In this document: positions 1-64,000 of the stretch, one piece after another
Layout: each line of letters begins with the position of its first letter
Numbering within the stretch: the first letter of the stretch is position 1
Translations under genes and position numbers: made by a program
The notes under the pieces: generated by a model
What the model was told of the DNA's origin: nothing
Database searches by the model: none
What the model saw: only the letters and a program-made list of their open reading frames with translations
Assembly (NCBI RefSeq): GCF_020567425.1
Contig: NZ_JAJCVJ010000002.1
Location: 1,219,068 to 1,283,067, forward strand
Source: Salinirubrum litoreum
Lineage (GTDB): Archaea > Halobacteriota > Halobacteria > Halobacteriales > Haloferacaceae
Direction: 5' to 3'
Length of the DNA: 64,000 bases

Positions 1-221
1 GCTTCTCGGAGATCGAGTCTGCGCTGGGAATCTCGCCGAACACGCTCTCGGAGCGCCTGAAGGAGTTGACGGCGACCGGGTTGCTCACGCGGTCCGCGTA
101 CAACGAGATCCCGCCCCGGGTGGAGTACGCCGCGACCGACCGCGCCGAGGCACTGTTTCCGGTGTTCGGCCACCTCGCAGACTGGGCGCGGAGTCACGAA
201 CTGGACACACTCGAAGCGTGA
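1..221 (+). CDS. HxlR-type winged-helix regulator, C-terminal part
   Basis: The gene is cut by the window edge, and only its last 72 codons are present (reading from base 3). The visible part has a recognition helix (ISPNTLSERLKEL), a wing containing the PPRVEYAATD stretch, and a final amphipathic helix ending in HELDTLEA. This pattern (EIPPRVEYxxT) is characteristic of the HxlR/MarR-like family of small DNA-binding regulators. Its target cannot be told, because the neighbour upstream is outside the window. The call rests on the conserved wing motif. Confidence 0.8.
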   Translation, partial: FSEIESALGISPNTLSERLKELTATGLLTRSAYNEIPPRVEYAATDRAEALFPVFGHLADWARSHELDTLEA

Positions 222-269
222 GCGGGCAGAAGTCACGGCGTGCGGCGGCGGAGACCGAGGCGTGCGTTG

Positions 270-722
270 TCAGGGAGCCACCGTGTCCCGGCCACGAGTC
301 AGTGCGCCGACGCTGGCGACGGCCGCGACGACGTGCATCGACGCGAGGCTGAGCAGGACGCCGAGCGTCACCGCCGGGTCCGAGAGGTACAGCGCGACGT
401 TCGGCGCGAACGACAGCAGGAGCGCCACGGCCGCGACCCGGACGAAGGTCCGATCCGGGTCCGTCACCCGGCGTGCGAGCAGGGCGTAGACGACGGTCGC
501 GCCGAGTGCCCCGAGCAGGGAGACGAAGATCACTGGTCCGTACGCGAGTGCCATGAACGGCGGGACCGCCCCCGACGCGAGGATGGCGGCCAACAGCAGG
601 GCGTTGGCGGCGGCCGAGAGCAGGAGTGCGAGCGCCCCCCGGCGGACTATCGCGGTGGTGGTGAAGCGAGCGGTGGTGACTCCGGTGGTCGAGTCGAGTG
701 ACTCGGAGACGGTAGTTGACAC
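270..722 (-). CDS. Four-helix membrane protein, DUF6069-like
   Basis: This is a hydrophobic protein of about 150 residues with four predicted membrane helices: around residues 25-45, 55-75, 90-110 and 118-140. They alternate with short Arg/Asp loops, as in the DUF6069 family of small integral membrane proteins. The frame is open much further upstream. I prefer the GTG at 722 because the residues before it are Arg/Thr/Ser-rich and look non-coding. The function is unknown. It stands alone, convergent with the regulator fragment to its left. Confidence 0.6.
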   Translation of the reverse strand: MSTTVSESLDSTTGVTTARFTTTAIVRRGALALLLSAAANALLLAAILASGAVPPFMALAYGPVIFVSLLGALGATVVYALLARRVTDPDRTFVRVAAVALLLSFAPNVALYLSDPAVTLGVLLSLASMHVVAAVASVGALTRGRDTVAP

Positions 723-891
723 GAGTGAGATACGCCCGCTGAGAGCATGAACGTACGTCGTGGTGTGTGGTATCACTGCTGTAGTGTGGTCGATTCCCCG
801 GGTCGGAAGCGTCGGAACAGACCGGACCGCCACCGATCGAGTCCGGGCGCAATCCAGACAACCTAAGACGATCCACACAGTACCCCGTGTC

Positions 892-1479
892 GTGCCGCAG
901 TTCCACTACCCCTGTCCCGGCTGTTCGACCACGAACAGCCTCCACCGCGCCGACTGCCAGTTCGAGGGCGTCGCGTGGCAGGCAGTGGAGAAGGCCTACA
1001 CCGACATCGTCGCCCGACTCGCGGCCGGTCCGACCCCGGAGGCCGCCCTGCGCGACGCGGTCCACGGCGAGTGGGACGCGCTCCACCAGTCCGCGCTGCA
1101 GCGCCTCCAGCGCAACGAGCGTGTCGTCGAGGAGGAGGGGAACCTCCGCCTGCTGACCGCCGCCGAGTACAAGGAGCGCGTCTCCGAACCGACCCGCGAG
1201 CCGATGGCGACCCTCTACCGGAAGGGGAGCGTGCCGGGCTGTCACGACAACGCCGTCTTCGCCATGATCGCGTGGTACGAGTTCGTCGGCCTGTCGTGGC
1301 CCGAGACGAAGGAGAACGTCGTGGCGTGGCTCCGCGACTCGGGGTCGTGGGAGCGTGGCGGCTTCGAGGAGGCCACGCCGGGCGAACTCGTCGAGAAGAA
1401 ACGCCACGTCTACGAGCAGGGGTACGGCTGGAAGGAGAAGGCCCGCGCCGCGAAGGCCGTCATCGACCGCCACGCCTGA
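892..1479 (+). CDS. Conserved haloarchaeal protein with N-terminal CxxC
   Basis: This is a soluble 195-aa protein starting at a GTG. Its N-terminus holds a CPGC knuckle (residues 7-10), followed by a lone Cys and His, which suggests a small metal site. A helical, charged body with several WxE/ExxW segments and a KxGSVPGCHDNAVF stretch follows. I place the start at 892 because upstream codons lack haloarchaeal composition, and an A/T-rich element (cctaagac) lies about 25 nt upstream. I recognise it only as a conserved haloarchaeal type and assign no function. Confidence 0.65.
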   Translation: MPQFHYPCPGCSTTNSLHRADCQFEGVAWQAVEKAYTDIVARLAAGPTPEAALRDAVHGEWDALHQSALQRLQRNERVVEEEGNLRLLTAAEYKERVSEPTREPMATLYRKGSVPGCHDNAVFAMIAWYEFVGLSWPETKENVVAWLRDSGSWERGGFEEATPGELVEKKRHVYEQGYGWKEKARAAKAVIDRHA

Positions 1480-1605
1480 GCGACCGGTCCGGCCCACGCT
1501 GTCGCTCCACTCGACTACGCCGAGCGATCACGCATCCGACTCGATCGCGCCGAGCCATCGCTCACCACACAAACGTTACACGTCCCGCAGGCGTACTCCC
1601 GCCGA

Positions 1606-2982
1606 ATGAGCGCACCCGAGACGGCGACCGCCGGCCAGTCCAGCGATGGATCGGCCATCCCCGCCGGTGGCTCCCGGCGCGCCGTCGCGACCGTCGTCGC
1701 CATCGTCTTCATCGATCTGCTGGGCTTCGGCATCGTCATTCCCATCCTCCCCTTCTACGTCCGGAGCTTCGGCGTCAGCGACGTGTTCATCGGCCTGCTG
1801 GCGGCCTCCTACTCGCTCACGCAGTTCGTCTTCGCGCCCTACCTCGGCCAACTCTCCGACCAGCGCGGTCGCCGGCCGGTCCTGATGCTCTCGCTGGCCG
1901 GGAGCGCCGTGGCGTGGACCGTCTTCGGACTGGCCGCCGAGACGACCGCGCTGTTCGGGGTGGTCGGTGGACTGGCGACGCTGTTCGCTTCCCGGATGCT
2001 CGCCGGTGCGATGGGCGGGAACATCGCCGCCGCACAGGCGTACATCGCCGACGTGACGCCCGCTGACCGACGGGCCGCCTCACTCGGACTCGTCGGGGCG
2101 GCCTTCGCGCTCGGCTTCGTCTTCGGCCCGGCAATCGGCGGCGTCTTCGCCAGCGACGCGGTCGTCTCGACAGCAGCAGGAATCTTCCCGTCGTTCGTCC
2201 CCGCGACCGTCTTCTCGTTGCCGAGTTTCGCGGCCGCCGGCTTCTCGCTGCTCGCACTGGTCGCCGCCGGGCTCTTTCTGTCGGAACCGGAGCGCCAGCG
2301 CACCGCCGCGAGGCGCGCGGGACTCGTCTCTCAGTTCGCCGACGCCCTGCGGAACACGAACCTGCGGGGGCTGGTCGTCGCCTTCTTCGTCGTCTCGGTC
2401 GCCTTCTCCGGGATCCAGGTGATGTTCATCCCCTACGCCGCCGACATCTACGGCTACGACGCGACGCAGGCCGCCTTCCTGCTCACCTACATCGGCGTGC
2501 TGGGCGTGCTGAACCAGGGGATCCTGGTCGGCCAACTGTCGAAACGCTACCGCGACAGTTCCATCGCGGTCGCGGGTGCGAGTCTCCTCCTCGTCGCACT
2601 CGGGACGATCCCGTTCGCACCCGAGATCGGGCGGGCACTCCTCCCGACCGTCGGCGGCCTGCCGTGGCTCACGCGGGAACTGCTCGCGCTGCTCGTCTTA
2701 CTCGCCGGGCTGTCGGTCGGCAACAGTCTGTTGAACGTCGCGCTCTCGACACTCGTCTCCCGGTCCGCGTCGGCCGACGAGCAGGGGAGCGCCTTCGGCG
2801 TCACGCAGGGCGCGGGGAGTCTCGGCCGGACCATCGGTCCCCCGGCGATGGCGGCGCTGTACGCCGTCGTCGCCTACTGGTCGCCGTTCCTCGTCGGCGC
2901 ACTCCTGATCGTCCCGATCGTCGCCATCCTCGTCGGCATCGCGCGGGCGGGACTATCGGGACCGGCGGAGCCGGCGACCTGA
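1606..2982 (+). CDS. Major facilitator superfamily exporter (DHA1-like)
   Basis: This 458-aa protein has about 12 membrane helices. The family motif A region between helices 2 and 3 is clear (YLGQLSDQRGRRPVLM, near residue 85), and a motif C-like GPAIGG occurs in helix 5. These are typical of the drug:H+ antiporter (DHA1) branch of MFS carriers, which export small molecules using the proton gradient. The substrate cannot be predicted. The ATG is 30 nt downstream of an A/T-rich box (aaacgttacacg), consistent with a leaderless transcript. Confidence 0.88.
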   Translation: MSAPETATAGQSSDGSAIPAGGSRRAVATVVAIVFIDLLGFGIVIPILPFYVRSFGVSDVFIGLLAASYSLTQFVFAPYLGQLSDQRGRRPVLMLSLAGSAVAWTVFGLAAETTALFGVVGGLATLFASRMLAGAMGGNIAAAQAYIADVTPADRRAASLGLVGAAFALGFVFGPAIGGVFASDAVVSTAAGIFPSFVPATVFSLPSFAAAGFSLLALVAAGLFLSEPERQRTAARRAGLVSQFADALRNTNLRGLVVAFFVVSVAFSGIQVMFIPYAADIYGYDATQAAFLLTYIGVLGVLNQGILVGQLSKRYRDSSIAVAGASLLLVALGTIPFAPEIGRALLPTVGGLPWLTRELLALLVLLAGLSVGNSLLNVALSTLVSRSASADEQGSAFGVTQGAGSLGRTIGPPAMAALYAVVAYWSPFLVGALLIVPIVAILVGIARAGLSGPAEPAT

Positions 2983-3041
2983 GACATCTCCCCCGGACGT
3001 GTCGGCCCTCGGAGTGACCCGTAGCCACGGTCGTTCGAGCG

Positions 3042-3809
3042 CTAGCCAGTCGTCTGCGCCGAGTCGTTCGTGAACACCGCCGCGAGCAGTCCAACGAGGG
3101 CGACGAGCAGGACGGGACCGACGACGAAGAGTCCCAACCCGAAGACGACGGCGACCGCGACGACGCCGACTGTGAACAGTCCGGTGACGGCGACGCCGAC
3201 AGGACGGGGGGTCACGACACCGACCCCGGCCACGGCGACACAGAACGCGCCGAGCGCCGAGAACAGTACGAGTGCGTCGACCTCGGCCAGTCCGACGCTG
3301 TGGATCACCGTGCCGAAGAGCGGGACGGCGGCGACACCAGCGACTGCGGTCGCGGTCCGCTCCCGGCCGTCGTGGACGCCGACGATCCCGGCCACGCCGA
3401 CGAACAGGCCGAGCAGTTGGAGCAGTCGCTCCGTGATCGGCGAGACGTCGATGCCACCGGCGGCGTAGGTCGTCAGTTCGTAGTGCTCACCGTTCTTCTC
3501 GACTGCGTACCGACCGTCTCCCCAGAACGTGGTGTCGCTGTAGGCGAACTCGGGTGGCTCGTTCGCCTCGCCACGAACGACGGCGGTCCCGTCGTCGCTG
3601 GCGAGTGCGCTGTCTATCGCCTGCCGTGCCTCGGGCGAGAGGTCGTCGTACTGCTGGACGGTCACGTCGGCGGGAATCTCGCGCTCGTCGATCTGCTCGA
3701 TGTCGTGGACGTAGGTGGGCTGGTCCGCAGTCGGGAAGGCGACCAGCGGCGCGGCGACCAGCGGCACGGCCACGAGGAGGACGACGAGCGTAGCGAGACG
3801 GCGGTCCAT
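3042..3809 (-). CDS. Membrane protein with signal anchor and C-terminal helices
   Basis: This 255-aa protein begins with a signal-anchor (about residues 7-25). An extracytoplasmic domain of about 100 residues (DLSPEARQAID, GRYAVEKNGEHYELT) follows, then about five hydrophobic helices from residue 130 to the end. The layout is common among haloarchaeal proteins of unknown function whose outer domain is a short beta-rich module. It is the first gene downstream of pcn on the same strand, about 85 nt away, so the two may share a transcript, but nothing else links them. Confidence 0.65.
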   Translation of the reverse strand: MDRRLATLVVLLVAVPLVAAPLVAFPTADQPTYVHDIEQIDEREIPADVTVQQYDDLSPEARQAIDSALASDDGTAVVRGEANEPPEFAYSDTTFWGDGRYAVEKNGEHYELTTYAAGGIDVSPITERLLQLLGLFVGVAGIVGVHDGRERTATAVAGVAAVPLFGTVIHSVGLAEVDALVLFSALGAFCVAVAGVGVVTPRPVGVAVTGLFTVGVVAVAVVFGLGLFVVGPVLLVALVGLLAAVFTNDSAQTTG

Positions 3810-3894
3810 CTGGTCGAGCGACGACCGTCTGCGGGATGTGTCTTGTGGCGAGAACAGCAGAGAGAATCGAGAGACGAACCGAGTCGGTCGCAGG

Positions 3895-4638
3895 TCAGTC
3901 GCTCTGGATGCGCGGCGCGAGCATGTACGTCACCTGTCCGAGTCCCTCGGCGAACTCGAAGTGAAGCTTCACCGGGAACTCTTCGCCGAGTTCCATCGTG
4001 ACCTCGGCGTCGCTCGGGATCGCCTTGTTCATGTCCTTCAGGTAGTCGAGCGAGAACAGCGACTCGGCGGGGCCGACCTCGAGGTCGATCAGGTCAGCGC
4101 GGGTGAGTTCGAGGTCGACGTCGTCGGTGTCGCCCTCGGCCTCGATGTGGAACGTCTCCTCGCTCTCGTCGACGCGCAGCGCGATGTGGTCCGAGACCAT
4201 GTTGGCGGCCTTGATCCCCCGGTCGAGGTGGGTCCCCTCCAGGACGATCTCGGCGGGCAGATCCAGGTCCGGGATGTCCGGTTCCTGCCGGATGGAGTCG
4301 GGGTCGATCAGCGCGAGGGTGTAGGAGAGGCCGTCGATGCGGATGTGGAGTTTGCGGGTCTCCTCGTCGAGTTCGAGGTGGACGAGGTCGCCGGCGTTGC
4401 CCATCCCGGCGATGTCCTCCAGTCGGGAGAGGTTGACGCCGATGACGCCGCCGTCGGCCTCGTAGGACTCGAAGGCCTCCGAGTCCAGTGAGAGGTCGAC
4501 CATGCCGACGTTCGCGGGATCGACCGCCTGAATCGCCAGTCCGTCCTCGTTGAGTCGAATCTTACACTCCTCGACCAACACGCTGACCGAGTCGAGCGCG
4601 TCCCGGAGCGTCGCCGCGCTCACGATGGCCTTGAACAT
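3895..4638 (-). CDS. pcn: DNA polymerase sliding clamp (PCNA)
   Basis: This 247-aa protein matches the length and full pattern of archaeal PCNA: N-terminal [24 protein letters not shown], the [18 protein letters not shown] block, the inter-domain connector region, and the C-terminal [10 protein letters not shown]. The homotrimeric ring tethers DNA polymerases, ligase and FEN1 to DNA through PIP boxes. Like other haloarchaeal clamps it is very acidic. A TATA-like element 29 nt upstream of the ATG supports leaderless transcription. priL, often near pcn in haloarchaea, is not adjacent here. Confidence 0.97.
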
Positions 4639-4661
4639 ATACGACGACGTACGAAATCGCG

Positions 4662-4672
4662 GGTTAAAAAGT
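4662..4672 (-). promoter_or_regulatory. TATA box of pcn
   Basis: The minus strand reads ACTTTTTAACC, centred about 29 nt before the pcn ATG at 4638. That is the spacing expected for a haloarchaeal leaderless promoter. It is the only A/T-rich run in the interval. Confidence 0.6.
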
Positions 4673-4734
4673 CACCCGTATCCTCCCGCGCGCGCCCGTT
4701 GCCCCGGTGTGGCACGACCCGAAGCACCGCCGGT

Positions 4735-5400
4735 TCAGCCGGGCCGAATCGCGTCCAACAGCCGACCGAACAGGCCCTTCTCCTCGGTCAGTGGTTCCCA
4801 CAGCGCGAACGCCTCGGCGGTGTCCGCAGACGGACTCCGAACCAGTCGCTCCGCCTCGGGGACGACGACCGCGAGGTTCACCTCGTAGTGGCCGTAGTAG
4901 CCGTACTTCAGCAGGGTCCGGTCCTCGTGGTCGGCGACGAACGCGGCCACGTCGTCGGCGAGGTCCTCGGCGACGACGACGAAGGTCACGTCGGTACTGA
5001 AGTGTTCCTCGTCTGCGACGACGCGTTCGTCGGCGATTCGGTGCCCCAACTCGACCAGTCGCTCCAGATCCGCGACGGTCGGTCGGGCCAGACGCCGGAC
5101 GAACAGGTACTCCTCGGACTCGTGGTGGCCGTACGACAGCGCCGGGTGGAAGAACTGCTTCTGGCTGTGGACCTCCAGCGTCCCTGTCATCGGGAACTGC
5201 TCGCCGTGGACGACCGTGTCGCGGTCGAGGTCGTAGTTGAACATCAGGCGGTCGGAGACCCGGTCGAGGTACTCGTCGTCCCAGTCGGGCACCTCGCCGA
5301 GTGGTTCGACGTCCTCGGGTATCTCCGGAGGGCGTTCGGTCCCGGACGTCCCCTCGTCCGTGGGGTCGGTCCCGTCCGGTGTGTCCGTGTTCCCGCTCAT
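4735..5400 (-). CDS. Conserved haloarchaeal acidic protein
   Basis: This soluble 221-aa protein has an acidic, Pro/Thr-rich N-terminal tail (residues 1-35). A folded region follows with many aromatic and His residues (KQFFHPALSYGHHESEEYLF around 80-100, YGYYGHYEVNLAVVVPEAERL around 165-185). There are no membrane segments and no catalytic motif I recognise. Its ATG overlaps the stop of the upstream cupin gene (ATGA), so the two are probably translationally coupled. Function unknown. Confidence 0.7.
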   Translation of the reverse strand: MSGNTDTPDGTDPTDEGTSGTERPPEIPEDVEPLGEVPDWDDEYLDRVSDRLMFNYDLDRDTVVHGEQFPMTGTLEVHSQKQFFHPALSYGHHESEEYLFVRRLARPTVADLERLVELGHRIADERVVADEEHFSTDVTFVVVAEDLADDVAAFVADHEDRTLLKYGYYGHYEVNLAVVVPEAERLVRSPSADTAEAFALWEPLTEEKGLFGRLLDAIRPG

Positions 5401-5780
5401 CCGTCCGTCTCCGGGTCGTAGACGACCGCGTCACCGGAGACGGGTGGCGCGCCGATAGCGAGGACCTGCACCGACTCGTCGGCGTCGGCCGGGTTGTACG
5501 CGCGCTGTGGACTCCCCGGGTCGACCGCGAACAGGTCCCCGGTCTCGACGGTGTACTCCTCGTCCGGCGTCTCGACGGCGAGCGTCCCCGAGAGCACGTA
5601 GAACACCTCCTCCTGTTCGTCGTGGTAGTGGTACGCGAGCGGCAGTTGTTCGCCCGGTTCCGCCGAGAAGCGGTTGATCGCCATCTGTGACAGGCCCGCC
5701 GGCTCACTCAGTCGGCGCAGCCGACAGGGCCGGTCCTCGGCGGGCGGCACCGCGTCGGCGTCCACGAGTCGGTATCCCAT
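5397..5780 (-). CDS. Cupin-domain protein
   Basis: This 127-aa single-domain cupin is started at the ATG followed by GYRLVDADAVPP. Motif 1 is visible as YHYHDEQEEVFYVLSGTL (His pair plus Glu metal ligands). Motif 2 is degenerate (VDPGSPQRAYNP, with no His where the last metal ligand usually sits), so metal binding may be altered. Such small cupins bind small ligands or act as isomerases or sensors, but the substrate cannot be predicted. It overlaps the following gene by 4 nt. Confidence 0.85.
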   Translation of the reverse strand: MGYRLVDADAVPPAEDRPCRLRRLSEPAGLSQMAINRFSAEPGEQLPLAYHYHDEQEEVFYVLSGTLAVETPDEEYTVETGDLFAVDPGSPQRAYNPADADESVQVLAIGAPPVSGDAVVYDPETDG

Positions 5781-5928
5781 GTGTCGGCACACGACAAGGG
5801 CCGACAAAAACCCGTCGCGTGTCGTGGGTCGCGTCGACGGGGCGCACGGAGAGTCCTCACGACCCGGCGAGACCGCCGGGGACAAGGTTTAACAGGATCG
5901 TTGACCAACCGGCGTGCGAGATCGTACC

Positions 5929-6156
5929 ATGGACAGTGACGAACGCGAGGCGTGTGGCCGGTGTGCCATGAGTTCCGTCGTCGACACCGCGATGGAGGGG
6001 ACGGACGAGTCGGAACGCGCGACCCGCGATCCCTTCGCCGGCGAGCGAATCGAGGTCGACGAGGACGACCTCCGCCGGGTGTCGCCGTCGGCGTGGCTCG
6101 GCGGGTTGAAGCGTCGTATCGACGACGTAGCGACCCGGCTGACCTACGGCCGGTGA
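5929..6156 (+). CDS. Small acidic protein with CxxC motif
   Basis: This 75-aa acidic protein is preceded by a weak A/T box (ggtttaac near 5886). Its N-terminus has ACGRCAMSSVVD (a CxxC pair), and the C-terminal half is a charged helix ending WLGGLKRRIDDVATRLTYGR. It resembles small zinc-binding conserved haloarchaeal proteins, but two Cys alone would not complete a zinc site without dimerisation. Function unknown. It is divergent from the cupin gene. Confidence 0.55.
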   Translation: MDSDEREACGRCAMSSVVDTAMEGTDESERATRDPFAGERIEVDEDDLRRVSPSAWLGGLKRRIDDVATRLTYGR

Positions 6157-6266
6157 CCCCGGTTCGTCGTGGGCGAGGGGACGGCCCGGACGTGAGTGAC
6201 AACCACACACAGCGGAGACGTTTATACCGCTGACGCCCGTAACGGAGCATAACAGGGAGACATCGC

Positions 6267-6950
6267 ATGGAAGAGAGCATCTCCGGATTCAAACTCCGTG
6301 GCTCGTGGGGCGACGCCGTCGAACACGGCGAACGCGTCACGCACGCACTACGGGAGGCCGGAGCAGACGGGGACGCGTTCGAGCAGTGGGACGAGTGGCG
6401 GCCGAAGTCCCACGAACGACTGAGCGTCGACGTGAGCGAGAAGACCGCAGAACAGGCCAGTGTCGCCGAGGGCGAGGGCGAGAAGGCCGGCAAGGAACCG
6501 GACGAGGACCTTCAGTCGGCCGGCGAGAAGCTGACGGAGTCGTACGAACACATCGAGGAGGGCGACAACGAGGGGGCCATCGAGAAGTGGCAAGACTCCA
6601 TCGACTACGTCACCCGCGCCGCCGACTCCGCCGGCCGCAAGGCGGTCCGCGCGGTCGAGAACACGGTCTACCGGAAGGTGATGACCCAACTCGCGCCCTA
6701 CTACTTCGACAACGAACTCGTCAGCGCGAACATCCAGAAGACGACCCGCAACGGCGGCGACCCGGAGTTCATCTTCGAGATCAACGTCAACGACGACGAC
6801 CTGAAAGACGAGGTCTCCGAACGACTGGCGGAGTACGACGAGATCGACCGCTGGCACATCGACACCGAGAAGGAGACCGAGACGGCCGAAGCCGTCGAAG
6901 GCGTCGAACCGCCACCCTCCGAGACCGACGCGAAGTTCACGACGAACTGA
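6267..6950 (+). CDS. Conserved haloarchaeal protein, DUF5828-like
   Basis: This 227-aa acidic soluble protein is largely helical. A conserved N-terminal MEESISGFKLRGSWGDAVEHG is followed by a glutamate-rich hinge (residues 60-85), a helical core (about 90-150), a short beta segment (EFIFEINVNDDDLKD), and a disordered acidic tail. I recognise it as the DUF5828 type. No catalytic motif is visible. A TATA element (GTTTATAC at 6220-6227) lies about 40 nt upstream, leaving a short leader. Confidence 0.75.
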   Translation: MEESISGFKLRGSWGDAVEHGERVTHALREAGADGDAFEQWDEWRPKSHERLSVDVSEKTAEQASVAEGEGEKAGKEPDEDLQSAGEKLTESYEHIEEGDNEGAIEKWQDSIDYVTRAADSAGRKAVRAVENTVYRKVMTQLAPYYFDNELVSANIQKTTRNGGDPEFIFEINVNDDDLKDEVSERLAEYDEIDRWHIDTEKETETAEAVEGVEPPPSETDAKFTTN

Positions 6951-7005
6951 CCTCGCCGACGACACGGCCACAGCCCTTTTGCTACCAGCCCGCGATCCGG
7001 GTGAT

Positions 7006-7212
7006 ATGATGGGATCACGCGCCGAGATCGAGGCCGAGGACCTGTTGAAGATCGTCCTCGTGCTGGTCGTCATCTGGCTCGCGCTCGAAGTCCTCGGAGC
7101 CGCCGTGGGACTCGTCGGCGCGACGTTGGACGTGATATTCGGGCCGCTCAGTTCGCTGATCGCGCTGGTCGTGGTCGCGTTGATCGTCCTCTGGTTCTTC
7201 GACAAGATCTGA
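7006..7212 (+). CDS. Small two-helix membrane protein
   Basis: This 68-aa protein has a short charged N-terminus (GSRAEIEAEDLLK) and two long hydrophobic helices (about residues 13-35 and 42-64), ending WFFDKI. Tandem ATG codons occur at 7006 and 7009. A GGTGAT anti-16S match abuts the first, so the second may be used. Many haloarchaea encode such short DUF-type membrane proteins. No function is known to me. Confidence 0.65.
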   Translation: MMGSRAEIEAEDLLKIVLVLVVIWLALEVLGAAVGLVGATLDVIFGPLSSLIALVVVALIVLWFFDKI

Positions 7213-7255
7213 CCGCGACCGACAGCCACAACTCGGCTGGGCGCGAGGATCGACC

Positions 7256-7753
7256 GTGTACAGTCTGAACGCCCGTGTTCCGCCCGCAGTCTCGCGGCTG
7301 GCGTCCGATCTCCACCCACGACTGACTCCCTTCGACCGGCTCCGGAGTCGCCACACGCTCGTCGCCAAACGCTTCGAGACCGACCGGTTCGCCCGCCTCC
7401 GCGAGCGACTGCGCGAGACGCTCCGTGGCACCCCCGCCTTCGAGGCGCAGGTCACCGGCGTCGACTACTTCGAGCACCCACCGCGGGGGAGCGGTCCGGT
7501 GGTCTACCTCGCGGTCGAGAGTCCGGGGCTGCGTGACCTCCACGAGACGCTGGTCGCCGAGTTCGGCGCGGTGGACGAGTTGGAGGGGCCCGACTACGTG
7601 CCGCACGTCACGCTGGCGCGCGGCGGGTCGGTGGCCGACGCGGAGCGACTGGTCGCCGAGGGGGTCGACCCGGTGACGTGGACGGTCTCGCAGGTGCAGG
7701 TGTGGGACGCCCGGCACCGGGAGGCGGCGGCGCGGATCTCGCTGCCGGCGTAG
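7256..7753 (+). CDS. 2'-5' RNA ligase / 2H phosphoesterase family protein
   Basis: This 165-aa protein has the size and two-lobe layout of the 2H superfamily, which hydrolyses or ligates cyclic and 2'-5' phosphodiester bonds in RNA or nucleotides. The second catalytic motif is canonical (PHVTLARGG, H117 and T119). The first reads RHTLVAK (H33), so the small hydroxyl residue sits at +1 rather than +2, a slight departure from HxT. The start is GTG. The gene is convergent with glnA. Confidence 0.75.
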   Translation: MYSLNARVPPAVSRLASDLHPRLTPFDRLRSRHTLVAKRFETDRFARLRERLRETLRGTPAFEAQVTGVDYFEHPPRGSGPVVYLAVESPGLRDLHETLVAEFGAVDELEGPDYVPHVTLARGGSVADAERLVAEGVDPVTWTVSQVQVWDARHREAAARISLPA

Positions 7754-7847
7754 CACCCCGTCGCATCGCTCTCGGTGTGCAGTCGGCGGAGACGGTGGCG
7801 TCGCTCCCACCGCGTCACGCGAAAGAGAATCGAGTCTGTGTGCCGGT

Positions 7848-9218
7848 TCAGAAGGTCTCGAGGTAGCGGTCGAGTTCCCACTGGGAGACGTCGACGCGGT
7901 ACTCGTCGTACTCCTGGGACTTCGCCTCGACGAACTTCTCGTAGACGTGCTCGCCCAGTGCGTCGGCGACGACTTCGTCGGCCTGGAGTGCCTCGATGGC
8001 CTCCCCGAGGTTCGACGGGAGCGTCTCGATGCCGTACTCGGCACGCTTCTCCTCGTCGAACTCGTAGATGTTCTCTCTGACGGGGTCGTCGCACTCGAGG
8101 TCGTTCTCGATGCCGTCCAGCCCGGCGTGGATGAGCGCCGCGAAGGCGAGGTACGGGTTACACGACGGGTCCGGGAAGCGAGCCTCGATACGGCTGGCGG
8201 CCGGGACACGCGCGGCCGGCTTGCGGATGAGTGCCGACCGGTTGCGGTCGGACCAGGCGACGTACACCGGGGCCTCGTAGCCCGGCACGAGTCGCTTGTA
8301 GCTGTTCACGGTCGGGTTCGTCACGGCCGCGAGTGCCGGCGCGTGTGCGAGGATGCCGGCGGTGAACTGCTTTGCCGTCTCGCTCAGGTTGAACTCGTCG
8401 TCCTCGTCGTGGAAGGCGTTCTCGCCGTCCTGGAACAGCGAGATGTGGGTGTGCATCCCGGAGCCGTTGATGCGCGGGATCGGCTTCGGCATGAACGTCG
8501 CGTGCAGGTCGTGTTCGGCCGCGATGGCGCGGACGACAGACCGGAAGGTGGCGACGTTGTCGGCGGTGGCCAGCGCGTCGTCGTAGGTGAAGTTGATCTC
8601 GTGTTGCCCCTGTGCGACCTCGTGGTGGCTGGCCTCCACGTCGAAGCCCATGTCCTCCAGGCCGAAGATGATGTCACGACGCACGTCCTGTGCGAGGTCC
8701 TTCGGCGCGAGGTCGAAGTAGCCGCCGGCGTCGTTCGTCTTCGTCGTGGCGCGCCCGTCCTCGTCGTGCTCGAAGAGGAAGAACTCCGGTTCCGGGGCGG
8801 CGTTGACGTCGTAGCCCATCTCCTCGGCGCGTTCGAGTGCGCTCTTGAGGACGCCACGCGGGTCGCCCGAGAACGGTTCGCCGGTCGAGGTGTCCATCAC
8901 GTCACAGATGAGTCGTGCGGCCGCGCTGTCCTCGCTCTTGCGCCACGGGAGGACCGCGAAGGTGTCGGGGTCCGGCTTCAGCCGCATGTCGGACTCCTGG
9001 ATACGGACGAAGCCGTCGATAGACGAACCGTCGAAGTAGATGCCCTCGGTGAACGCCTTCTCGGCCTGCGAGGCCGGGATGGAGACGTTCTTGACCGTCC
9101 CGAGGATGTCCGTGAACTGGAGTCGGAGGAAGTCGATGTTCTGCTCGTCGATCTCGTCGAGAACCGCCTGCTCGGTGGCACTCAGACCACCATCTGGTGC
9201 TTTCTGGTTGTCCGTCAT
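7848..9218 (-). CDS. glnA: Glutamine synthetase, type I
   Basis: This 456-aa enzyme makes glutamine from glutamate, ammonia and ATP. Signatures are complete: N-terminal beta-grasp domain with [14 protein letters not shown], the FDGSSIDGF latch, PEPEFFLF metal ligands, [10 protein letters not shown] ammonium/glutamate site, and the [12 protein letters not shown] and [14 protein letters not shown] blocks of the C-terminal catalytic domain. It is divergent from an Lrp-type regulator 125 nt away, an arrangement shared by other haloarchaea in which the regulator is known to act on glnA. A TATA box lies about 30 nt upstream. Confidence 0.97.
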
Positions 9219-9246
9219 GCTTGACAGTGTAGCCGTTCACTGCCAG

Positions 9247-9253
9247 TATAAAG
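9247..9253 (-). promoter_or_regulatory. TATA box of glnA
   Basis: The minus strand reads CTTTATA, 29-35 nt before the glnA ATG at 9218, matching leaderless spacing. It lies in the short divergent region shared with the Lrp-type regulator. Confidence 0.6.
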
Positions 9254-9273
9254 ACCTTATCGCTTAGTGCAAA

Positions 9274-9288
9274 GCCTATTTGCTAGGC
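9274..9288. promoter_or_regulatory. Inverted repeat between glnA and lrp, candidate operator
   Basis: This is a perfect 5-bp-arm palindrome (GCCTA - TTTGC - TAGGC) with an A/T centre, about 20 nt beyond the glnA TATA box and about 55 nt upstream of the regulator start. Lrp/AsnC dimers bind such short dyads. Its position suits control of either promoter. The binding itself is inference. Confidence 0.4.
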
Positions 9289-9342
9289 CCTGAAACTGGA
9301 TGTTCGTAAAGTTCTTGTGGGGTGCCCGAGTGTCTCGGTGTA

Positions 9343-9804
9343 ATGACGTACGAAAACCTCGACGCGAAGCTGATCAACGCCCTGCTGGGAGACGGTCGTG
9401 CGAGTCTCCGGAGCCTCGCAGAAGAACTGGACGTCTCCGTGACGACGGTGTCGAACCACCTCCGCGACCTCGAAGACGAGGGCGTCATCGAGGGGTACAC
9501 CCCGCGCGTGAACTACGACGCGTTGGGCTACGACGTGACCGCCGTGATCCAGTTGAAAGTCGAGGGGAGCGCCCTGCCGGACATCACCGACCGTCTGCAG
9601 GACGAGAAACAGATGATCTCGGTCTACGAGGTGACCGGCGACTACGACATCATCGCCATCGGCAAGTTCAAAGACACCGACGGGATGAACGAGCAGATCA
9701 AGTCACTGCTCACGGACGCTGACATCCGCGAGTCGAACACCAGCGTCGTCCTGAACGCCGTCGTCGAGAACGAGCAGTTCGAACTCGACGCAGGCGACGC
9801 CTGA
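9343..9804 (+). CDS. lrp: Lrp/AsnC-type transcriptional regulator
   Basis: This 153-aa protein has the classic two-domain form: a winged helix (residues 5-55, [30 protein letters not shown]) and an AsnC/RAM ligand-binding domain (about 65-140, [15 protein letters not shown]). It probably assembles as an octamer and senses an amino acid. Its divergent position next to glnA, conserved in haloarchaea, suggests that it controls nitrogen assimilation. The ATG at 9343 gives the standard N-terminus. An in-frame earlier start would add only seven unrelated residues. Confidence 0.92.
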
Positions 9805-9926
9805 GCCGGCCCAGACAGTTCTCGACTGCGTTACACTGTGAGTGACGACGCCTGCACCGACAGCACCGACGACAGCGATAGCACCGACACCGACACCAGC
9901 GACCGAATCGACGAGACCGACAGCGA

Positions 9927-10589
9927 CTACCGCGCCACGCCTTCCGGCAACTCGTCTTCCTCCAGGTCGTTCACCGACAGCCCGGTCGTCACCAGCAGAC
10001 GAATCCCACGCCGGACCGACATATCGACCTCGTACACGTCGTCGGCCGGCAGCATCACCAGCGCGCCGGCAGTCGGGTTCGGACTGTTCGGGACGAAGAC
10101 GTTCACGGCCTCGCTGTCGGCGACCTGCCGCACCTGCCGGGGACTCTCGTTCGTCACGAAGCCGATCGAGAACAGCCCTTCGCGGGGGAACTCCACGAGG
10201 ACGACGCTCTCGTACCGCGAGTTCCGCTCGGTCAGGGACTCGGCGACCTGCCGGACGCCGAAGTAGACCGTGCGGACGACCGGGACGAGTTCGACCCCGC
10301 GCTCGAAACTCCCGAACAGTCGCCGGCCGAAGTCCCGCGAGGCGAGGTCGCCGACGACGACGATGACGAGGACGATGAGCACCGCCGAGACGACCTGCGC
10401 GACGAAGAGGAGTTCACCGTCGTAGCCGAGCGACGCCCGCAGTTCCGGTTCGATCCTGAGAACGAGCGGTCGGATGATCGGCGTCACGCGATTGAACACG
10501 AACTGGAGCACGAACACCGTCACCGCCAGCGGCAGGAGGAGGAGCATGCCGGCGAGGAAACTGTTCCGGAGCCGAGTGATCGGTCGCAT
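9927..10589 (-). CDS. DUF502-family membrane protein
   Basis: This 220-aa protein is started at MRPITRLRNSFLAGMLLLLPLAVT. It has two membrane helices (about residues 11-33 and 57-80) and a cytoplasmic beta-rich domain with the family's VPVVRTVYFGVRQV and GFVTNESPR blocks, ending in an acidic tail. DUF502 proteins are widespread, of unclear function, and have been linked to envelope or protein-export processes. The protein could start 44 codons earlier, but that extension is basic and non-haloarchaeal in composition. Confidence 0.85.
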   Translation of the reverse strand: MRPITRLRNSFLAGMLLLLPLAVTVFVLQFVFNRVTPIIRPLVLRIEPELRASLGYDGELLFVAQVVSAVLIVLVIVVVGDLASRDFGRRLFGSFERGVELVPVVRTVYFGVRQVAESLTERNSRYESVVLVEFPREGLFSIGFVTNESPRQVRQVADSEAVNVFVPNSPNPTAGALVMLPADDVYEVDMSVRRGIRLLVTTGLSVNDLEEDELPEGVAR

Positions 10590-10726
10590 CGCTCGCAACT
10601 GGCTCCGGTGGGGCGATAAGCGTTCGGGACCGACCGGTCGTCGGCCACACGCTCGGTGCCCGACCTCGACCCGTTTCAGAACTGAGAGACACAACGGTTT
10701 TGCACACCCCACCCCGACCACTGTCT

Positions 10727-11410
10727 ATGTTCACTGGTATCGTCGAAGGCACCGGCACGGTCGTCACGGCGACGGACGACGAGGGCGGCAGACGCCTCCG
10801 GATCGCCGCCGACGGACTCGACGACCTGCACCACGGCCAGTCGATCAGCGTCAGCGGCGTCTGTCTCACGGTCGAGCGCTTCGGCCACGACGCCGAGAAC
10901 GACCTTCCCGCCGACGCGAGCGACTGGTTCGAGGTGTTCCTCGCGGGTGAGACCGTCGCGAAGACCTACCTCGGCGACGTACAGGCGGGCGACACGGTCA
11001 ACGTCGAACGCGCTCTCGCGGCCGACGGCCGGTTCGACGGGCACGTCGTGCAGGGCCACGTCGACGGCACGACCGAAGTGACAGAGATCGAACGCGTCGG
11101 CGACGACTGGTACTTCGAGTTCGACCTGCCGACCGATCTCGCGCGCTACGTCGTCCAGAAGGGGTCGATCACGCTCGACGGCATCAGCCTCACCGTGGCG
11201 GATCGCCGAGAGTCGGGCTTCGCGGTCGCCATCATCCCGACGACCTACGAACTGACGACGCTCTCGGAGAAGTCGGTCGGCGACCCGGTCCACGTCGAGG
11301 TGGACGTGATCGCGAAGTACGTCGAGAACATGATCGAGGGCTACCGCGAGCGCATCGTCGAGGACGACGTGGAGACGGCCGAAGAAGCGTCGCCGGCACC
11401 GACGCAGTAG
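10727..11410 (+). CDS. ribE: Riboflavin synthase
   Basis: This 227-aa protein has the bacterial-type riboflavin synthase fold, two lumazine-binding barrels. It starts with the diagnostic MFTGIVEGTG, and the second repeat starts near residue 105 (GHVVQGHVDGTTEV). It dismutates two 6,7-dimethyl-8-ribityllumazine molecules to riboflavin. Many archaea use an unrelated RibC, but haloarchaea commonly carry this type. A TATA-like box (ggttttgc, 10696-10703) is 24-31 nt upstream. The acidic C-terminal 15 residues are an extension. Confidence 0.95.
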   Translation: MFTGIVEGTGTVVTATDDEGGRRLRIAADGLDDLHHGQSISVSGVCLTVERFGHDAENDLPADASDWFEVFLAGETVAKTYLGDVQAGDTVNVERALAADGRFDGHVVQGHVDGTTEVTEIERVGDDWYFEFDLPTDLARYVVQKGSITLDGISLTVADRRESGFAVAIIPTTYELTTLSEKSVGDPVHVEVDVIAKYVENMIEGYRERIVEDDVETAEEASPAPTQ

Positions 11411-11442
11411 CGACCCGCACCGTTCCTGTCGTCTCCGGGTCC

Positions 11443-11721
11443 TCAGTCGATGACGAGGTCGCCGTCGCCGGTCGCGTCCTCGTCCCACTCCAACTCGAAC
11501 TCGACTTCGATCTCCGCGTCGCCGCCCGACGCCGAGGTCTCGCGTTCGACCTCGACCTCGAACTCCACGCGGCCCGGCGGCGCGAGCGTCACCGACTCCT
11601 CGCCGGATTCGAGGGTGAACCCCTCGCCGGCCGCCAGTTTGTCTGCGACCGTCCGGAGGTACTCTGCGACCTCTGCCGTGCTCATGTCCCGCTCGAAGGT
11701 GAATATCGTCTCTTCTGGCAT
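11443..11721 (-). CDS. Amphi-Trp domain protein
   Basis: This 92-aa protein starts MPEETIFTFERDMSTAEVAEYLRTVADKLAAG and has an alternating Val/Glu beta region (EFEVEVERE, EIEVEFELEW). This is the pattern of the amphi-Trp domain, a short module found in haloarchaea and some bacteria with no established activity. It is followed on the same strand by pheT, about 85 nt beyond the pheT stop, and is probably independent. Confidence 0.8.
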   Translation of the reverse strand: MPEETIFTFERDMSTAEVAEYLRTVADKLAAGEGFTLESGEESVTLAPPGRVEFEVEVERETSASGGDAEIEVEFELEWDEDATGDGDLVID

Positions 11722-11808
11722 CGCTCGGCCTACGACGTGAGGGGTAATGAGTCTGTGTCGCCGGGAGTGGAGACGGAGAGTCGTAGTCCGACCGCGACCG
11801 ACGTGGTC

Positions 11809-13590
11809 TCAGTCGGCCAGCGCGTCCAGCCGGAACTCGAAGGCCGCGACCGGCAGTTCGAGGTCGTGTTCCACGAGGACGGCCGGATGGAGTTCTCCAA
11901 GGACGCCGACCGACTCGCCGTCGATCACGACCTCGGCACACCGGCCGTCGAGGAACGACGGGTGGTCGGTCGCCGGCGTCTCGAGGTCGACGCCGAAGTC
12001 ACGACAGAGCGCGGCGAGGCGACCCTTCGCGTCTTCGTAGGTCGCGTCGGTCCGCGCGAGGACGCCCGCGACGTGGCGGGCCTCCGCGACGCCGGTGTTC
12101 TCCGACTCGTCGCGCTCTGCGGCGAGTCCGATCTCCGCTAAGTCCTGCGGGTACGCACGGTGGGTGTTGTTCTCCAGGACCATCGTCAGCGACGGGAGCG
12201 CCCAGGTCCGAAGCTGGGTGTACTCGTCGCTGTACGGTTCGGTGATCGCCACCGGGTCGCCGCCGCCGAGGATGTCCGTCCCCGGTTCGACGCCCATCCG
12301 GTCGTAGTTCTCGGTGTCGGCGATCATGTGGAAGTTCAGCAGGTCCTCGAAGCCCAGCCCGACGAGACTCCGCCGGACCGCGTCTTCCAGCCGGGATCGC
12401 TCGTGGCGACCGCCGATGGTGCCGATCTCGGGGTAGCTGGGGACCAGGGTGTTGAAGCCGTAGGCACGACCGACGTCGTCGATCAGGTCCAGCGGGTGGA
12501 GCACGTCGGTCCGGTACGGCGGGATCGACACCTCGTAGACGGCCTCGTTGGCGTCGATCTCCTCGGGTGCCGGGCGGGTCGCCGCGTCGGTCTCGCGGGT
12601 CGTGTCCTGCTCCTCGTCGGTCGGCGCGAGGCGGGCGTCCAGCCCCGAGCGCTCGAACAGGTCGACCGTCTCGCGGATGTCCAGTTCGACGCCGAGCATC
12701 GACTCGATGCGCTCGTGGGCGACCGCCTTCGTCCGCACCTCGAAGTCCGGCCGGTCCAGCGTGCGGTCGGGGTACTCGACCTCGACGCGTTCGACCGTCG
12801 CGCCGCGTGCGTCCAGCGCGTAGCAGATGATCGCACACATCCGGTCGATGGTCCACTGGTCGGTGCCGGTGAGTTCGACGAACAGTTCACGCGAGTCGGT
12901 CGAGACCTCGGTCCGGCGACCGTTGATGACCGGCGGGAACGAGAACAGGCCGAGTTCGTCGTAGATCGCCGGATAGCGGTCGTAGCTCTCGACGATGTCG
13001 GCGTAGGTCTCGCCGGTCGGGTGGTCGGTCAGCACCTCGGCGGGCGTCATCTCCCGGTCGGAATCGAGGGGGACGAACGTGTCGCCGTCGGGGTCGACGC
13101 CCCGGTAGGTGATGGAGTTCGACGCCCCCTCCTGTAAGACCGCGCCCTTCAGCATCGTCAGGTCGTGGATGCCGATTGCACCCTTCGCCCGCTTGCGCCC
13201 CATCGTCGCGTGGAGTTTCTCCTGCAACTGGATCAGCGAGTCGAGGCCGGCCTCGTCCAAGTCGACGCCGCGGATCACCGCGCCGGTGACGTACGGGCGC
13301 TCCTCGGGGACCGACTCGTCGACCTCGATGGTCCAGTCCGGATCGTTCGCGTTCGGGACGTAGACGCCCCGGTCGTCGCCGTACTGGTAGCGCAGGGAGC
13401 GCGCCACACCCTCCACGGAGAGGCGGTCGAGGCGGTCGGGGCCGAATTCGAGTTGCATCAGGCCCTCCTCGGTGTCGCCCTCGTACTCCAGGCCGAGCGC
13501 GAACAGGTCGTCTTTCAGTTCGTCGTCGCTCTTCTCCTCGTGGCCCGTGAGTCGGCGGAGTTCGTCGGGGTCGACGTCGACGACGGGCAT
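11809..13590 (-). CDS. pheT: Phenylalanyl-tRNA synthetase beta subunit
   Basis: This 593-aa protein is the archaeal/eukaryal-type beta chain, shorter than the bacterial one of about 800 aa because it lacks the N-terminal EMAP domain. The B3/B4 editing region (KGAIGIHDLTMLKG around 150, RGVDPDGDTFVP), the B5 domain (about 285-390) and the catalytic-like core ending EFRLDALAD are visible. With PheS it forms the (alpha-beta)2 enzyme that charges tRNA-Phe; the beta chain edits mischarged Tyr. It overlaps the pheS stop by 1 nt (TGATG). Confidence 0.96.
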   Translation of the reverse strand: MPVVDVDPDELRRLTGHEEKSDDELKDDLFALGLEYEGDTEEGLMQLEFGPDRLDRLSVEGVARSLRYQYGDDRGVYVPNANDPDWTIEVDESVPEERPYVTGAVIRGVDLDEAGLDSLIQLQEKLHATMGRKRAKGAIGIHDLTMLKGAVLQEGASNSITYRGVDPDGDTFVPLDSDREMTPAEVLTDHPTGETYADIVESYDRYPAIYDELGLFSFPPVINGRRTEVSTDSRELFVELTGTDQWTIDRMCAIICYALDARGATVERVEVEYPDRTLDRPDFEVRTKAVAHERIESMLGVELDIRETVDLFERSGLDARLAPTDEEQDTTRETDAATRPAPEEIDANEAVYEVSIPPYRTDVLHPLDLIDDVGRAYGFNTLVPSYPEIGTIGGRHERSRLEDAVRRSLVGLGFEDLLNFHMIADTENYDRMGVEPGTDILGGGDPVAITEPYSDEYTQLRTWALPSLTMVLENNTHRAYPQDLAEIGLAAERDESENTGVAEARHVAGVLARTDATYEDAKGRLAALCRDFGVDLETPATDHPSFLDGRCAEVVIDGESVGVLGELHPAVLVEHDLELPVAAFEFRLDALAD

Positions 13591-15095
13591 CAGTGCAGCA
13601 CCTCCGTCTCCCGCAGGAGGTCGAGATCACACAACGTCCCGTGGACGTCGCGGATGTCCTCGAAGCCGTACATCAGCATGAGTAGACGCTCTAAGGCGAG
13701 TCCCCACGCCATCACGTCGCACTCGACGCCGAGCGGTTCCAGCACCTCGTCGCGGAACATCCCGGAGTTGCCGATCTCGATCAACTCTCCTGTCTCGGGG
13801 TGGTGGCCGAACAGTTCGAAGCTCGGCTCGGTGTACGGGTTGTAGTGCGGCTTGAACTGCAGGTCGGTGATGCCGAACTGGCGGTAGAACTCCTCGAAGG
13901 TGCCCATCAGGTCCCTGACGGAGAGATCCTCGGCCATCACCCACCCCTCGATCTGGAAGAACTCCAGCAGGTGGGTCGCGTCCAGCGTGTCGTTCCGGTA
14001 CACCTTCTCGACCGAGAAGCACCGTTTCGGCTCCTCCAACTCGCCGATCTGGTGGCCGGAGAGGTACCGCATCGACAGCGAGGTGGTGTGGCCGCGCAGG
14101 GCGATCTCGCGGGCGAAGTCCTCCGACCACGGCGAGTGGTAGCCGTCGCCGTCCGGGCCGACGCCGTTCCGGTGGGCGTCCTCCACTCTGTCCAGCAGGT
14201 CTTCGGGCAGGTCCTGCATGGGCGGCGTGTCCAGCACGAACCGGTCCCAGTGCGTGCGGGCAGGGTGGTCCTGCGGCATGAACAGACAGTCGTTGATCCA
14301 GAAGTCCGCGTCGGCGTGTGGCCCCTCCATCTCCTCGAAGCCCATCCCGACGAGTACGTCCTTCACGCGGTCGGCGGTCTGCCGGAGGATGTGGGTCTTG
14401 CCGCCCCGCTGTTCGGGGGCGTCCGCCTCGACGTTGTACTCGGTGAACTCCACGTCGCGCCACTCGCCGGAGGTGAGCAGTTCCGGCGTGAGGCGGTCGA
14501 CCGTCTCGGCCGTCTCGATCCCCTCCATCATCGCGGTGACGCCCGCGTCCGTGAGCGTCACCGATCGGACCGTCGTCTCGTCGCGGTCGACGAGGCCACG
14601 CCGTGCCAACTGGGCCAGCACGTCCTCGTCGTCCACCGACTGGCCGGCGTCCAGCGACGCGAGGGCGTCGGCCTCGGGGTCGGCCTCGGGGTCGGCGTCC
14701 GGGTCGGCGGTGATCTCACCGGAGTCGATCGTGCCGTACCCCTTCCGGGCGTAGTTCGACAGGGCGATGTCCACCGCCCCGCCCCCAAGACCGGACGCGC
14801 CGATGACCTGTCCCATCGATGCCGGGTCGTCGTCGGCCCCGGCGTCGAGTGCGGCCCGGTAGAGCCGAACTTCGGGGAGGCCGTCCGCGAGATACTCGTA
14901 CCCCTCGTCGGTGACTGTCGCGGTCGTCTCGGTCGTCTCGGCCACGCTCAGCAGGCCCTCGTCGGCCAGTTCCGTGACCGCGCCGTACACCGTCGCGGGG
15001 TCCGTGTCGGTCTCGTCTGCTACCTCGGCTATCGTCTTCTCGTCTGTCGCGCTGGCGGCGCGGAGTACCGCCGCCTGTGTCTGTGGAAGCTTCAT
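13590..15095 (-). CDS. pheS: Phenylalanyl-tRNA synthetase alpha subunit
   Basis: This 501-aa archaeal-type alpha subunit has winged-helix modules in residues 1-180 that contact tRNA, with an acidic low-complexity DPDADPEADPEAD loop near residue 135. The class II catalytic domain follows, with DATHLLEFFQIEG (motif 2), NPYTEPSFELFG (Phe pocket) and GLALERLLML (motif 3). It is first in the pheS-pheT operon. Its ATG lies 177 nt beyond a putative Phe-rich leader peptide and several hairpins, suggesting leader-based control. Confidence 0.96.
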   Translation of the reverse strand: MKLPQTQAAVLRAASATDEKTIAEVADETDTDPATVYGAVTELADEGLLSVAETTETTATVTDEGYEYLADGLPEVRLYRAALDAGADDDPASMGQVIGASGLGGGAVDIALSNYARKGYGTIDSGEITADPDADPEADPEADALASLDAGQSVDDEDVLAQLARRGLVDRDETTVRSVTLTDAGVTAMMEGIETAETVDRLTPELLTSGEWRDVEFTEYNVEADAPEQRGGKTHILRQTADRVKDVLVGMGFEEMEGPHADADFWINDCLFMPQDHPARTHWDRFVLDTPPMQDLPEDLLDRVEDAHRNGVGPDGDGYHSPWSEDFAREIALRGHTTSLSMRYLSGHQIGELEEPKRCFSVEKVYRNDTLDATHLLEFFQIEGWVMAEDLSVRDLMGTFEEFYRQFGITDLQFKPHYNPYTEPSFELFGHHPETGELIEIGNSGMFRDEVLEPLGVECDVMAWGLALERLLMLMYGFEDIRDVHGTLCDLDLLRETEVLH

Positions 15096-15272
15096 GTGAT
15101 TTTGTCGTGTCTCGTGGTCGCTCGGCAGGTAACTGTACCGAAGTTGCGGAGTCGGCGGGGTCGCGGGTCGGCGGCGGCCGCAGGCCGACGCCGCACCGAA
15201 CCGACTCCGGCGGCCGGAGGGGTCGGTTTCGACCGGGCGTGACCGGTGAGTCGCGCCCGGCGTCCGCCGACC
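15096..15272 (-). promoter_or_regulatory. Structured pheST leader with alternative stems
   Basis: This is the GC-rich region between the leader ORF and pheS. On the minus strand, the last leader codons (CCCGGCG, 15285-15279) can pair with CGCCGGG (15262-15256). That second segment overlaps CCGGGCG (15260-15254), which can instead pair with CGCCCGG (15239-15233). The shared bases 15256-15260 make the two stems mutually exclusive. A further strong hairpin lies at 15199-15228 (arms AACCGAC/GTCGGTT plus an inner TCCGG/CCGGA stem), and a 6-bp one at 15167-15189. No U-run follows any stem, so if this is an attenuator it may act on translation. Confidence 0.55.
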
Positions 15273-15356
15273 TCACCGCGCCGGGAAGAAGAAGCCGAAC
15301 CCGTGGGTGGTCGGTTCGCGGGCCACACTGCCGGACGCGTCGGGTTCGGGCGTCAT
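15273..15356 (-). CDS. Putative Phe-rich leader peptide upstream of pheST
   Basis: This is a 27-residue ORF whose end reads HGFGFFFPAR then TGA: four TTC codons within the last eight codons and none elsewhere. A BRE/TATA-like element (GGAAAC-GCTTTTCACC) lies 23-37 nt upstream of its ATG, so the transcript should begin at this ORF. It precedes alternative stem-loops and then pheST. The bacterial pheST operon uses an analogous Phe-rich leader peptide, but I know of no established archaeal counterpart, so the role is inference from position and codon content. The frame is also open further upstream. Confidence 0.6.
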   Translation of the reverse strand: MTPEPDASGSVAREPTTHGFGFFFPAR

Positions 15357-15378
15357 ACGCCGACGTGTGCGAGGCGCG

Positions 15379-15393
15379 GTGAAAAGCGTTTCC
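15379..15393 (-). promoter_or_regulatory. BRE/TATA of the pheST leader transcript
   Basis: The minus strand reads GGAAAC followed by GCTTTTCACC. This is a purine-rich BRE plus A/T box 23-37 nt before the leader ATG at 15356, as expected for leaderless initiation. No comparable box precedes pheS itself: the A/T run just before its ATG is too close to serve. Confidence 0.55.
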
Positions 15394-15531
15394 GTGCGGG
15401 ACCGGAACACACCGTGGTCTCCTGTCGGCCCCATCGACTGGTGTCGCCGAGCCGGACGACTGAGAGACACTCTCTCGCACGAAACGTCGTCTCACGTAGC
15501 AGTTCACGTTCTCTGCGCGCGTAGCAGTGGT

Positions 15532-15981
15532 ATGGCTTCCAACAGACTCGTCAACGCACTCGTCGGCGCGGTCGTGACCGTCGTCACGTCGTTCGTCCCG
15601 CTGTCCCCCGTTCTCGGCGGCGGCGTCGCGGGCTACCTCCAGCGCGGCGACACCCGCGAGGGTGCCACCGTCGGCGCGATCTCGGGCTTGCTCGTGGCGA
15701 TCCCGCTGGCGATCCTCGGGACGCTCGTCGCCGCGCTCTTCACCATCGTCCCCGAGGGCGGCGGCGGGGGCCTCCTGTTCGCGTTCGTCTTCCTGGCGAT
15801 CCTGCTCGTGTCGTCGGTGTACAGCGTCGCGTTCTCGGCGCTCGGCGGTGTGCTGGGTGCGTATCTCGCGCGGGAGTACCGGGGTGACGAGGACGACGAG
15901 TTCGGTGAGAGATCGGTCGGTGGCGACGTGGGCGGCGAGAACGGCGACGCGGTCGACGCGACCTCTTCGACTGTGAAGTAA
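15532..15981 (+). CDS. Small membrane protein, DUF5518-like
   Basis: This 149-aa protein has three to four membrane helices (about residues 10-30, 45-70, 75-105) rich in Gly/Ala/Val, with a conserved GGVAGYLQRGDTREGATVGAISGL segment. It ends in an acidic hydrophilic tail of about 40 residues (EDDEFGERSVGGDVGGE). The segment matches the DUF5518 type common in haloarchaea. Function unknown. The ATG at 15532 begins a normal membrane protein. Upstream in-frame codons are Arg/Ser-rich and rejected. It is convergent with trpS. Confidence 0.75.
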   Translation: MASNRLVNALVGAVVTVVTSFVPLSPVLGGGVAGYLQRGDTREGATVGAISGLLVAIPLAILGTLVAALFTIVPEGGGGGLLFAFVFLAILLVSSVYSVAFSALGGVLGAYLAREYRGDEDDEFGERSVGGDVGGENGDAVDATSSTVK

Positions 15982-16001
15982 CCGATCCGGTTTCTCAGCC
16001 C

Positions 16002-17573
16002 TCAGTTTCGCTTCCGGTCCGAGTCGAAGCTGATGTCCAACTCGTCGATGTACTCCTCGACTTCCGCGCGCTTCTCCTGATGCTCTTCTAAGAACTCCTC
16101 CATCAGCGTCGCGGCCTGCTCCTTGCAGTCGCCACAGAGTCGCTCGCCGCCGACACACTCGTCGTACACCTTCTCGGCGAACTCGTCGTCGTCGCCCGCC
16201 AAGAGGTAGGCGTACAACTCGTAGACCGGACACTCGTCGGCCTTGCCGCCCAATTCGCGCTGTTCCTCGGCGGTGCTCCGTCCGCCGGTCGTGGCGGACT
16301 TCACCTTGTCGTACCCCTCCTCGGGGTCGTCCAGCAGGCTGATGTGACTCGCCGGGATCGAGGAGGACATCTTCCCGCCCGTCAGGCCGGTCATGAACCG
16401 GTGGTAGATCGAGGAGGGGGCGACGAAGCCGTAGCCGCCGTTGTCCACCTCGACCTCGCGGGCCAGTTCTTCGGCGTCCTCCGCAGAGAGGTCGAACGAG
16501 TCGACGTGGTTCTCGTACCGGCGCTTCTCGCCGTCGATCGCCTCCACGAGCGCCTCGAAGGCCTCGTCGGTCGCGTCGCGGTTCAGGAACCGGACGCGGG
16601 GCCGGAGGGGTTCCATGCCGGCGTTGTCGAGCTTTTCGACCGCCGAGTCGCGGGCGTCGGCGACAGCCTCAACCTCGGCGTCGTACTCTGTCAACCACTC
16701 GCCGGCCTCCTCACACCGGGGCGTCTCCGGGTCCTCGGCGAACGCCTCGCGGGCGTCGTACGCCTGCGCGACGAGTGCACGCTCGTCGGCGTCCAGTTCC
16801 TGACTGAAGTACGCCTCTGTCACTTTGAAGAAGCGCATGCGGGCCGCCAGATCGCGGGCCAGTCGGACGTGCGGGTCCTGGTCCGGTCCGACCGGGATGA
16901 CGGTCGGCTTCGGTTCGTCCAGTTGTGGGTAGAGGATGTCGGCCATCTGCGTGACGACCGACTGCATGTGCGAGACGTCGGTCTCGCCGTCGAAGCCGTA
17001 GATGGCCCCCAGTTCGGAGGCGTTCGCCTTCGCGCCCAACTCGAAGGCGAGGTCCTGCACCTCGCGGTTGTCCGACTGGCGGTACAGCGTCCCCGCCTCG
17101 GGGTCGAAGCCGAGTGCGAGCAGACTGACGATGTAGTTGCGCGCGTGTTCGTCGATCTCGTCCCACGTCAGGCCCCGGGCGGCGTGGGCCTCCAGATCGG
17201 CGATCAGGCCGTAGGCGTCGCCACCCTGCTCCTGGTGCCAGATGATCTCGTCGAAGACGAGTTTGTGACCGATGTGGGGGTCGCCGGTCGGCATGAACCC
17301 CGAGAGGGCCGCGAAGTCGTCGCCCTCGCGCATCGCCCGGGCGACCGGGCCGTAGTCGCGGTGGCCGAAGATGACGCCCCGGCGCATCAGGTAGTGCGGG
17401 TTCGGCACGTCCGGCAGGAGGTGATCGAACTCCTCGATGCCGAACTGCTCGAACAGTTTGCGGTAGTCGGAGACGGTCGAGGACCCCCACGGATCGAGGG
17501 TCACGTCGTCCGCTCCCGTCGCTGTGCCCCCGTCCGTGCGTGTGTCCGTCGCCGGATCGCCGTCTCGTGACAT
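16002..17573 (-). CDS. trpS: Tryptophanyl-tRNA synthetase
   Basis: This 523-aa class I synthetase charges tRNA-Trp. The HIGH-type motif is PTGDPHIGHK (near residue 97) and the KMSKS motif is GGKMSSSIPAS (near residue 385). The protein is larger than bacterial TrpS (about 330 aa), as in haloarchaea, with a charged helical insert (about 255-330). The C-terminal part carries a Cys group (DECPVYELYAYLL, DECVGGERLCGDCKEQ) that may bind a metal. The start chosen is the ATG giving MSRDGDPATD. Upstream codons are Arg-rich and non-coding in character. Confidence 0.95.
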   Translation of the reverse strand: MSRDGDPATDTRTDGGTATGADDVTLDPWGSSTVSDYRKLFEQFGIEEFDHLLPDVPNPHYLMRRGVIFGHRDYGPVARAMREGDDFAALSGFMPTGDPHIGHKLVFDEIIWHQEQGGDAYGLIADLEAHAARGLTWDEIDEHARNYIVSLLALGFDPEAGTLYRQSDNREVQDLAFELGAKANASELGAIYGFDGETDVSHMQSVVTQMADILYPQLDEPKPTVIPVGPDQDPHVRLARDLAARMRFFKVTEAYFSQELDADERALVAQAYDAREAFAEDPETPRCEEAGEWLTEYDAEVEAVADARDSAVEKLDNAGMEPLRPRVRFLNRDATDEAFEALVEAIDGEKRRYENHVDSFDLSAEDAEELAREVEVDNGGYGFVAPSSIYHRFMTGLTGGKMSSSIPASHISLLDDPEEGYDKVKSATTGGRSTAEEQRELGGKADECPVYELYAYLLAGDDDEFAEKVYDECVGGERLCGDCKEQAATLMEEFLEEHQEKRAEVEEYIDELDISFDSDRKRN

Positions 17574-17743
17574 CGAACTACTCTCCTGTGGACGCGGTTC
17601 GCGCAAAAAACGTTCGTTTCCCTCGGGTCGTGCCGCGAGTCGGCGGATCGACGGCGGCGTCGCTGGTCGACACCGACTGCGTCGCGAGTCCACGGGTCGC
17701 CAGTCGCCGCTGGCCGACCTGCGTCACGAAGAAAGTGGGGACC

Positions 17744-17911
17744 TTATCGCCAGTCCGGGAGGTCCGGCGCGTCGCGTTCACCGACCGAGAGCCACGCGCC
17801 GTCGCGTGTGATGTCCGCGATTACGAACCGCGAGCCACCGGGGGAGGGATCGACCGAGGCCATGACCTCGGCGGGCTGGGCATCGACGGCGGTTGTCGTG
17901 TCCGCGACCAT
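17744..17911 (-). CDS. 55-aa conserved haloarchaeal protein
   Basis: This short gene encodes MVADTTTAVDAQPAEVMASV at its start and RFVIADITRDGAWLSV in its core, ending DLPDWR. I recognise it as a small conserved haloarchaeal family (DUF7556, from memory). A TATA box (GTTTATGTAG on the minus strand, 17934-17943) is 23-32 nt upstream of the ATG, supporting a leaderless transcript and this start. It lies upstream of trpS on the same strand, 170 nt away. Function unknown. Confidence 0.75.
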   Translation of the reverse strand: MVADTTTAVDAQPAEVMASVDPSPGGSRFVIADITRDGAWLSVGERDAPDLPDWR

Positions 17912-18304
17912 GCATGACAATACGTCTCACCCACTACATAAACACTCCGAAACGACAGAACGGTTGGTCGCCGTGGCCGGAGGTCGGCGGTGTCCGTCGG
18001 ATTCCGCCGAAACTCGCTGCGCCAACCCGGAGACAGGTCCGTGCCTGCCGGAGTCGGTCGTACTCGTCGGCGGACGGATCGGTGTCTCTCGGAGACCGGC
18101 CGACGGCCCGTGTTCGGCGGTAGCCGAGTCGACCCCCGAGTGTGAAATCCGGATTTGAGCCTACGCCGGATACTTACCTGATTATCCATCATCTTTTAGG
18201 TATGCCGTACCGTACCACGCCAAGATCGCCAGAATACACCGAGAATGCGCCTGGTAAGTGCAAGACGGTAAGTTTATTCGCGTCCATCAAAAAGGGTGAG
18301 CCGG
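17912..18304. promoter_or_regulatory. Divergent promoter region, 55-aa gene and peptide ABC operon
   Basis: This 393-nt gap has no credible gene. It holds the minus-strand TATA box at 17934-17943, a 12-nt palindrome (AAATCCGGATTT, near 18141-18152), and an A/T-rich stretch from 18165. The likely TATA for the transporter operon is TAAGTTTATTCG at 18269-18280, 25-36 nt before the binding-protein ATG. The GGTGAG just before that ATG could serve as a ribosome-binding site. Confidence 0.5.
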
Positions 18305-20155
18305 ATGACAGACAGTAACAGCCTCTCACGCCGTCGCTTCCTGCAGGCGACTGGCGGGGCCGCGTCGGCGGCTGCGATTGCAGGATGTACCGGTAATCCC
18401 GACGACAGCGGGACCGACAACGAGACCGACACCGGGACGGACACGACCGAGGGCGGCGAGGAGACCGAGGTCGGGCCGAACTACCTCCAACTCATCAACT
18501 CGACGATGACGACGCTGGACCCGATCAAGTCCACCGACACCGCGTCGGGTCGGGTCGTCCAGCAGCTCTTCGACGGGTTGACCAACTACCCGAACGGCGA
18601 GGTCCAGGCGACGAACCTGCTCGCCTCCGGATACGAGCTCTCCGACGATTTCACGACGTACACGTTCAGCCTGAAGGAAGGCGTCGAGTACCACGACGGG
18701 ACCGAAGTCACCGCCCAGGACTTCATCTACTCGTGTGAGCGACTCGCGGCCTCCAGCAACTCCCGGCGTGCGTACTTCATCCTCGACTCGATGGGCGTCA
18801 TCCACGAGACCGAGACCGTCACGCAGGACGGCGAGGAAGTCGAGCAGTACGCCTCCGGCACGCTCGACATCAACGCCCCGGACGACTACACCATCGAGAT
18901 CAACCTGGAGAAGCCGTTCGCCAGCACGATCCCGATGCTCGCGTACTCCTCTTTCGCCGTGATCCCCGAGGGGATCGTCGGCGACATCGAGGGCTACGAC
19001 GGCGAGATGGAGCACTCGGAGTTCGCCACGTCGAACCCGATCGGCTGTGGGCCGTTCTCGCTCAACCGGTGGGAGACGAAGACCGAGGCCATCGTCGACC
19101 GGTACGACAACTACCACGGCACCGTCGCCGACCTCGACGGCGTCCGCTGGCAGATCATCGAGGACGCCGACGCGCAGTTCAACTACGCGTCGAACAAGAA
19201 CGCGGACGCGTTCGCCATCCCGACGGCGAAGTACGACCCCAACAAGCTGACCGTCGAGGGCACCGACGACCTCGGCCGTGACTACGGGACCTACGCGCTC
19301 GACAACGGGTCCACGCTGGACTACACCGGCGTCGCCACGATCAACTCGTTCTACATCGCGTTCAACCAGATGAACGTGGACGAGCCGGCGGTCCGACAGG
19401 CCGTCGCACTCGCCCTGAACCAGCAGACCGCCGTCGACCAGGTGTTCAAGGGTCGCGGCTCCACGGCGTACCACTTCACGCCGCCGAACATCTACCCCGG
19501 TGGCGCGAACGAGTACCGGAGCCACGCCGAGAGCGAGTACCCGTACGGCTACAACGAGTCCAACCTCGAAGAGGCTCGCTCCGTCATGGAGGAGGCCGGC
19601 TACGGGCCGAACAACCGCTACGAGGTCACGTTTACGACCTACCAGTCGCCCTCGTGGCAGCAGATCGGCCAGATCCTGCGCGACCAGCTGACCAGCGCCC
19701 ACATCGACATGACGCTGGAAGAAGCGCCGTTCTCGACGCTCCTCCAGCGCGGTCGCAACGGGAACCTCGAGATGTACTCTCTCGGGTGGGTCATGGACTG
19801 GCCGGCCCCGGACAACTTCCTGCAGAACCTCGTCCCCGAACTGACGATCACCTCGCAGGAGGGCGGCGCACAGGGTGCCTACGTCGACTGGCAGGGCACC
19901 GACGCCGCAGAGCGCGCCAACGAGGCGTGGGACACGATCACCTCGAACCCCGAACCGACCGACGAGGCGGAGTCCATCCGGAACGAGGCGTACGTCACGA
20001 TGGAGGAGGCCAACTGGGACGACGTGGTCCTCCTGCCCGTGTACCACCGCATCGACCAACTGTTCAACTACGACTGGGTCGACATGCCGCGCTTCGGCGG
20101 CGGTGGGTTCAGCCGGATGATGCTGAACAACGTCTCGGTCGGCGACCGTAGCTAA
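18305..20155 (+). CDS. Dipeptide/oligopeptide ABC transporter binding lipoprotein
   Basis: This 616-aa family 5 extracellular solute-binding protein starts with a Tat motif (SRRRFLQATGG) and lipobox (AIAGC, Cys28), so it is exported folded and lipid-anchored. A Thr/Glu/Asp linker (30-55) precedes the mature fold with SBP_bac_5 features (LVVQQLFDGLTNYPNGE-like start, FSLKEGVEYHDGTEVTAQDF, LGWVMDWPAPDNFLQN). It captures peptides or similar ligands for the permease encoded next. The 173-nt gap to the first permease, with an A/T run, may allow extra transcript of this subunit. Confidence 0.93.
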   Translation: MTDSNSLSRRRFLQATGGAASAAAIAGCTGNPDDSGTDNETDTGTDTTEGGEETEVGPNYLQLINSTMTTLDPIKSTDTASGRVVQQLFDGLTNYPNGEVQATNLLASGYELSDDFTTYTFSLKEGVEYHDGTEVTAQDFIYSCERLAASSNSRRAYFILDSMGVIHETETVTQDGEEVEQYASGTLDINAPDDYTIEINLEKPFASTIPMLAYSSFAVIPEGIVGDIEGYDGEMEHSEFATSNPIGCGPFSLNRWETKTEAIVDRYDNYHGTVADLDGVRWQIIEDADAQFNYASNKNADAFAIPTAKYDPNKLTVEGTDDLGRDYGTYALDNGSTLDYTGVATINSFYIAFNQMNVDEPAVRQAVALALNQQTAVDQVFKGRGSTAYHFTPPNIYPGGANEYRSHAESEYPYGYNESNLEEARSVMEEAGYGPNNRYEVTFTTYQSPSWQQIGQILRDQLTSAHIDMTLEEAPFSTLLQRGRNGNLEMYSLGWVMDWPAPDNFLQNLVPELTITSQEGGAQGAYVDWQGTDAAERANEAWDTITSNPEPTDEAESIRNEAYVTMEEANWDDVVLLPVYHRIDQLFNYDWVDMPRFGGGGFSRMMLNNVSVGDRS

Positions 20156-20328
20156 GCGAGACCACCACGCGCGATTTTTCACGCATCCCGGCACCAGTGG
20201 AAACGCCCGATACCGCCCGACGCACGCGGTGCTACCGGAACGTAAGACATAACCAGCGCACTGTGAAAGACACCCAGTAACGGCACAAGAACTATGGTGC
20301 ACAAACGGACTCACAGCGGGGACCAACG
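20156..20328 (+). other. Intergenic spacer between binding protein and permease
   Basis: This gap holds a T-run soon after the stop (GATTTTTCACGC, about 20172), which could act as a partial terminator. It also holds an A/T element (ACGTAAGACATAACC, about 20240-20254) that could be an internal promoter. The rest of the operon has gaps of 3 nt or less, so this is the only place for differential expression. Confidence 0.35.
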
Positions 20329-21363
20329 ATGAGTCGGTGGCAGTACTTCCTCCGACGACTCGTGCTGTCGATCCCGGTCCTCATCTTCGGGACGACGATC
20401 ACCTTCGTCATCCTGCGGATGGGGCCGCTCGACCCGGTCTCGGCGATTCTCGGCCCGACCGGTTCCCCCCAAGCGTACAACGAGATCGAACGCAACCTCG
20501 GGTTGAACCAGCCGCTCTGGGCGCAGTACGTCGACTTCATGGTCGACCTGTTCACGTTCAACCTCGGCCAGTCGTGGGTGCTCAACCCCGACACCTCGGC
20601 GTACGAGCTGATCCTGATCTTCGCCCCCCGGACGATCTGGCTCGGCTTCTGGTCGGTGTTGATCGCCCTGTTCGTCGGCATCCCGCTCGGCTTCTACGCC
20701 GGGCTGAACCCCAACTCGCTGTCCGACTACGTCGCCTCCTTCGGCGGGATCGTCTGGCGTGCCATGCCGAACTTCTGGCTCGCCGTGATCCTCGTCGGGG
20801 CGCTCGGCCTCGGCGGCCCCCTCGGCGCGGCGTGGATCGAACTCGGCACCCGGACCACCGTGATCGGGCCGCCGAACCTCGGGTTCCTCTCCGAACCGTT
20901 GACGCTCGTCACCGATCCCGGATCGTCCTGGGAGAACCTGCTGGTGGCGATCAAGAAGATCGCCCCGGCGGCCATCGTCCTCGGGTCGGCGTCGATGGGC
21001 AACGAGATGCGCATCGGTCGCACCGCCGTCTTGGAGACGATCAACTCCAACTACGTCGAGACCGCCCGCGCGAAGGGCGTCCCCCGGCGGAGCATCGTCT
21101 GGAAGCACGTCTTCCGGAACGCGCTGATCCCGCTGGTGCCGATCATCACCGGCGAGGCGTTCCTGCTGATCGGTGGCTCCGTCATCGTCGAGACGGTGTT
21201 CGGGATCAACGGCCTGGGCTACCTGTTCTTCCAGTCCATCGTCAACAGTGACCTGCCGCTGACCGGGTCGCTGATGTTCGTCTTCATCGTCCTGCTCGTC
21301 TCCATCAACATCCTGCAAGACTTCCTGTACACCGTGATCGACCCGCGCGTGGGGTACGACTAA
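20329..21363 (+). CDS. ABC transporter permease, DppB type
   Basis: This 344-aa permease starts with an N-terminal helix (LRRLVLSIPVLIFGTTITFVILR) and has five more helices. The cytoplasmic EAA loop, NYVETARAKGVPRRSIVWKHVFRNALIPLVPII, contacts the ATPase. A longer than usual periplasmic loop lies at about residues 30-80. It pairs with the next gene's permease to form the membrane channel. It ends at the base where the next ATG begins (TAATG). Confidence 0.94.
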   Translation: MSRWQYFLRRLVLSIPVLIFGTTITFVILRMGPLDPVSAILGPTGSPQAYNEIERNLGLNQPLWAQYVDFMVDLFTFNLGQSWVLNPDTSAYELILIFAPRTIWLGFWSVLIALFVGIPLGFYAGLNPNSLSDYVASFGGIVWRAMPNFWLAVILVGALGLGGPLGAAWIELGTRTTVIGPPNLGFLSEPLTLVTDPGSSWENLLVAIKKIAPAAIVLGSASMGNEMRIGRTAVLETINSNYVETARAKGVPRRSIVWKHVFRNALIPLVPIITGEAFLLIGGSVIVETVFGINGLGYLFFQSIVNSDLPLTGSLMFVFIVLLVSINILQDFLYTVIDPRVGYD

Positions 21364-23102
21364 TGAGCGACGCATCACCACTCTCCGAGGACGCACCGCT
21401 CGCCGAACGCGTCCGGGCGAACCCGCGTCCGGGACTGCTGTGGGCACTCGGCCTGTTCGCCTTCGTCGCCGTGGAGTTCGGCGCGCTGGCGACCGCGATC
21501 ACGGGTCCCGTGCCGTGGAACGTGCTGTACGAACTCCCCGCCGGCCTGGTCGGTGGCGCGACCGTGACGAGCGTCGCCTCGGTCGTCGTCCTCGTCTCGA
21601 CCATCGTCTGTGGCGCGGTCGGCTTCTACGTCCAGTCGAAGACGAACACGCTCCGGGCGGGCGCTGCCGGCACCCTCGCACTGCTCGTGGGCGTCGGCGT
21701 CGCCGCGTCCATCGGCGGCGTGCTCCTGTACGCGTTCGTCGCACTCGGCCTGCTCGCCGGCCTCGGTCTGCTCGCCGGCGGCTACACCCGCGACTCGCCG
21801 CGTGCGATGGTGTTCGGCGTGGTCGTCCTCGTCGTCGGCCTGATCGGCCTGGAGAGCGTCGTCTCGTTCCCGACGCTCTTGACCCGCGAACTGTTCCCGA
21901 ACCAGGGTCACCGCCTGCCCGGCGGTGGCTGGGAGGGGCCGTTCCTCGGCCTCTCGCCCGCGCTGGCGTGGGCGTTCCGGGTCGTGCTGGTGTACGCCTA
22001 CGCGTTCGGTCTCCTCTGGTGGTGCTGGCGGGGCTACCGCACCTTCCGACAGCACTACCGGTACGCCGACTGGACGCCGCGTGACGACATGATCGACCGC
22101 CTCTCGGGCCACTACTGGGGCCTGTTCGGCTTCCTCGTCGTCTTCATGTTCGTCACGATGGCGGTGTTCGCACCGCCGCTCGGCCCGACGACGGTCGAGC
22201 AGAACATCAACAACCCGTACTCCTACCAGATCGAGTACCTCACCGACTCCGGTGCGGTCGAGTCGATCACCGCCGGGGACGCGAACATCGGGTCCTCGTC
22301 GGCCGGCAACCCCGACCGGAACGTCGGCGTGATGCAGTACGACGACTTCGGTCGGTTCCACCCGTTCGGGACGCTGGTCTCCGGGAAGGACATGTTCACC
22401 TTCATGGCGGCCGGCGCACGCGTCTCGCTGTTCATCGGCCTGCTGTCTATCGGCGTGGCGGGACTGATCGCCACCGGCCTGGCGCTGGTGACGGCGTACT
22501 ACAAGGGACTGGCAGACCTGATCGTCGTGATCACCTCCGACTCGATCCAGTCGCTCCCGCGACTCCTGCTCATCATCCTGATGTCGGTGGTGTTCGCGGG
22601 GACCGGCATCGCGAAGGTGTACAGCGGCGGCTTACTACTCGCGTTGATCTTCGCGGCCACCTCGTGGCCGTTCCTCTGGCGGGCCGTGCGCGGCCCGGCG
22701 TTCCAGATCGCCGAACAGGAGTGGATCGACGCGGCCCGTTCGTTCGGCCAAGCGCCGCACAAGACGATGCAGAAACACATGGCTCCGTACATCCTCGGCT
22801 ACCTGCTCGTCTACGGCTCCCTGAGCCTCGGCGGGATCATCATCGCCACGGCGGCGCTGTCGTTCCTCGGCCTGGGCATCCAGCCGCCGACCCCCGAGTG
22901 GGGCCGAGCGGTGAACCTCGGGCGGTCCTACATCGCCACCGTCTCGTGGCACATCTCGACGATCCCCGGTATCCTCGTCGTGATCGTCGTCACCGGCTTC
23001 AACGCCTTCGGTGACGGCATCCGCGACGCGATCGACCCGCAGAGCGAAGGCGGGAGCGACGCCGCCGACGAAGGTGTCGCGGCCGCAGGGGGTGGTGGCT
23101 GA
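21363..23102 (+). CDS. ABC transporter permease, DppC type with N-terminal membrane extension
   Basis: This 579-aa permease is about twice the usual length of about 300. The canonical DppC part begins near residue 235 (DMIDRLSGHYWGLFGFLVVF) and includes the EAA loop EWIDAARSFGQAPHKTMQKHM. Residues 1-225 add roughly six extra hydrophobic helices of unknown role, seen in some haloarchaeal homologues. It ends in an acidic/Gly-rich tail. It overlaps both neighbours by 1 nt. Confidence 0.92.
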   Translation: MSDASPLSEDAPLAERVRANPRPGLLWALGLFAFVAVEFGALATAITGPVPWNVLYELPAGLVGGATVTSVASVVVLVSTIVCGAVGFYVQSKTNTLRAGAAGTLALLVGVGVAASIGGVLLYAFVALGLLAGLGLLAGGYTRDSPRAMVFGVVVLVVGLIGLESVVSFPTLLTRELFPNQGHRLPGGGWEGPFLGLSPALAWAFRVVLVYAYAFGLLWWCWRGYRTFRQHYRYADWTPRDDMIDRLSGHYWGLFGFLVVFMFVTMAVFAPPLGPTTVEQNINNPYSYQIEYLTDSGAVESITAGDANIGSSSAGNPDRNVGVMQYDDFGRFHPFGTLVSGKDMFTFMAAGARVSLFIGLLSIGVAGLIATGLALVTAYYKGLADLIVVITSDSIQSLPRLLLIILMSVVFAGTGIAKVYSGGLLLALIFAATSWPFLWRAVRGPAFQIAEQEWIDAARSFGQAPHKTMQKHMAPYILGYLLVYGSLSLGGIIIATAALSFLGLGIQPPTPEWGRAVNLGRSYIATVSWHISTIPGILVVIVVTGFNAFGDGIRDAIDPQSEGGSDAADEGVAAAGGGG

Positions 23103-24304
23103 TGGCGACCACCGAACCGGTCGAGCGACGCGAGTCCGGAGAGACCCTGCTCAGTGTCGAGGGCGTCCGCACCGCCTTCTTCACCGACAAGGAGGTCATC
23201 CGCGCGGTCGACGGCGTCAGCTTCGACATCGAACGCGGCGAGACGGTCGGTATCGTCGGCGAGTCCGGCTCCGGCAAGTCCGTCACCGCACGGACGATCA
23301 TGGGCATCGTCGACTCGCCGGGTCGCGTGCTCGACGGCCGCATCGAGTTCCGCGACACCGAGCGCGTCCAGTGGTTCGCCGACAAGTTCTCGAAGCGGAC
23401 CGCCGACCTGACGGCCGGCGACGAGATCGGCGAGGACGACTTCGTCGTGATCGAGGCGCGCGAGGCGGGCGAGGTGTCGGCGGGCTACGTCGACACGACC
23501 TCGGCACCGGAGAAGGCCCTCCGGAAGCTTCGCGGCGGGGACATGGCGATGGTGTTCCAGGACCCGCTCACCTCGTTGAACCCGGTCTACACCGTCGGCA
23601 ACCAGATCAAGGAGTCGCTGAAGCTCCACCAGGGGCTGACCGGTCGGGCGGCGACCGAGGAGGCGATCGACCTGCTGGAGGCGGTCGGCATCCCCGACGC
23701 CGCCCGGCGCGTCGAGGAGTACCCCCACCAGTTCTCCGGCGGGATGCGCCAGCGGGCCGTGATCGCCATGGCGTTGGCCTGCGACCCCGAACTCCTGATC
23801 TGTGACGAGCCGACCACGGCACTGGACGTGACGATCCAGGCACAGATCCTCGAACTGCTCGACGATCTGCAGGAAGAGCGGGACCTCTCGATCATGTTCA
23901 TCACCCACGACATGGGCGTGATCGCGGAGGTCGCCGACCGCGTCAACGTGATGTACGCGGGCGAGATCGTCGAGAGCGCGCCGGTCGAGGCGCTGTTCGC
24001 CGACCCGAAACACCCCTACACGCGGGGGCTGCTGGAGTCGATCCCCGGCCGCGAGGCCGCCGGCGACCGACTCCGGACCATCGAGGGCGACGTGCCGACG
24101 CCGAACGAGGAACCGACCTACTGTCGGTTCGCGCCCCGGTGTCCGGAGGCGTTCGCCGAGTGTGAGCGCGTCCACCCGGCCGACGTGCAGGTCGCCGACA
24201 CCGACGCGGAACACACCTCGGCGTGTCTCCTCTACCCGGAAGACCGGACGCGCGAGGAGGCAGTACAGCTCCACCAACAGCGCGAGCGGGAGGGTGACAG
24301 ATGA
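23102..24304 (+). CDS. Peptide ABC transporter ATPase, DppD/OppD type
   Basis: This 400-aa nucleotide-binding subunit has Walker A GESGSGKS (near residue 55), signature FSGGMRQR, Walker [13 protein letters not shown], and the C-terminal oligopeptide domain with Cys residues ([14 protein letters not shown], then SACLLYP). About 70 extra residues rich in acidic amino acids (about 75-145) are inserted between Walker A and the Q-loop ([12 protein letters not shown]), where bacterial DppD has about 35. It overlaps the next gene by 4 nt (ATGA). Confidence 0.94.
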
Positions 24305-25872
24305 GCAAACAGATCGTGGAGACGACCGCAGACACCGAGACGGGCGAACCGATGATCCGGGTGCAGAACCTGAAGACGTACTACGAGGCCGACAGCCTCT
24401 TCGGGGGCAACCCGGTCAAGGCGGTCGACGGCGTCAGCTTCGAGATCCAGAAGGGCGAGACGCTGGGACTCGTCGGCGAGTCCGGCTGTGGGAAGACGAC
24501 GCTCGGCCGGACGCTCGTCCAACTGGAGGAGGCGACCGACGGGCAGGTGTTGTTCGGCGACACCGACATCACCACCCTGTCGGGCAAGCGCCTGAAGCGC
24601 TGGCGGCGCAACACCCAGATGGTGTTCCAGGACCCCGAGTCGTCGCTCAACGACCGGATGACGGTCGGCGAGATCGTCCGGGAACCGCTCGACGTACACG
24701 ACTGGCCGAACCTCACCGTCGCACTCGACAGCGAGACCGACTACGACGTGGACGGCGACCTCGTCGAACGCCGAGCAGAACCCGGCGAGCGTGGCGACCT
24801 GACGCTGACGGTCGGCGGCGGCGACGTCGTCGAGGCGACGGTGCGGGCGGACCTACCCTTCACGGGCGCGGACGTGACCTGCCGCGTGAACGGCGGGGAG
24901 ATCACCGTCTCGGTCGGGAAGTCGCCCGGCCGCCTCCGGCGGGAGCGCGTGAAGGAACTGCTCGCCACCGTCGGCCTCCAGAAGGAACACTACTTCCGGT
25001 ACCCGCACCAGTTCTCCGGCGGCCAGCGCCAGCGCATCGGCATCGCCCGTGCGCTCGCCTTGGAACCGGAGTTCGTCGTCCTCGACGAACCGGTGTCGGC
25101 ACTGGACGTCTCCGTGCAGGCGAAGATCCTGAACCTGCTGGAAGACCTGCAAGACGAGTTCGGGCTGACGTACCTGTTCATCGCCCACGACCTCTCGGTC
25201 GTCCGGCACATCTGCGACCGGACGGCGGTGATGTACCTCGGCAACATCATGGAGATCGGCCCGACCGAGGAACTGTTCACCGACCCGGCGAACCCCTACA
25301 CGCACGCCCTGCTGTCGGCGATTCCGGAACCGGACCCGACCGCGAACCGGGACCGGATCACCCTGCGCGGGACGCCGCCGAGTCCGCGCGACCCGCCACA
25401 GGGCTGTCCGTTCTCGACGCGCTGTCCGGTGAAGATCCGCCCCGAGCAGTACCGCGACCTGGACGACGACGTGTGGGAACGAATCGAGGTGTTCCGCGAG
25501 GTGCTCCGGGAGCGAGCGCGTGCCGACAAGTCGCTGTCGGACCGGGCGAAGGAACTGCTCGGGATGCACACCCGCTTCTCGGACATCGAGGAGATCCGCG
25601 AGGAGGTGTTCGGCGACGTGGAGATTCCGGGGACGGTCGCCACGCACATCGACGAGGCGTCGAGCTACGTCGAGAACAACGACGAGGAGCAGGCCCGCCA
25701 GTACCTCTTCGAGGAGTTCGGTAGTGTCTGTGACAAGGAGGGACCGGACCTGCACACCGTCAGCGACTCCGACCGGACGAGCCTCTGTCACCGCCACGAG
25801 ACCGAACACGACGAACCGGCCGACGAGTACGAACGCGTGGTCGGCGCGACGGGCACGAGCGGCGACGACTGA
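24301..25872 (+). CDS. Peptide ABC transporter ATPase, DppF/OppF type, enlarged
   Basis: This 523-aa nucleotide-binding subunit is far longer than the usual 320-350. Walker [10 protein letters not shown]-loop [12 protein letters not shown], signature FSGGQRQR and Walker [13 protein letters not shown] are intact. One insert of about 80 residues (about 140-220) sits between the Q-loop and signature. Another of about 85 residues sits within the C-terminal domain, between CPFSTRCP and the later Cys residues. It pairs with the preceding ATPase. The inserts are acidic and may be halophilic embellishments. Confidence 0.93.
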
Positions 25873-25874
25873 CC

Positions 25875-26273
25875 GTGAACTCCCGACTGCGCGGCCTCCA
25901 GACGCTCGATCTCCTGGCCTACGCGGTCGTGGTCACGTCCGTCGTCTTCTGTCTCGGCCTCGTCGCGGGGCTGGCGGTCGGGAACGGCCTGATCGGCGCG
26001 AAGTGGCTCCTCTTCGCGGTCGGTTTCCTGCTGGTCGCCTACGGGACGCTCCGTCTGCGGCCGACGCCGAAGTGGAAAGACGAGTCGCGGCTGGACTTCG
26101 GCGACGAGCCACGGGGACTCCAGACGTTCGTCGCGGACGCCCTGCCGGCCGACTACCGACTGCCGACCGACGAGCGACTGCCGGTCGGACTGAAGATTCT
26201 CGTGGCCGGCGTGACCGTCCTGCTCACGTCGTTCCTGATGGAGACGGTGTTCGGCATCGGGATCGGCCTGTAG
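25875..26273 (+). CDS. Small membrane protein at the end of the peptide ABC operon
   Basis: This 132-aa protein begins with GTG two bases after the ATPase stop. It has membrane helices at about residues 12-34, 38-57 and 108-130, and an intervening acidic segment (KWKDESRLDFGDEPRGLQTFVADALPADYRLPTDERLPV). Its tight linkage to the transporter suggests an accessory role, but no function is known to me. Confidence 0.7.
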   Translation: MNSRLRGLQTLDLLAYAVVVTSVVFCLGLVAGLAVGNGLIGAKWLLFAVGFLLVAYGTLRLRPTPKWKDESRLDFGDEPRGLQTFVADALPADYRLPTDERLPVGLKILVAGVTVLLTSFLMETVFGIGIGL

Positions 26274-26341
26274 TCGGTCGGCGGAGACAGGCTCTCGGCA
26301 TCGGCGCGGGTCGTTCGTCTCTTCTCTCGACGACCTCTCCG

Positions 26342-27604
26342 TCAGTCGTCGGCCAGATGCGCCAGCACCGCGTCGGTGTCGTTCGGCACCGGTTCGGGGT
26401 CGTCGCCGGCCTCGAAGGCGGCGTCGGGATCCTTCAGCAGGTGACCGGTCGTGAGACAGACGACCTGCTCGTCGGCCGCGATTCGCCCCTGCTCGCGGAG
26501 TTTTCGGAGGCCGGCCACCGAGGCGGCCGACGCCGGTTCGACGCCGACACCTTCACCCGCCAGCGCGCGCTGTGCGTCGGTGATGCGCTCGTCCGAGACG
26601 GCGACCGCCGTGCCGCCGGTGTTCCGGATGCCGGGGAGGGCCTTCGGCGCGTTGACCGGGTTGCCGATCCGGATGGCGGTCGCGCGGGTCTCGACCGACT
26701 CCCAGCGCCGCACCTCGTCGTTGCCCGCCTCGACCGCCTCGACCATCGGCGCGGCCCCCTCGGCCTGCACGCCGGTCAGTTTCGGCACGTCCGACTCCGC
26801 GAGCGCGCCCGACTGGACGAGTTCGCGGAAACACTTGTACAGCGCCGAGGTGTTGCCGGCGTTGCCGACCGGCAGGACGATCCGATCCGGATAGTCGCCC
26901 TCCTCGTCGCGGAACTGCTCCATGATCTCCAGTCCGATCGTCTTCTGGCCCTCCAGTCGGAACGGATTGAGGGAGTTCAGCAGGTACGCCTCGCCGCGGG
27001 CCGCGAGGTCCTGCACGATGTCGAGACAGCTGTCGAAGTTGCCGTCGACTTCGAGGATGCGGGCGTCGTGGAGACTCGCCTGTGCGATCTTGCCGGCGGC
27101 GACCTTCCCGGCCGGCAGGAGCACGAGCGTCTCCATCCCGCCGCGCGCGCCGTAGGCCGCCAGCGCCGCCGAGGTGTTGCCGGTCGAGGCACACGCGAGT
27201 CGGTCGACGCCGAGTTCCTTCGCCACGCGGACGCCGACCGTCATGCCTCGGTCCTTGAACGACCCGGTCGGGTTCATCCCCTCGTGTTTGATCCGGAGTC
27301 GGTCCACGCCGATATCCTCCTCCAATCGGGGGACGTCGTGCAGGGGCGTGTCACCCTCCGGGAGCGTGACACCCTCCGCGAAGGGCAGGGCGGCGCTGTA
27401 GCGCCAGACGCCCCGGCCCTCGAAGTCGTCCCACGTCGGCGGGTCGGCGTACCGGACCTCCAGCAGGCCGTCACAGTCGTCGCAGGTGTACCGGATGTCG
27501 TCGAAGGGGGCGAACTGCTCGCTACAGGCGATACACTCCAGCCACACGCCGTCGTCGGCCACCGAGGGTGCCGACTGCCTCGGGGCCGCGAGTTCCAGAC
27601 TCAT
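26342..27604 (-). CDS. thrC: Threonine synthase
   Basis: This 420-aa PLP enzyme converts O-phosphohomoserine to threonine. The N-terminus carries a zinc ribbon (C24, C27, C41, C44), typical of archaeal ThrC. The PLP lysine lies in NPTGSFKDRGMT (K118), the phosphate-binding loop region is ASTGNTSAALAAYG, and VLPVGNAGN and LTTGHLLKDP follow. The start at 27604 gives the zinc ribbon at the normal place. Earlier in-frame codons are GC-poor and rejected. AT-rich island 1 begins right upstream. Confidence 0.94.
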   Translation of the reverse strand: MSLELAAPRQSAPSVADDGVWLECIACSEQFAPFDDIRYTCDDCDGLLEVRYADPPTWDDFEGRGVWRYSAALPFAEGVTLPEGDTPLHDVPRLEEDIGVDRLRIKHEGMNPTGSFKDRGMTVGVRVAKELGVDRLACASTGNTSAALAAYGARGGMETLVLLPAGKVAAGKIAQASLHDARILEVDGNFDSCLDIVQDLAARGEAYLLNSLNPFRLEGQKTIGLEIMEQFRDEEGDYPDRIVLPVGNAGNTSALYKCFRELVQSGALAESDVPKLTGVQAEGAAPMVEAVEAGNDEVRRWESVETRATAIRIGNPVNAPKALPGIRNTGGTAVAVSDERITDAQRALAGEGVGVEPASAASVAGLRKLREQGRIAADEQVVCLTTGHLLKDPDAAFEAGDDPEPVPNDTDAVLAHLADD

Positions 27605-27683
27605 TACCGGCGGTCGGTCCCCTGTGGGCAAAAAGAGGCGGGTTCGTGCGGCACCTGCCAAAAAGGATTGGATGATATGTTAG

Positions 27684-28478
27684 TTATAATCTGAACTGTT
27701 TGTTCACTCCACCAGACATAACCAACTCTCCTGTGTACCCTCCACGGTCAAAGCTCACCACTTCCCTATACTCAGTGGAGGCGTTTCCTTCTACGGTAAT
27801 TGAGAAGCCATGCGTCGTACGAGCAGGCGACTGTAGATTGATCGCACCGTACACAGTGGATCGGACGTCTGAACTGTTGTCTAACTGCAAATCAACGACC
27901 ATGTCTCCGCCTTCGACGAACATATCATTCACAGCAGACGATACTTCTTTACCTGATTTTAACACTTTATTCGAATTTTTATTTAGTTGATTGTTACCAT
28001 GGCGGAGGACAATAGACTCTTTTGGGAGTTCTGTGGGGATACGAAATAACAAACCATCGCTGACATACGTAGCAATTCGCTGCTCCTTCTCAATGTATAT
28101 CGGGTGGTTTAGTCGTGTCTTTCGACCCCGCAAGCTAATCAATGCAGGTTTTGTTATCGGTTGTCCTCGGAACTTTCCAGATTGCACTTCGAAGTTTTCT
28201 GGAGAAAGATCGTGTTTCGAATCTATACCAAAGAAAATGTATCTTGACGAATTCTCGTCCCAGATTTTTGTCGTGTCAGGCGACACGAACTCAGGGACCG
28301 AATCCAGTATCACACTTTCAGTTACATTGATGTTTTCCACGTCAGAAGGGTCTTTCATACTCCAGATCGACTGGATTCCGCTGATCGTTGCTAGGCCTCC
28401 AGTAGCACTTAGACACTCTCTCCGTTTTATCCCTCTCCCGGAACCACTGGCCTCACTACCATTCTCTGAATTAGGCAT
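27684..28478 (-). CDS. Unrecognised protein with Tat-like N-terminus (island 1)
   Basis: This protein of about 264 aa is started at the ATG giving MPNSENGSEAS. The choice is supported by a strong A/T box (28507-28514) about 30 nt upstream. Residues 12-40 read GRGIKRRECLSATGGLATISG, a twin-arginine-like signal with a moderately hydrophobic stretch and no lipobox. The rest is beta-rich and polar. It is divergent from the HExxH protein gene with a 90-nt AT-rich spacer, so they may be co-regulated. No family recognised. A start at 28505 is possible. Confidence 0.6.
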   Translation of the reverse strand: MPNSENGSEASGSGRGIKRRECLSATGGLATISGIQSIWSMKDPSDVENINVTESVILDSVPEFVSPDTTKIWDENSSRYIFFGIDSKHDLSPENFEVQSGKFRGQPITKPALISLRGRKTRLNHPIYIEKEQRIATYVSDGLLFRIPTELPKESIVLRHGNNQLNKNSNKVLKSGKEVSSAVNDMFVEGGDMVVDLQLDNSSDVRSTVYGAINLQSPARTTHGFSITVEGNASTEYREVVSFDRGGYTGELVMSGGVNKQFRL

Positions 28479-28569
28479 GTGTATTTGAATATTTGGTCTG
28501 GCCAATTATATAATTTTATATTTCTATATGAGGGAATGATATAAGTGGATTCCCGGATAATACGGTTGT

Positions 28570-29244
28570 ATGGCGTATGATTACGTGACTTCAGACGGTA
28601 CAAACACTGGTCGTAGTGACATCCCGAACATCTCTGTATTCGGGGCTTCAGACACCGCATTCTCGGATCTTGACTCAGCGTATTCAGCAACAAATTCAGA
28701 ATACGATAGACTCACCAGAGGGGGGACCATTCCTGGATACGAAGTAACCTGTTACACTTCAGACTTTGACTATGACGAGTACAACACTGACTCGGTAGTC
28801 AGCGCGGTTCAAGATTGGATGGAAGCGAACGGGATTAACGAGGATGGCGCGCATGTAATGCTGAACGAGACAACCGACGGAGGGCCGGGTGCCGCGCATT
28901 CACCATTAGGTGCTTGGAAGAATTGTATATACATTCAAGTGTGGAACGACATAAACAGTAAAGAGTCTATGATTAACACACTCTTACACGAACTTGCGCA
29001 TGTGTTCGTGGACGCTAGTCTGAATAGCGTAGAAGATAGGATTTCAGCAGATACCGAACACGACCTCGGCACCTATCGGTACGATAGATTCGATGCGGTC
29101 TATTACGAAACTCCTTTCGCAAATACCGCCTCCGGGGAAAGAGGTCAATGCAGTGAATCGACACCAAGTAATTATGGATTCGGAGATCGGTATTCGTATT
29201 GTGCATCCGAATCAATCGGCGACACATACTCAGACAGATATTAA
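28570..29244 (+). CDS. Zincin-like putative metalloprotease (island 1)
   Basis: This 224-aa protein contains a textbook zinc-protease helix, TLLHELAHVFVDA, giving H140, E141 and H144. H164 in DTEHDLGTY is a plausible third ligand. Four Cys (61, 119, 194, 211) could form disulfides, which would suit secretion, yet there is no signal peptide. The N-terminus MAYDYVTSDGTNTG is preceded by a TATA element (GATATAAG, about 28536) at leaderless spacing. The rest matches no family I recognise. Protease activity is inferred only from the motif. Confidence 0.65.
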   Translation: MAYDYVTSDGTNTGRSDIPNISVFGASDTAFSDLDSAYSATNSEYDRLTRGGTIPGYEVTCYTSDFDYDEYNTDSVVSAVQDWMEANGINEDGAHVMLNETTDGGPGAAHSPLGAWKNCIYIQVWNDINSKESMINTLLHELAHVFVDASLNSVEDRISADTEHDLGTYRYDRFDAVYYETPFANTASGERGQCSESTPSNYGFGDRYSYCASESIGDTYSDRY

Positions 29245-29252
29245 ATTATAGT

Positions 29253-29816
29253 ATGAAACGTAGAAATATAATTAAGTATATCGGTGCTACATCACTGATA
29301 ATCACATGCGGTTGTAGCTCTGTGAACGATTCCAGGAGTCAGTCTCCAGATAAGACCTCAGAAACTGGAGGGACTAAAACGAAATCTGCACAACCAGCTG
29401 TAGAGCCAGAAACTGTTCTTCCGGAGCCTGGAGATGGATGGCAACTCGCTACGACCGACGCCGTCGGCGCACAACCACTAGGGGGTGTCCCCGGCGGCGG
29501 TGCCTCTGGAGAGTACACGAGCCCCGCAGACGAGCAGTTCACCGTCGTCGTGATCCGGATGCGCTCGTCGTTCGACCCTAGCGACCTCGCGGAATCGTGG
29601 GCGTGTATCGACTGGGACGTGGCGGTCGCGTACGAACAGTGGGCGTTCGCGGCCGGGACCGGGACGACACAGCAGACGTTCACGCCCGAAGCGCCGCCAC
29701 ACCTCGACAGAAGTCCGGTTCCGGGGACCGAGACGGCCTCGAGAGAACTGTTGTCGCGGTCGCCGATCCTGTCGGTAGACAAAGTGCGCGACCACGCTGT
29801 CGTCTGTGACAGGTAG
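29253..29816 (+). CDS. Putative lipoprotein with AT-rich start and GC-rich end
   Basis: This 187-aa protein begins MKRRNIIKYIGATSLIITCGC, a lipoprotein signal with candidate lipobox Cys19/Cys21. A Ser/Thr/Lys linker follows, then a globular part from about residue 60 (PEPGDGWQLATTDAVGAQPLGG). The first 190 nt or so are AT-rich like the island. From about 29450 the codons are fully haloarchaeal GC-rich. The gene therefore straddles the island edge and may be a fusion made by recombination. It follows the zincin-like gene by 8 nt. Function unknown. Confidence 0.6.
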   Translation: MKRRNIIKYIGATSLIITCGCSSVNDSRSQSPDKTSETGGTKTKSAQPAVEPETVLPEPGDGWQLATTDAVGAQPLGGVPGGGASGEYTSPADEQFTVVVIRMRSSFDPSDLAESWACIDWDVAVAYEQWAFAAGTGTTQQTFTPEAPPHLDRSPVPGTETASRELLSRSPILSVDKVRDHAVVCDR

Positions 29817-29828
29817 CGACAGCCCGAG

Positions 29829-30203
29829 TTACGCCTCGTCGCCGAACTCGTCGATGCGCTCGTGGACGTTCTCGGCCCACTCGTCTAACGCCTCGTGGAG
29901 CAGGTCCTTCGCCTCCGGCAGCGGCGTGGCGGTGTACTGGTAGACGTAGCCGCCGGGGTCGAGCAGGCGGCGCTGCCGTTCGGCGAGGCCCTTCTCCAGG
30001 AGGGTCGACAGCGAGCGGTTGACGTTGCTCCGGTCGCGGTCCAGCGTCTCGGCGAGCTCGGCGACGGTGCTCCCGGGGTTGTCGAGCAGGACGAGGTAGG
30101 TGCGGCTCTCGTGGTCCTGCACGCCGAAGACACACGAGAGGACGTGTTCGAAGCTCGGGTCGTCGGTCCGGACCAAGGTCTCCATGTCGGGGTCGTCGCT
30201 CAT
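29829..30203 (-). CDS. Winged-helix regulator, TrmB/MarR-like
   Basis: This 124-aa protein has one winged-helix domain (about residues 25-95: VAELAETLDRDRSNVNRSLSTLLEKGLAERQRRLLDPGGYVYQYTA) and a short C-terminal helix for dimerisation. The helix-turn-helix and YxYxA wing resemble TrmB-type N-terminal domains used alone as haloarchaeal regulators. It lies downstream of a small conserved gene and trpB on the same strand. A role in regulating that locus is possible but unproven. Confidence 0.8.
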   Translation of the reverse strand: MSDDPDMETLVRTDDPSFEHVLSCVFGVQDHESRTYLVLLDNPGSTVAELAETLDRDRSNVNRSLSTLLEKGLAERQRRLLDPGGYVYQYTATPLPEAKDLLHEALDEWAENVHERIDEFGDEA

Positions 30204-30302
30204 GATCGGGTCTCCGTCTCGTCGCTCCTGGTGGCTGTCGCGTCTGTCATCTGTGTGGGTCCGTTGGGGCGTCGCGCGTCGGTGGTCGTTGGTCGGCGGC
30301 GG

Positions 30303-30542
30303 TTATACCTCTTTGCCGTACCCCATGCGGGCGATACAGCCGCGCATCCCCTCCTCGTCGGGGTGTTTGTGGAGCGTCGTCGGGGTGTCACAGTAGAACG
30401 TCTGGCCGTCGTGTCGCAACGTCACCTCGTGGACGCCGCCGAGCATCTCTGCCTCGACGATCACCCGGCGGCCCTCGATCAGCGCCGTGATGATCTCGTC
30501 GGCGGTCAGTTCACCCGACTTGACGCGAAGCGGTTCCGGCAT
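30303..30542 (-). CDS. Conserved 79-aa protein
   Basis: This small soluble acidic protein starts MPEPLRVKSGELTADEIITALIEGRRVIVEAEMLGG, followed by a beta-rich half with two Cys and several His (TFYCDTPTTLHKHPDEEGMRGCIARMGYG). The Cys/His pattern could bind a metal. I recognise it as a conserved haloarchaeal hypothetical without a function. It sits between trpB and the HTH regulator on the same strand, with gaps of about 100 nt on both sides. Confidence 0.65.
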   Translation of the reverse strand: MPEPLRVKSGELTADEIITALIEGRRVIVEAEMLGGVHEVTLRHDGQTFYCDTPTTLHKHPDEEGMRGCIARMGYGKEV

Positions 30543-30656
30543 TCGTCCGGAGGTTGGACACCGGAGGTAATGATTGTTGGCGGTCTCGCCGACTATTCGA
30601 GGCCGTCGCGGTCGTGTGTGAAACTCGGACGACCGATCGAACTCCGGCCCGGCGGC

Positions 30657-31823
30657 TCAGCTCAGATCCAGTTTCTCGGCCGCGGTCTGCATGTCCTTGT
30701 CGCCGCGGCCACAGAGGTTCACGAGCAGGGTGTCGTGCCGGTCCTCCTCGGCCAGTTTGATCGCCAGCGCGATGGCGTGACTCGGCTCCAGCGCCGGGAT
30801 GATCCCCTCCGTCTCGCTCAGTTCGCGGAAGGCCCCGAGCGCCTCGTCGTCGGTGATCCCGTGGTACTCTGCCCGGCCGAGCGCCTGCAGGGCGGCGTGC
30901 TCCGGGCCGACCGCCGGGTAGTCCAGCCCCGCGCTGACCGAGTGGTTCTCGGTGTCGTCGTCGATCACCTTCGTCTTCATCCCCTGGAAGATCTGCGGCT
31001 CCTCCTGTTTCGAGGCCGACAGCGGCGCGGAGTGTTGCCCGGAGTCGAGCCCCTTCCCGGCCGGTTCCGCCCCGTAGAACGCCACGTCGTCCTCCTTGAA
31101 CGCGTGAAAGAGGCCGATGGCGTTCGATCCGCCGCCGACGCAGGCGACGCAGGCGTCCGGCAGGTCGCCGTGCATCGCCTGCACCTGCTCGCGGGCCTCC
31201 CGGCCGATCACCGACTGGAACTCCCGCACCATCCGGGGGAACGGGTCCGGGCCGACCGCACTGCCGACGAGGTAGTGGGTGTCCGCGAACGACGTGGCGT
31301 AGTCCTCCAGTGCCGCGTCCACCGCCTCCGCGAGGCCCTCGTTGCCGCGCGTGACCTCCTCGACTTCGGCTCCGAGCAGGCGCATCCGGAAGACGTTCAT
31401 CTCCTGTCGCCGGATGTCCTTCCGGCCCATGTAGACCGTCACCGGCAGGTTCAGGAGCGCGCCGACCATCGCCGTGGCGGTGCCGTGCTGGCCCGCGCCG
31501 GTCTCGGCGATCAGGCGCTCTTTGCCCTGTCGCTTCGCCAGCAGTGCCTGCCCGAGCGTGTTGTTCAGTTTGTGCGCGCCGCCGTGGAGCAGGTCCTCGT
31601 GTTTGAAGTAGATGTCCGCGCCGTACCGCTCGCTCAGCGTCTCGGCGTAGAACACCGGCGTCGGTCGCCCGCCGAAGTGCTCCAGCAGGTACTCGAACCG
31701 CTCGAAGAACGCCGGATCGTCGAGTGCCTCGTCGAAGTCGGCCGCCAGTTGCGCGAGTGGTTCCTCCAGTGGCTCCGGCACGTGCCGCCCGCCGTACCCT
31801 TCGAAATCACCGTCTGTTGCCAT
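30657..31823 (-). CDS. trpB: Tryptophan synthase beta chain
   Basis: This 388-aa PLP enzyme condenses indole with serine to make tryptophan. The PLP lysine is in HGGAHKLNNTLGQ (K85), the catalytic Glu region is AETGAGQHGTATA, and the phosphate loop is VGGGSNAIGLF, all TrpB1-type. Unusually, trpA and trpC are not adjacent, so it either works with a distant TrpA or is a second copy. The start at 31823 gives MATDGDFEG. A TATA-like CACTTTAGTC about 27 nt upstream agrees. Confidence 0.92.
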   Translation of the reverse strand: MATDGDFEGYGGRHVPEPLEEPLAQLAADFDEALDDPAFFERFEYLLEHFGGRPTPVFYAETLSERYGADIYFKHEDLLHGGAHKLNNTLGQALLAKRQGKERLIAETGAGQHGTATAMVGALLNLPVTVYMGRKDIRRQEMNVFRMRLLGAEVEEVTRGNEGLAEAVDAALEDYATSFADTHYLVGSAVGPDPFPRMVREFQSVIGREAREQVQAMHGDLPDACVACVGGGSNAIGLFHAFKEDDVAFYGAEPAGKGLDSGQHSAPLSASKQEEPQIFQGMKTKVIDDDTENHSVSAGLDYPAVGPEHAALQALGRAEYHGITDDEALGAFRELSETEGIIPALEPSHAIALAIKLAEEDRHDTLLVNLCGRGDKDMQTAAEKLDLS

Positions 31824-32101
31824 GCACGACGCTGGGGGAAGCACCGACTAAAGTGTAGGGTGCGAGTCACACCGTCTGTGACCGGCCACGGGTGAGACAC
31901 CGAGACCGACGCGACGACCCGGAAGAACCCCGTGGACAGTGCCCGGTTCGCGGGGTTCGGGACAACATCTAAAACCGACGTTCAGTATGTGTCGTGGTGG
32001 ATGCGGGATCGTGGTTCGAACAGACGGGTGGCCCACCGAGAACGGCCGCGAGGCATCGACACTCGACTACCCTCCGACCGACCGGTCGCGGGAGGTGCGC
32101 G

Positions 32102-33583
32102 ATGAGTAGCCACGGCGAGCGCTCACCGGAGGCGAACCTCTCGCTGCTGGACGCGACGATGATCGGCATGGGGGCGATGATCGGCGCGGGTATCTTCGTC
32201 CTCACCGGTCTCGCGGCGGAGATCGCCGGCCCGGCGGCCATCGTCGTCTTCGCACTCAACGGCGTCGTCACCGCCTTCACCGGCCTCTCGTACGCCGAAC
32301 TCGCCGCCTCCATCCCCAAGAGCGGGGGCGGCTACGCCTTCGTCCGGGAGGTGTTCGACGACCTCCCCTCGTTCTTGATGGGCTGGATGCTCTGGTTCGC
32401 GTACATGATCGCCGGGGCGCTGTACGCGCTGGGGTTCGCACCGAACTTCGTGGAACTGCTCCACGTCTACGGGCTGACGCCGGCACCCGGTGAGATCGGG
32501 GCCATCGCGCTCCCGGCGGTTCCGGCGAGCGTCCCGCCCTCTGTCCTCTTGGCGTTCGTCGCCGTCTTCGGTCTCGTCGCGTTGAACGCCGTCTCCACCG
32601 CCGCGAGTGGGAGCGTCGAGACGATCTTCACCGCGACGAAGGTGTCCATCCTCGTCATCTTCGTCGCCTTCGGCGCGGCGTCGCCGATGTTCTCCGACGC
32701 GGAGTTCCAGCCGCTGTTCACAAACGGGGCCTACGCGGTCCTGCCGGCGATGGGACTGACGTTCATCGCGTTCGAGGGGTACGACCTCATCACGACGGTC
32801 ACGGAGGAGGTGAAGAACCCCCGCGAGAACATCCCGAAGGCCATCTTCGTCTCGCTGGCGGCGACGGTGGTCGTCTACCTCGCGGTCGTCGGCGTCGCGG
32901 TCGGCACCCTCGGCGCGGAGGGCCTTGCGGCCGCGGGCGAGGCCGGTATCGCACAGGCCGCGACCGAGTTCATGCCGACCGGCATCCCGATCATCATGAA
33001 CGGTGGGGCGATCATCGTCTTCGGGGCGGTGTTCTCGACGCTGACAGCCCTGAACGCGGTCGTCATCGCCTCCTCGCGGGTCGCGTTCTCGATGGGTCGC
33101 GAGGGGCAACTGCTCCCCTCGTTCGGGCAGATCCACCACCGGTTCGGGACGCCCTTCGTCGCCATCCTCGCCAGCGCGGTGGTGATGCTCGGGTCGGTCG
33201 TCCTGCCGACCGCGAGCGCGGGGAACATGTCGAGTCTGTTCTTCCTGCTCTCCTTCATCGTGGTCAACGGCTCGGTCATCAAACTGCGCCGGGAGCGGCC
33301 GAACATGCGGCGGCCCTACGAGATGCCGTACTACCCGATCCCGGCCGTGCTGGGGATCGTGCTGAACCTCGTCCTGACGGGCGTGCTCGTGGTCTATCTC
33401 GTCCAGACGGACCTGCTGGCACTCGGTCTCAGCGCGGCGTGGATGGTGCTCGGCGTCGGGGCGTACTACGGTCTCCGGCAGTACCGGGCACGCGGCGAGT
33501 CGAGTGAGGGCTCGGCGGGAGGGGCACGGCGCGACGAGGAACCAAGTAGCGGCGCGGAGACGCTCGAAGCGGAGGACGACTGA
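32102..33583 (+). CDS. Amino acid permease, APC superfamily
   Basis: This 493-aa permease has 12 membrane helices. The family signature opens helix 1 (DATMIGMGAMIGAGIFVLTGLAAEIAGPA), and GYDLITTVTEEVKNPRENIPKAI lies in the conserved loop after helix 6, where cationic amino acid transporters carry the same motif. It probably imports amino acids by proton or sodium symport. It is followed 2 nt later by a TrkA-type NAD-binding protein, a pairing repeatedly seen with haloarchaeal APC permeases. The acidic tail (about 465-493) is disordered. Confidence 0.93.
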   Translation: MSSHGERSPEANLSLLDATMIGMGAMIGAGIFVLTGLAAEIAGPAAIVVFALNGVVTAFTGLSYAELAASIPKSGGGYAFVREVFDDLPSFLMGWMLWFAYMIAGALYALGFAPNFVELLHVYGLTPAPGEIGAIALPAVPASVPPSVLLAFVAVFGLVALNAVSTAASGSVETIFTATKVSILVIFVAFGAASPMFSDAEFQPLFTNGAYAVLPAMGLTFIAFEGYDLITTVTEEVKNPRENIPKAIFVSLAATVVVYLAVVGVAVGTLGAEGLAAAGEAGIAQAATEFMPTGIPIIMNGGAIIVFGAVFSTLTALNAVVIASSRVAFSMGREGQLLPSFGQIHHRFGTPFVAILASAVVMLGSVVLPTASAGNMSSLFFLLSFIVVNGSVIKLRRERPNMRRPYEMPYYPIPAVLGIVLNLVLTGVLVVYLVQTDLLALGLSAAWMVLGVGAYYGLRQYRARGESSEGSAGGARRDEEPSSGAETLEAEDD

Positions 33584-33585
33584 CA

Positions 33586-34239
33586 ATGGCACCATCACTC
33601 GACATCGTGATCGCGGGCGGCGGACGAGTCGGCTTCCAGACGGCAGAACTCCTCGCGGACCAGGGCCACGACGTGACGATCGTGGAACGCGACCCGGCGG
33701 TCGCGGAGCGCATCAGCGACGAGTGGCTCGCCACGGTCATCGAGGGCGAGGCGACGAACCCCGAGATTCTCGAACAGACCGACGTCGAGAACGCGGACGT
33801 GATCGCCGCACTCACCGGCGAGACGGGGCTGAACCTCGCGGTCTGTATGGCCGGGAAGGAACTGTCACCCGGCGTCCGCACGGTCGCACGCATCGACCGC
33901 GCGTCCGGCGAGTCGTACCTCCGGTTCGTGGACTCGGTCGTCTTCCCCGAACGGGCGGGCGCGCGGGTCGCCGTCAGCGAGATTCTCGGGAGTGACGTGC
34001 AGACGCTGACCAGCGTCACCGGCAACCTCGACATCCTGCAGATCCGCGTCGCGGAGGGGGCACCGGCCGCCGGCAAACAGCTCTCGGCGGTCAGTTTCCC
34101 GCGCGGGACGCTCGTGATCTCGGGAGCCGACGGCGACCGCATCGCCGGCCCGCAGACGGAACTCGTCGCCGGGAAGTCGTACGTCGTCGGCGTCGAACCG
34201 GACGTGGCCGACGAGGTGATGAACCTCCTGCGTGGGTGA
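33586..34239 (+). CDS. TrkA-type NAD-binding regulatory protein
   Basis: This 217-aa protein has an N-terminal Rossmann RCK domain (IVIAGGGRVGFQTAELLADQGHDVTIVERD, residues 6-36, with the GxGxxG variant GGGRVG). A TrkA-C ligand domain follows (about 145-215, PAAGKQLSAVSFPRGTLVISG). It binds NAD(H) or a nucleotide and typically gates a membrane transporter. Being 2 nt downstream of the APC permease, it most likely regulates that permease rather than a K+ channel. Confidence 0.92.
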   Translation: MAPSLDIVIAGGGRVGFQTAELLADQGHDVTIVERDPAVAERISDEWLATVIEGEATNPEILEQTDVENADVIAALTGETGLNLAVCMAGKELSPGVRTVARIDRASGESYLRFVDSVVFPERAGARVAVSEILGSDVQTLTSVTGNLDILQIRVAEGAPAAGKQLSAVSFPRGTLVISGADGDRIAGPQTELVAGKSYVVGVEPDVADEVMNLLRG

Positions 34240-34364
34240 CTCGCCTCCCGTCGACTCACACGTCTGAATCTCGCCGTCGCGCGCGACGGGCGTCGTCACC
34301 CTGTCGTCACACTGGCTGCACGTCAGAACGGGGGTGTGCCGATCCGGGTGTCGGCCACGGATCG

Positions 34365-34664
34365 TCAGTCGGTGGTCGGTGCGGTCGTGCGGCGCGTCTC
34401 GCTCGCGCCTGCCCCGTCGGTCGTCAGCATCCGGTAGACGCCCCACGCGAACAGCACGAGCAGGCCCGCGATCACGAGGCCCGTCCGGAGCGTCGGATCG
34501 ACGGCGGGCGTGGCGACGATCTCGCCCGCGTCGTTGGTCATCGGTGCCGCGCCGTACGGCTGGCCAGCGAGTATCTCGACGACCCCGAGGACGACGACCC
34601 CGAGCATCGTCAGTGCGCCGCTGAGTCCGAGCATCGCCTTGTCGATGGTGTCGTAGTCTGACAT
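34365..34664 (-). CDS. Small two-helix membrane protein next to DoxX
   Basis: This 99-aa protein has helices at about residues 12-35 and 60-80, separated by a polar loop (GQPYGAAPMTNDAGEIVATPAVDPTLRTG), and ends in a Thr-rich tail. It follows the DoxX-like gene by 11 nt and is presumably co-transcribed and possibly a partner subunit. No family function is known to me. Confidence 0.7.
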   Translation of the reverse strand: MSDYDTIDKAMLGLSGALTMLGVVVLGVVEILAGQPYGAAPMTNDAGEIVATPAVDPTLRTGLVIAGLLVLFAWGVYRMLTTDGAGASETRRTTAPTTD

Positions 34665-34675
34665 TGTCGTTCACC

Positions 34676-35200
34676 TCAACCGAGCAGGTACCGCAGTTTC
34701 GGGTTCTGTTGGACGAACCGGGTCTTCTCGATGATCGCGTCGAGACCGAAGTAGCGTCCCGTGGCGAGGACCATCATGGTCACGAACAGCAGCAGTCCCA
34801 TGAGGTCCGAGTTCACGAGGCCGTGGCCGAAGCCGGCGTTCCCGATCCAGAACAGGACCATGAAGAACGCCCCGAAGAACGAGGCGAGCCGGGTCAGCGC
34901 CCCGACCATCAGGCCGAGCCCGATCAGCGTCTCGCCCAGGGGGACGCCGGCCTGCAGGAACGGCCCGAGATACTCGCCCATCAGCACCGGGATCGGGCCG
35001 AGTGCGGTCCCCGTCATCCCCTTCAGGTACATCGGGGCGTAGGAGAACGCGAGGCCGTCTTCGATGAGTTTCGTCACGCCCGCGTGGAAGAACCACCAGC
35101 CCGTCAGCACCCGCACGATGGCGAGCCAGTAGGCGGTCAGTGGGCGCGAGAGCGTCAACTCGAACTCCTCGGACAGTGGATTGGCACTCTGGTATGACAT
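34676..35200 (-). CDS. DoxX-family membrane protein
   Basis: This 174-aa protein has four membrane helices and the DoxX core: RVLTGWWFFHAGVTKLIEDG, then GPFLQAGVPLGETLIGLGLMVGALTRLASFFGAF, and GRYFGLDAIIEK at the end. DoxX/DoxD proteins are linked to thiosulfate:quinone oxidoreductase and to redox-stress complexes, but many homologues have no proven role. A GGTGAG ribosome-binding site lies just before the ATG at 35200. The frame is open far upstream without coding character. Confidence 0.88.
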   Translation of the reverse strand: MSYQSANPLSEEFELTLSRPLTAYWLAIVRVLTGWWFFHAGVTKLIEDGLAFSYAPMYLKGMTGTALGPIPVLMGEYLGPFLQAGVPLGETLIGLGLMVGALTRLASFFGAFFMVLFWIGNAGFGHGLVNSDLMGLLLFVTMMVLATGRYFGLDAIIEKTRFVQQNPKLRYLLG

Positions 35201-35373
35201 CCCGCTCACCTCACACTCGGGAGTTGCGACCGTACCCCCGTATAACTGGAACCCAATTTTCACGGGATAGGAATTGACTCGGCTCCGTGTAAAAATTCCA
35301 AGCTCCTGTGTGAACGTCGCCCGCCGGCGTGTCTGTGCCCCGCACAGCCACCGGTGCGACGTTACATCGAGGA

Positions 35374-35431
35374 GACCGACCAGCGTCGACACAGCGCCGG
35401 AACGACCGACCAGCGTCGACACAGCGCTGGA
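35374..35431. repeat. Two tandem copies of a 30-nt repeat
   Basis: The segment GACCGACCAGCGTCGACACA and its following bases occur at 35374 and again at 35404, differing at one of 28 positions. It lies in the 283-nt gap between the DoxX gene and a lipoprotein gene and is not in a credible ORF. Confidence 0.8.
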
Positions 35432-35483
35432 CGCCGCCGAGGCGGACACGAAACTTATGCCGGGCGTGTCCGAAGCCGGTCCG

Positions 35484-36392
35484 ATGACAGCCCTCCCCCG
35501 ACCCACCGCCCGGACACGCCTCGTCCTCGCCTTCGCCGCACTCGCCGCCCTCGTCGCGCTCTCGGGATGTTCTGCCGCCGGGTCGCTCTCGCTCGACCCG
35601 ATGGAGAGCGACGCGCAGATCGGCGAGGAGGCGACCCGCGACCTCTCGCGGATCGGCGGTCCGGACGTCGAGGGCACCGAGACCCGCGACGCACTCGCCC
35701 GCCTCACGAGCGAGGAGTCGGTGGTGATCGACAACCGGACGCGACCCCCTGTCGACCCCGACCGACCAGTGCTGATGGACGGCGCGGTGTACGACCTGAA
35801 CTGGACCGTCGCGGCCGAGCGTGAGGTCCCGAGTGCCACCCTCGAGGTGGACTACAACGCGACCGACACCGACGCCGAGACGGTCCGGTTCGAGAATCTC
35901 CCGCCCGCCGACCAGCGAGCGCTCGACGGACTCCTCCGGGAGACCAGTCGGCGCGTCGAGGGCCCGGAGATCGGTGGCTCTGTGATCTACGACCGCCCCG
36001 AGGAGTCGGTCCTGCTCGGCACCGAGACGCTCGTCGTCCGCGACGGACAGGAGTACCTCGTCACCGCCGAGCGTGCGGGCACGCAGACGGTCTCCGACTA
36101 CCGGTACACCGCGACCCGACTCGGGTCGGCGTCCGAGTACGGCGCGTCGCTCCGGACCGAGTACGCCTTCGACCTCGGTACGGTCTCGCCCGACGAGCGG
36201 TCGATCCTCCGGAAAGCGACTGGTGACGACTACTACGCCGAGTCGGATTCCGACGAGGCGTTCGGCCGACTCGCCGAGCGGTTCCGTGCCCACGAGGGCG
36301 TCGTCGAACGGGAGGTCTCCGGCGAGTGGCTCGTCCGGTGGGACGGTCAACTGTACTACGCGGACCTGCGGTACGGCGGGTTCGTGAACTGA
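35484..36392 (+). CDS. Exported lipoprotein of unknown function
   Basis: This 302-aa protein has a Sec-type lipoprotein signal (TRLVLAFAALAALVALSGC, Cys29). The mature part is acidic and beta-rich, with repeated DGxEYLVTAE-like strands and DLNWTVAAEREVPSATLEVDYN. An A/T element (AACTTATG, 35451-35458) is 26-33 nt upstream of this ATG, supporting it over the in-frame ATG at 35457, which lies inside that box. Haloarchaea have many such surface lipoproteins. No function assigned. Confidence 0.75.
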   Translation: MTALPRPTARTRLVLAFAALAALVALSGCSAAGSLSLDPMESDAQIGEEATRDLSRIGGPDVEGTETRDALARLTSEESVVIDNRTRPPVDPDRPVLMDGAVYDLNWTVAAEREVPSATLEVDYNATDTDAETVRFENLPPADQRALDGLLRETSRRVEGPEIGGSVIYDRPEESVLLGTETLVVRDGQEYLVTAERAGTQTVSDYRYTATRLGSASEYGASLRTEYAFDLGTVSPDERSILRKATGDDYYAESDSDEAFGRLAERFRAHEGVVEREVSGEWLVRWDGQLYYADLRYGGFVN

Positions 36393-36402
36393 GTCGTCAG
36401 TT

Positions 36403-36550
36403 CGACTCGGAGAGAGATCGGTGGTCGGTGCCCACGATCCGACTCGGAGAGAGATCGGTGGTCGGTGCCCACGATCCGACTCGGAGAGAGATCGGTGGTC
36501 GGTGCCCACGATCCGACTCGGAGAGAGATTGGTGGTCGCCGCCTACAGTC
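36403..36550. repeat. 37-nt tandem repeat, four copies
   Basis: Units begin at 36403, 36440, 36477 and 36514, each opening CGACTCGGAGAGAGAT. The first three are essentially identical, and the fourth diverges after about 25 nt (GGTGGTCGCCGCC). The array starts 11 nt after the lipoprotein stop and runs into the end of a zinc-ribbon fragment on the other strand. The period is not a multiple of three, so it is not a coding repeat. Confidence 0.9.
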
Positions 36551-36698
36551 CGACCAGATCGTCGAGTTCGACTTCTTCCACAGCGCCCTCACAGACTGCA
36601 CACGCGTCGACGCGCTGGGGTGCGGGACTCCCTTCCATGTGGAGGTTGCCACAGCCGGTACAGACCTGGAACGTCGCGTCGAGCAGACACCCCGCCGT
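36543..36698 (-). pseudogene. Zinc-ribbon protein fragment without a start codon
   Basis: The reading frame encodes ATFQVCTGCGNLHMEG, then DACAVCEGAVEEVELDDLVGL and a stop. That is two CxxC knuckles and an acidic tail, a typical short haloarchaeal zinc ribbon. Upstream it is closed by TGA after 52 codons and has no ATG, GTG or TTG before the first CxxC, so the 5' part is missing or frameshifted. The only ATG is after the first knuckle. It abuts the 37-nt repeat array, which may have damaged or moved it. Confidence 0.5.
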
Positions 36699-36933
36699 TC
36701 ACCCGGTCGAGTGGTAGTTCTTGTGGCAGGTCGACCGGTCTCTCTCTCGGAGGACTCGCTCCAGTCGAAACGGTGGCGTTTCCAGTCCGCACGACTACGG
36801 GTGTCACGGGTCGACACCGTGGCCTCACACGCTCGTCGCCGGCGTGTGCAGTGGCGCGCTGTACTCGGCGCTGACGGGCGAGACCGCCGGACCAACCTAT
36901 ATTGACGCGCCCGTTCTCGTTACAAGTGAACAC
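36699..36933. other. Gap with a strong TATA element before the antiporter operon
   Basis: No gene is supported here. A CTATATT element at 36898-36904 is the clearest A/T box. It is symmetric enough to serve either strand and lies about 30 nt upstream of the ATG of the short ORF that leads into the antiporter operon. Confidence 0.4.
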
Positions 36934-37116
36934 ATGTCGTGGTACGCACGATCTGGCGAGAACGGAACGAGTCGTGTGTCCGATAATCGTCCGAAAAAAG
37001 TTGAAAACAGACGAAATATTGAATACCGGGCGAGTTGTCCGGAAGCTAGACAACAGATGGTGCCCAAACAGCTATTCCTCTCTTCGCCGCCGCGACCCGC
37101 CGGGTGGTCGCCGTGA
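36934..37116 (+). CDS. Short upstream ORF leading into mnhE
   Basis: This 60-codon ORF starts MSWYARSGENG and ends RPAGWSP. It follows a TATA box at leaderless spacing, and its stop overlaps the GTG of mnhE (GTGA), the same junction used throughout the downstream operon. The middle is unusually A/T-rich for this genome (about 36985-37030). It could be a translated leader coupling ribosomes into mnhE, or chance. No family recognised. Confidence 0.3.
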   Translation: MSWYARSGENGTSRVSDNRPKKVENRRNIEYRASCPEARQQMVPKQLFLSSPPRPAGWSP

Positions 37117-38168
37117 GCACGCTCGTCGCGGTGGTCTCCGACCGGGGGCGACTCCGAGACACGGTGTCGTACGTCTGCAGAGAGGCACGCGACGCGACCC
37201 GGTTCGAGTCGGTCACCGTCCGGTTTCTCGTCCCCGCCGGCGGTGGCCCGGACGGCCTCCAGCGACCGGCCGCCCGGGCGCTCGCCGACCGAGTCGCCGC
37301 CCTCGCCGAGCGAGAGCCACGCGGTCGGGTCACGGTCGAGACGCAGGTGGTGACGCTCGCGGGGGAGACGCCCGCCGAGCGCGTCGACTCGCTGATCCGG
37401 ACGCTCCCCCCGGAGACGACGCTCGTCGTCTCGATGCCCGCACTCGCGGAGTTCACCCCGTCGGCGGTCGCCGACGGACTCGCCCGCGCGGCCCGGTCGT
37501 CGATCAGCGTCGAGCGTGCGCCGGTCGGTCGTCGGATCGTCCGGCCGCCGGTCGCGCTCCCGCGAACGAGTCGCCGCGTCGTCGCGACGTTCGGCGTCTC
37601 GCTGGCGTTCTACCTCGCGCTGGGCGATCCGACGAAACCGTTCGACCTCGCGACCGGCGTGGCGAGTGCGGCGGTCGTCGCGGCACTCCTCTCGCGGGTC
37701 GCCTTCGAGCGTGACCCCTCGTCCGCCAGCGTCCGCCGATTCGCCCGGGCGGTCGTCTTCCTCCCGTCCCTGCTGGTCGCCGTCGTCCGTGCCAACCTCG
37801 CGATGGCGGCGGTCGTCCTCGACCCGCGACTCCCCATCGACCCCCAGTTGGTCCGGATTCCGGCACCCGAGGGGCGACTCGCCCGCGCACTGCTGGCGAA
37901 CAGTATCACGCTGACGCCGGGGACGCTGACGGTCGAGGTGACCGACGACGAACTCGTCGTCCACACGCTGACCGCCGGGACTCGTGCCGACCTGCTGTCT
38001 GGCGATCTCCAGCGGGCGGTGACGTACGTGATGACCGGCGAGCGCCGGGAGTCCGAGTCGCGCGCCGGACGCCAGCCACCCGCGTCCCACAGCGGGCACC
38101 ACCCGCCCGAATCGCCCGCCGACCGACCGCAGGCGAACAGTGCCGCGCTCCGCGAGGGAGGTGACTGA
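37113..38168 (+). CDS. mnhE: Mrp/Mnh antiporter subunit E with N-terminal extension
   Basis: The C-terminal part (about residues 150-300) is MnhE: two membrane helices (RRVVATFGVSLAFYLALGD, FARAVVFLPSLLVAVVRANLAMAAVVLDPR) and the conserved LLANSITLTPGTLTVEV. About 140 residues come first, a Rossmann-like UspA-type domain (STLVAVVSDRGRLRDTVSYVC), as in haloarchaeal MnhE. A polar His/Pro tail ends it. The protein is part of a cation/proton antiporter complex in the membrane. The GTG at 37113 is chosen for its 4-nt overlap; GTG 37104 is possible. Confidence 0.9.
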   Translation: MSTLVAVVSDRGRLRDTVSYVCREARDATRFESVTVRFLVPAGGGPDGLQRPAARALADRVAALAEREPRGRVTVETQVVTLAGETPAERVDSLIRTLPPETTLVVSMPALAEFTPSAVADGLARAARSSISVERAPVGRRIVRPPVALPRTSRRVVATFGVSLAFYLALGDPTKPFDLATGVASAAVVAALLSRVAFERDPSSASVRRFARAVVFLPSLLVAVVRANLAMAAVVLDPRLPIDPQLVRIPAPEGRLARALLANSITLTPGTLTVEVTDDELVVHTLTAGTRADLLSGDLQRAVTYVMTGERRESESRAGRQPPASHSGHHPPESPADRPQANSAALREGGD

Positions 38169-38452
38169 TGGCGACCGCTCCGCTCGTCGCCGACATCCTC
38201 CTCGCGGGAGCGGCCGTCATCGTCACCCTCGGGGTGGTCCTGCTCGGTCGGATCGTCCTCGGGCCGACGACCCCCGACCGGGTCGTCGCGGTCAACGTCG
38301 TCGGCACCGCCACGGTCGTCGTCATCGCCCTCGTCGCGGCGGCACTCGACCAACCGGGCTACCTCGACGTGGCGCTGGTGTACGCCCTGCTCAACTTCCT
38401 GCTGTCGGTCGGACTAGCGAAGTTCAGCATCGAGCGCGGAGGTGTGCTGTGA
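38168..38452 (+). CDS. mnhF: Mrp/Mnh antiporter subunit F
   Basis: This 94-aa protein has three membrane helices and the MnhF signature VLLGRIVLGPTTPDRVVAVNVVGT after helix 1. It is a small structural subunit of the Na+(K+)/H+ antiporter complex. It shares one base with mnhE (TGATG) and one with mnhG. Confidence 0.93.
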   Translation: MATAPLVADILLAGAAVIVTLGVVLLGRIVLGPTTPDRVVAVNVVGTATVVVIALVAAALDQPGYLDVALVYALLNFLLSVGLAKFSIERGGVL

Positions 38453-38901
38453 TGGCTGTTCCGCTCTTGTCCGCCGGTCTCACGGTCGATCCGGCCGGTC
38501 CACTGCAGGTCGCCGGCCTCTCCGCCGAGGCGGTCCTCGTCGCCCTGCTGGTCGCGGGCAGCGCGTTCTTCTCGCTCGTGGCGGTGGTCGGCTTCTACCG
38601 CCTCCCGGACGTGTACTCCCGCGCGCACGCCGCCTCGAAGAGCGAGACGCTCGGCGCGTTGCTCGCGTTCTCGGCGGCCGGCGTGGTGTTCGGTCTCGGG
38701 CAGGCGAGCCTGAAACTCGCCTTGCTCGCGCTGTTCGTCCTCGTCACCGGGCCGACTGCGGCCCACGCCGTCGTCCGATCTGCCGCCGACGCCGGCCGCA
38801 CGCCGTGGACCCGAGAGACGGGGATCACCGACGGCGGCGCGTCGACCGACGACGCCGGCGTGGCGGAGACGCCGACCGACACCGGGGAGGCGGACCGATG
38901 A
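38452..38901 (+). CDS. mnhG: Mrp/Mnh antiporter subunit G
   Basis: This 149-aa protein has three membrane helices with the MnhG/PhaG core FYRLPDVYSRAHAASKSETLG. The last 35 residues are an acidic soluble tail (ETGITDGGASTDDAG). It is a structural subunit of the cation/proton antiporter. It starts within the mnhF stop and overlaps the next gene by ATGA. Confidence 0.92.
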   Translation: MAVPLLSAGLTVDPAGPLQVAGLSAEAVLVALLVAGSAFFSLVAVVGFYRLPDVYSRAHAASKSETLGALLAFSAAGVVFGLGQASLKLALLALFVLVTGPTAAHAVVRSAADAGRTPWTRETGITDGGASTDDAGVAETPTDTGEADR

Positions 38902-39449
38902 CCCTGCTCGCCGAGTCGGTGCTGATCGTCGCCCTGCTGACGTTCGTCGTCTGCGTCGCGGCGCTGACCGCGGTCGTCCGCGACGTGCTGACCGCGGTCG
39001 TCGTCTTCGCGGCCTACAGCCTCGGACTGGCGATCATCTGGGTCGTCTTCCGGGCACCCGACGTGGGCCTCACCGAGGCCGCTGTCGGTGCGGGCGTGAC
39101 GACCTCGCTGTTCATCCTGACGATCAGCCGGACCGTCCGGCCGTCCAGCGACCGCGTCGTCGTCCGCCGGCGATCCATCAAGCCGGTCTCGGTCCTCGTC
39201 GTGGTCGGGGTCGTCGCCGGACTCCTGTTGACCGTGCCGGCACTCCCGGCCGTCGGTGCGAGCGAGACCCCGGTGTTCGGGCCCGTCACGGAGTACTACC
39301 TGACGGACACGCCCGAGCGCGGCATCGACAACGCCGTGACCGCCGTGCTGGTCGTCTACCGTGGGTTCGACACCTTCGGCGAGGTCGCGGTCGTGTTCGC
39401 GGCCGCCGTCGCCACTCTCGCGGTGCTCGGCCGGGAGGTGGTGGCGTGA
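38898..39449 (+). CDS. Antiporter subunit, MbhD/MbhE-like (split MrpA C-terminus)
   Basis: This 183-aa membrane protein has a first half that is the DUF4040/MbhD module (RDVLTAVVVFAAYSLGLAIIW, then PDVGLTEAAVGAGVTTSLF). Its second half matches the MbhE-type end of MrpA (DNAVTAVLVVYRGFDTFGEVAVV). In bacteria these modules are fused behind the large ND5-like MrpA; here they form a separate protein. It overlaps both neighbours by 4 nt. Confidence 0.88.
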   Translation: MTLLAESVLIVALLTFVVCVAALTAVVRDVLTAVVVFAAYSLGLAIIWVVFRAPDVGLTEAAVGAGVTTSLFILTISRTVRPSSDRVVVRRRSIKPVSVLVVVGVVAGLLLTVPALPAVGASETPVFGPVTEYYLTDTPERGIDNAVTAVLVVYRGFDTFGEVAVVFAAAVATLAVLGREVVA

Positions 39450-39949
39450 GTCACACGCCCTTCACCGACAGTCCGGTCGTCACGACGACGGTCAGACTGC
39501 TCTCCCCGTTCGTGCTCACCTTCGGCCTGTTCACGATGTTCCACGGGACGACCTCGGTCGGCGGCGGCTTCCAGGGCGGCGTCGTCGCCGCGGCGATGGT
39601 CATCACGGTCGCGTTCGCACTCGGGTTCGCACCGACCGCGAACTGGATCGACGCCCGGGCTCTCGGCGCACTCGTCGCCAGCGGCGTCGTCGTCTTCGGC
39701 GTCGTCGCGCTGGCAGGACTCGCGTTCGGCGGCGCGTTCCTCCAACTCGACGTGCTACCGATCCCGAACGCGACCGTCTACGCGACCGAGGCAATCGAGG
39801 TCGGCATCGGCGCGACCGTCGGAGCCGTCATCGTCGTCCTGTTCGTCCGGATCGGCGAGGGGAACACCGAGACGACCGAGACCGTCTCGGCCGACTCCGC
39901 GAGACCGCCCCACGGCTCCGACGCCAGCGAGGAGGCCCGCGGTGAGTAG
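39446..39949 (+). CDS. mnhB: Mrp/Mnh antiporter subunit B
   Basis: This 167-aa protein has four membrane helices and the MnhB signature LFTMFHGTTSVGGGFQGGVVAAAM (GGGFQGG glycine-rich loop). A polar, acidic C-terminal tail follows. It starts with GTG inside the preceding stop. The MnhC gene starts 8 nt before this stop, the longest overlap in the operon. Confidence 0.92.
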   Translation: MSHTPFTDSPVVTTTVRLLSPFVLTFGLFTMFHGTTSVGGGFQGGVVAAAMVITVAFALGFAPTANWIDARALGALVASGVVVFGVVALAGLAFGGAFLQLDVLPIPNATVYATEAIEVGIGATVGAVIVVLFVRIGEGNTETTETVSADSARPPHGSDASEEARGE

Positions 39950-40310
39950 CCTCCCGTTCGGCGTCGACCTCTGGGCGGCCCACGTCGCGTACGTCCTGCT
40001 CGTCGGCATCGGCCTGTTCGTGCTGATCAACGACGACGACCTCGTGAAGAAGGTGATCGGCCTGAACATCTTCCAGACGGGCGTGTTCCTCTTCTTCGTC
40101 ACCAGTGCCTACCGCGTCGGGGCACAGCCACCGCTGGTGACCGGCGAGGGACCGTTCGCCAGTCCGCTCCCGCAGGTGTTGATCCTGACGGCCATCGTCG
40201 TCGGCGTCGCGGTCACGGCGGTCGCACTGGCGCTGATCGTCCGCATCTACGGCGAGTACGGCACGCTCCGCGAGGACGTGATCCGACAGCTCCGGGAGGA
40301 GGGACGGTGA
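39942..40310 (+). CDS. mnhC: Mrp/Mnh antiporter subunit C (NuoK-like)
   Basis: This 122-aa protein has three membrane helices and the NuoK/MnhC pattern LIGLNIFQTGVFLF and DPLPQVLILTAIVVGVAVTAVALAL-like end (here SPLPQVLILTAIVVG). It is homologous to complex I subunit NuoK and helps form the ion path. The start codon is GTG. Confidence 0.92.
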   Translation: MSSLPFGVDLWAAHVAYVLLVGIGLFVLINDDDLVKKVIGLNIFQTGVFLFFVTSAYRVGAQPPLVTGEGPFASPLPQVLILTAIVVGVAVTAVALALIVRIYGEYGTLREDVIRQLREEGR

Positions 40311-41896
40311 GCGTCCTGCTCGCCCTGCTGGTCGCGGTCCCCCTGCTGGCCGCAGTCCTCCCGCTGTTCCTCGCGCCGTGGAACCGCCGGGTCGCTCGTG
40401 GGGTCGTCCTCGCCGCACTCCTCGCACAGATCGCACTCGCGGGTGGGCTCGCGTGGCGGGTCCTCACGGGCGGCGCGACGACCTACGTGATCGGGGCCAT
40501 CCCGGCGTCGTTCGGCATCGGGCTGGCGGGTGATCGGCTGACAGCCGTACTCGTGGTCCTCGTCGCGCTGGCCGGCCTCGGCGCGTACCTCGTCGGCGGC
40601 ATCGACCGGGGGCCGGCCGGGAGTCTCTGGCTCCTGCTGGTAGCCGGGTTGACCGGCGTGGTCGTCACGGCCGACGTGTTCAACCTCTACGTCTTCCTCG
40701 AGATCTCGGGGCTGGCGGCCTACGCGCTCGTCGCGTCGGCGCGGGACGTGGACGCGGCGGTCGCCGCCTTCACCTACCTGCTGGTCGGCACCGTCGGCGC
40801 GACGCTGTACCTGCTCGGCGTCGGCTACGTCTTCGTGGCCACCGGGACGCTGGCGATGGCCGACATCGCCGTCGCCCTCCCGACTGTCGGCTACGACTCG
40901 ACGCTCGTGATCGCCGGCTTCGTGCTGATGGCGGTGGGGCTGTCGGTGAAGCTGGCGCTGTTCCCGCTCCACTCGTGGAAGCCGGCGGCGTACGCCAGCG
41001 CGCCCCCCGCCGTGGCCGCGATGCTCGCGGCGCTCGGCTCGACGGTCGCGGGCTACGCGCTGCTCCGCCTGACCTACGGCGTCTTCGGTGTCGCGTTCCT
41101 CGGTGCGGTGCCCACGGTGCAGGTCCTGCTCGTGGTCGGCGGTCTCGTCAGCGTCGTCGCCGGCGGGGTGCTCGCGCTCCGGGCGACCGACGTCCGTCGA
41201 CTGCTCGCCTACTCGTCTGTCTCGCAGTTCGGCCTGTTCGCGGTCGGGTTGGCGCTCGCAACGCCGCTCGCGGTCGCCGGGGCGCTCGTCACTCTCGTCG
41301 GTCACGCGGTGGCGAAGGGCGGTCTGTTCGTCGCGGCCGGTGCGCTGGCCCGCGCTGGCGACCTCCGGACCCTCGACGACTACGCCGGCCTCGGGCGGCG
41401 TGCCCCGGTCGTCGCCGGCGCGATTGCACTACTCGGGACGAGCCTCGTCGGTCTCCCGCCGACGGTCGGCTTCGCCGGGAAGTACCTGCTCGCGCTCGGC
41501 GGCCTCGAACAGGGGTCGGCGCTCGGCCTGCTGTCGGCCGGGATCGTGGTCCTCAGTACCCTGCTGTCGCTGGCCTACGTTGGCCGCCTCGTGGAGCGTC
41601 TCTACCTCGGCAGTCCGCCGGGTGCCACGCCAACCGAAAGCGAGTCGGCGACCGACCGCAGGGAGGGAGCCGACGCGGCCACCGACGGCGGCGTCTCTCC
41701 GTCGGCCGACGGCGGTGTCTCCGACACCGACGCGGACGCGTCGCAGGCCGGCGGTGACGACGGCGTCGACCCGATCAGCCCGGCGACCCCGGCGCTGGTC
41801 GTCCTCGTCGTCGCCGCCGTCCTCGTGCTGGCACTCGGCCTCGGGTCGTCGGCACTGACCGACTGGCTCGCACCGGTCGTGGAGGGGTGGCTGTGA
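40307..41896 (+). CDS. mnhD: Antiporter subunit D, ND-type (first of three)
   Basis: This 529-aa protein has about 14 membrane helices of the ND2/4/5 family, with DVFNLYVFLEISGLAAYALVA (key Glu in helix 5), the VKLALFPLHSWKPAAYASAPP Lys helix, and HAVAKGGLFVAAGAL (second Lys). These residues pass protons in MnhD and complex I. An acidic loop of about 55 residues near the end (GATPTESESATDRREGADAATD) is a halophilic insert. The start is GTG in a GTGA overlap. Confidence 0.92.
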   Translation: MSVLLALLVAVPLLAAVLPLFLAPWNRRVARGVVLAALLAQIALAGGLAWRVLTGGATTYVIGAIPASFGIGLAGDRLTAVLVVLVALAGLGAYLVGGIDRGPAGSLWLLLVAGLTGVVVTADVFNLYVFLEISGLAAYALVASARDVDAAVAAFTYLLVGTVGATLYLLGVGYVFVATGTLAMADIAVALPTVGYDSTLVIAGFVLMAVGLSVKLALFPLHSWKPAAYASAPPAVAAMLAALGSTVAGYALLRLTYGVFGVAFLGAVPTVQVLLVVGGLVSVVAGGVLALRATDVRRLLAYSSVSQFGLFAVGLALATPLAVAGALVTLVGHAVAKGGLFVAAGALARAGDLRTLDDYAGLGRRAPVVAGAIALLGTSLVGLPPTVGFAGKYLLALGGLEQGSALGLLSAGIVVLSTLLSLAYVGRLVERLYLGSPPGATPTESESATDRREGADAATDGGVSPSADGGVSDTDADASQAGGDDGVDPISPATPALVVLVVAAVLVLALGLGSSALTDWLAPVVEGWL

Positions 41897-43503
41897 CCGA
41901 CTCACTGCTTCCCGTGCTCGCCGTGCTCCTCCCGGCACTGGCGGTCCCGCTGATCTACGCCACCGGCTCTCGACCGAACCTCCGGGAGACGTGGACCATG
42001 CTGGCGGCGCTCGGGACCTTCGCGGTCGTCGCGGTCATGGTCCGGTCGGGCGAGACGCTCGTCACGCCGCTCGGCTCGTTCGCCGGCTTCGAACTCGGGT
42101 TGCGAGCCGACTCGGCGGGCCTGCTCTTCGCCCTGCTGGCGTCCACGTTGTGGATCGCGACCAGTCTCTACAGCGTCGGCTACATGCGCGGACTGGACGA
42201 ACACGACCAGACGCGCTACTTCGCCGCCTTCGCGGCCAGCATCGCCGCGACGATGGGCGTCGCGCTGTCGGCGGACCTGCTGACGCTGTTCGTCTTCTAC
42301 GAACTGCTGACGCTGGCGACCTACCCGCTGGTCGCGCACGCCGGCGACGAGGAGGCCCGCAGCGCGGGGCGGCAGTATCTCGGCTACACCCTCGGCGGCG
42401 GCGTCCTCGCGCTTGGTGGCATCCTGCTGGTGCAGGTCGCGGCGTCGTCGGTGGCGTTCGTCCCCGGCGGCATCGGGGCGCTGGCGGTCGCGGACCCGAC
42501 GCTCGGCCGCGTGGCCTTCGCCCTGCTGGTCGCCGGCTTCGGCGTGAAGGCGGCGGTGATCCCGTTCCACACGTGGCTCCCGACCGCGATGGTCGCCCCG
42601 ACGCCCGTCTCCGGCCTGCTCCACGCGGTCGCGGTCGTCAAGAGCGGTGCCTTCGCCGTCACCCGGAGCGTCCTGTACGTCTTCGGCCCGGAGACCGCCG
42701 AGGCGCTCGGGACGGCGCTCCCGCTTGCGATCTTCGCGGCGGCCACGATGATCCTCGCGGGCGTCGTCGGCCTCCGACAGGACAACCTCAAGCGCGGACT
42801 GGCCTTCTCGACGATCAGCCAGTTGTCGTACATCGTGCTCGGCGTCGCCCTGTTGACGCCGGTCGCGGCGTTCGGGGCGCTCTTGCACGTCGTCGCGCAC
42901 GCATTCATGAAGATCACCCTGTTCTTCGCGGCGGGGCTGATCTACGTCGAGACGGGCGAGAAGTACGTCTCGGACCTCGCGGGCGTCGGTCGCCGACTGC
43001 CCCTGACGATGGCCGCCTTCGCCGTCGCCGCCGCCGGCCTGATCGGCTTCCCACTGGTCGCCGGCTTCGTCAGCAAGTTCCACCTGCTGGTCGGCGCGGC
43101 CGAGAGCGCGAGTCCCGTCTTCGTCGGCGCGTTCCTCGTCGCGGGGCTGCTGAAGTTGCTGTACTTCTGGCCCATCGTCTACGTGGCGTTCTTCGGCGGC
43201 GACGGCGGCCCGGCGAGTCGCCACGCCTTCGCGCCGCCACACGCTGGCGGGCACGCGGCTAACGACGCCGCGCCGACCACACACGGATCGACCGACGGCG
43301 GCGTCGACAACGCCGGCGGCGGACTCGCCGGTGACGCCTCCGCCTTCGCACCGACGACTCACCGCTGGGGCCTCGAAGCGTCGCCGTTCGTTCTCGGACC
43401 GATCCTGTTCACGGTCGGCGTGGCGGTCCTGCTGGGCCTCCTGCCGACGGCGTTCCCGTTCTGGGACCTCGCGCAGGCGGCCGTGACGGAGGTGTTCGGA
43501 TGA
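41893..43503 (+). CDS. Antiporter ND-type subunit (second of three)
   Basis: This 536-aa protein is a proton-conducting ND-family member with 14 helices. TLFVFYELLTLATYPLVAHAG carries the helix-5 Glu, FGVKAAVIPFHTWLPTAMVAPTPVSGLLHAVAVVKSG the first Lys region, and HAFMKITLFFAAGLIYVETG the second. It also has a Gly/His-rich loop (about 450-490). This type resembles MbhH/MnhD of archaeal membrane hydrogenase and Mrp complexes. It overlaps its neighbours by 4 nt. Confidence 0.92.
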   Translation: MTDSLLPVLAVLLPALAVPLIYATGSRPNLRETWTMLAALGTFAVVAVMVRSGETLVTPLGSFAGFELGLRADSAGLLFALLASTLWIATSLYSVGYMRGLDEHDQTRYFAAFAASIAATMGVALSADLLTLFVFYELLTLATYPLVAHAGDEEARSAGRQYLGYTLGGGVLALGGILLVQVAASSVAFVPGGIGALAVADPTLGRVAFALLVAGFGVKAAVIPFHTWLPTAMVAPTPVSGLLHAVAVVKSGAFAVTRSVLYVFGPETAEALGTALPLAIFAAATMILAGVVGLRQDNLKRGLAFSTISQLSYIVLGVALLTPVAAFGALLHVVAHAFMKITLFFAAGLIYVETGEKYVSDLAGVGRRLPLTMAAFAVAAAGLIGFPLVAGFVSKFHLLVGAAESASPVFVGAFLVAGLLKLLYFWPIVYVAFFGGDGGPASRHAFAPPHAGGHAANDAAPTTHGSTDGGVDNAGGGLAGDASAFAPTTHRWGLEASPFVLGPILFTVGVAVLLGLLPTAFPFWDLAQAAVTEVFG

Positions 43504-45242
43504 GCGATCTCCTGCTCGCGGTCCTGGTGACCGACCTCCTCGTCGCGGTCCCGCCGTGGGTCGCGTTCCTGCTCGCGGCGCTGGTCGCGGCGGTCGCACC
43601 ACGACGCGTCGGGGCGGCGGTCGGCGTCCTCGCCACCGCGCTCACGGTCCCGTGGCTGTTGCTCGCACCGAACGGGACGGCGCTCGTCGTCGCACCCTTC
43701 GGCTTCGAGCAGACGCTGTTCCGGGTGGACGACCTCACTCGACCGGTCGGCGCGGTGTTCGGCTTCGTCGCGGCGGTCGCCGTCGCGTACGCCTACGCGA
43801 CCGAGGCCGACCGACGGACGGTCGCCTACGCGCTGGCGTACATGGGTGCCTCGGTCGTGGCGGTCCTGGCCGGCGACTGGCTGACGCTCCTCGTCGCGTG
43901 GGAACTGATGGCCGTCACCGCGACCGTGCTTGTCTGGCACCACGGCGGCGATGCGGTCCGGCCGGCGTTCCGGTACGCGGTCTACCACCTTTTCGGCGGG
44001 ATGGCGCTCGTCGCGGCGGTCGTGCTCCACTACGCCGCGGTCGGCACCTTCACGTACACCGGCGGGTTCACCGACGGGCTTCCGACCCTGCTCGCGCTGT
44101 TCGGGATCGGTGTCAACCTCGGCGTCGTCGGTCTCCACTACTGGATCCCCGACACCTACACGCGACCACACGTCGCGGCGAGTCTCGTCCTCGCCAGCTT
44201 CACGACGAAGGTCGCGGTGTACCTGCTCGTCCGGGTGATCCCCGACGGGAACCTGGTCGTCGCGTGGCTGGGCGGCGCGATGGTGTTGTACGCCGTCACG
44301 CAGGCGATCCTCCAGACGGACGCCCGGCGACTCCTGTCGTACCACATCGTCTCGCAGGTGGGGTACATGGTCGCCGCCGTCGGCGTCGGTATCGCCTCGG
44401 GCACCGCCGGCGCGGTCGCTCACCTCGTGGCGAACGTCCTCTACAAGGGCCTGCTGTTCGTGATCGCCGGCGTACTGCTGTACCGGGTCGGCACCGAGTC
44501 GCTCAAGAAGCTCGGCGGGCTCGGCCGCCGGATGCCGGTCACCTTCGGCGCGTTCCTGATCGCCGCGCTGGCGATCACGGGCACCCCCGGCTTCTCCGGG
44601 TTCGTCAGCAAGGGACTCGTCACGAAGGCGGTCGAGACGACCGGCCCCGACCTGCTGTGGTGGGTCTTGGTCGTCGGCGGCGTCGGGACCGTGATCTCGT
44701 TCGCCAAGTTCGGCTACTACGCCTTCGTCCGGCCGGCACCCGACGACGCGGCGCTCACGGTCCGGCCCGCGCCGTGGTCGCTGACCGCGGTGCTCGTCGT
44801 GATGGCGGTTCCCAGTGTCGTCTTCGGCCTCGCGCCGGGCCTGTTGCTCGACGCGATGCCCGGCGACCCGACCGGCTTCGCCCCCTACGCGACGAGCGAA
44901 CTCGCGAAGGCCGGCGCGACCCTCGCAGTCGGCGTCCTCGCGTTCGTCGTCCTGCGCGGTCCGCTGTCCCGCCTCCCGACGTGGGACGTCCACCGCGTGC
45001 TCCACCCCGCCGGGTCGGCGCTCGCGACGCGGACCGGCGACGCGACCATCGCGGTCGGTGACCGGGCCGACCGACTCCTGACAGCCGCGTTCGGACTGGC
45101 CGGTCGGCTGGTCCGAGTCGCCGGCTCGCCTCGACTCGGGTCCGGTCCCGACGTGGCCGCCGGGCGGCTCGGCCGAGCACTGGTGATCGTCGCCGGCGTC
45201 CTCGCGCTCGCCCTCCTCGTCTCACAACTCCCGATCGCGTGA
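43500..45242 (+). CDS. Antiporter ND-type subunit (third of three), ND5/MrpA-like
   Basis: This 580-aa protein is the longest ND-type subunit. It has the helix-5 motif DWLTLLVAWELMAVTATVLVW, the Lys region GVVGLHYWIPDTYTRPHVAASLVLASFTTKVAVYLL, and HLVANVLYKGLLFVIAGVLLYRVGT. The C-terminal 90 residues include a hydrophilic stretch then a final helix, as in MrpA/NuoL-type subunits with a lateral helix. It probably supplies the ND5-like role that MrpA plays in bacteria, with the MbhD/E part encoded separately. Confidence 0.9.
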   Translation: MSDLLLAVLVTDLLVAVPPWVAFLLAALVAAVAPRRVGAAVGVLATALTVPWLLLAPNGTALVVAPFGFEQTLFRVDDLTRPVGAVFGFVAAVAVAYAYATEADRRTVAYALAYMGASVVAVLAGDWLTLLVAWELMAVTATVLVWHHGGDAVRPAFRYAVYHLFGGMALVAAVVLHYAAVGTFTYTGGFTDGLPTLLALFGIGVNLGVVGLHYWIPDTYTRPHVAASLVLASFTTKVAVYLLVRVIPDGNLVVAWLGGAMVLYAVTQAILQTDARRLLSYHIVSQVGYMVAAVGVGIASGTAGAVAHLVANVLYKGLLFVIAGVLLYRVGTESLKKLGGLGRRMPVTFGAFLIAALAITGTPGFSGFVSKGLVTKAVETTGPDLLWWVLVVGGVGTVISFAKFGYYAFVRPAPDDAALTVRPAPWSLTAVLVVMAVPSVVFGLAPGLLLDAMPGDPTGFAPYATSELAKAGATLAVGVLAFVVLRGPLSRLPTWDVHRVLHPAGSALATRTGDATIAVGDRADRLLTAAFGLAGRLVRVAGSPRLGSGPDVAAGRLGRALVIVAGVLALALLVSQLPIA

Positions 45243-45463
45243 ACCTCACACCCGACTCCGGCTCCGGGCCGAACTCCGACCGCGACGCGTCCCTCGCGTT
45301 CCTCGGCGACAGCGACGGCCCGGTCATCGAGATCACCCCCGGAAACTCGATCACGGTTCAGGACTTCGTGGACGAGTGTCTGGCCGTGTTGTGCGGCGAG
45401 GACGAGTGTCTCCGTAGAGTCGGACCGGTTCGGGGTCTCGGTCGTCACTCGCGCAGGTCGTGA
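45239..45463 (+). CDS. Small acidic ORF at the end of the antiporter operon
   Basis: This 74-codon ORF starts with GTG overlapping the stop of the last ND subunit (GTGA), the same junction used upstream. The first 55 residues are acidic and haloarchaeal (FLGDSDGPVIEITPGNSITVQDFVDECLAVLCGEDEC). The last 15 are Arg-rich and run 19 nt into the end of the convergent TFB gene, so the true stop may have been lost. Family unknown. Confidence 0.45.
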   Translation: MNLTPDSGSGPNSDRDASLAFLGDSDGPVIEITPGNSITVQDFVDECLAVLCGEDECLRRVGPVRGLGRHSRRS

Positions 45464-46326
45464 TACGTCCCGCGAAGCGTCACGGGCGTCACGTCCGCGA
45501 CACCGGCCGCCTCGGCCTGCGTCACGCCGCCACACGAGTCGACCGTCTTCGCGGCCGTGTAGAGACACGCCGCCGCCACGCCACTCGGATTCCGACCCGA
45601 GGTCAGCCCGCGCTCCTCGGCCTCCGAGACGAACTCGCGCGCCCGGCGCTCTACGCGCGTCGAGAGGTCCAGTTTCGAGGCGTACCGCGGGAGGTACTCG
45701 GCCGGATCGATGGGACCGACCGGCAGGCCGAGTTCGCGGTTCAGCGCGTCGTAGGCGGCCTTCAGTTCCGCGGCGGTCCCACGTGAGTTCCCGGCCACCT
45801 CGTCCATCGTCCGGGAGACCGACGCGACCCGACAGGCGGCGTAGACCGTCGCGGCGGCGAAGCCCTCCAGCGAGCGCCCGCGCAGGAGGTCCTCGTTCTG
45901 GGCCGACCGGAACAGCGAACAGGCGTGATCCTGCACGCGCTCCGGGAGCGAGAGCGCGCCGACCAGTCGCTTGATCTCGGTGAAGGAGTAGACCTGATTT
46001 CGATCTTGTTTGGTCGGAATCCTCGCCCGGTTGTGTTGTCTGCGCAGGCGGGCGAACTGCCGGCGCTTCCGACCCTTCAGCTTCGTCGAGCGACCGATCT
46101 CGGTGGAGAGCCCTCGGTCGTGTCGAGACCGGGTGAGCGGCGCGCCGGTGCGTTCGGGGTTGGTGTCGTCGTCCGCGAAGGAGTGCCACTCGGGACCACG
46201 GTCGATGCGGTCCTCGGAGACCACGAGGCCGCAACTCGCACAGCAGGTCTCGTCGCCCGCGCTGTTCAGTCGTCCGTCGCACTCGGGGCAGGTCCGCGTC
46301 GCCTCTGCGGTGCGTGCCTGACTCAT
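45445..46326 (-). CDS. tfb: Transcription initiation factor IIB (TFB)
   Basis: This 293-aa protein recruits RNA polymerase to TBP-bound promoters. It has an N-terminal zinc ribbon (C13, C16, C29, C32), a B-reader/linker region (GAPLTRSRHDRGLSTEIG), and two cyclin folds (about 105-195 and 200-290), with FAAATVYAACRV and GVAAACLYTAAK as their repeat cores. Haloarchaea encode several TFBs, and this is one of that set. The start at 46326 (ATG) follows a TATA box at 26-35 nt; a GTG at 46329 is also in frame. The 3' ends of tfb and the small antiporter ORF overlap. Confidence 0.95.
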   Translation of the reverse strand: MSQARTAEATRTCPECDGRLNSAGDETCCASCGLVVSEDRIDRGPEWHSFADDDTNPERTGAPLTRSRHDRGLSTEIGRSTKLKGRKRRQFARLRRQHNRARIPTKQDRNQVYSFTEIKRLVGALSLPERVQDHACSLFRSAQNEDLLRGRSLEGFAAATVYAACRVASVSRTMDEVAGNSRGTAAELKAAYDALNRELGLPVGPIDPAEYLPRYASKLDLSTRVERRAREFVSEAEERGLTSGRNPSGVAAACLYTAAKTVDSCGGVTQAEAAGVADVTPVTLRGTYHDLRE

Positions 46327-46350
46327 CACATGCGAAGCTTCGGCCCGATG

Positions 46351-46362
46351 GATTATTTAAAG
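46351..46362 (-). promoter_or_regulatory. TATA box of tfb
   Basis: The minus strand reads CTTTAAATAATC, centred about 30 nt before the tfb start, at leaderless spacing. A perfect palindrome lies about 45-65 nt further upstream. Confidence 0.65.
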
Positions 46363-46402
46363 AGGTGCGGTGCGGGCGGAGATCCGGCCGAGGGTGGCGG
46401 AC

Positions 46403-46427
46403 GAACGTATCGGTGACCGATACGTTC
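46403..46427. promoter_or_regulatory. Perfect 11-bp-arm palindrome near tfb and island 2 edge
   Basis: The arms are GAACGTATCGG and its exact complement, separated by TGA. The palindrome stands upstream of the tfb TATA box at the point where GC content starts to drop into island 2. It could be an operator for tfb or a recombination mark. It is not followed by a T-run, so it is unlikely to be a terminator. Confidence 0.7.
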
Positions 46428-46606
46428 TGGGTGTGCTGGGGTGATGCTGTCGAGTCACTCGGGGTGATCCCGTCACTTGGAGGAGATTCAGGAATCGACA
46501 TTTGTATTAAATCCATAACATAAAATGGAGTGTCCTTCTCAGAATAAGGCACCACCTGTCAGCAAATCCAAAAAGAATATAAAGGATTGAGAAATACATT
46601 GATAAT

Positions 46607-47020
46607 ATGCGATTTGAGCCGGCAACAAAAAGAAAATTTCTGAAATTGAGCGCTCTATGCTCAATCCCGATTGTCTCTGGTTGTATTGGGCTATCGGAAA
46701 GCACAGGAATTGTTCTGAATTTAGTTAACAATGATAGTGTGAGCCACTCCTTCCAAGGAAAGCTAAAAATTAAAGAAAATAAAGAAATACTGAATTTTAA
46801 TTTGGCTGTGGGTGGTTCAGAGCCGAATACTGCTAGTAAGGCACGAATCGAACTGAAGCGCGAGATCAAGATGGATACAGAAGCACACCTAGAAATCACC
46901 ATAGATGGTAACAAACATGATTCCAAATTTTTGATCGACAGCCAGCCACAAGAATTAATATCTGTGAATGTGCTCTCAAATAAAACTGTAGAAATAAATA
47001 ATTCTGGTGCTGTATCCTAG
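46607..47020 (+). CDS. Small lipoprotein of unknown function (island 2)
   Basis: This 137-aa protein has a basic N-terminus and lipobox (TKRKFLKLSALCSIPIVSGC, Cys26). The mature part of about 110 residues is a predicted beta-sandwich-like domain (GIVLNLVNNDSVSHSFQGKLKI, HLEITIDGNKHDSKFLID), reminiscent of small haloarchaeal surface beta domains. A TATA box (GAATATAAAG, about 46576) gives leaderless spacing. Its stop overlaps the convergent gene's stop (CTAG). Confidence 0.7.
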   Translation: MRFEPATKRKFLKLSALCSIPIVSGCIGLSESTGIVLNLVNNDSVSHSFQGKLKIKENKEILNFNLAVGGSEPNTASKARIELKREIKMDTEAHLEITIDGNKHDSKFLIDSQPQELISVNVLSNKTVEINNSGAVS

Positions 47021-47766
47021 CTGATAGCCTCGTAAGAGGCAAACCCGATTACACCCGGTGCAACTGTTTTGTATCTCTCATAGTTGATACTACAACTACA
47101 GTAGGTCTGGCCGGTTTCACGGTAGAGGAACGTGTACTCAGGTTGGTACTTGATACTGTGTGTCCCATCAGCATACTCGTTTTTTACGGCACACGAAACT
47201 TGGGCACCGCGTGCTTCATCAGTTTCAAGCGGCAGATCATCGTACTCGCCAGTTACGTCGACATCCCAAGTCAGTTTGCTTGCGTTATTTTCTTGATTAA
47301 CGTACGTGTTAGAGCCGTCTCCGGAGATCAAGTAATCCCCGACAGCAAATCCGATGTCAGTATATAAGCCGCCGACGTTACTGAGAATGTCCATAGCTAG
47401 ACCTAACTCTGTATTCTCTGAGTCGTCCTCTCCGTCCTGTGGTTCAGGGAATTTAAGATAGATTTGACTGTCGTCTTCTGCGTCAGCCAGCTCAACAACA
47501 AACCTGAAATTGTGCGGCTCGGGTTGATATGTGTCGTTCTCTTGGCATACATCGATGACCAGATTCTCAGGTCGCTCTCTGAAGTGGAAGAAAAACCGCC
47601 AGATGTTACTTCCATTTTGATCGATCTGGTTCCATTCTTCTGAGGTTGATCCAGACGCGTTTACACCGTATGCTGCCGTCCAGTCCGAATCAGAAGCGCC
47701 CGAACATACGCCAGACATCGAGTCGCTCCAGTCGTACGCGTCAAGATCACCGTGGTCTTTGCTCAT
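47017..47766 (-). CDS. Unrecognised Cys-containing acidic protein (island 2)
   Basis: This 249-aa protein has no signal peptide. Residues 1-60 are Ser/Asp/Gly-rich (DAYDWSDSMSGVCSGASDSDW), and the middle is beta-rich with long acidic stretches. A Gly-rich hydrophobic segment (about 130-150, DILSNVGGLYTDIGFAVGDYLI) is followed by a C-terminal TYCSCSINYERY with paired Cys. It overlaps the upstream gene by ATGA, so the two are coupled. The content resembles secreted or toxin-like accessory proteins, but no family is recognised. Confidence 0.65.
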   Translation of the reverse strand: MSKDHGDLDAYDWSDSMSGVCSGASDSDWTAAYGVNASGSTSEEWNQIDQNGSNIWRFFFHFRERPENLVIDVCQENDTYQPEPHNFRFVVELADAEDDSQIYLKFPEPQDGEDDSENTELGLAMDILSNVGGLYTDIGFAVGDYLISGDGSNTYVNQENNASKLTWDVDVTGEYDDLPLETDEARGAQVSCAVKNEYADGTHSIKYQPEYTFLYRETGQTYCSCSINYERYKTVAPGVIGFASYEAIS

Positions 47767-48371
47767 TGTGGCACCTCCTTCTCCGCTATATCCATAAGTC
47801 GATCCAGCGACGAATCAGTAGGTAGGCCCTTTTCAGGAATTCTGAACGAGTGGGGACTTTCAGTCCACCGCTTATCCGGCTTTAGTGCTGATAATTCAGC
47901 AATAGGATTGAATTCGTCGTCAGTGGTTAGGACAAACCCGAGCTGGCCGTGTTGTGTTCCGGGTCGAGTAACTGTGCCGGAGTAATGATGGTTTCCTATC
48001 TTTACTTCCCTCATGTCGAGCTTGATCGGTAGTCCATCTTCATCTGTGAACTCAGGCCCGCCAATTAGTGCGCGTCGTCGAATTGCGGTAGAGGTTTCAT
48101 CAACGGTCTCCACCTCTTCCAGCGGCAGTGTGAAACCCGCAATTGATACCCTCCCACTCATTTCCCCGGATTCCTTCTTGATCTTCCCCGAAACCACGCC
48201 TGCTGGCTTGTGCGTAAGCGTATCATAGCTGAAGCCCCTCACCTTACCAGCGCCTTGGCTATCTGGAATAGCTTTCACGCTACTCGGAACTCCAGAGATC
48301 ACTGCACCACTCCCCAAGAGCCCTAATACGGTTCTCCTCTCTGCTTCTTTCATGTCTTTTCCAGACATCAT
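47763..48371 (-). CDS. Unrecognised protein with signal-like N-terminus (island 2)
   Basis: This 202-aa protein is started at the double ATG (MMSGKDMKEAERRTVLGLLGSGAVISGVPSSVKA). A Tat-like RR precedes a hydrophobic stretch, with a possible signal-peptidase site at VKA. The mature part has basic/polar beta segments (GVVSGKIKKESGEMSGRVSIAG, GNHHYSGTVTRPGTQHGQ). A TATA-like TTATTAC lies about 22-28 nt upstream, favouring this start over that at 48353. It is translationally coupled to the following acidic protein and may be an exported partner for it. Confidence 0.6.
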   Translation of the reverse strand: MMSGKDMKEAERRTVLGLLGSGAVISGVPSSVKAIPDSQGAGKVRGFSYDTLTHKPAGVVSGKIKKESGEMSGRVSIAGFTLPLEEVETVDETSTAIRRRALIGGPEFTDEDGLPIKLDMREVKIGNHHYSGTVTRPGTQHGQLGFVLTTDDEFNPIAELSALKPDKRWTESPHSFRIPEKGLPTDSSLDRLMDIAEKEVPQ

Positions 48372-48559
48372 TTCCAAATTTATCCACACAGTAATAAGCT
48401 ATTCTGTTGAAAATAATATATAGTATATTTAATATTTATATGAATGTTCAAATAATTGATATTTAAAATTTATTATTGGGGGAACATCATACGACTTCTG
48501 AGCTGTGACACAGGACGTCACCAAGATGTGCCAATTGTCCACATGTAGCGTATTACTAA

Positions 48560-50788
<2,229 letters not shown>

Positions 50789-50914
50789 CTCGCTCGGCGA
50801 CCCTCCACGATTCGAGACGCCGGTCCCGACGCCGAGTCGTCGTGTCTCTCGGCGCTCACCCTCCCGACGAGACGACGAAACTTTTTAATTAGATGGGGAA
50901 TCAGTTTGTCGAAA

Positions 50915-51429
50915 ATGGGTTTGTCGGAGATCGCGGCCGGCATCGAGGTCACGGCCGAACAGGACGACCGCGGCGTGGCGACCGTCGACGACACCGAGGC
51001 GTCCCTCGTGGAGCGACTCGCGGAGTACGAAGCAGCGTTACCGTGTACCGCCGAGGCGACGGCGACCGTCCTCGAGGCACACAGCGCGGGCACGAGCGTC
51101 GGCGAGAGCGCACGCGAGGCCGGCGTCGCGCCGATGACGGCCGCGAAGGCGCTCTACCGCTGTGGCGTCGCGGGCGTCTGTCCGCTCGGACCGACCGGGC
51201 GTGACATCGTCGCCGACTGGGTGGCGGGCGAGATCGCGCGCAGTACGGCACGCGAGTTGACTGAGCCTCCGAGGCCGACTTCGCGCTGACGGCGTACGTC
51301 GAGACACACGAACCGATCTCCGACCTGTCGGGTGTCGTCGACGACGCCCTCGGCCCCTCCGGCAACGCGGCGGTCGCGAAGCGGGACGAACTCGCCGAGA
51401 CGATGAGTTCGGTCGACGACCTGTTGTAG
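50915..51429 (+). pseudogene. Conserved haloarchaeal protein gene with a -1 frameshift
   Basis: From ATG 50915 (TATA-like TTTTAATT 25-32 nt upstream) the frame encodes MGLSEIAAGIEVTAEQ through GVAPMTAAKALYRCGVAGVCPLGPTG to LTEPP, then stops at 51289. A shifted frame continues with ASEADFALTAYVETHEPISD to ETMSSVDDLL and stops at 51427-51429. Both parts look coding and together give about 171 residues of a conserved haloarchaeal family. One missing base near 51260-51268 explains the break. It is either a real inactivating mutation or a sequencing error. Confidence 0.8.
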
Positions 51430-51453
51430 TCAGATCTCTGTGTCAACGACGAC

Positions 51454-52602
51454 TCAGACGCGGTTCACGTCGAAGATCGACACGTCGTGGTCGGTCTCGC
51501 CGGTCTCGGCGTAGTCCGCCAGCACCTCGCCGATCACGCTGGCGAACTTGTAGCCGTGGCCGGAGAAACCCGCCCCGACCGTGACGGCGTCGTGGGCCGC
51601 CGGTCTGCCGAGCAGGAAGTGGTCGTCACCGCTCATCGTCCACATGCACGTCGTGAGCCCCATCGTCGGCCCTGCGCCGTCGGGGAAGTAGCGCTCGACG
51701 AACCGACGGTGGAGTTCCTCCTCGACCTGCGTCGGTTCCCGGTCGGTCGCCTCCGGATCGGCCACCGGTTGCGGGTCGCCGAGGCCGACTTTGAACCCCG
51801 GCACGTCGTACTGCGGGAAGCCGTAGCCGCCGTCCGCGAGCGCACTCTCGCCGTCTGCACTCCCGTCCCGCAGGACGAAGACGGGGAAGGTCTCGGGGGT
51901 GAACAGTTCGGGTCGGTCGGGCTGGAACCACGCCATCACCGCCCGGACCGGCACCGTCTCCGCGGCGAGGTCGGGAAACAACTCGCGCGTCCACGGCCCG
52001 GCGGTCAGGACGAGTTCGTCCGCCTCGTACCGCCCCTTGTCGGTCTGCACGCGAACTCCCTCGCTCGTCTCCGACCACTCCAGCACGCGCTCTCTGGCCC
52101 GGATCGTCGCGCCCGCCGCGTGGGCCGCCTCGACGTGCGCGACGGTACACTGTTCGCAGGCGAGGAAGCCGCCCTCGGACTGGTAGACCGCCTCGAAGTC
52201 GTCGGGGATGTCGTAGGCCGGGAACCGCTCGCCGAGTTCGGCCGCGTCGAGCGTCTCGTAGGGGACCTCGTGGGCGTCACACGCCTCTCGGGCGTCGGCG
52301 ACGAGGCCGGACTCGGGTGCCCCGGCGTGGACCGACCCGGTGACGTGGAGCAGGTCGCGGCCGGTCTCGCGTTCGAGGTCGCGCCAGAGGTCGTAGGCCC
52401 GGTCCACGAGGGGGACGTAGTCGGCTCCCTCGTGCTGGACGCGCCGGACGATGCGGGTGCTCCCGTGTGAGGACCCGCGGGCGTGCGGGACGTCGAAACG
52501 CTCGAGACCCAGTACGTCCAGCCCTCGGTCGGCGAGGTGATACGTCGCCGCACTGCCGACGCCACCGACACCGACGACGATGGCGTCGTAGCTCTCTGTC
52601 AT
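51454..52602 (-). CDS. solA: FAD-dependent amine oxidase, N-methyltryptophan/sarcosine oxidase type
   Basis: This 382-aa flavoenzyme starts with the dinucleotide-binding motif VVGVGGVGSAATYHLADRG (the first Gly of GxGxxG conserved) and the family motif HARGSSHGSTRIVRR near residue 40, where SolA/MTOX bind FAD. C-terminal GAGFSGHGYKFASVIGEVLADYA completes the FAD site and carries the region before the usual covalent Cys. C319 or C320-type Cys is represented by the TTCMW segment. It oxidises an N-methyl amino acid or similar amine; the exact substrate is uncertain. Confidence 0.87.
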   Translation of the reverse strand: MTESYDAIVVGVGGVGSAATYHLADRGLDVLGLERFDVPHARGSSHGSTRIVRRVQHEGADYVPLVDRAYDLWRDLERETGRDLLHVTGSVHAGAPESGLVADAREACDAHEVPYETLDAAELGERFPAYDIPDDFEAVYQSEGGFLACEQCTVAHVEAAHAAGATIRARERVLEWSETSEGVRVQTDKGRYEADELVLTAGPWTRELFPDLAAETVPVRAVMAWFQPDRPELFTPETFPVFVLRDGSADGESALADGGYGFPQYDVPGFKVGLGDPQPVADPEATDREPTQVEEELHRRFVERYFPDGAGPTMGLTTCMWTMSGDDHFLLGRPAAHDAVTVGAGFSGHGYKFASVIGEVLADYAETGETDHDVSIFDVNRV

Positions 52603-52660
52603 GGGCCGACCACGGTGTCGCGGGTGGTATAGCTTCGGTCGGTCGGCCGCTGGGTGGTCA

Positions 52661-52730
52661 GTGCTCGATAGTCGGTGCTCGATAGTCGACGCTCGTTAGT
52701 CGACGCTCGATAGTCGGTGTCCGGCGGTCG
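52661..52730. repeat. 14-nt tandem repeat, five copies
   Basis: Units at 52661, 52675, 52689, 52703 and 52717 follow the pattern RYGCTCGATAGTCG with small changes. The fifth is degenerate (GTGTCCGGCGGTCG). It lies between the starts of the amine oxidase and the end of the MinD-like gene, outside any credible ORF. Confidence 0.85.
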
Positions 52731-52745
52731 GTGACGTCCCGACCC

Positions 52746-53603
52746 TCACCCGGACAGCAACCCGTCGAAGCGGCCGGACTCCGCGTCCTCGGACACCGTC
52801 ACGTCGGCGTCCAGTAGTTCACCCGCGAGGGCCGCGACCGCCGGGCGCAGTGTCGCCTCCTCGGTCGCCACCGAGGGTGCGTCGGCCAGCGCGGTCGTCG
52901 GGGACTGCGGGACCGTCACGCCGGCGTCTACCGCGTCGGGCGCAGGGTCCGGCGTCGCTCCCTCGTTGGCGACCACCAGGTCGGACTCGACACCGACGTC
53001 GGCGAGTCTGGCGTCGACGCTGGCGACCGCGTCTGCACCACGGGTCGTCGCGGGTGCGACGACGCCGACGCGATCCACCGCGTTCACCGCGCTCACGGAC
53101 TGGTTCGCGGCGACCGGCGGCGTGTCACAGAGCACGTAGTCGAACCCGTCTGCGGCGTCCGCGAGCACCGTCTCGAACCGGCGTGCCGCGGCGGCGGTCT
53201 TCGCCTCGGCGAGACGCGTGAACGGTGCCGACGTGGGGTAGCAGGTGACACGTCCGTCCCGTCCATCCCTTTCGACGTGTCGGTCGCCCCGGTCGCGTCC
53301 ATCGCGGTCGGCTTCGGTGTCAGAATCGGTCTCTGCGTCGGGGTCGGATCCTCCCCCCGCCACCGCGACCGGCAGTTCGACACCCGCCTCGGCGAGTGTC
53401 GCTTGCTCGGTGAGGACGCCGGTGAGGTCCGGGTCGAGTGACCCGGCGAGTGCGTCACCGAGTCCCTGTGTGGCGAACGCGGCGTCGAAGACCGCGACAG
53501 CCTCGCCCTCGCGTGCGAGGAGTGCGGCGGTCTCGAGCGTGAGTCGTGTCGTGCCGGCACCGCCGGTCGCACCGACGAGTGCGGCGGTCGTCGTGTCGGC
53601 CAT
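52746..53603 (-). CDS. MinD/ParA-like protein lacking the Walker A lysine
   Basis: This 285-aa protein has the overall SIMIBI fold: a P-loop-like ALVGATGGAGTTRLTLETAALLA at the N-terminus, FDYVLCDTPPVAANQ as switch II/Walker B, and VVANEG as a nucleotide-base strand. The deviant Walker A of MinD/ParA is KGGxGKT; here both lysines are replaced (GATGGAGTT), so ATP hydrolysis may be lost or altered. An acidic loop (about 85-115) is inserted. A TATA box (AGTTTAAACC) is 24-33 nt upstream. Role unknown. Confidence 0.78.
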   Translation of the reverse strand: MADTTTAALVGATGGAGTTRLTLETAALLAREGEAVAVFDAAFATQGLGDALAGSLDPDLTGVLTEQATLAEAGVELPVAVAGGGSDPDAETDSDTEADRDGRDRGDRHVERDGRDGRVTCYPTSAPFTRLAEAKTAAAARRFETVLADAADGFDYVLCDTPPVAANQSVSAVNAVDRVGVVAPATTRGADAVASVDARLADVGVESDLVVANEGATPDPAPDAVDAGVTVPQSPTTALADAPSVATEEATLRPAVAALAGELLDADVTVSEDAESGRFDGLLSG

Positions 53604-53626
53604 GGGGGACGTTCTGACGGTTCTCC

Positions 53627-53636
53627 GGTTTAAACT
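53627..53636 (-). promoter_or_regulatory. TATA box of the MinD-like gene
   Basis: The minus strand reads AGTTTAAACC, 24-33 nt before the ATG at 53603, fitting a leaderless promoter. Confidence 0.55.
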
Positions 53637-53702
53637 TCGTGGAGTCGGGCGGGAATCTATCGCCGGTCGAACCGACTCCCGTGGCGTCGTGACGGGTCGT
53701 GC

Positions 53703-54155
53703 TCAGTCCGACGCCCGAATGCCGTCGGCGACGTCGTCCAACTCGGCGTCCGACAGGTCGGGGCGACTCCCGGCGGCGACGTGGATCGGTCCGCCGCCGT
53801 CACCCTCGAACCGGGGGATCACGTGCCCGTGGACGTGCGGCACCTCCTGCCCGGCCGCCGTGCCGTTGTTGAACCCGACGGTACTGGCGTCGGCGTCCAC
53901 GGCCGACTCGATCCGGGGGACGAGTTCGTGGAGCGCCGCGAACACGTCCCGCGCGACGTCTGCGGGCATGTCGCCGATGGTCTCGTGGTGCGTCTTCGGG
54001 ACGACCAGCGTGTGCCCCGGCGCGAGGGGGTTCGCGTCGAGAAACGCCACCGTGGTCTCGGTCTCGTGGACGATACGCCCCGGGATCTCGCCCGCGACGA
54101 TCTGACAGAAGATACAGTCGTCGGTCACGTCGGGAGCGTCGGTCGGTGAGGTCAA
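53703..54155 (-). CDS. HIT-family hydrolase
   Basis: This 150-aa protein has the histidine triad PHVHGHVIPR near its C-terminus and the N-terminal CIFCQIVAGEIPGRIVHE with a CxxC pair, typical of the Hint branch. It hydrolyses nucleoside phosphoramidates or related adenylates. VVPKTHHETIGDM is the conserved middle block. An acidic tail follows. It is monocistronic by spacing (about 70 nt to the next gene on the same strand). Confidence 0.93.
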   Translation of the reverse strand: MTSPTDAPDVTDDCIFCQIVAGEIPGRIVHETETTVAFLDANPLAPGHTLVVPKTHHETIGDMPADVARDVFAALHELVPRIESAVDADASTVGFNNGTAAGQEVPHVHGHVIPRFEGDGGGPIHVAAGSRPDLSDAELDDVADGIRASD

Positions 54156-54223
54156 GAAGGTTTCCGCACTCTCGCAGGGGCCACGAGAGTTCGGTGCTGT
54201 CGGTGACTCTCACGCTCCGACCG

Positions 54224-55330
54224 TCACGACTCGCGCAGTCGGTCGATCCGGTCGCCGGTGGGCGGTGTGAACCCGAGACGTCCTGCGAGTCCACCGCGAG
54301 ACGGGTCGCTGTCGTGGAGGGCCGCGACACGTTCCAGCGTCTCGGCGAGCGTCTCGTCGCCGACCCGCGTGGCCGTCGCCGCGTCGGCACGCACCGCCTG
54401 TCGGCGGGTCAGGACACCGAGTGCGACGATGCCGAGCAGCGTGGCGACCACACCGGGGAGCGTCGGCACTGGACCCGCGCCGATCAGCAGGACCGCCGCG
54501 ATGAGGCCGAACGCGCCGACCTGCCGGAGTTCGAGCGTCCGGTGGCGGGCCTGCTCGGTCCGGAGTGTGAGCAGTGCCGTCAGTTCCCGATCGTCGAGGG
54601 CGTCGAGGGCGTAGTCGGACAGGAGCAGTCGTTGCCAGCGACCGTACCCCCGCAGGTGGACCTCGACGGTCTCTGTGGCGTCGGAGGGCAGTATCCGGGT
54701 CGGGGCGTCGATACCGGCGGTCGCGGCGAGGTCTGCGAGTCGTCGACGCTCGGCGTCGGTAGGGGCACGCGTCCGGCGTGTGCCGGCGATCACTACTGGA
54801 CTGGCGACCGTGGCGAGCAGAAAGACGACGAGGAGGGCGGCGACAGCGAGCAGTGCCGACCCGCCGGACAGCGGCGCGGTGGTGACCGGGAGTACGACCG
54901 CGACCACCGCGAACAGCACCGCGAGGTAGCGCCCGAAGGTGCGCGTCGCCCGGAGCAGTCCGGTGTCGAGGTCGCGGATCTCGCGGATCGCCGGCAGTGT
55001 GCCGGCGTAGGCGACCAGACAGACGACCCAGACGCCGACCAGCGAGACGGCGGTTCCGGCGACGGTGCCGACGACCGACTCGGCGAGCGTGGGGGCGACG
55101 CGAGCGACCAGTGCACGGCCGGTCTCGCCGCCACCGACGACCCACAGCAGGCCGAACGAGCCGAGACCGACCGGGAACAGCCCCACGAGGAGGAGTCGTC
55201 GGAGCCAGCGAACCGGGTCGTCGGTGCGGGCGAGGAGTCGACCGGCGAGCCAGAACGTCGGACCGGCGACGACCGTGAGGACGGCGGTGGTGAGCAGGAC
55301 GGCGAGGACGGTGATCGCGGAGAGGGCCAT
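54224..55330 (-). CDS. M48-peptidase-like membrane protein without HExxH
   Basis: This protein of about 368 aa is started at MALSAITVLAVLLTTAV. It has N-terminal helices (about 5-28, 45-65, 80-110, 130-185), a soluble region and further helices near 285-325, as in HtpX/M48 peptidases. Where HtpX-type enzymes have the zinc helix after a SDxxLDxLDDxEL block, this one reads SDYALDALDDRELTALLTLRTEQARHR: the HExxH is absent. It is probably a non-catalytic homologue. The open frame continues upstream, but those residues lack coding character. Confidence 0.7.
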   Translation of the reverse strand: MALSAITVLAVLLTTAVLTVVAGPTFWLAGRLLARTDDPVRWLRRLLLVGLFPVGLGSFGLLWVVGGGETGRALVARVAPTLAESVVGTVAGTAVSLVGVWVVCLVAYAGTLPAIREIRDLDTGLLRATRTFGRYLAVLFAVVAVVLPVTTAPLSGGSALLAVAALLVVFLLATVASPVVIAGTRRTRAPTDAERRRLADLAATAGIDAPTRILPSDATETVEVHLRGYGRWQRLLLSDYALDALDDRELTALLTLRTEQARHRTLELRQVGAFGLIAAVLLIGAGPVPTLPGVVATLLGIVALGVLTRRQAVRADAATATRVGDETLAETLERVAALHDSDPSRGGLAGRLGFTPPTGDRIDRLRES

Positions 55331-55450
55331 ACCGGTGTCGGACACGCCCGACAGGAAACGGTTTCGGTGGGGTGCCGCCCCGGCGGTGCTGGCTCTCAGC
55401 CGGTGAGAACCGGCAAACACTGCTATCGCCTCTGCCGGCGTAGTTCGGGT

Positions 55451-55915
55451 ATGGACACCGAACAGTTCGCGGCGATTCAGGGGATCGAGATGGACGAGGA
55501 GGCGGCGGAAGAACTCCTCCGGCGGGAGGGCGTCGGCGTGCTGTCGCTGGCAGACGACAGTCTGGCCTACTGCGTCCCGGTGTCGTTCGGCTACGCCGAC
55601 CGGTCGATCTACTTCGTCTTCCTCCAACCGAGCGAGGACAGCGAGAAGATCGCGTTCGCCGACGCGACCCGCGAGGCGAGTTTCCTCGCGTTCATCCGAC
55701 CGAGCAGACACAACTGGCAGAGCGTCATCGCCCGTGGGCCGATCCACCGGCTCGACGAGGGCGAGTGGGACGAACTGGTCGAGGCGATGGCCGACAACGC
55801 GTGGTTCCCGAGTCTCTTCGCGGAGACGGAGCCGATGCAGGACCTGCTGGGCTACGAACTCCGGGTCGACTCGCTGACCGGGATGCAGAGTCGTGCCGCC
55901 GAACACTCGGCGTGA
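55451..55915 (+). CDS. Pyridoxamine 5'-phosphate oxidase-related flavin protein
   Basis: This 154-aa split-barrel protein has the PPOX-like pattern of haloarchaeal flavin or haem binders: an N-terminal helix pair (MDEEAAEELLRREGVGVLSLADDSLAYCVPVSFGY), strand IYFVFLQPSEDSEKIAF, and RPSRHNWQSVIARGPIHRL. Such proteins bind FMN or F420 and reduce small molecules, but many have no proven substrate. It is divergent from the M48-like gene. Confidence 0.85.
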   Translation: MDTEQFAAIQGIEMDEEAAEELLRREGVGVLSLADDSLAYCVPVSFGYADRSIYFVFLQPSEDSEKIAFADATREASFLAFIRPSRHNWQSVIARGPIHRLDEGEWDELVEAMADNAWFPSLFAETEPMQDLLGYELRVDSLTGMQSRAAEHSA

Positions 55916-55972
55916 CTCGCCGCCGGCGGGCCTCGCCTCCTGCCCCGAACCGTCGGTCACTCCGACTCGATC

Positions 55973-56446
55973 TCACTCCGCCGAGACGACGCCCTCGACC
56001 CGGCCGGTGAGCACCGTCTCACCGCCGTCGGTCCCCGAGCCGTGGTCACTCGTCGCCGACTCGCTTTCGTCCCCGTCGGCGACTCGGACACACGTCACCT
56101 CGGCAGTGATCTCGGCACGCGAGGCGGTCTCGGTGTCGGAGCCGGCTCCCGTCGCGTCGTCTCGTGGCTCGACGGCAGTCGTCTCCCAGTCGCACCTGAC
56201 CGTCTCGCCGGTGTAGACCGGCCGGTGGAAGTCGAACGCCATGTGGCTCGCCAGCACGTCGAGGTCGCCACCGACGACGGTCGGCAGTGTCGCGGTCAGG
56301 AGTCCGTGGACGACGTAGCGTCCCGCTTCGTCTGGTTCGGTGTGGATCGACTGGTCGTCGCCCGAGAGCGCGGTGAACCGCTCCACGTCTTCGGCGGTGA
56401 AGGTGCGCCGGACGCTGTGGGTCTCGCCGGGGGTGGGGAGCGACAT
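55973..56446 (-). CDS. MaoC-like hot-dog domain protein
   Basis: This 157-aa protein starts MSLPTPGETHSVRRTFTAEDVERFTALSGDDQSIHTEPDEAGRYVVHGLL. It has the conserved (D/S)xNxxH-like segment DDQSIHTEPD and VHGLLTATL of MaoC/R-hydratase proteins, which act on acyl-CoA enoyl groups. The usual Asp-x-His pair is DQSIH here, so the active His is present. Residues 100-150 include an acidic disordered insert before the last strand. Confidence 0.85.
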   Translation of the reverse strand: MSLPTPGETHSVRRTFTAEDVERFTALSGDDQSIHTEPDEAGRYVVHGLLTATLPTVVGGDLDVLASHMAFDFHRPVYTGETVRCDWETTAVEPRDDATGAGSDTETASRAEITAEVTCVRVADGDESESATSDHGSGTDGGETVLTGRVEGVVSAE

Positions 56447-56511
56447 ACCGAGGGGGTGACGCCACGGACGGAAAGCAGTTGGTCCCGACCGACTCGGATA
56501 CCGGCCCCGAC

Positions 56512-57030
56512 TCAGCCGCCGTCCGGTGCGGCCTCGACGGTCAGCGTGTCGAGCACTCGCCGGACGTACTCCTCGTCGGAGAGGTCGCCGGCGACGAACG
56601 ACTCGGCCCACGCCGACTCCGCGCGCCACTCGCCGATCACCACGCCGTCGCTCCGGGTCGGCGTGGCTCGCAGTGTCGTCACGGACCAGCCGTCGCCGAC
56701 GACCTCGGCGAAGTAGCCGGCGACGTAGGCCATCTCGGTGACGACCTCCTCGCGGGTGGCGGCGGTGCTGGTGTACGCCAACTCGGCGACGTCGGCCGTC
56801 TCCAGCGACAGCACCGACACCCGAGACTGGACTCTCGACCGAAACGACTGGGCGTAGTTCGGACCGGACGTGGTCGTCTGCGTGGTCTCCGTGGCGGTCG
56901 CTGTGTCTGTCGCGGGGTCGGCCGTCTCTGACTGCTCGGTCGGTGCCGGGGTCTCGCTGGGATCGCTCTGGCTGGTACAGCCGGCGAGCAGGCCACTCCC
57001 GAGTACCGCGAGCAGGGTGCGTCGGCGCAT
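56512..57030 (-). CDS. Small lipoprotein with Thr/Glu-rich linker
   Basis: This 172-aa protein has a Tat-like lipoprotein signal (MRRRTLLAVLGSGLLAGC, Cys18) and a Thr/Ser/Glu linker (19-60), typical of cell-surface anchoring in haloarchaea. A globular alpha/beta domain follows (NYAQSFRSRVQSRVSVLSLETADVAEL to EYVRRVLDTL). A TATA box (GTTTTATC on the minus strand, 57053-57060) is 23-30 nt upstream. Function unknown. Confidence 0.8.
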   Translation of the reverse strand: MRRRTLLAVLGSGLLAGCTSQSDPSETPAPTEQSETADPATDTATATETTQTTTSGPNYAQSFRSRVQSRVSVLSLETADVAELAYTSTAATREEVVTEMAYVAGYFAEVVGDGWSVTTLRATPTRSDGVVIGEWRAESAWAESFVAGDLSDEEYVRRVLDTLTVEAAPDGG

Positions 57031-57154
57031 GTACTCGCCGACACTCGGCTCGGATAAAACGCTGACTGTCCGGTACGCGGTCGGATACGTCGTAGACACG
57101 TCGGCCGGATACGTCGTGGAGAAGCTGGTTGGGTCGGTTGCCGACACCGAGATG

Positions 57155-57375
57155 TGAAAGCCCCCGGCGTTTCGACCACTGTCAGCGGCACGCTCTGAGA
57201 AGCCTTCGTCACCGGCGCTGTGCGCCGGTTGCTGGCGAGAGCTTCGCTCTCGCTCTGTCGTCGGCGCGCCGCGCCGACTGCTGGCGGGACCGCCGGTCCC
57301 GCTCTGCTCACGAGACCGACGGCCCCGTTCAGTCCCACCCGAGTGGGCGAAGGCGCACGCAACTCGCTGTTGACT
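57155..57375 (-). repeat. Dispersed structured element, copy A
   Basis: On the minus strand it begins with GAGTTGCGTGCGC, continues CTCGGGTGGGACTGAACGGGG, then the four-hairpin array, and ends CGGGGGCTTTCA. The same opening and closing blocks recur around 60395-60541 on the other strand, and GAGTTGCGTGCGC recurs near 60122-60135. The conserved ends with a variable hairpin core suggest a REP/BIME-like or non-autonomous mobile element. Confidence 0.55.
57211..57302. repeat. Array of four 19-nt hairpins
   Basis: There are four consecutive perfect palindromes with 8-bp arms and 3-nt loops at 57211-57229, 57235-57253, 57260-57278 and 57284-57302. Arm sequences differ (ACCGGCGC, GCGAGAGC, GTCGGCGC, GCGGGACC), but each arm is exactly complemented. 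Linkers alternate TGCTG, TCTGTC, TGCTG. The period is 24-25 nt. Structure is conserved while sequence is not, pointing to selection for the fold. Confidence 0.9.
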
Positions 57376-57444
57376 TCCACAGATCACACAACTCCCGGTG
57401 GACCAGTCGGTTTCAGCGATAGCCTCCCTGCGACCGTCGGCGTC

Positions 57445-57587
57445 GCCCGAAGCGGCCCCAGGCCGCCGAGGTGCGCGAGCTGAACCTCGCCCGAGGCGGC
57501 CTCACGCCGCCGAGGTGTGATGCCCGAGGCGACCCTACGCCGCCGAGGTGTGGTGCCCGAGGCGGCCTCACGTCGCCGAGGTGTCGC
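57445..57587. repeat. 33-nt tandem repeat with internal hairpins
   Basis: Units begin GCCCGA(G/A)GCG at 57445, 57489, 57522 and 57555. The last three have an exact 33-nt period, and the first is 44 nt from the second. Each contains a short inverted repeat such as GGCGGC-CTCAC-GCCGCC. It lies about 55 nt beyond the stop of the DUF1405 gene. Confidence 0.85.
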
Positions 57588-57641
57588 GCCAGCCCGGTCG
57601 ACTGGTGCGTGTGCTGTGAGAAAAGTCGTATTCCGCGCGTC

Positions 57642-58376
57642 TCACCCACTGCTCGCTCGGCGTTTCGCACGATTCGTCGCCACCGCGAGGACGATAGCGA
57701 TCGCGGTCAGCGTCACCGCGCCGGCGGCGGCGATCTCGTGGGCCGGCGAGACGTGCTGGACCGCGCCGTTCACGATCGGCTCTGCGGGGATCAGCGTGTG
57801 GTGTGGCGTGCCGACGATGGGGACGAAGTAGTCGACCAGATCGTTGAAGCCGTACCACGCGACCGCGACGCCGATCGCCGGCAGGGGGAAGTCGCTGTAC
57901 CGGTAGATCAGGAAGGCCTCCACGACCATCGCGAGGTGGCTCCAGAACAGGAAGTTGTACATCGCCCAGTGCAGGTACGAGAACTCCTGCTGGAAGGCGA
58001 GGAGAACGTAGGGCGTCCACGCGCCGAGTTTCAGACAGCCGAAGAAGGCGAGCACGTTCACGTACTCGTTCGACCGGCCGAGTTTCCACAGCGCGAGCGA
58101 GGCCGCGATGAAGAACGTCGCCACCGGACTGTCCGGCACGAAGGGCCACATCACGACCGGTTCGATGGAGAACTGGAAGCCGTAGTACCAGAAGCCGAAG
58201 GCGGTCCCGACGAGGTTCGTCAGGACGACGAGCCACGCGATGTTGAGGCCGACGTTCTCCAGCCACTCCGGCAGGGGCGCGAGGTACCGCGGCACGTCGG
58301 CCGGGGCGGGGAGTCCGTCGCGGGTCGTGAGCCGTCGGATCGTCCCCCGGACGGTCGAACGCGAGGGGGTCGCCAT
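57642..58376 (-). CDS. DUF1405-family membrane protein
   Basis: This 244-aa integral membrane protein has about six helices. The conserved block NLVGTAFGFWYYGFQF, with WPFVPDSPVATFFIAASL and the HWAMYNFLFWSHLAMV aromatic helix, matches DUF1405. The family is found in bacilli and haloarchaea. The start at 58376 gives MATPSRSTVRG. Function unknown. It is divergent from pdxS. Confidence 0.87.
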   Translation of the reverse strand: MATPSRSTVRGTIRRLTTRDGLPAPADVPRYLAPLPEWLENVGLNIAWLVVLTNLVGTAFGFWYYGFQFSIEPVVMWPFVPDSPVATFFIAASLALWKLGRSNEYVNVLAFFGCLKLGAWTPYVLLAFQQEFSYLHWAMYNFLFWSHLAMVVEAFLIYRYSDFPLPAIGVAVAWYGFNDLVDYFVPIVGTPHHTLIPAEPIVNGAVQHVSPAHEIAAAGAVTLTAIAIVLAVATNRAKRRASSG

Positions 58377-58483
58377 ACCCGGCAATAGCAGGCGGGCGTA
58401 AAGTGGGTGGCGGTCCCGGTGCTCGCGTCCGCCGGGAGTCCGACCACCGGAGAGCGCCGGGCAGGGCTGTCGGGAACGACCGC

Positions 58484-58490
58484 GTTAAGT
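58484..58490 (+). promoter_or_regulatory. TATA-like box of pdxS
   Basis: GTTAAGT lies 23-29 nt before the pdxS ATG at 58513, matching leaderless spacing. The gap to the divergent DUF1405 gene is 136 nt. Confidence 0.5.
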
Positions 58491-58512
58491 GGTTCGCGCC
58501 CAAGTAACATCC

Positions 58513-59421
58513 ATGCCTGAGGAGACCGATCTGGAGGAACTCAAGCGCGGGACCGAACTGGTCAAGCGAGGCTTCGCCCGGATGCAGAAGGGTGGGGTCA
58601 TCATGGACGTGGTGACCCGCGAACAGGCCCGGATCGCCGAGGACGCGGGCGCGGTCGCGGTGATGGCCCTCGAGGCCGTCCCGGCCGACATCCGGAAGCG
58701 GGGCGGCGTCGCCCGGATGCCCGACCCCGTCAACGTCGAGGAGATCATCGACGAGGTGTCCATCCCGGTGATGGGCAAGTCGCGGATCGGCCACACGATG
58801 GAAGCCCGGATCCTCGAATCGCTCGGCGTGGACATGATCGACGAGTCCGAGGTGCTGACGCCGGCCGACGACGACTACCACATCGACAAGCGCGACTTCG
58901 CCTCCCCGTTCGTCTGCGGGGCGCGCAACCTGCCCGAGGCCCTGCGCCGGATCGAGGAGGGCGCGGCGATGATCCGGACGAAGGGCGAGGCCGGCACGGG
59001 CGACGTGAACCAGGCCGTCACCCACCAGCGCAACATCAAGGGTGCGATCCGCGAGATCCAGGGGAAGACCCACGAGGAACGCGAGAAGTGGGCCCGCGAG
59101 CACGAAGCGCCGGCACATCTCGTTCACGAGACTGCAGAGCAGGGCCGCCTGCCGGTCGTCAACTTCGCGGCCGGCGGCATCGCCACGCCCGCCGACGCGG
59201 CGCTGATGATGCACCACGGCTGTGACGGTATCTTCGTCGGGTCCGGCATCTTCGGCGCGGAGAACCCCGAGAAGATGGGCACCGCCATCGTCGAGGCCGT
59301 CAACAACTGGGACGACCCGGACCGACTGGCCGAGATCGCCAAGGGCATCGGGAAGGGCATGAAGGGCCAGTCGAACAGCGACATGCCCGACGAGGAGAAG
59401 TTGCAGGGTCGCGGCGTCTGA
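58513..59421 (+). CDS. pdxS: Pyridoxal 5'-phosphate synthase, synthase subunit
   Basis: This 302-aa TIM-barrel enzyme makes PLP from ribose 5-phosphate, glyceraldehyde 3-phosphate and ammonia supplied by PdxT. Conserved blocks include [57 protein letters not shown] (Schiff-base Lys region), [16 protein letters not shown] (second Lys) and [14 protein letters not shown]. pdxT is not adjacent. PLP made here serves enzymes such as ThrC and TrpB encoded in this window. Confidence 0.97.
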
Positions 59422-59484
59422 GGACGCGACGCCCTCGATGCGGTCGCCGAACAGGCTTTTCTCGCGGGCGGTCGAAGGCCCGCC

Positions 59485-59799
59485 ATGGCCGACGAATCCG
59501 ACATCGCGGTGGACGTAGAGGTCGAAGTCGAGGTCGACGGACAGGAACTGGAGATCGAGGTCGGCGAGACGCAGAGCGCCGAAGCCGAGTTGGAGGTCTC
59601 CGGCGTCGAGATCGAAGTCGAAGTGGAGATCGAGAACCGTGGCGAGGGGAGTGACGACGAAGGAAGTGTGGGGGACGACGACGAGGAGTCCGAAATCGAG
59701 GGTGAAGCGAGTGAGGACGAGAGCGAGGCTGAAGACGGGAGTGATCGCTACGTCGATCTGGACGACGCCGACGAGAGGGAGAGCGACGACGGCGAGTAG
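59485..59799 (+). CDS. Small highly acidic protein
   Basis: This protein of about 104 aa is almost entirely acidic: an N-terminal half of alternating Val/Glu strands (DVEVEVEVDGQELEIEV, VEIEVEVEIEN) and a C-terminal Asp/Glu/Ser tail. The alternating pattern suggests a small beta domain like the amphi-Trp type, but the sequence is low complexity. It follows pdxS by 63 nt. It is coding by composition and codon use; function unknown. Confidence 0.5.
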   Translation: MADESDIAVDVEVEVEVDGQELEIEVGETQSAEAELEVSGVEIEVEVEIENRGEGSDDEGSVGDDDEESEIEGEASEDESEAEDGSDRYVDLDDADERESDDGE

Positions 59800-60394
59800 G
59801 CTCGGAGCTACGTGGGTTTCGAGTTCGGTCTTGGCGTCGAGGGTGCTGGCCGTGACTCCGCCAGCGACCGCTTCAGCAACCGCGACAGCACCGCAGACCG
59901 CACCAGCACCGCGACTCGATCCGGTGCAAACGGAATATTCGACTGCGACAGCACAGCATCCGCGACTGCAGACAGCAACAGCACCACTACTCGTGCTAGC
60001 GCGAGGAACCGCACCCGCGACCGCACAGCACCGCACCTCGGACCTCCCCAGCCTCGGGTCGCGCACGAGAGCGCGACCCTCCCTCGCGCACGTTTCTCGC
60101 GCGCGCCGGATTCGAGGTGAAAGCGCACGCAACTCGGGGTTTATAAGGGATTTCGAACGTTTTTATACCCCTCACAGACGGCAGGCTCGTCACCCGTTCC
60201 GGCCGATTCTGGAACCCGGATCAGGACGCGATCTGCTGGCGACCGGAATCGAGGCGTGTTCGAGCGACAGCGAGAACCGCCTCGCAGTCCGTGTCGCCAG
60301 CAGTCGGGGAGGTTCGGGGACGACTGCGACGACCGGGTTCCGAACCGAGAGACGATTCGCCGGGTGACGACCAGTGACGACACGATGGGTCGCA

Positions 60395-60541
60395 GAGTCG
60401 GGTGGGACTGAAAGGGGCCGGTCTCTCGACCTGTCCCCGACGCCGGTAGCACCGCAGGGAGGGAGAGCGAGCTTGCTCGCTCTCCCGACTGAGGCGCGCA
60501 CCAAGTCGCGGGCAGTCGAGAGACCGGGGGCTTTCATCACT
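60395..60541 (+). repeat. Dispersed structured element, copy B
   Basis: It opens TCGGGTGGGACTGAAAGGGG and closes CGGGGGCTTTCA, the same end blocks as copy A at 57155-57375. Within it, perfect 13-nt outer arms (CCGGTCTCTCGAC at 60418-60430, complement at 60515-60527) enclose a perfect 12-bp hairpin (60461-60486, arm GGGAGAGCGAGC). The end blocks are kept while the core differs from copy A. Confidence 0.6.
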
Positions 60542-60550
60542 CGTCGTCCA

Positions 60551-60626
60551 CGACCGAGTTCACGTCAGCGACCGACTCGACCAAGCCACCGTCCGCGACC
60601 GATTCGACCGAGTTCACGTCAGCGAC
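60551..60626. repeat. 22-nt direct repeat, 54-nt period
   Basis: CGACCGAGTTCACGTCAGCG plus two more bases occurs at 60551-60572 and 60605-60626, just after the mutS stop region. Between the copies lies a related GACCGA/GACTCGACC motif. No ORF is involved. Confidence 0.75.
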
Positions 60627-63335
60627 TCACTCCGCGTCCAACTCCTCCTGCCACGCCTGCACCTTCGCCATCAGTTCCACGGGCGGCGTCTCGTTCACGT
60701 CCGTCCCGCGCAGTTCCGCCAGCACGCGCTCGGTCTCGGGGTCGAGCGCCGGCCCGTCTGCCGGCGCGTCGTCCGAGCCACCACCCGACTCAGCATCCGA
60801 ACCACCCACCTCTGTGACCTGCCCGCCGTCCGACTCCGCGCCGGCGAACTGGCCCGACGACAGGTCGAAGACGGCCTGCACCGGTTCGCCCGAGCCACCG
60901 CCCTTCGCCTCGACGGCCTTCTCGTCGCGCAGGCGATCCAAGACGGTTCGGGCGCGCGAGACGACCGGCCCCGGCACGCCCGCCAGATCGGCGACGTGAA
61001 TCCCGTAGGAGCGGTCTGTCGCCCCGTCCTCGACCGTCCGGAGGAACGTCACGTCGCCGTCGCGTTCGTCCGCCGCGACGTGGACGTTGTGGACCCTGTC
61101 GAGGTGCTCGGCGAGGCCGGTGAGTTCGTGGTAGTGCGTGGCGAAGAGCGTCTTCGCCCGGACGTGGTTGTGGAGGTACTCGGTGGCGGCCCACGCGATG
61201 GAGATACCGTCGTAAGTCGCGGTCCCCCGGCCCACCTCGTCCAGAATCACCAGCGACTCCTCCGTGGCCGAGTGGAGGATGTTCGACAGCTCCTGCATCT
61301 CGACCATGAACGTCGAGCGACCCTGCGCGAGTTCGTCCAGCGCGCCGACGCGAGTGTAGATACCGTCGACCAGTCCCACGGTCGCCGCGTCTGCGGGGAC
61401 GAAACTGCCGATCTGTGCGAGCAGGACGATCAACGCCGACTGGCGCATGTAGGTCGACTTCCCGGACATGTTCGGGCCGGTGACGATGAGGAAGCCGCGC
61501 TGTCGATCCATCCGGAGGTCGTTCGGCACGAAGTCGGTCGTCGTCTCCACGACCGGGTGCCGGCCGGCGGTCACGTCGAGCGGTCCCGGGTCGGTGAGTT
61601 CCGGCCGGACCCAGTTCTGGCTCGCGGCGTGAGTGGCGAGCGACGCCAGCGCGTCGATCTCGGCGAGAGTCCTCCCCACGTCCTGCAGCAGTTCGGCGTG
61701 GTCGGCCACGCGCTCCCGGAGGTCGCCGAAGAGGTCGTACTCCAGGTCGCCACGGGCCTCTTCCAGCCGGAGAATCTCGCGTTCCCGTTCCTCCAACTCC
61801 TCGGTGACGAACCGCTTCGAGTTCTTCAGCGTCTTGATCTCGCGGTAGTGCTCGGGCACCTGATCGGCCACGGACTTCCCGACCTGGACGTAGTAGCCGT
61901 CGGTCTTGTTCCGGTCGACCGTGACGTGACTCAGGCCGTGCTCGCGCTTCTCGCGGTCCGCGAGGGTGTCGAGCCACTCTCTCGCCGCCTCGTGGTCGTC
62001 GATGATCGCGTCCAGTTCGTCGTCGTAGCCCTTCCGAAAGAGGCCGCCCTGCGTGACCGTCTTCGGCGGGTCCTCGGCCAGCGTGTCGGCGAGTTCGTCG
62101 TGGAGGCTCGCGGCCGTCTCGCGGTCCGGGCGGCGGATCACCTCGGCGAGTGGCGAGTCGGCGAGTTCGGTCCCCTCGATGGCGTCGGCGACCGCCGGCA
62201 GGAGCGCGAGGGTGTCCCGAACCGACAACAGGGCGTGGGCGTCGGCGCTCCCGGAGACGGCACGGGAGGCGAGGCGTTCGAGGTCGTAGCCGCCGTCGAG
62301 GGTGTCCCGGACGCGCTCTCGTGCGAGGGCGGCCGACGCGAGTGCCTCCACGGCGTCGAGGCGGCGGTCCAGTTCGTCGCGGTCTCGGCGGGGGCGCGTC
62401 ACCCACTCCCGGAGGAGGCGACCGCCGGGACTGGTGACGGTGTGGTCGAGGGTGTCGAGCAGGCTCCCGGAGCGCCCGCCCTGCATCGTCTCGGTGAGTT
62501 CGAGGTTGCGCTGGGTCGTCGCGTCGAGTTCGACGTGGTCCCCGGCGTGGTACGCCTCCAGTCGGGTCATCGACTCCCGGACGCCAGCGCCGGTCTCGGC
62601 GACGTACGCCAGCACGGCCCCGGCGGCCTGCACCGCCCGGTCGCTGTCGACGCCGACACTCTCCAGTGCGCCCGCGCCGAACTGCTCGCGCACGGTGTGC
62701 CGGGCGCGACCGGGGGCGAAGGCGTCGGGGTCGGCGAGCGAGAGCGTCGCGTCGAGGTCCTCGCGGACCCGCGAGAGGAACCGCTCGTCGTTCCGGACCG
62801 CCGGACCCGGGACCAGTTCGACCGGGCCGAACCGGTACAGTTCGGCGTGGGCGTCGGCGGTCGACTCGACCGCCGTCACGAGGAACCGACCGGTGGTCAC
62901 GTCCGCGAAGGCGAGTCCGTACTCGGCGTCCGCGGGGTCGCTCGTCGGCGACTCCTCGGGCCCGGCCCGGACGACGCCCGCGAGGTACTGGGCCTCGGCG
63001 TCGGTGGTCTCCAGCAGTGTGCCGGGTGTGACGACCCGCGAGATGCGCCGGGCGTGCCCGTCGTCGGTCTCGTACTGGTCGGCCACCGCGACCCGGTAGC
63101 CGCGTTCGACGAGCGCCTTCAGGTACGGCGTGAGGTCGTCCACCGGCACGCCGGCCATCGGATAGGAGGAGCCGTGTGAGGACTTCTGGGAGACCTTCAG
63201 ATCCAGTTCGCGGCCCACGGTCTCGGCGTCCTCGGCGAAGAACTCGTAGAAGTCGCCACACTGCATCGTCAGGAGGTCGGCGTCTGTCTCTTCTTTGAGC
63301 GAGAGGAACTCGCCGACGATGCCCGTCGCAGTCAT
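60627..63335 (-). CDS. mutS: DNA mismatch repair protein MutS
   Basis: This 902-aa protein is a full MutS1. The mismatch-binding domain begins near residue 1 with LLTMQCGDFYEFFAEDAE, where the Phe-x-Glu wedge motif reads GDFYEFF. Connector, lever and clamp domains follow (about 130-580). The ATPase domain has Walker A TGPNMSGKSTYMRQ, DEVGRGTATYDG (Walker B/signature) and ATHYHELT. A disordered acidic Gly/Ser linker (about 830-870) precedes a short C-terminal helix pair. The start is MTATGIVGEF; a TATA-like GCGTTTTACC lies 23-33 nt upstream. mutL is not adjacent. Confidence 0.97.
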   Translation of the reverse strand: MTATGIVGEFLSLKEETDADLLTMQCGDFYEFFAEDAETVGRELDLKVSQKSSHGSSYPMAGVPVDDLTPYLKALVERGYRVAVADQYETDDGHARRISRVVTPGTLLETTDAEAQYLAGVVRAGPEESPTSDPADAEYGLAFADVTTGRFLVTAVESTADAHAELYRFGPVELVPGPAVRNDERFLSRVREDLDATLSLADPDAFAPGRARHTVREQFGAGALESVGVDSDRAVQAAGAVLAYVAETGAGVRESMTRLEAYHAGDHVELDATTQRNLELTETMQGGRSGSLLDTLDHTVTSPGGRLLREWVTRPRRDRDELDRRLDAVEALASAALARERVRDTLDGGYDLERLASRAVSGSADAHALLSVRDTLALLPAVADAIEGTELADSPLAEVIRRPDRETAASLHDELADTLAEDPPKTVTQGGLFRKGYDDELDAIIDDHEAAREWLDTLADREKREHGLSHVTVDRNKTDGYYVQVGKSVADQVPEHYREIKTLKNSKRFVTEELEEREREILRLEEARGDLEYDLFGDLRERVADHAELLQDVGRTLAEIDALASLATHAASQNWVRPELTDPGPLDVTAGRHPVVETTTDFVPNDLRMDRQRGFLIVTGPNMSGKSTYMRQSALIVLLAQIGSFVPADAATVGLVDGIYTRVGALDELAQGRSTFMVEMQELSNILHSATEESLVILDEVGRGTATYDGISIAWAATEYLHNHVRAKTLFATHYHELTGLAEHLDRVHNVHVAADERDGDVTFLRTVEDGATDRSYGIHVADLAGVPGPVVSRARTVLDRLRDEKAVEAKGGGSGEPVQAVFDLSSGQFAGAESDGGQVTEVGGSDAESGGGSDDAPADGPALDPETERVLAELRGTDVNETPPVELMAKVQAWQEELDAE

Positions 63336-63357
63336 ACTACGGTGTGGCGGGTGAGCG

Positions 63358-63368
63358 GGGTAAAACGC
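63358..63368 (-). promoter_or_regulatory. TATA-like box of mutS
   Basis: The minus strand reads GCGTTTTACCC, 23-33 nt upstream of the mutS ATG at 63335, matching leaderless spacing. Confidence 0.5.
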
Positions 63369-63459
63369 TGTGGGTCTGGCCCGGGTCGACCCCGGCTCGC
63401 GCACCGACGCCGGTTGTCACGCTGACAGGATTAAGTACTCGTACAGCGTCTCGGCGCGC

Positions 63460-64000
63460 ATGAGAACCCACAGTGACGACGTCGGCACAGCCGGACTCGC
63501 AGTCGAGGCGCTCGCGCCCGAGGACGCCTTCGCACTGCTGGGCAACGAGATCAGGATGGGCGTGCTGGAGGCGCTGTGGCGCGCGCTCCCCGACCGAGTC
63601 AGCTTCTCCGACCTCCGCGAGACGGTCGGCGTGCGCGACAGCGGGCAGTTCAACTACCACCTCGGGAGACTCACCGACCGGTTCGTCCACCGGAACGAAG
63701 ACGGCTACACCCTGCGCCCGGCCGGGACGCTCGTCATGGGTGCGGTCGTCTCCGGGAGCTACACCCACACCGGACGCGCCGACCCGATCCGCCTCCCGGA
63801 CCCCTGCTACCTGTGTGGCGGCCCACTCGTGTTGACCTACGAAGACGAGCGCGCGACCATCGCCTGCGAGGACTGCGCGGAACTGGTGACCGGCGCGACC
63901 GTCCCGCCGGGTGTGCTGGCCGACTACGACACCGACGACCTGCCGGGAGTCGTCGCCGCGTTCGTCCGGACGCTGGTGCGACACGCCCAGGCCGGCTTCT
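63460..64000 (+). CDS. Winged-helix regulator with C-terminal Cys ribbon, partial
   Basis: The gene runs off the window; the first 180 residues are seen. An ArsR-type winged helix occupies about residues 20-85 (FALLGNEIRMGVLEALW, VGVRDSGQFNYHLGRLTDRFVHRNEDGYTLRPAGTLV). A zinc-ribbon-like pair of CxxC knuckles follows (PCYLCGGPLVLTYED, IACEDCAEL). This combination is common in haloarchaeal regulators. A TATA box (TTAAGTAC, 63431-63438) lies 22-29 nt upstream of the ATG. It is divergent from mutS. Confidence 0.85.
   Translation, partial: MRTHSDDVGTAGLAVEALAPEDAFALLGNEIRMGVLEALWRALPDRVSFSDLRETVGVRDSGQFNYHLGRLTDRFVHRNEDGYTLRPAGTLVMGAVVSGSYTHTGRADPIRLPDPCYLCGGPLVLTYEDERATIACEDCAELVTGATVPPGVLADYDTDDLPGVVAAFVRTLVRHAQAGF

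Follow-up and report, generated by a model that had tools for sequence, protein, structure and literature searches.

Our results suggest that pheST of Salinirubrum litoreum is preceded by a ribosome-position switch that would tie expression of the two genes to the supply of Phe-tRNA, a reading to which we assign a probability of roughly 0.7. Comparison with relatives argues very strongly for a leader that is functional and translated, encodes Phe and carries two RNA structures, and Phe-dependent sensing by the ribosome appears highly probable; a transcriptional read-out is a guess, to which we give somewhat less than an even chance. The original prediction, made from the window (the whole stretch of 64,000 nt analysed), was that the logic of a bacterial-type Phe leader peptide operates at this pheST. 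That core idea is strongly supported by comparison among relatives, but the specific alternative stems proposed with it are not conserved. At the level of sequence, the comparison demonstrates the ORF with its Phe codons, two hairpins and how they are spaced, the promoter, and the association of all these with pheS.

The features of the locus are listed in Table 1. The leader ORF of 27 codons with its Phe-rich end, the TGA that follows and the 177-nt spacer to pheS were all located exactly as predicted, and a profile search of the S. litoreum genome found no comparable second match to the leader. The BRE/TATA-like element noted at leaderless spacing was likewise confirmed: in 125 of 133 relatives the T tract begins at -29 or -30 from the leader ATG, which places the probable transcription start at or next to that ATG. 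Independent support for this start comes from dRNA-seq of Haloferax volcanii, where the pheS mRNA has a 5'UTR of 150-250 nt containing a 26-aa uORF, with no additional transcription start site and no role given (PMC4983044). Leaders of the Haloferax-like group encode 26 aa and are followed by a 131-nt spacer, which would fit the length of that 5'UTR. A leaderless promoter closely resembling that of the leader also precedes pyrG (CTP synthase) of S. litoreum (78% over 59 bases; locus L002, 1500-1560).

Table 1. Features of the pheST leader region in the window (remarks give supporting observations or status)
Feature	Sequence	Position	Strand	Remarks
Promoter P1	BRE-like GGAAACGC + TTTT box	15382..15393	-	Leaderless spacing; TTTT box 15385-15382, at -29 from the leader ATG, with the BRE-like element in front
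Leader ORF, 27 codons	MTPEPDASGSVAREPTTHGFGFFFPAR + TGA	15273..15356	-	Profile match E 2e-10; ATG 15356, TGA 15275-15273; Phe at codons 20 and 22-24
Hairpin 1, 5' strand (codons 3-6)	CCGAACCCG	15341..15349	-	Covariation with 15295-15303
Hairpin 1, 3' strand (codons 18-21, including Phe20)	CGGGTTCGG	15295..15303	-	Covariation with 15341-15349
Phe run (codons 22-24)	TTC TTC TTC	15285..15293	-	Proposed sensor
Hairpin 2, stem P1, 5' strand	GGTCGG	15267..15272	-	Directly 3' of the stop codon
Hairpin 2, internal loop, 5' side	CGGAC (YGGAY)	15262..15266	-	Conserved
Hairpin 2, stem P2, 5' strand	GCCGGGCG	15254..15261	-	
Hairpin 2, stem P2, 3' strand	CGCCCGGT	15232..15239	-	
Hairpin 2, internal loop, 3' side	CGAAA	15227..15231	-	Columns invariant in the alignment
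Hairpin 2, stem P1, 3' strand	CCGACC	15221..15226	-	
Promoter P2, possible basal pheS promoter	GGTACAGTTACCTGCC	15124..15139	-	Degenerate match to GGAACCGCTAACTGAC; weak in the window
pheS, phenylalanine--tRNA ligase alpha subunit		13590..15095	-	
pheT, beta subunit		11809..13590	-	One-base overlap with pheS

We compiled 161 distinct regions upstream of pheS, drawing on whole genomes of the order to which S. litoreum belongs as well as on 80 named haloarchaeal records, and scored as a leader any ORF that begins with ATG, spans 18-60 codons and has three or more Phe among its last 14 codons. Such a short ORF lies upstream of pheS, on what would be the same transcript, in 136 of these regions. 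Five mononucleotide shuffles gave 0, 0, 1, 0 and 0 leaders, the opposite strand gave 2, and the 30 regions upstream of hisS gave none; nor was a His-rich leader found before hisS. Absence of the ORF or of its Phe run from close relatives, one of the outcomes that the original prediction had named as speaking against it, was not observed: both occur in relatives. The typical peptide reads M.SEP...GFGFFFAA with a variable middle, and the codon run that precedes pheS, of the GFGFFF type, specifies the very amino acid on which the downstream enzyme acts. Among relatives the Phe codons exchange TTC and TTT, synonymously only, and Phe is kept. Eighty-nine regions were chosen solely on the pairing motifs of hairpin 1 and on the element that follows the ORF, ignoring the ORF itself; in 88 of them the distance between the strands of hairpin 1 leaves one and the same remainder modulo 3, which indicates that the reading frame is kept even though the length of the ORF varies.

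Mapped onto a PheS tree, the leader occurs throughout the order and changes state five times; it is best read as ancestral with losses, although the count itself cannot separate gain from loss. Beyond the order, 197 genomes sampled from the phylum yielded no match to the leader profile. Of 22 regions without a leader, all but one clear case are devoid of the downstream element as well. In that case, a locus of the Halorubrum group (L182), the ORF has decayed and hairpin 2 is still recognisable (raw coordinates 121-167, minus strand), an apparent intermediate in loss of the module. Two other regions upstream of pheS (L040 and L052) retain hairpin 2 and show a frame shift or an extended reading frame, through either sequencing error or early decay. 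One contig labelled Pacearchaeota (L069) groups with Natrialbaceae by its PheS and is probably a mis-binned haloarchaeal contig.

Hairpin 2, downstream of the stop codon, is composed of stem P1, an internal loop in which YGGAY faces CGAAA, and hairpin P2. Changes on both sides occur in 14 of its 15 pairs; 84% of alignment cells are paired against 62% after shuffling, covariation reaches 0.574, compared with 0.209 after shuffling, and shifting the register never gives a value close to the true one. Stem 2 of the original prediction (CCGGGCG at 15260-15254 with CGCCCGG at 15239-15233) is real in that it corresponds to helix P2 of this conserved element, but not as one of two exclusive alternatives; the prediction had missed both the conserved loop and helix P1. 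At a strict threshold a covariance model of hairpin 2 yields a single hit in each of 103 genomes out of 293, and about a dozen of these hits, compared with the coordinates of pheS, all lie just upstream of it. In S. litoreum the sole convincing place is the pheS leader; a second match (L194, 33.5 bits) was rejected because it falls inside a protein-coding gene. The element matches no family in Rfam, neither T-box nor any other curated covariance model. Two further ideas were discarded: on inspection, the order of bases in the internal loop does not fit a kink-turn, and a pairing between the GFG codons and the CGAAACCG strand is near the shuffled level and is lost in lineages where GFG becomes GSG though CGAAA is kept.

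The sequence of the YGGAY/CGAAA loop is far better conserved than the helices around it, so it may be that hairpin 2 serves as a protein site, for PheRS autocontrol, an RNase, RNA polymerase or Spt4/5, which the ribosome merely opens or shields. We regard this as rather unlikely: no binder is known, and the two sides of the loop can, we presume, stack as consecutive purine-purine pairs of the G.A type, which may only stabilise the rod. A protein site would in any case be compatible with the ribosome switch.

A second alternative is that the leader and hairpins govern how pheS is translated from the long mRNA, through coupling or reinitiation, rather than transcription. The H. volcanii data agree with this as far as the transcript goes, since leader and pheS share one long-leader mRNA for which no second start site was reported. 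However, the distance from the end of hairpin 2 to the pheS start ranges from 45 to 151 nt (median 80) and is not conserved, nor was any conserved pairing of the 3' strand of P1 with downstream sequence found, and we consider a translational output improbable. The motif GGAACCGCTAACTGAC is mostly found near -42 of pheS in relatives, whether the leader is present or absent, and may be a basal pheS promoter, although none was detected in H. volcanii; since this promoter-like element is kept even without the leader, expression of pheST may not require the leader.

Hairpin 1, which the original prediction missed, lies within the ORF and has the consensus CCGAAYCC/GGRTTCGG, joining codons 3-6 with the codon before GF plus GFG. 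Its partners change together: CCC is found with GGG at 43 loci and with GGA once, while TCC is found with GGA at 25 and, through G.U, with GGG at 21. Pair 13:20 is C-G in 53 cases, T-A in 27 and T-G in 22, whereas C-A, which cannot pair, occurs once. At pair 16:17, 62 of 105 distinct sequences have C-G and 20 have G-C; 82% are paired there, against 48% after shuffling. Several compensations alter the peptide, namely SGP with GSG (CCGGACCCG/CGGGTCCGG), LER with AFE (CTCGAACGCG/CGCGTTCGAG), SEP with GFA (GCGAACCCCG/CGGGGTTCGC), EPR with RFG (CCGAACCTCG/CGAGGTTCGG) and DP with RVG (CCGACCC/GGGTCGG), and in every lineage that shows them the Phe codons 3' of hairpin 1 persist. Because several lineages have thus changed the peptide and kept the pairing, the conserved N-terminal peptide motif reflects RNA structure. 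Predicted pairing of hairpin 1 averages 0.69, against 0.07 at the same loci after synonymous codon resampling. In the window alone it is only 0.11, and folding energy there is unremarkable (z 0.12); folding of the single sequence being uninformative, the case for the structures rests on comparison. A functional microprotein or an arrest peptide acting by its sequence would also account for a recognisably conserved peptide (M.SEP...GFGFFF). This explanation seems very improbable to us, as RNA pairing explains both the N-terminal motif and GFG, the SGP/GSG and LER/AFE swaps keep that pairing, and the middle of the peptide is variable.

The two covarying hairpins flank the Phe codons at a fixed spacing in relatives. 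The GGA of hairpin 2 lies 18.7 nt (sd 1.8) beyond the last Phe codon; the stop codon and hairpin 2 move oppositely (r -0.69), where independence would give an sd of 3.2. None of 5000 permutations of the spacing matched this, a value made optimistic by the kinship of the sequences. Counted from the final Phe codon (its first base), stem P1 lies at 15 nt (IQR 14-16); counted from the stop codon, at 5 nt. In bacterial toeprints the ribosome front lies about 12-13 nt past the first base of the A site; by this measure a ribosome held on the Phe codons would end just short of P1, and one at the stop codon would have to open it. Hairpin 1 has its 3' arm immediately ahead of the Phe run; that arm would be covered in the Phe-held state and about to be freed at the stop codon.

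For the ribosome switch we infer the stall, the direction of the response (on under Phe starvation) and the read-out. Transcription would begin at the leader ATG and the ORF would be translated from a leaderless mRNA. When Phe-tRNA is short, the ribosome would stall within the FFF codons, cover the 3' strand of hairpin 1 and hold that hairpin open, and end just before hairpin 2, which could then fold and stay folded. With ample Phe-tRNA it would reach the stop codon and invade P1 of hairpin 2, and hairpin 1 would re-form behind it. Folded hairpin 2 would thereby mark starvation, most likely letting RNA polymerase run on into pheST; with hairpin 2 unfolded, the untranslated spacer might be exposed to factor-dependent termination. 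FttA/aCPSF1, the obvious archaeal factor for such a read-out (PMC11616081, PMC8116511), is the candidate. We found no pheS entry in a paper on H. volcanii termination sites.

A classical attenuator, in which the Phe leader peptide selects between an antiterminator and an intrinsic-terminator stem, would share the leader ORF, the Phe run and the cognate gene with the locus, and a hairpin found in the window only (AACCGAC/GTCGGTT) could compete with P1. The mutually exclusive stems first proposed are, however, not what relatives conserve. Stem 1, in which the end of the ORF (CCGGCG) pairs with CGCCGG, is present in the window, but among 107 relatives pairing of this kind (10.1) does not exceed the shuffled value (9.8, sd 2.8), and no downstream competitor hairpin is conserved among relatives (mean z 0.35). 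The observation that no U-run follows the stems was correct and extends to all 108 regions examined, none of which has TTTT in the 60 nt after hairpin 2. With no U-run, no conserved competitor and the ORF-end stem at chance level, classical intrinsic termination is unlikely, and an attenuator of this type retains only a slight chance. That the near-perfect inverted repeats of the arms are instead a DNA operator for a transcription factor, the ORF being incidental, is hardly credible given the RNA-only T.G at one pair in 22 of 105 distinct cases (C.A once) and the conservation of the reading frame and Phe codons.

Attenuation in response to amino acids, exerted through leader peptides, is a textbook mechanism of bacteria and requires transcription and translation to be coupled. 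We found no described case of archaeal leader-peptide attenuation in the open-access literature searched. Like the Escherichia coli pheST and pheA attenuators, the haloarchaeal locus has a short leader ORF, a Phe run, a cognate gene downstream and RNA structures around the Phe codons. It differs from them in its leaderless mRNA, in hairpins that are not mutually exclusive by pairing, in the lack of a U-run terminator, and in its conserved purine-rich internal loop and possible second promoter. Hairpin 1 resembles the 1:2 pause hairpin of trp and his attenuators in overlapping the sensor region, where a translating ribosome would open it, but its 5' arm lies at the very start of the ORF, in codons 3-6. 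T-box riboswitches also place aminoacyl-tRNA synthetase genes under the control of amino-acid supply, whereas sensing here would proceed via a translated ORF, with no match in Rfam. A conserved example in genetically tractable haloarchaea would allow direct tests of coupling, leaderless translation and factor-dependent termination. It would mean that the attenuation logic either arose convergently or is very old, and would suggest a possible role for uORFs already mapped in H. volcanii.

A second synthetase gene appears to carry a comparable leader. In H. volcanii, Babski et al. (2016; PMC4983044) listed a 23-aa uORF, with transcription start site evidence and no function, before the tryptophan--tRNA ligase gene HVO_A0127. 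The lengths of the two uORFs (26 aa for pheS and 23 aa for the Trp ligase) are those of the Haloferax-like leaders found here, although the published table gives no role, Phe/Trp codon pattern, structure or conservation (PMC4983044). Paralogs of trpS in Haloferax and other haloarchaea are preceded by leaders such as MVSTSRATCWRWRSTWEVDSIAV (23 aa), MRSALRTWRWQTPGERTVS and MTTAPWRWWSPLSGADSPAVVVAAA, and at these loci (L222-L261; for example L223, upstream of 1477) a Trp-rich leader with WRW is conserved. A hairpin (TCCGCTCTC/GAGAGCGGA) joins codons 3-5 with a stretch 3' of the Trp codons and covaries (for example G-C 15/A-T 5 and G-C 8/C-G 7 among 21 distinct pairs); Rfam has no match for the region. 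A leader rich in the gene's own amino acid and of similar layout before a second synthetase gene lends independent support to our reading of pheST, and makes the trpS-paralog leader a second candidate archaeal leader-peptide system. Whether amino-acid-sensing leaders of this kind, with a leaderless ORF between two hairpins toggled by the ribosome and a U-run-free archaeal read-out (FttA or loop-based RNA antitermination), form a general haloarchaeal system that covers at least pheST and a trpS paralog is, in our estimate, an even bet; if they do, Archaea would possess ribosome-mediated attenuation on a platform of its own. Following the Trp-leader hairpin is a further conserved region (AGTGTCG / CGGCGCTCACTCGCTTTCT).
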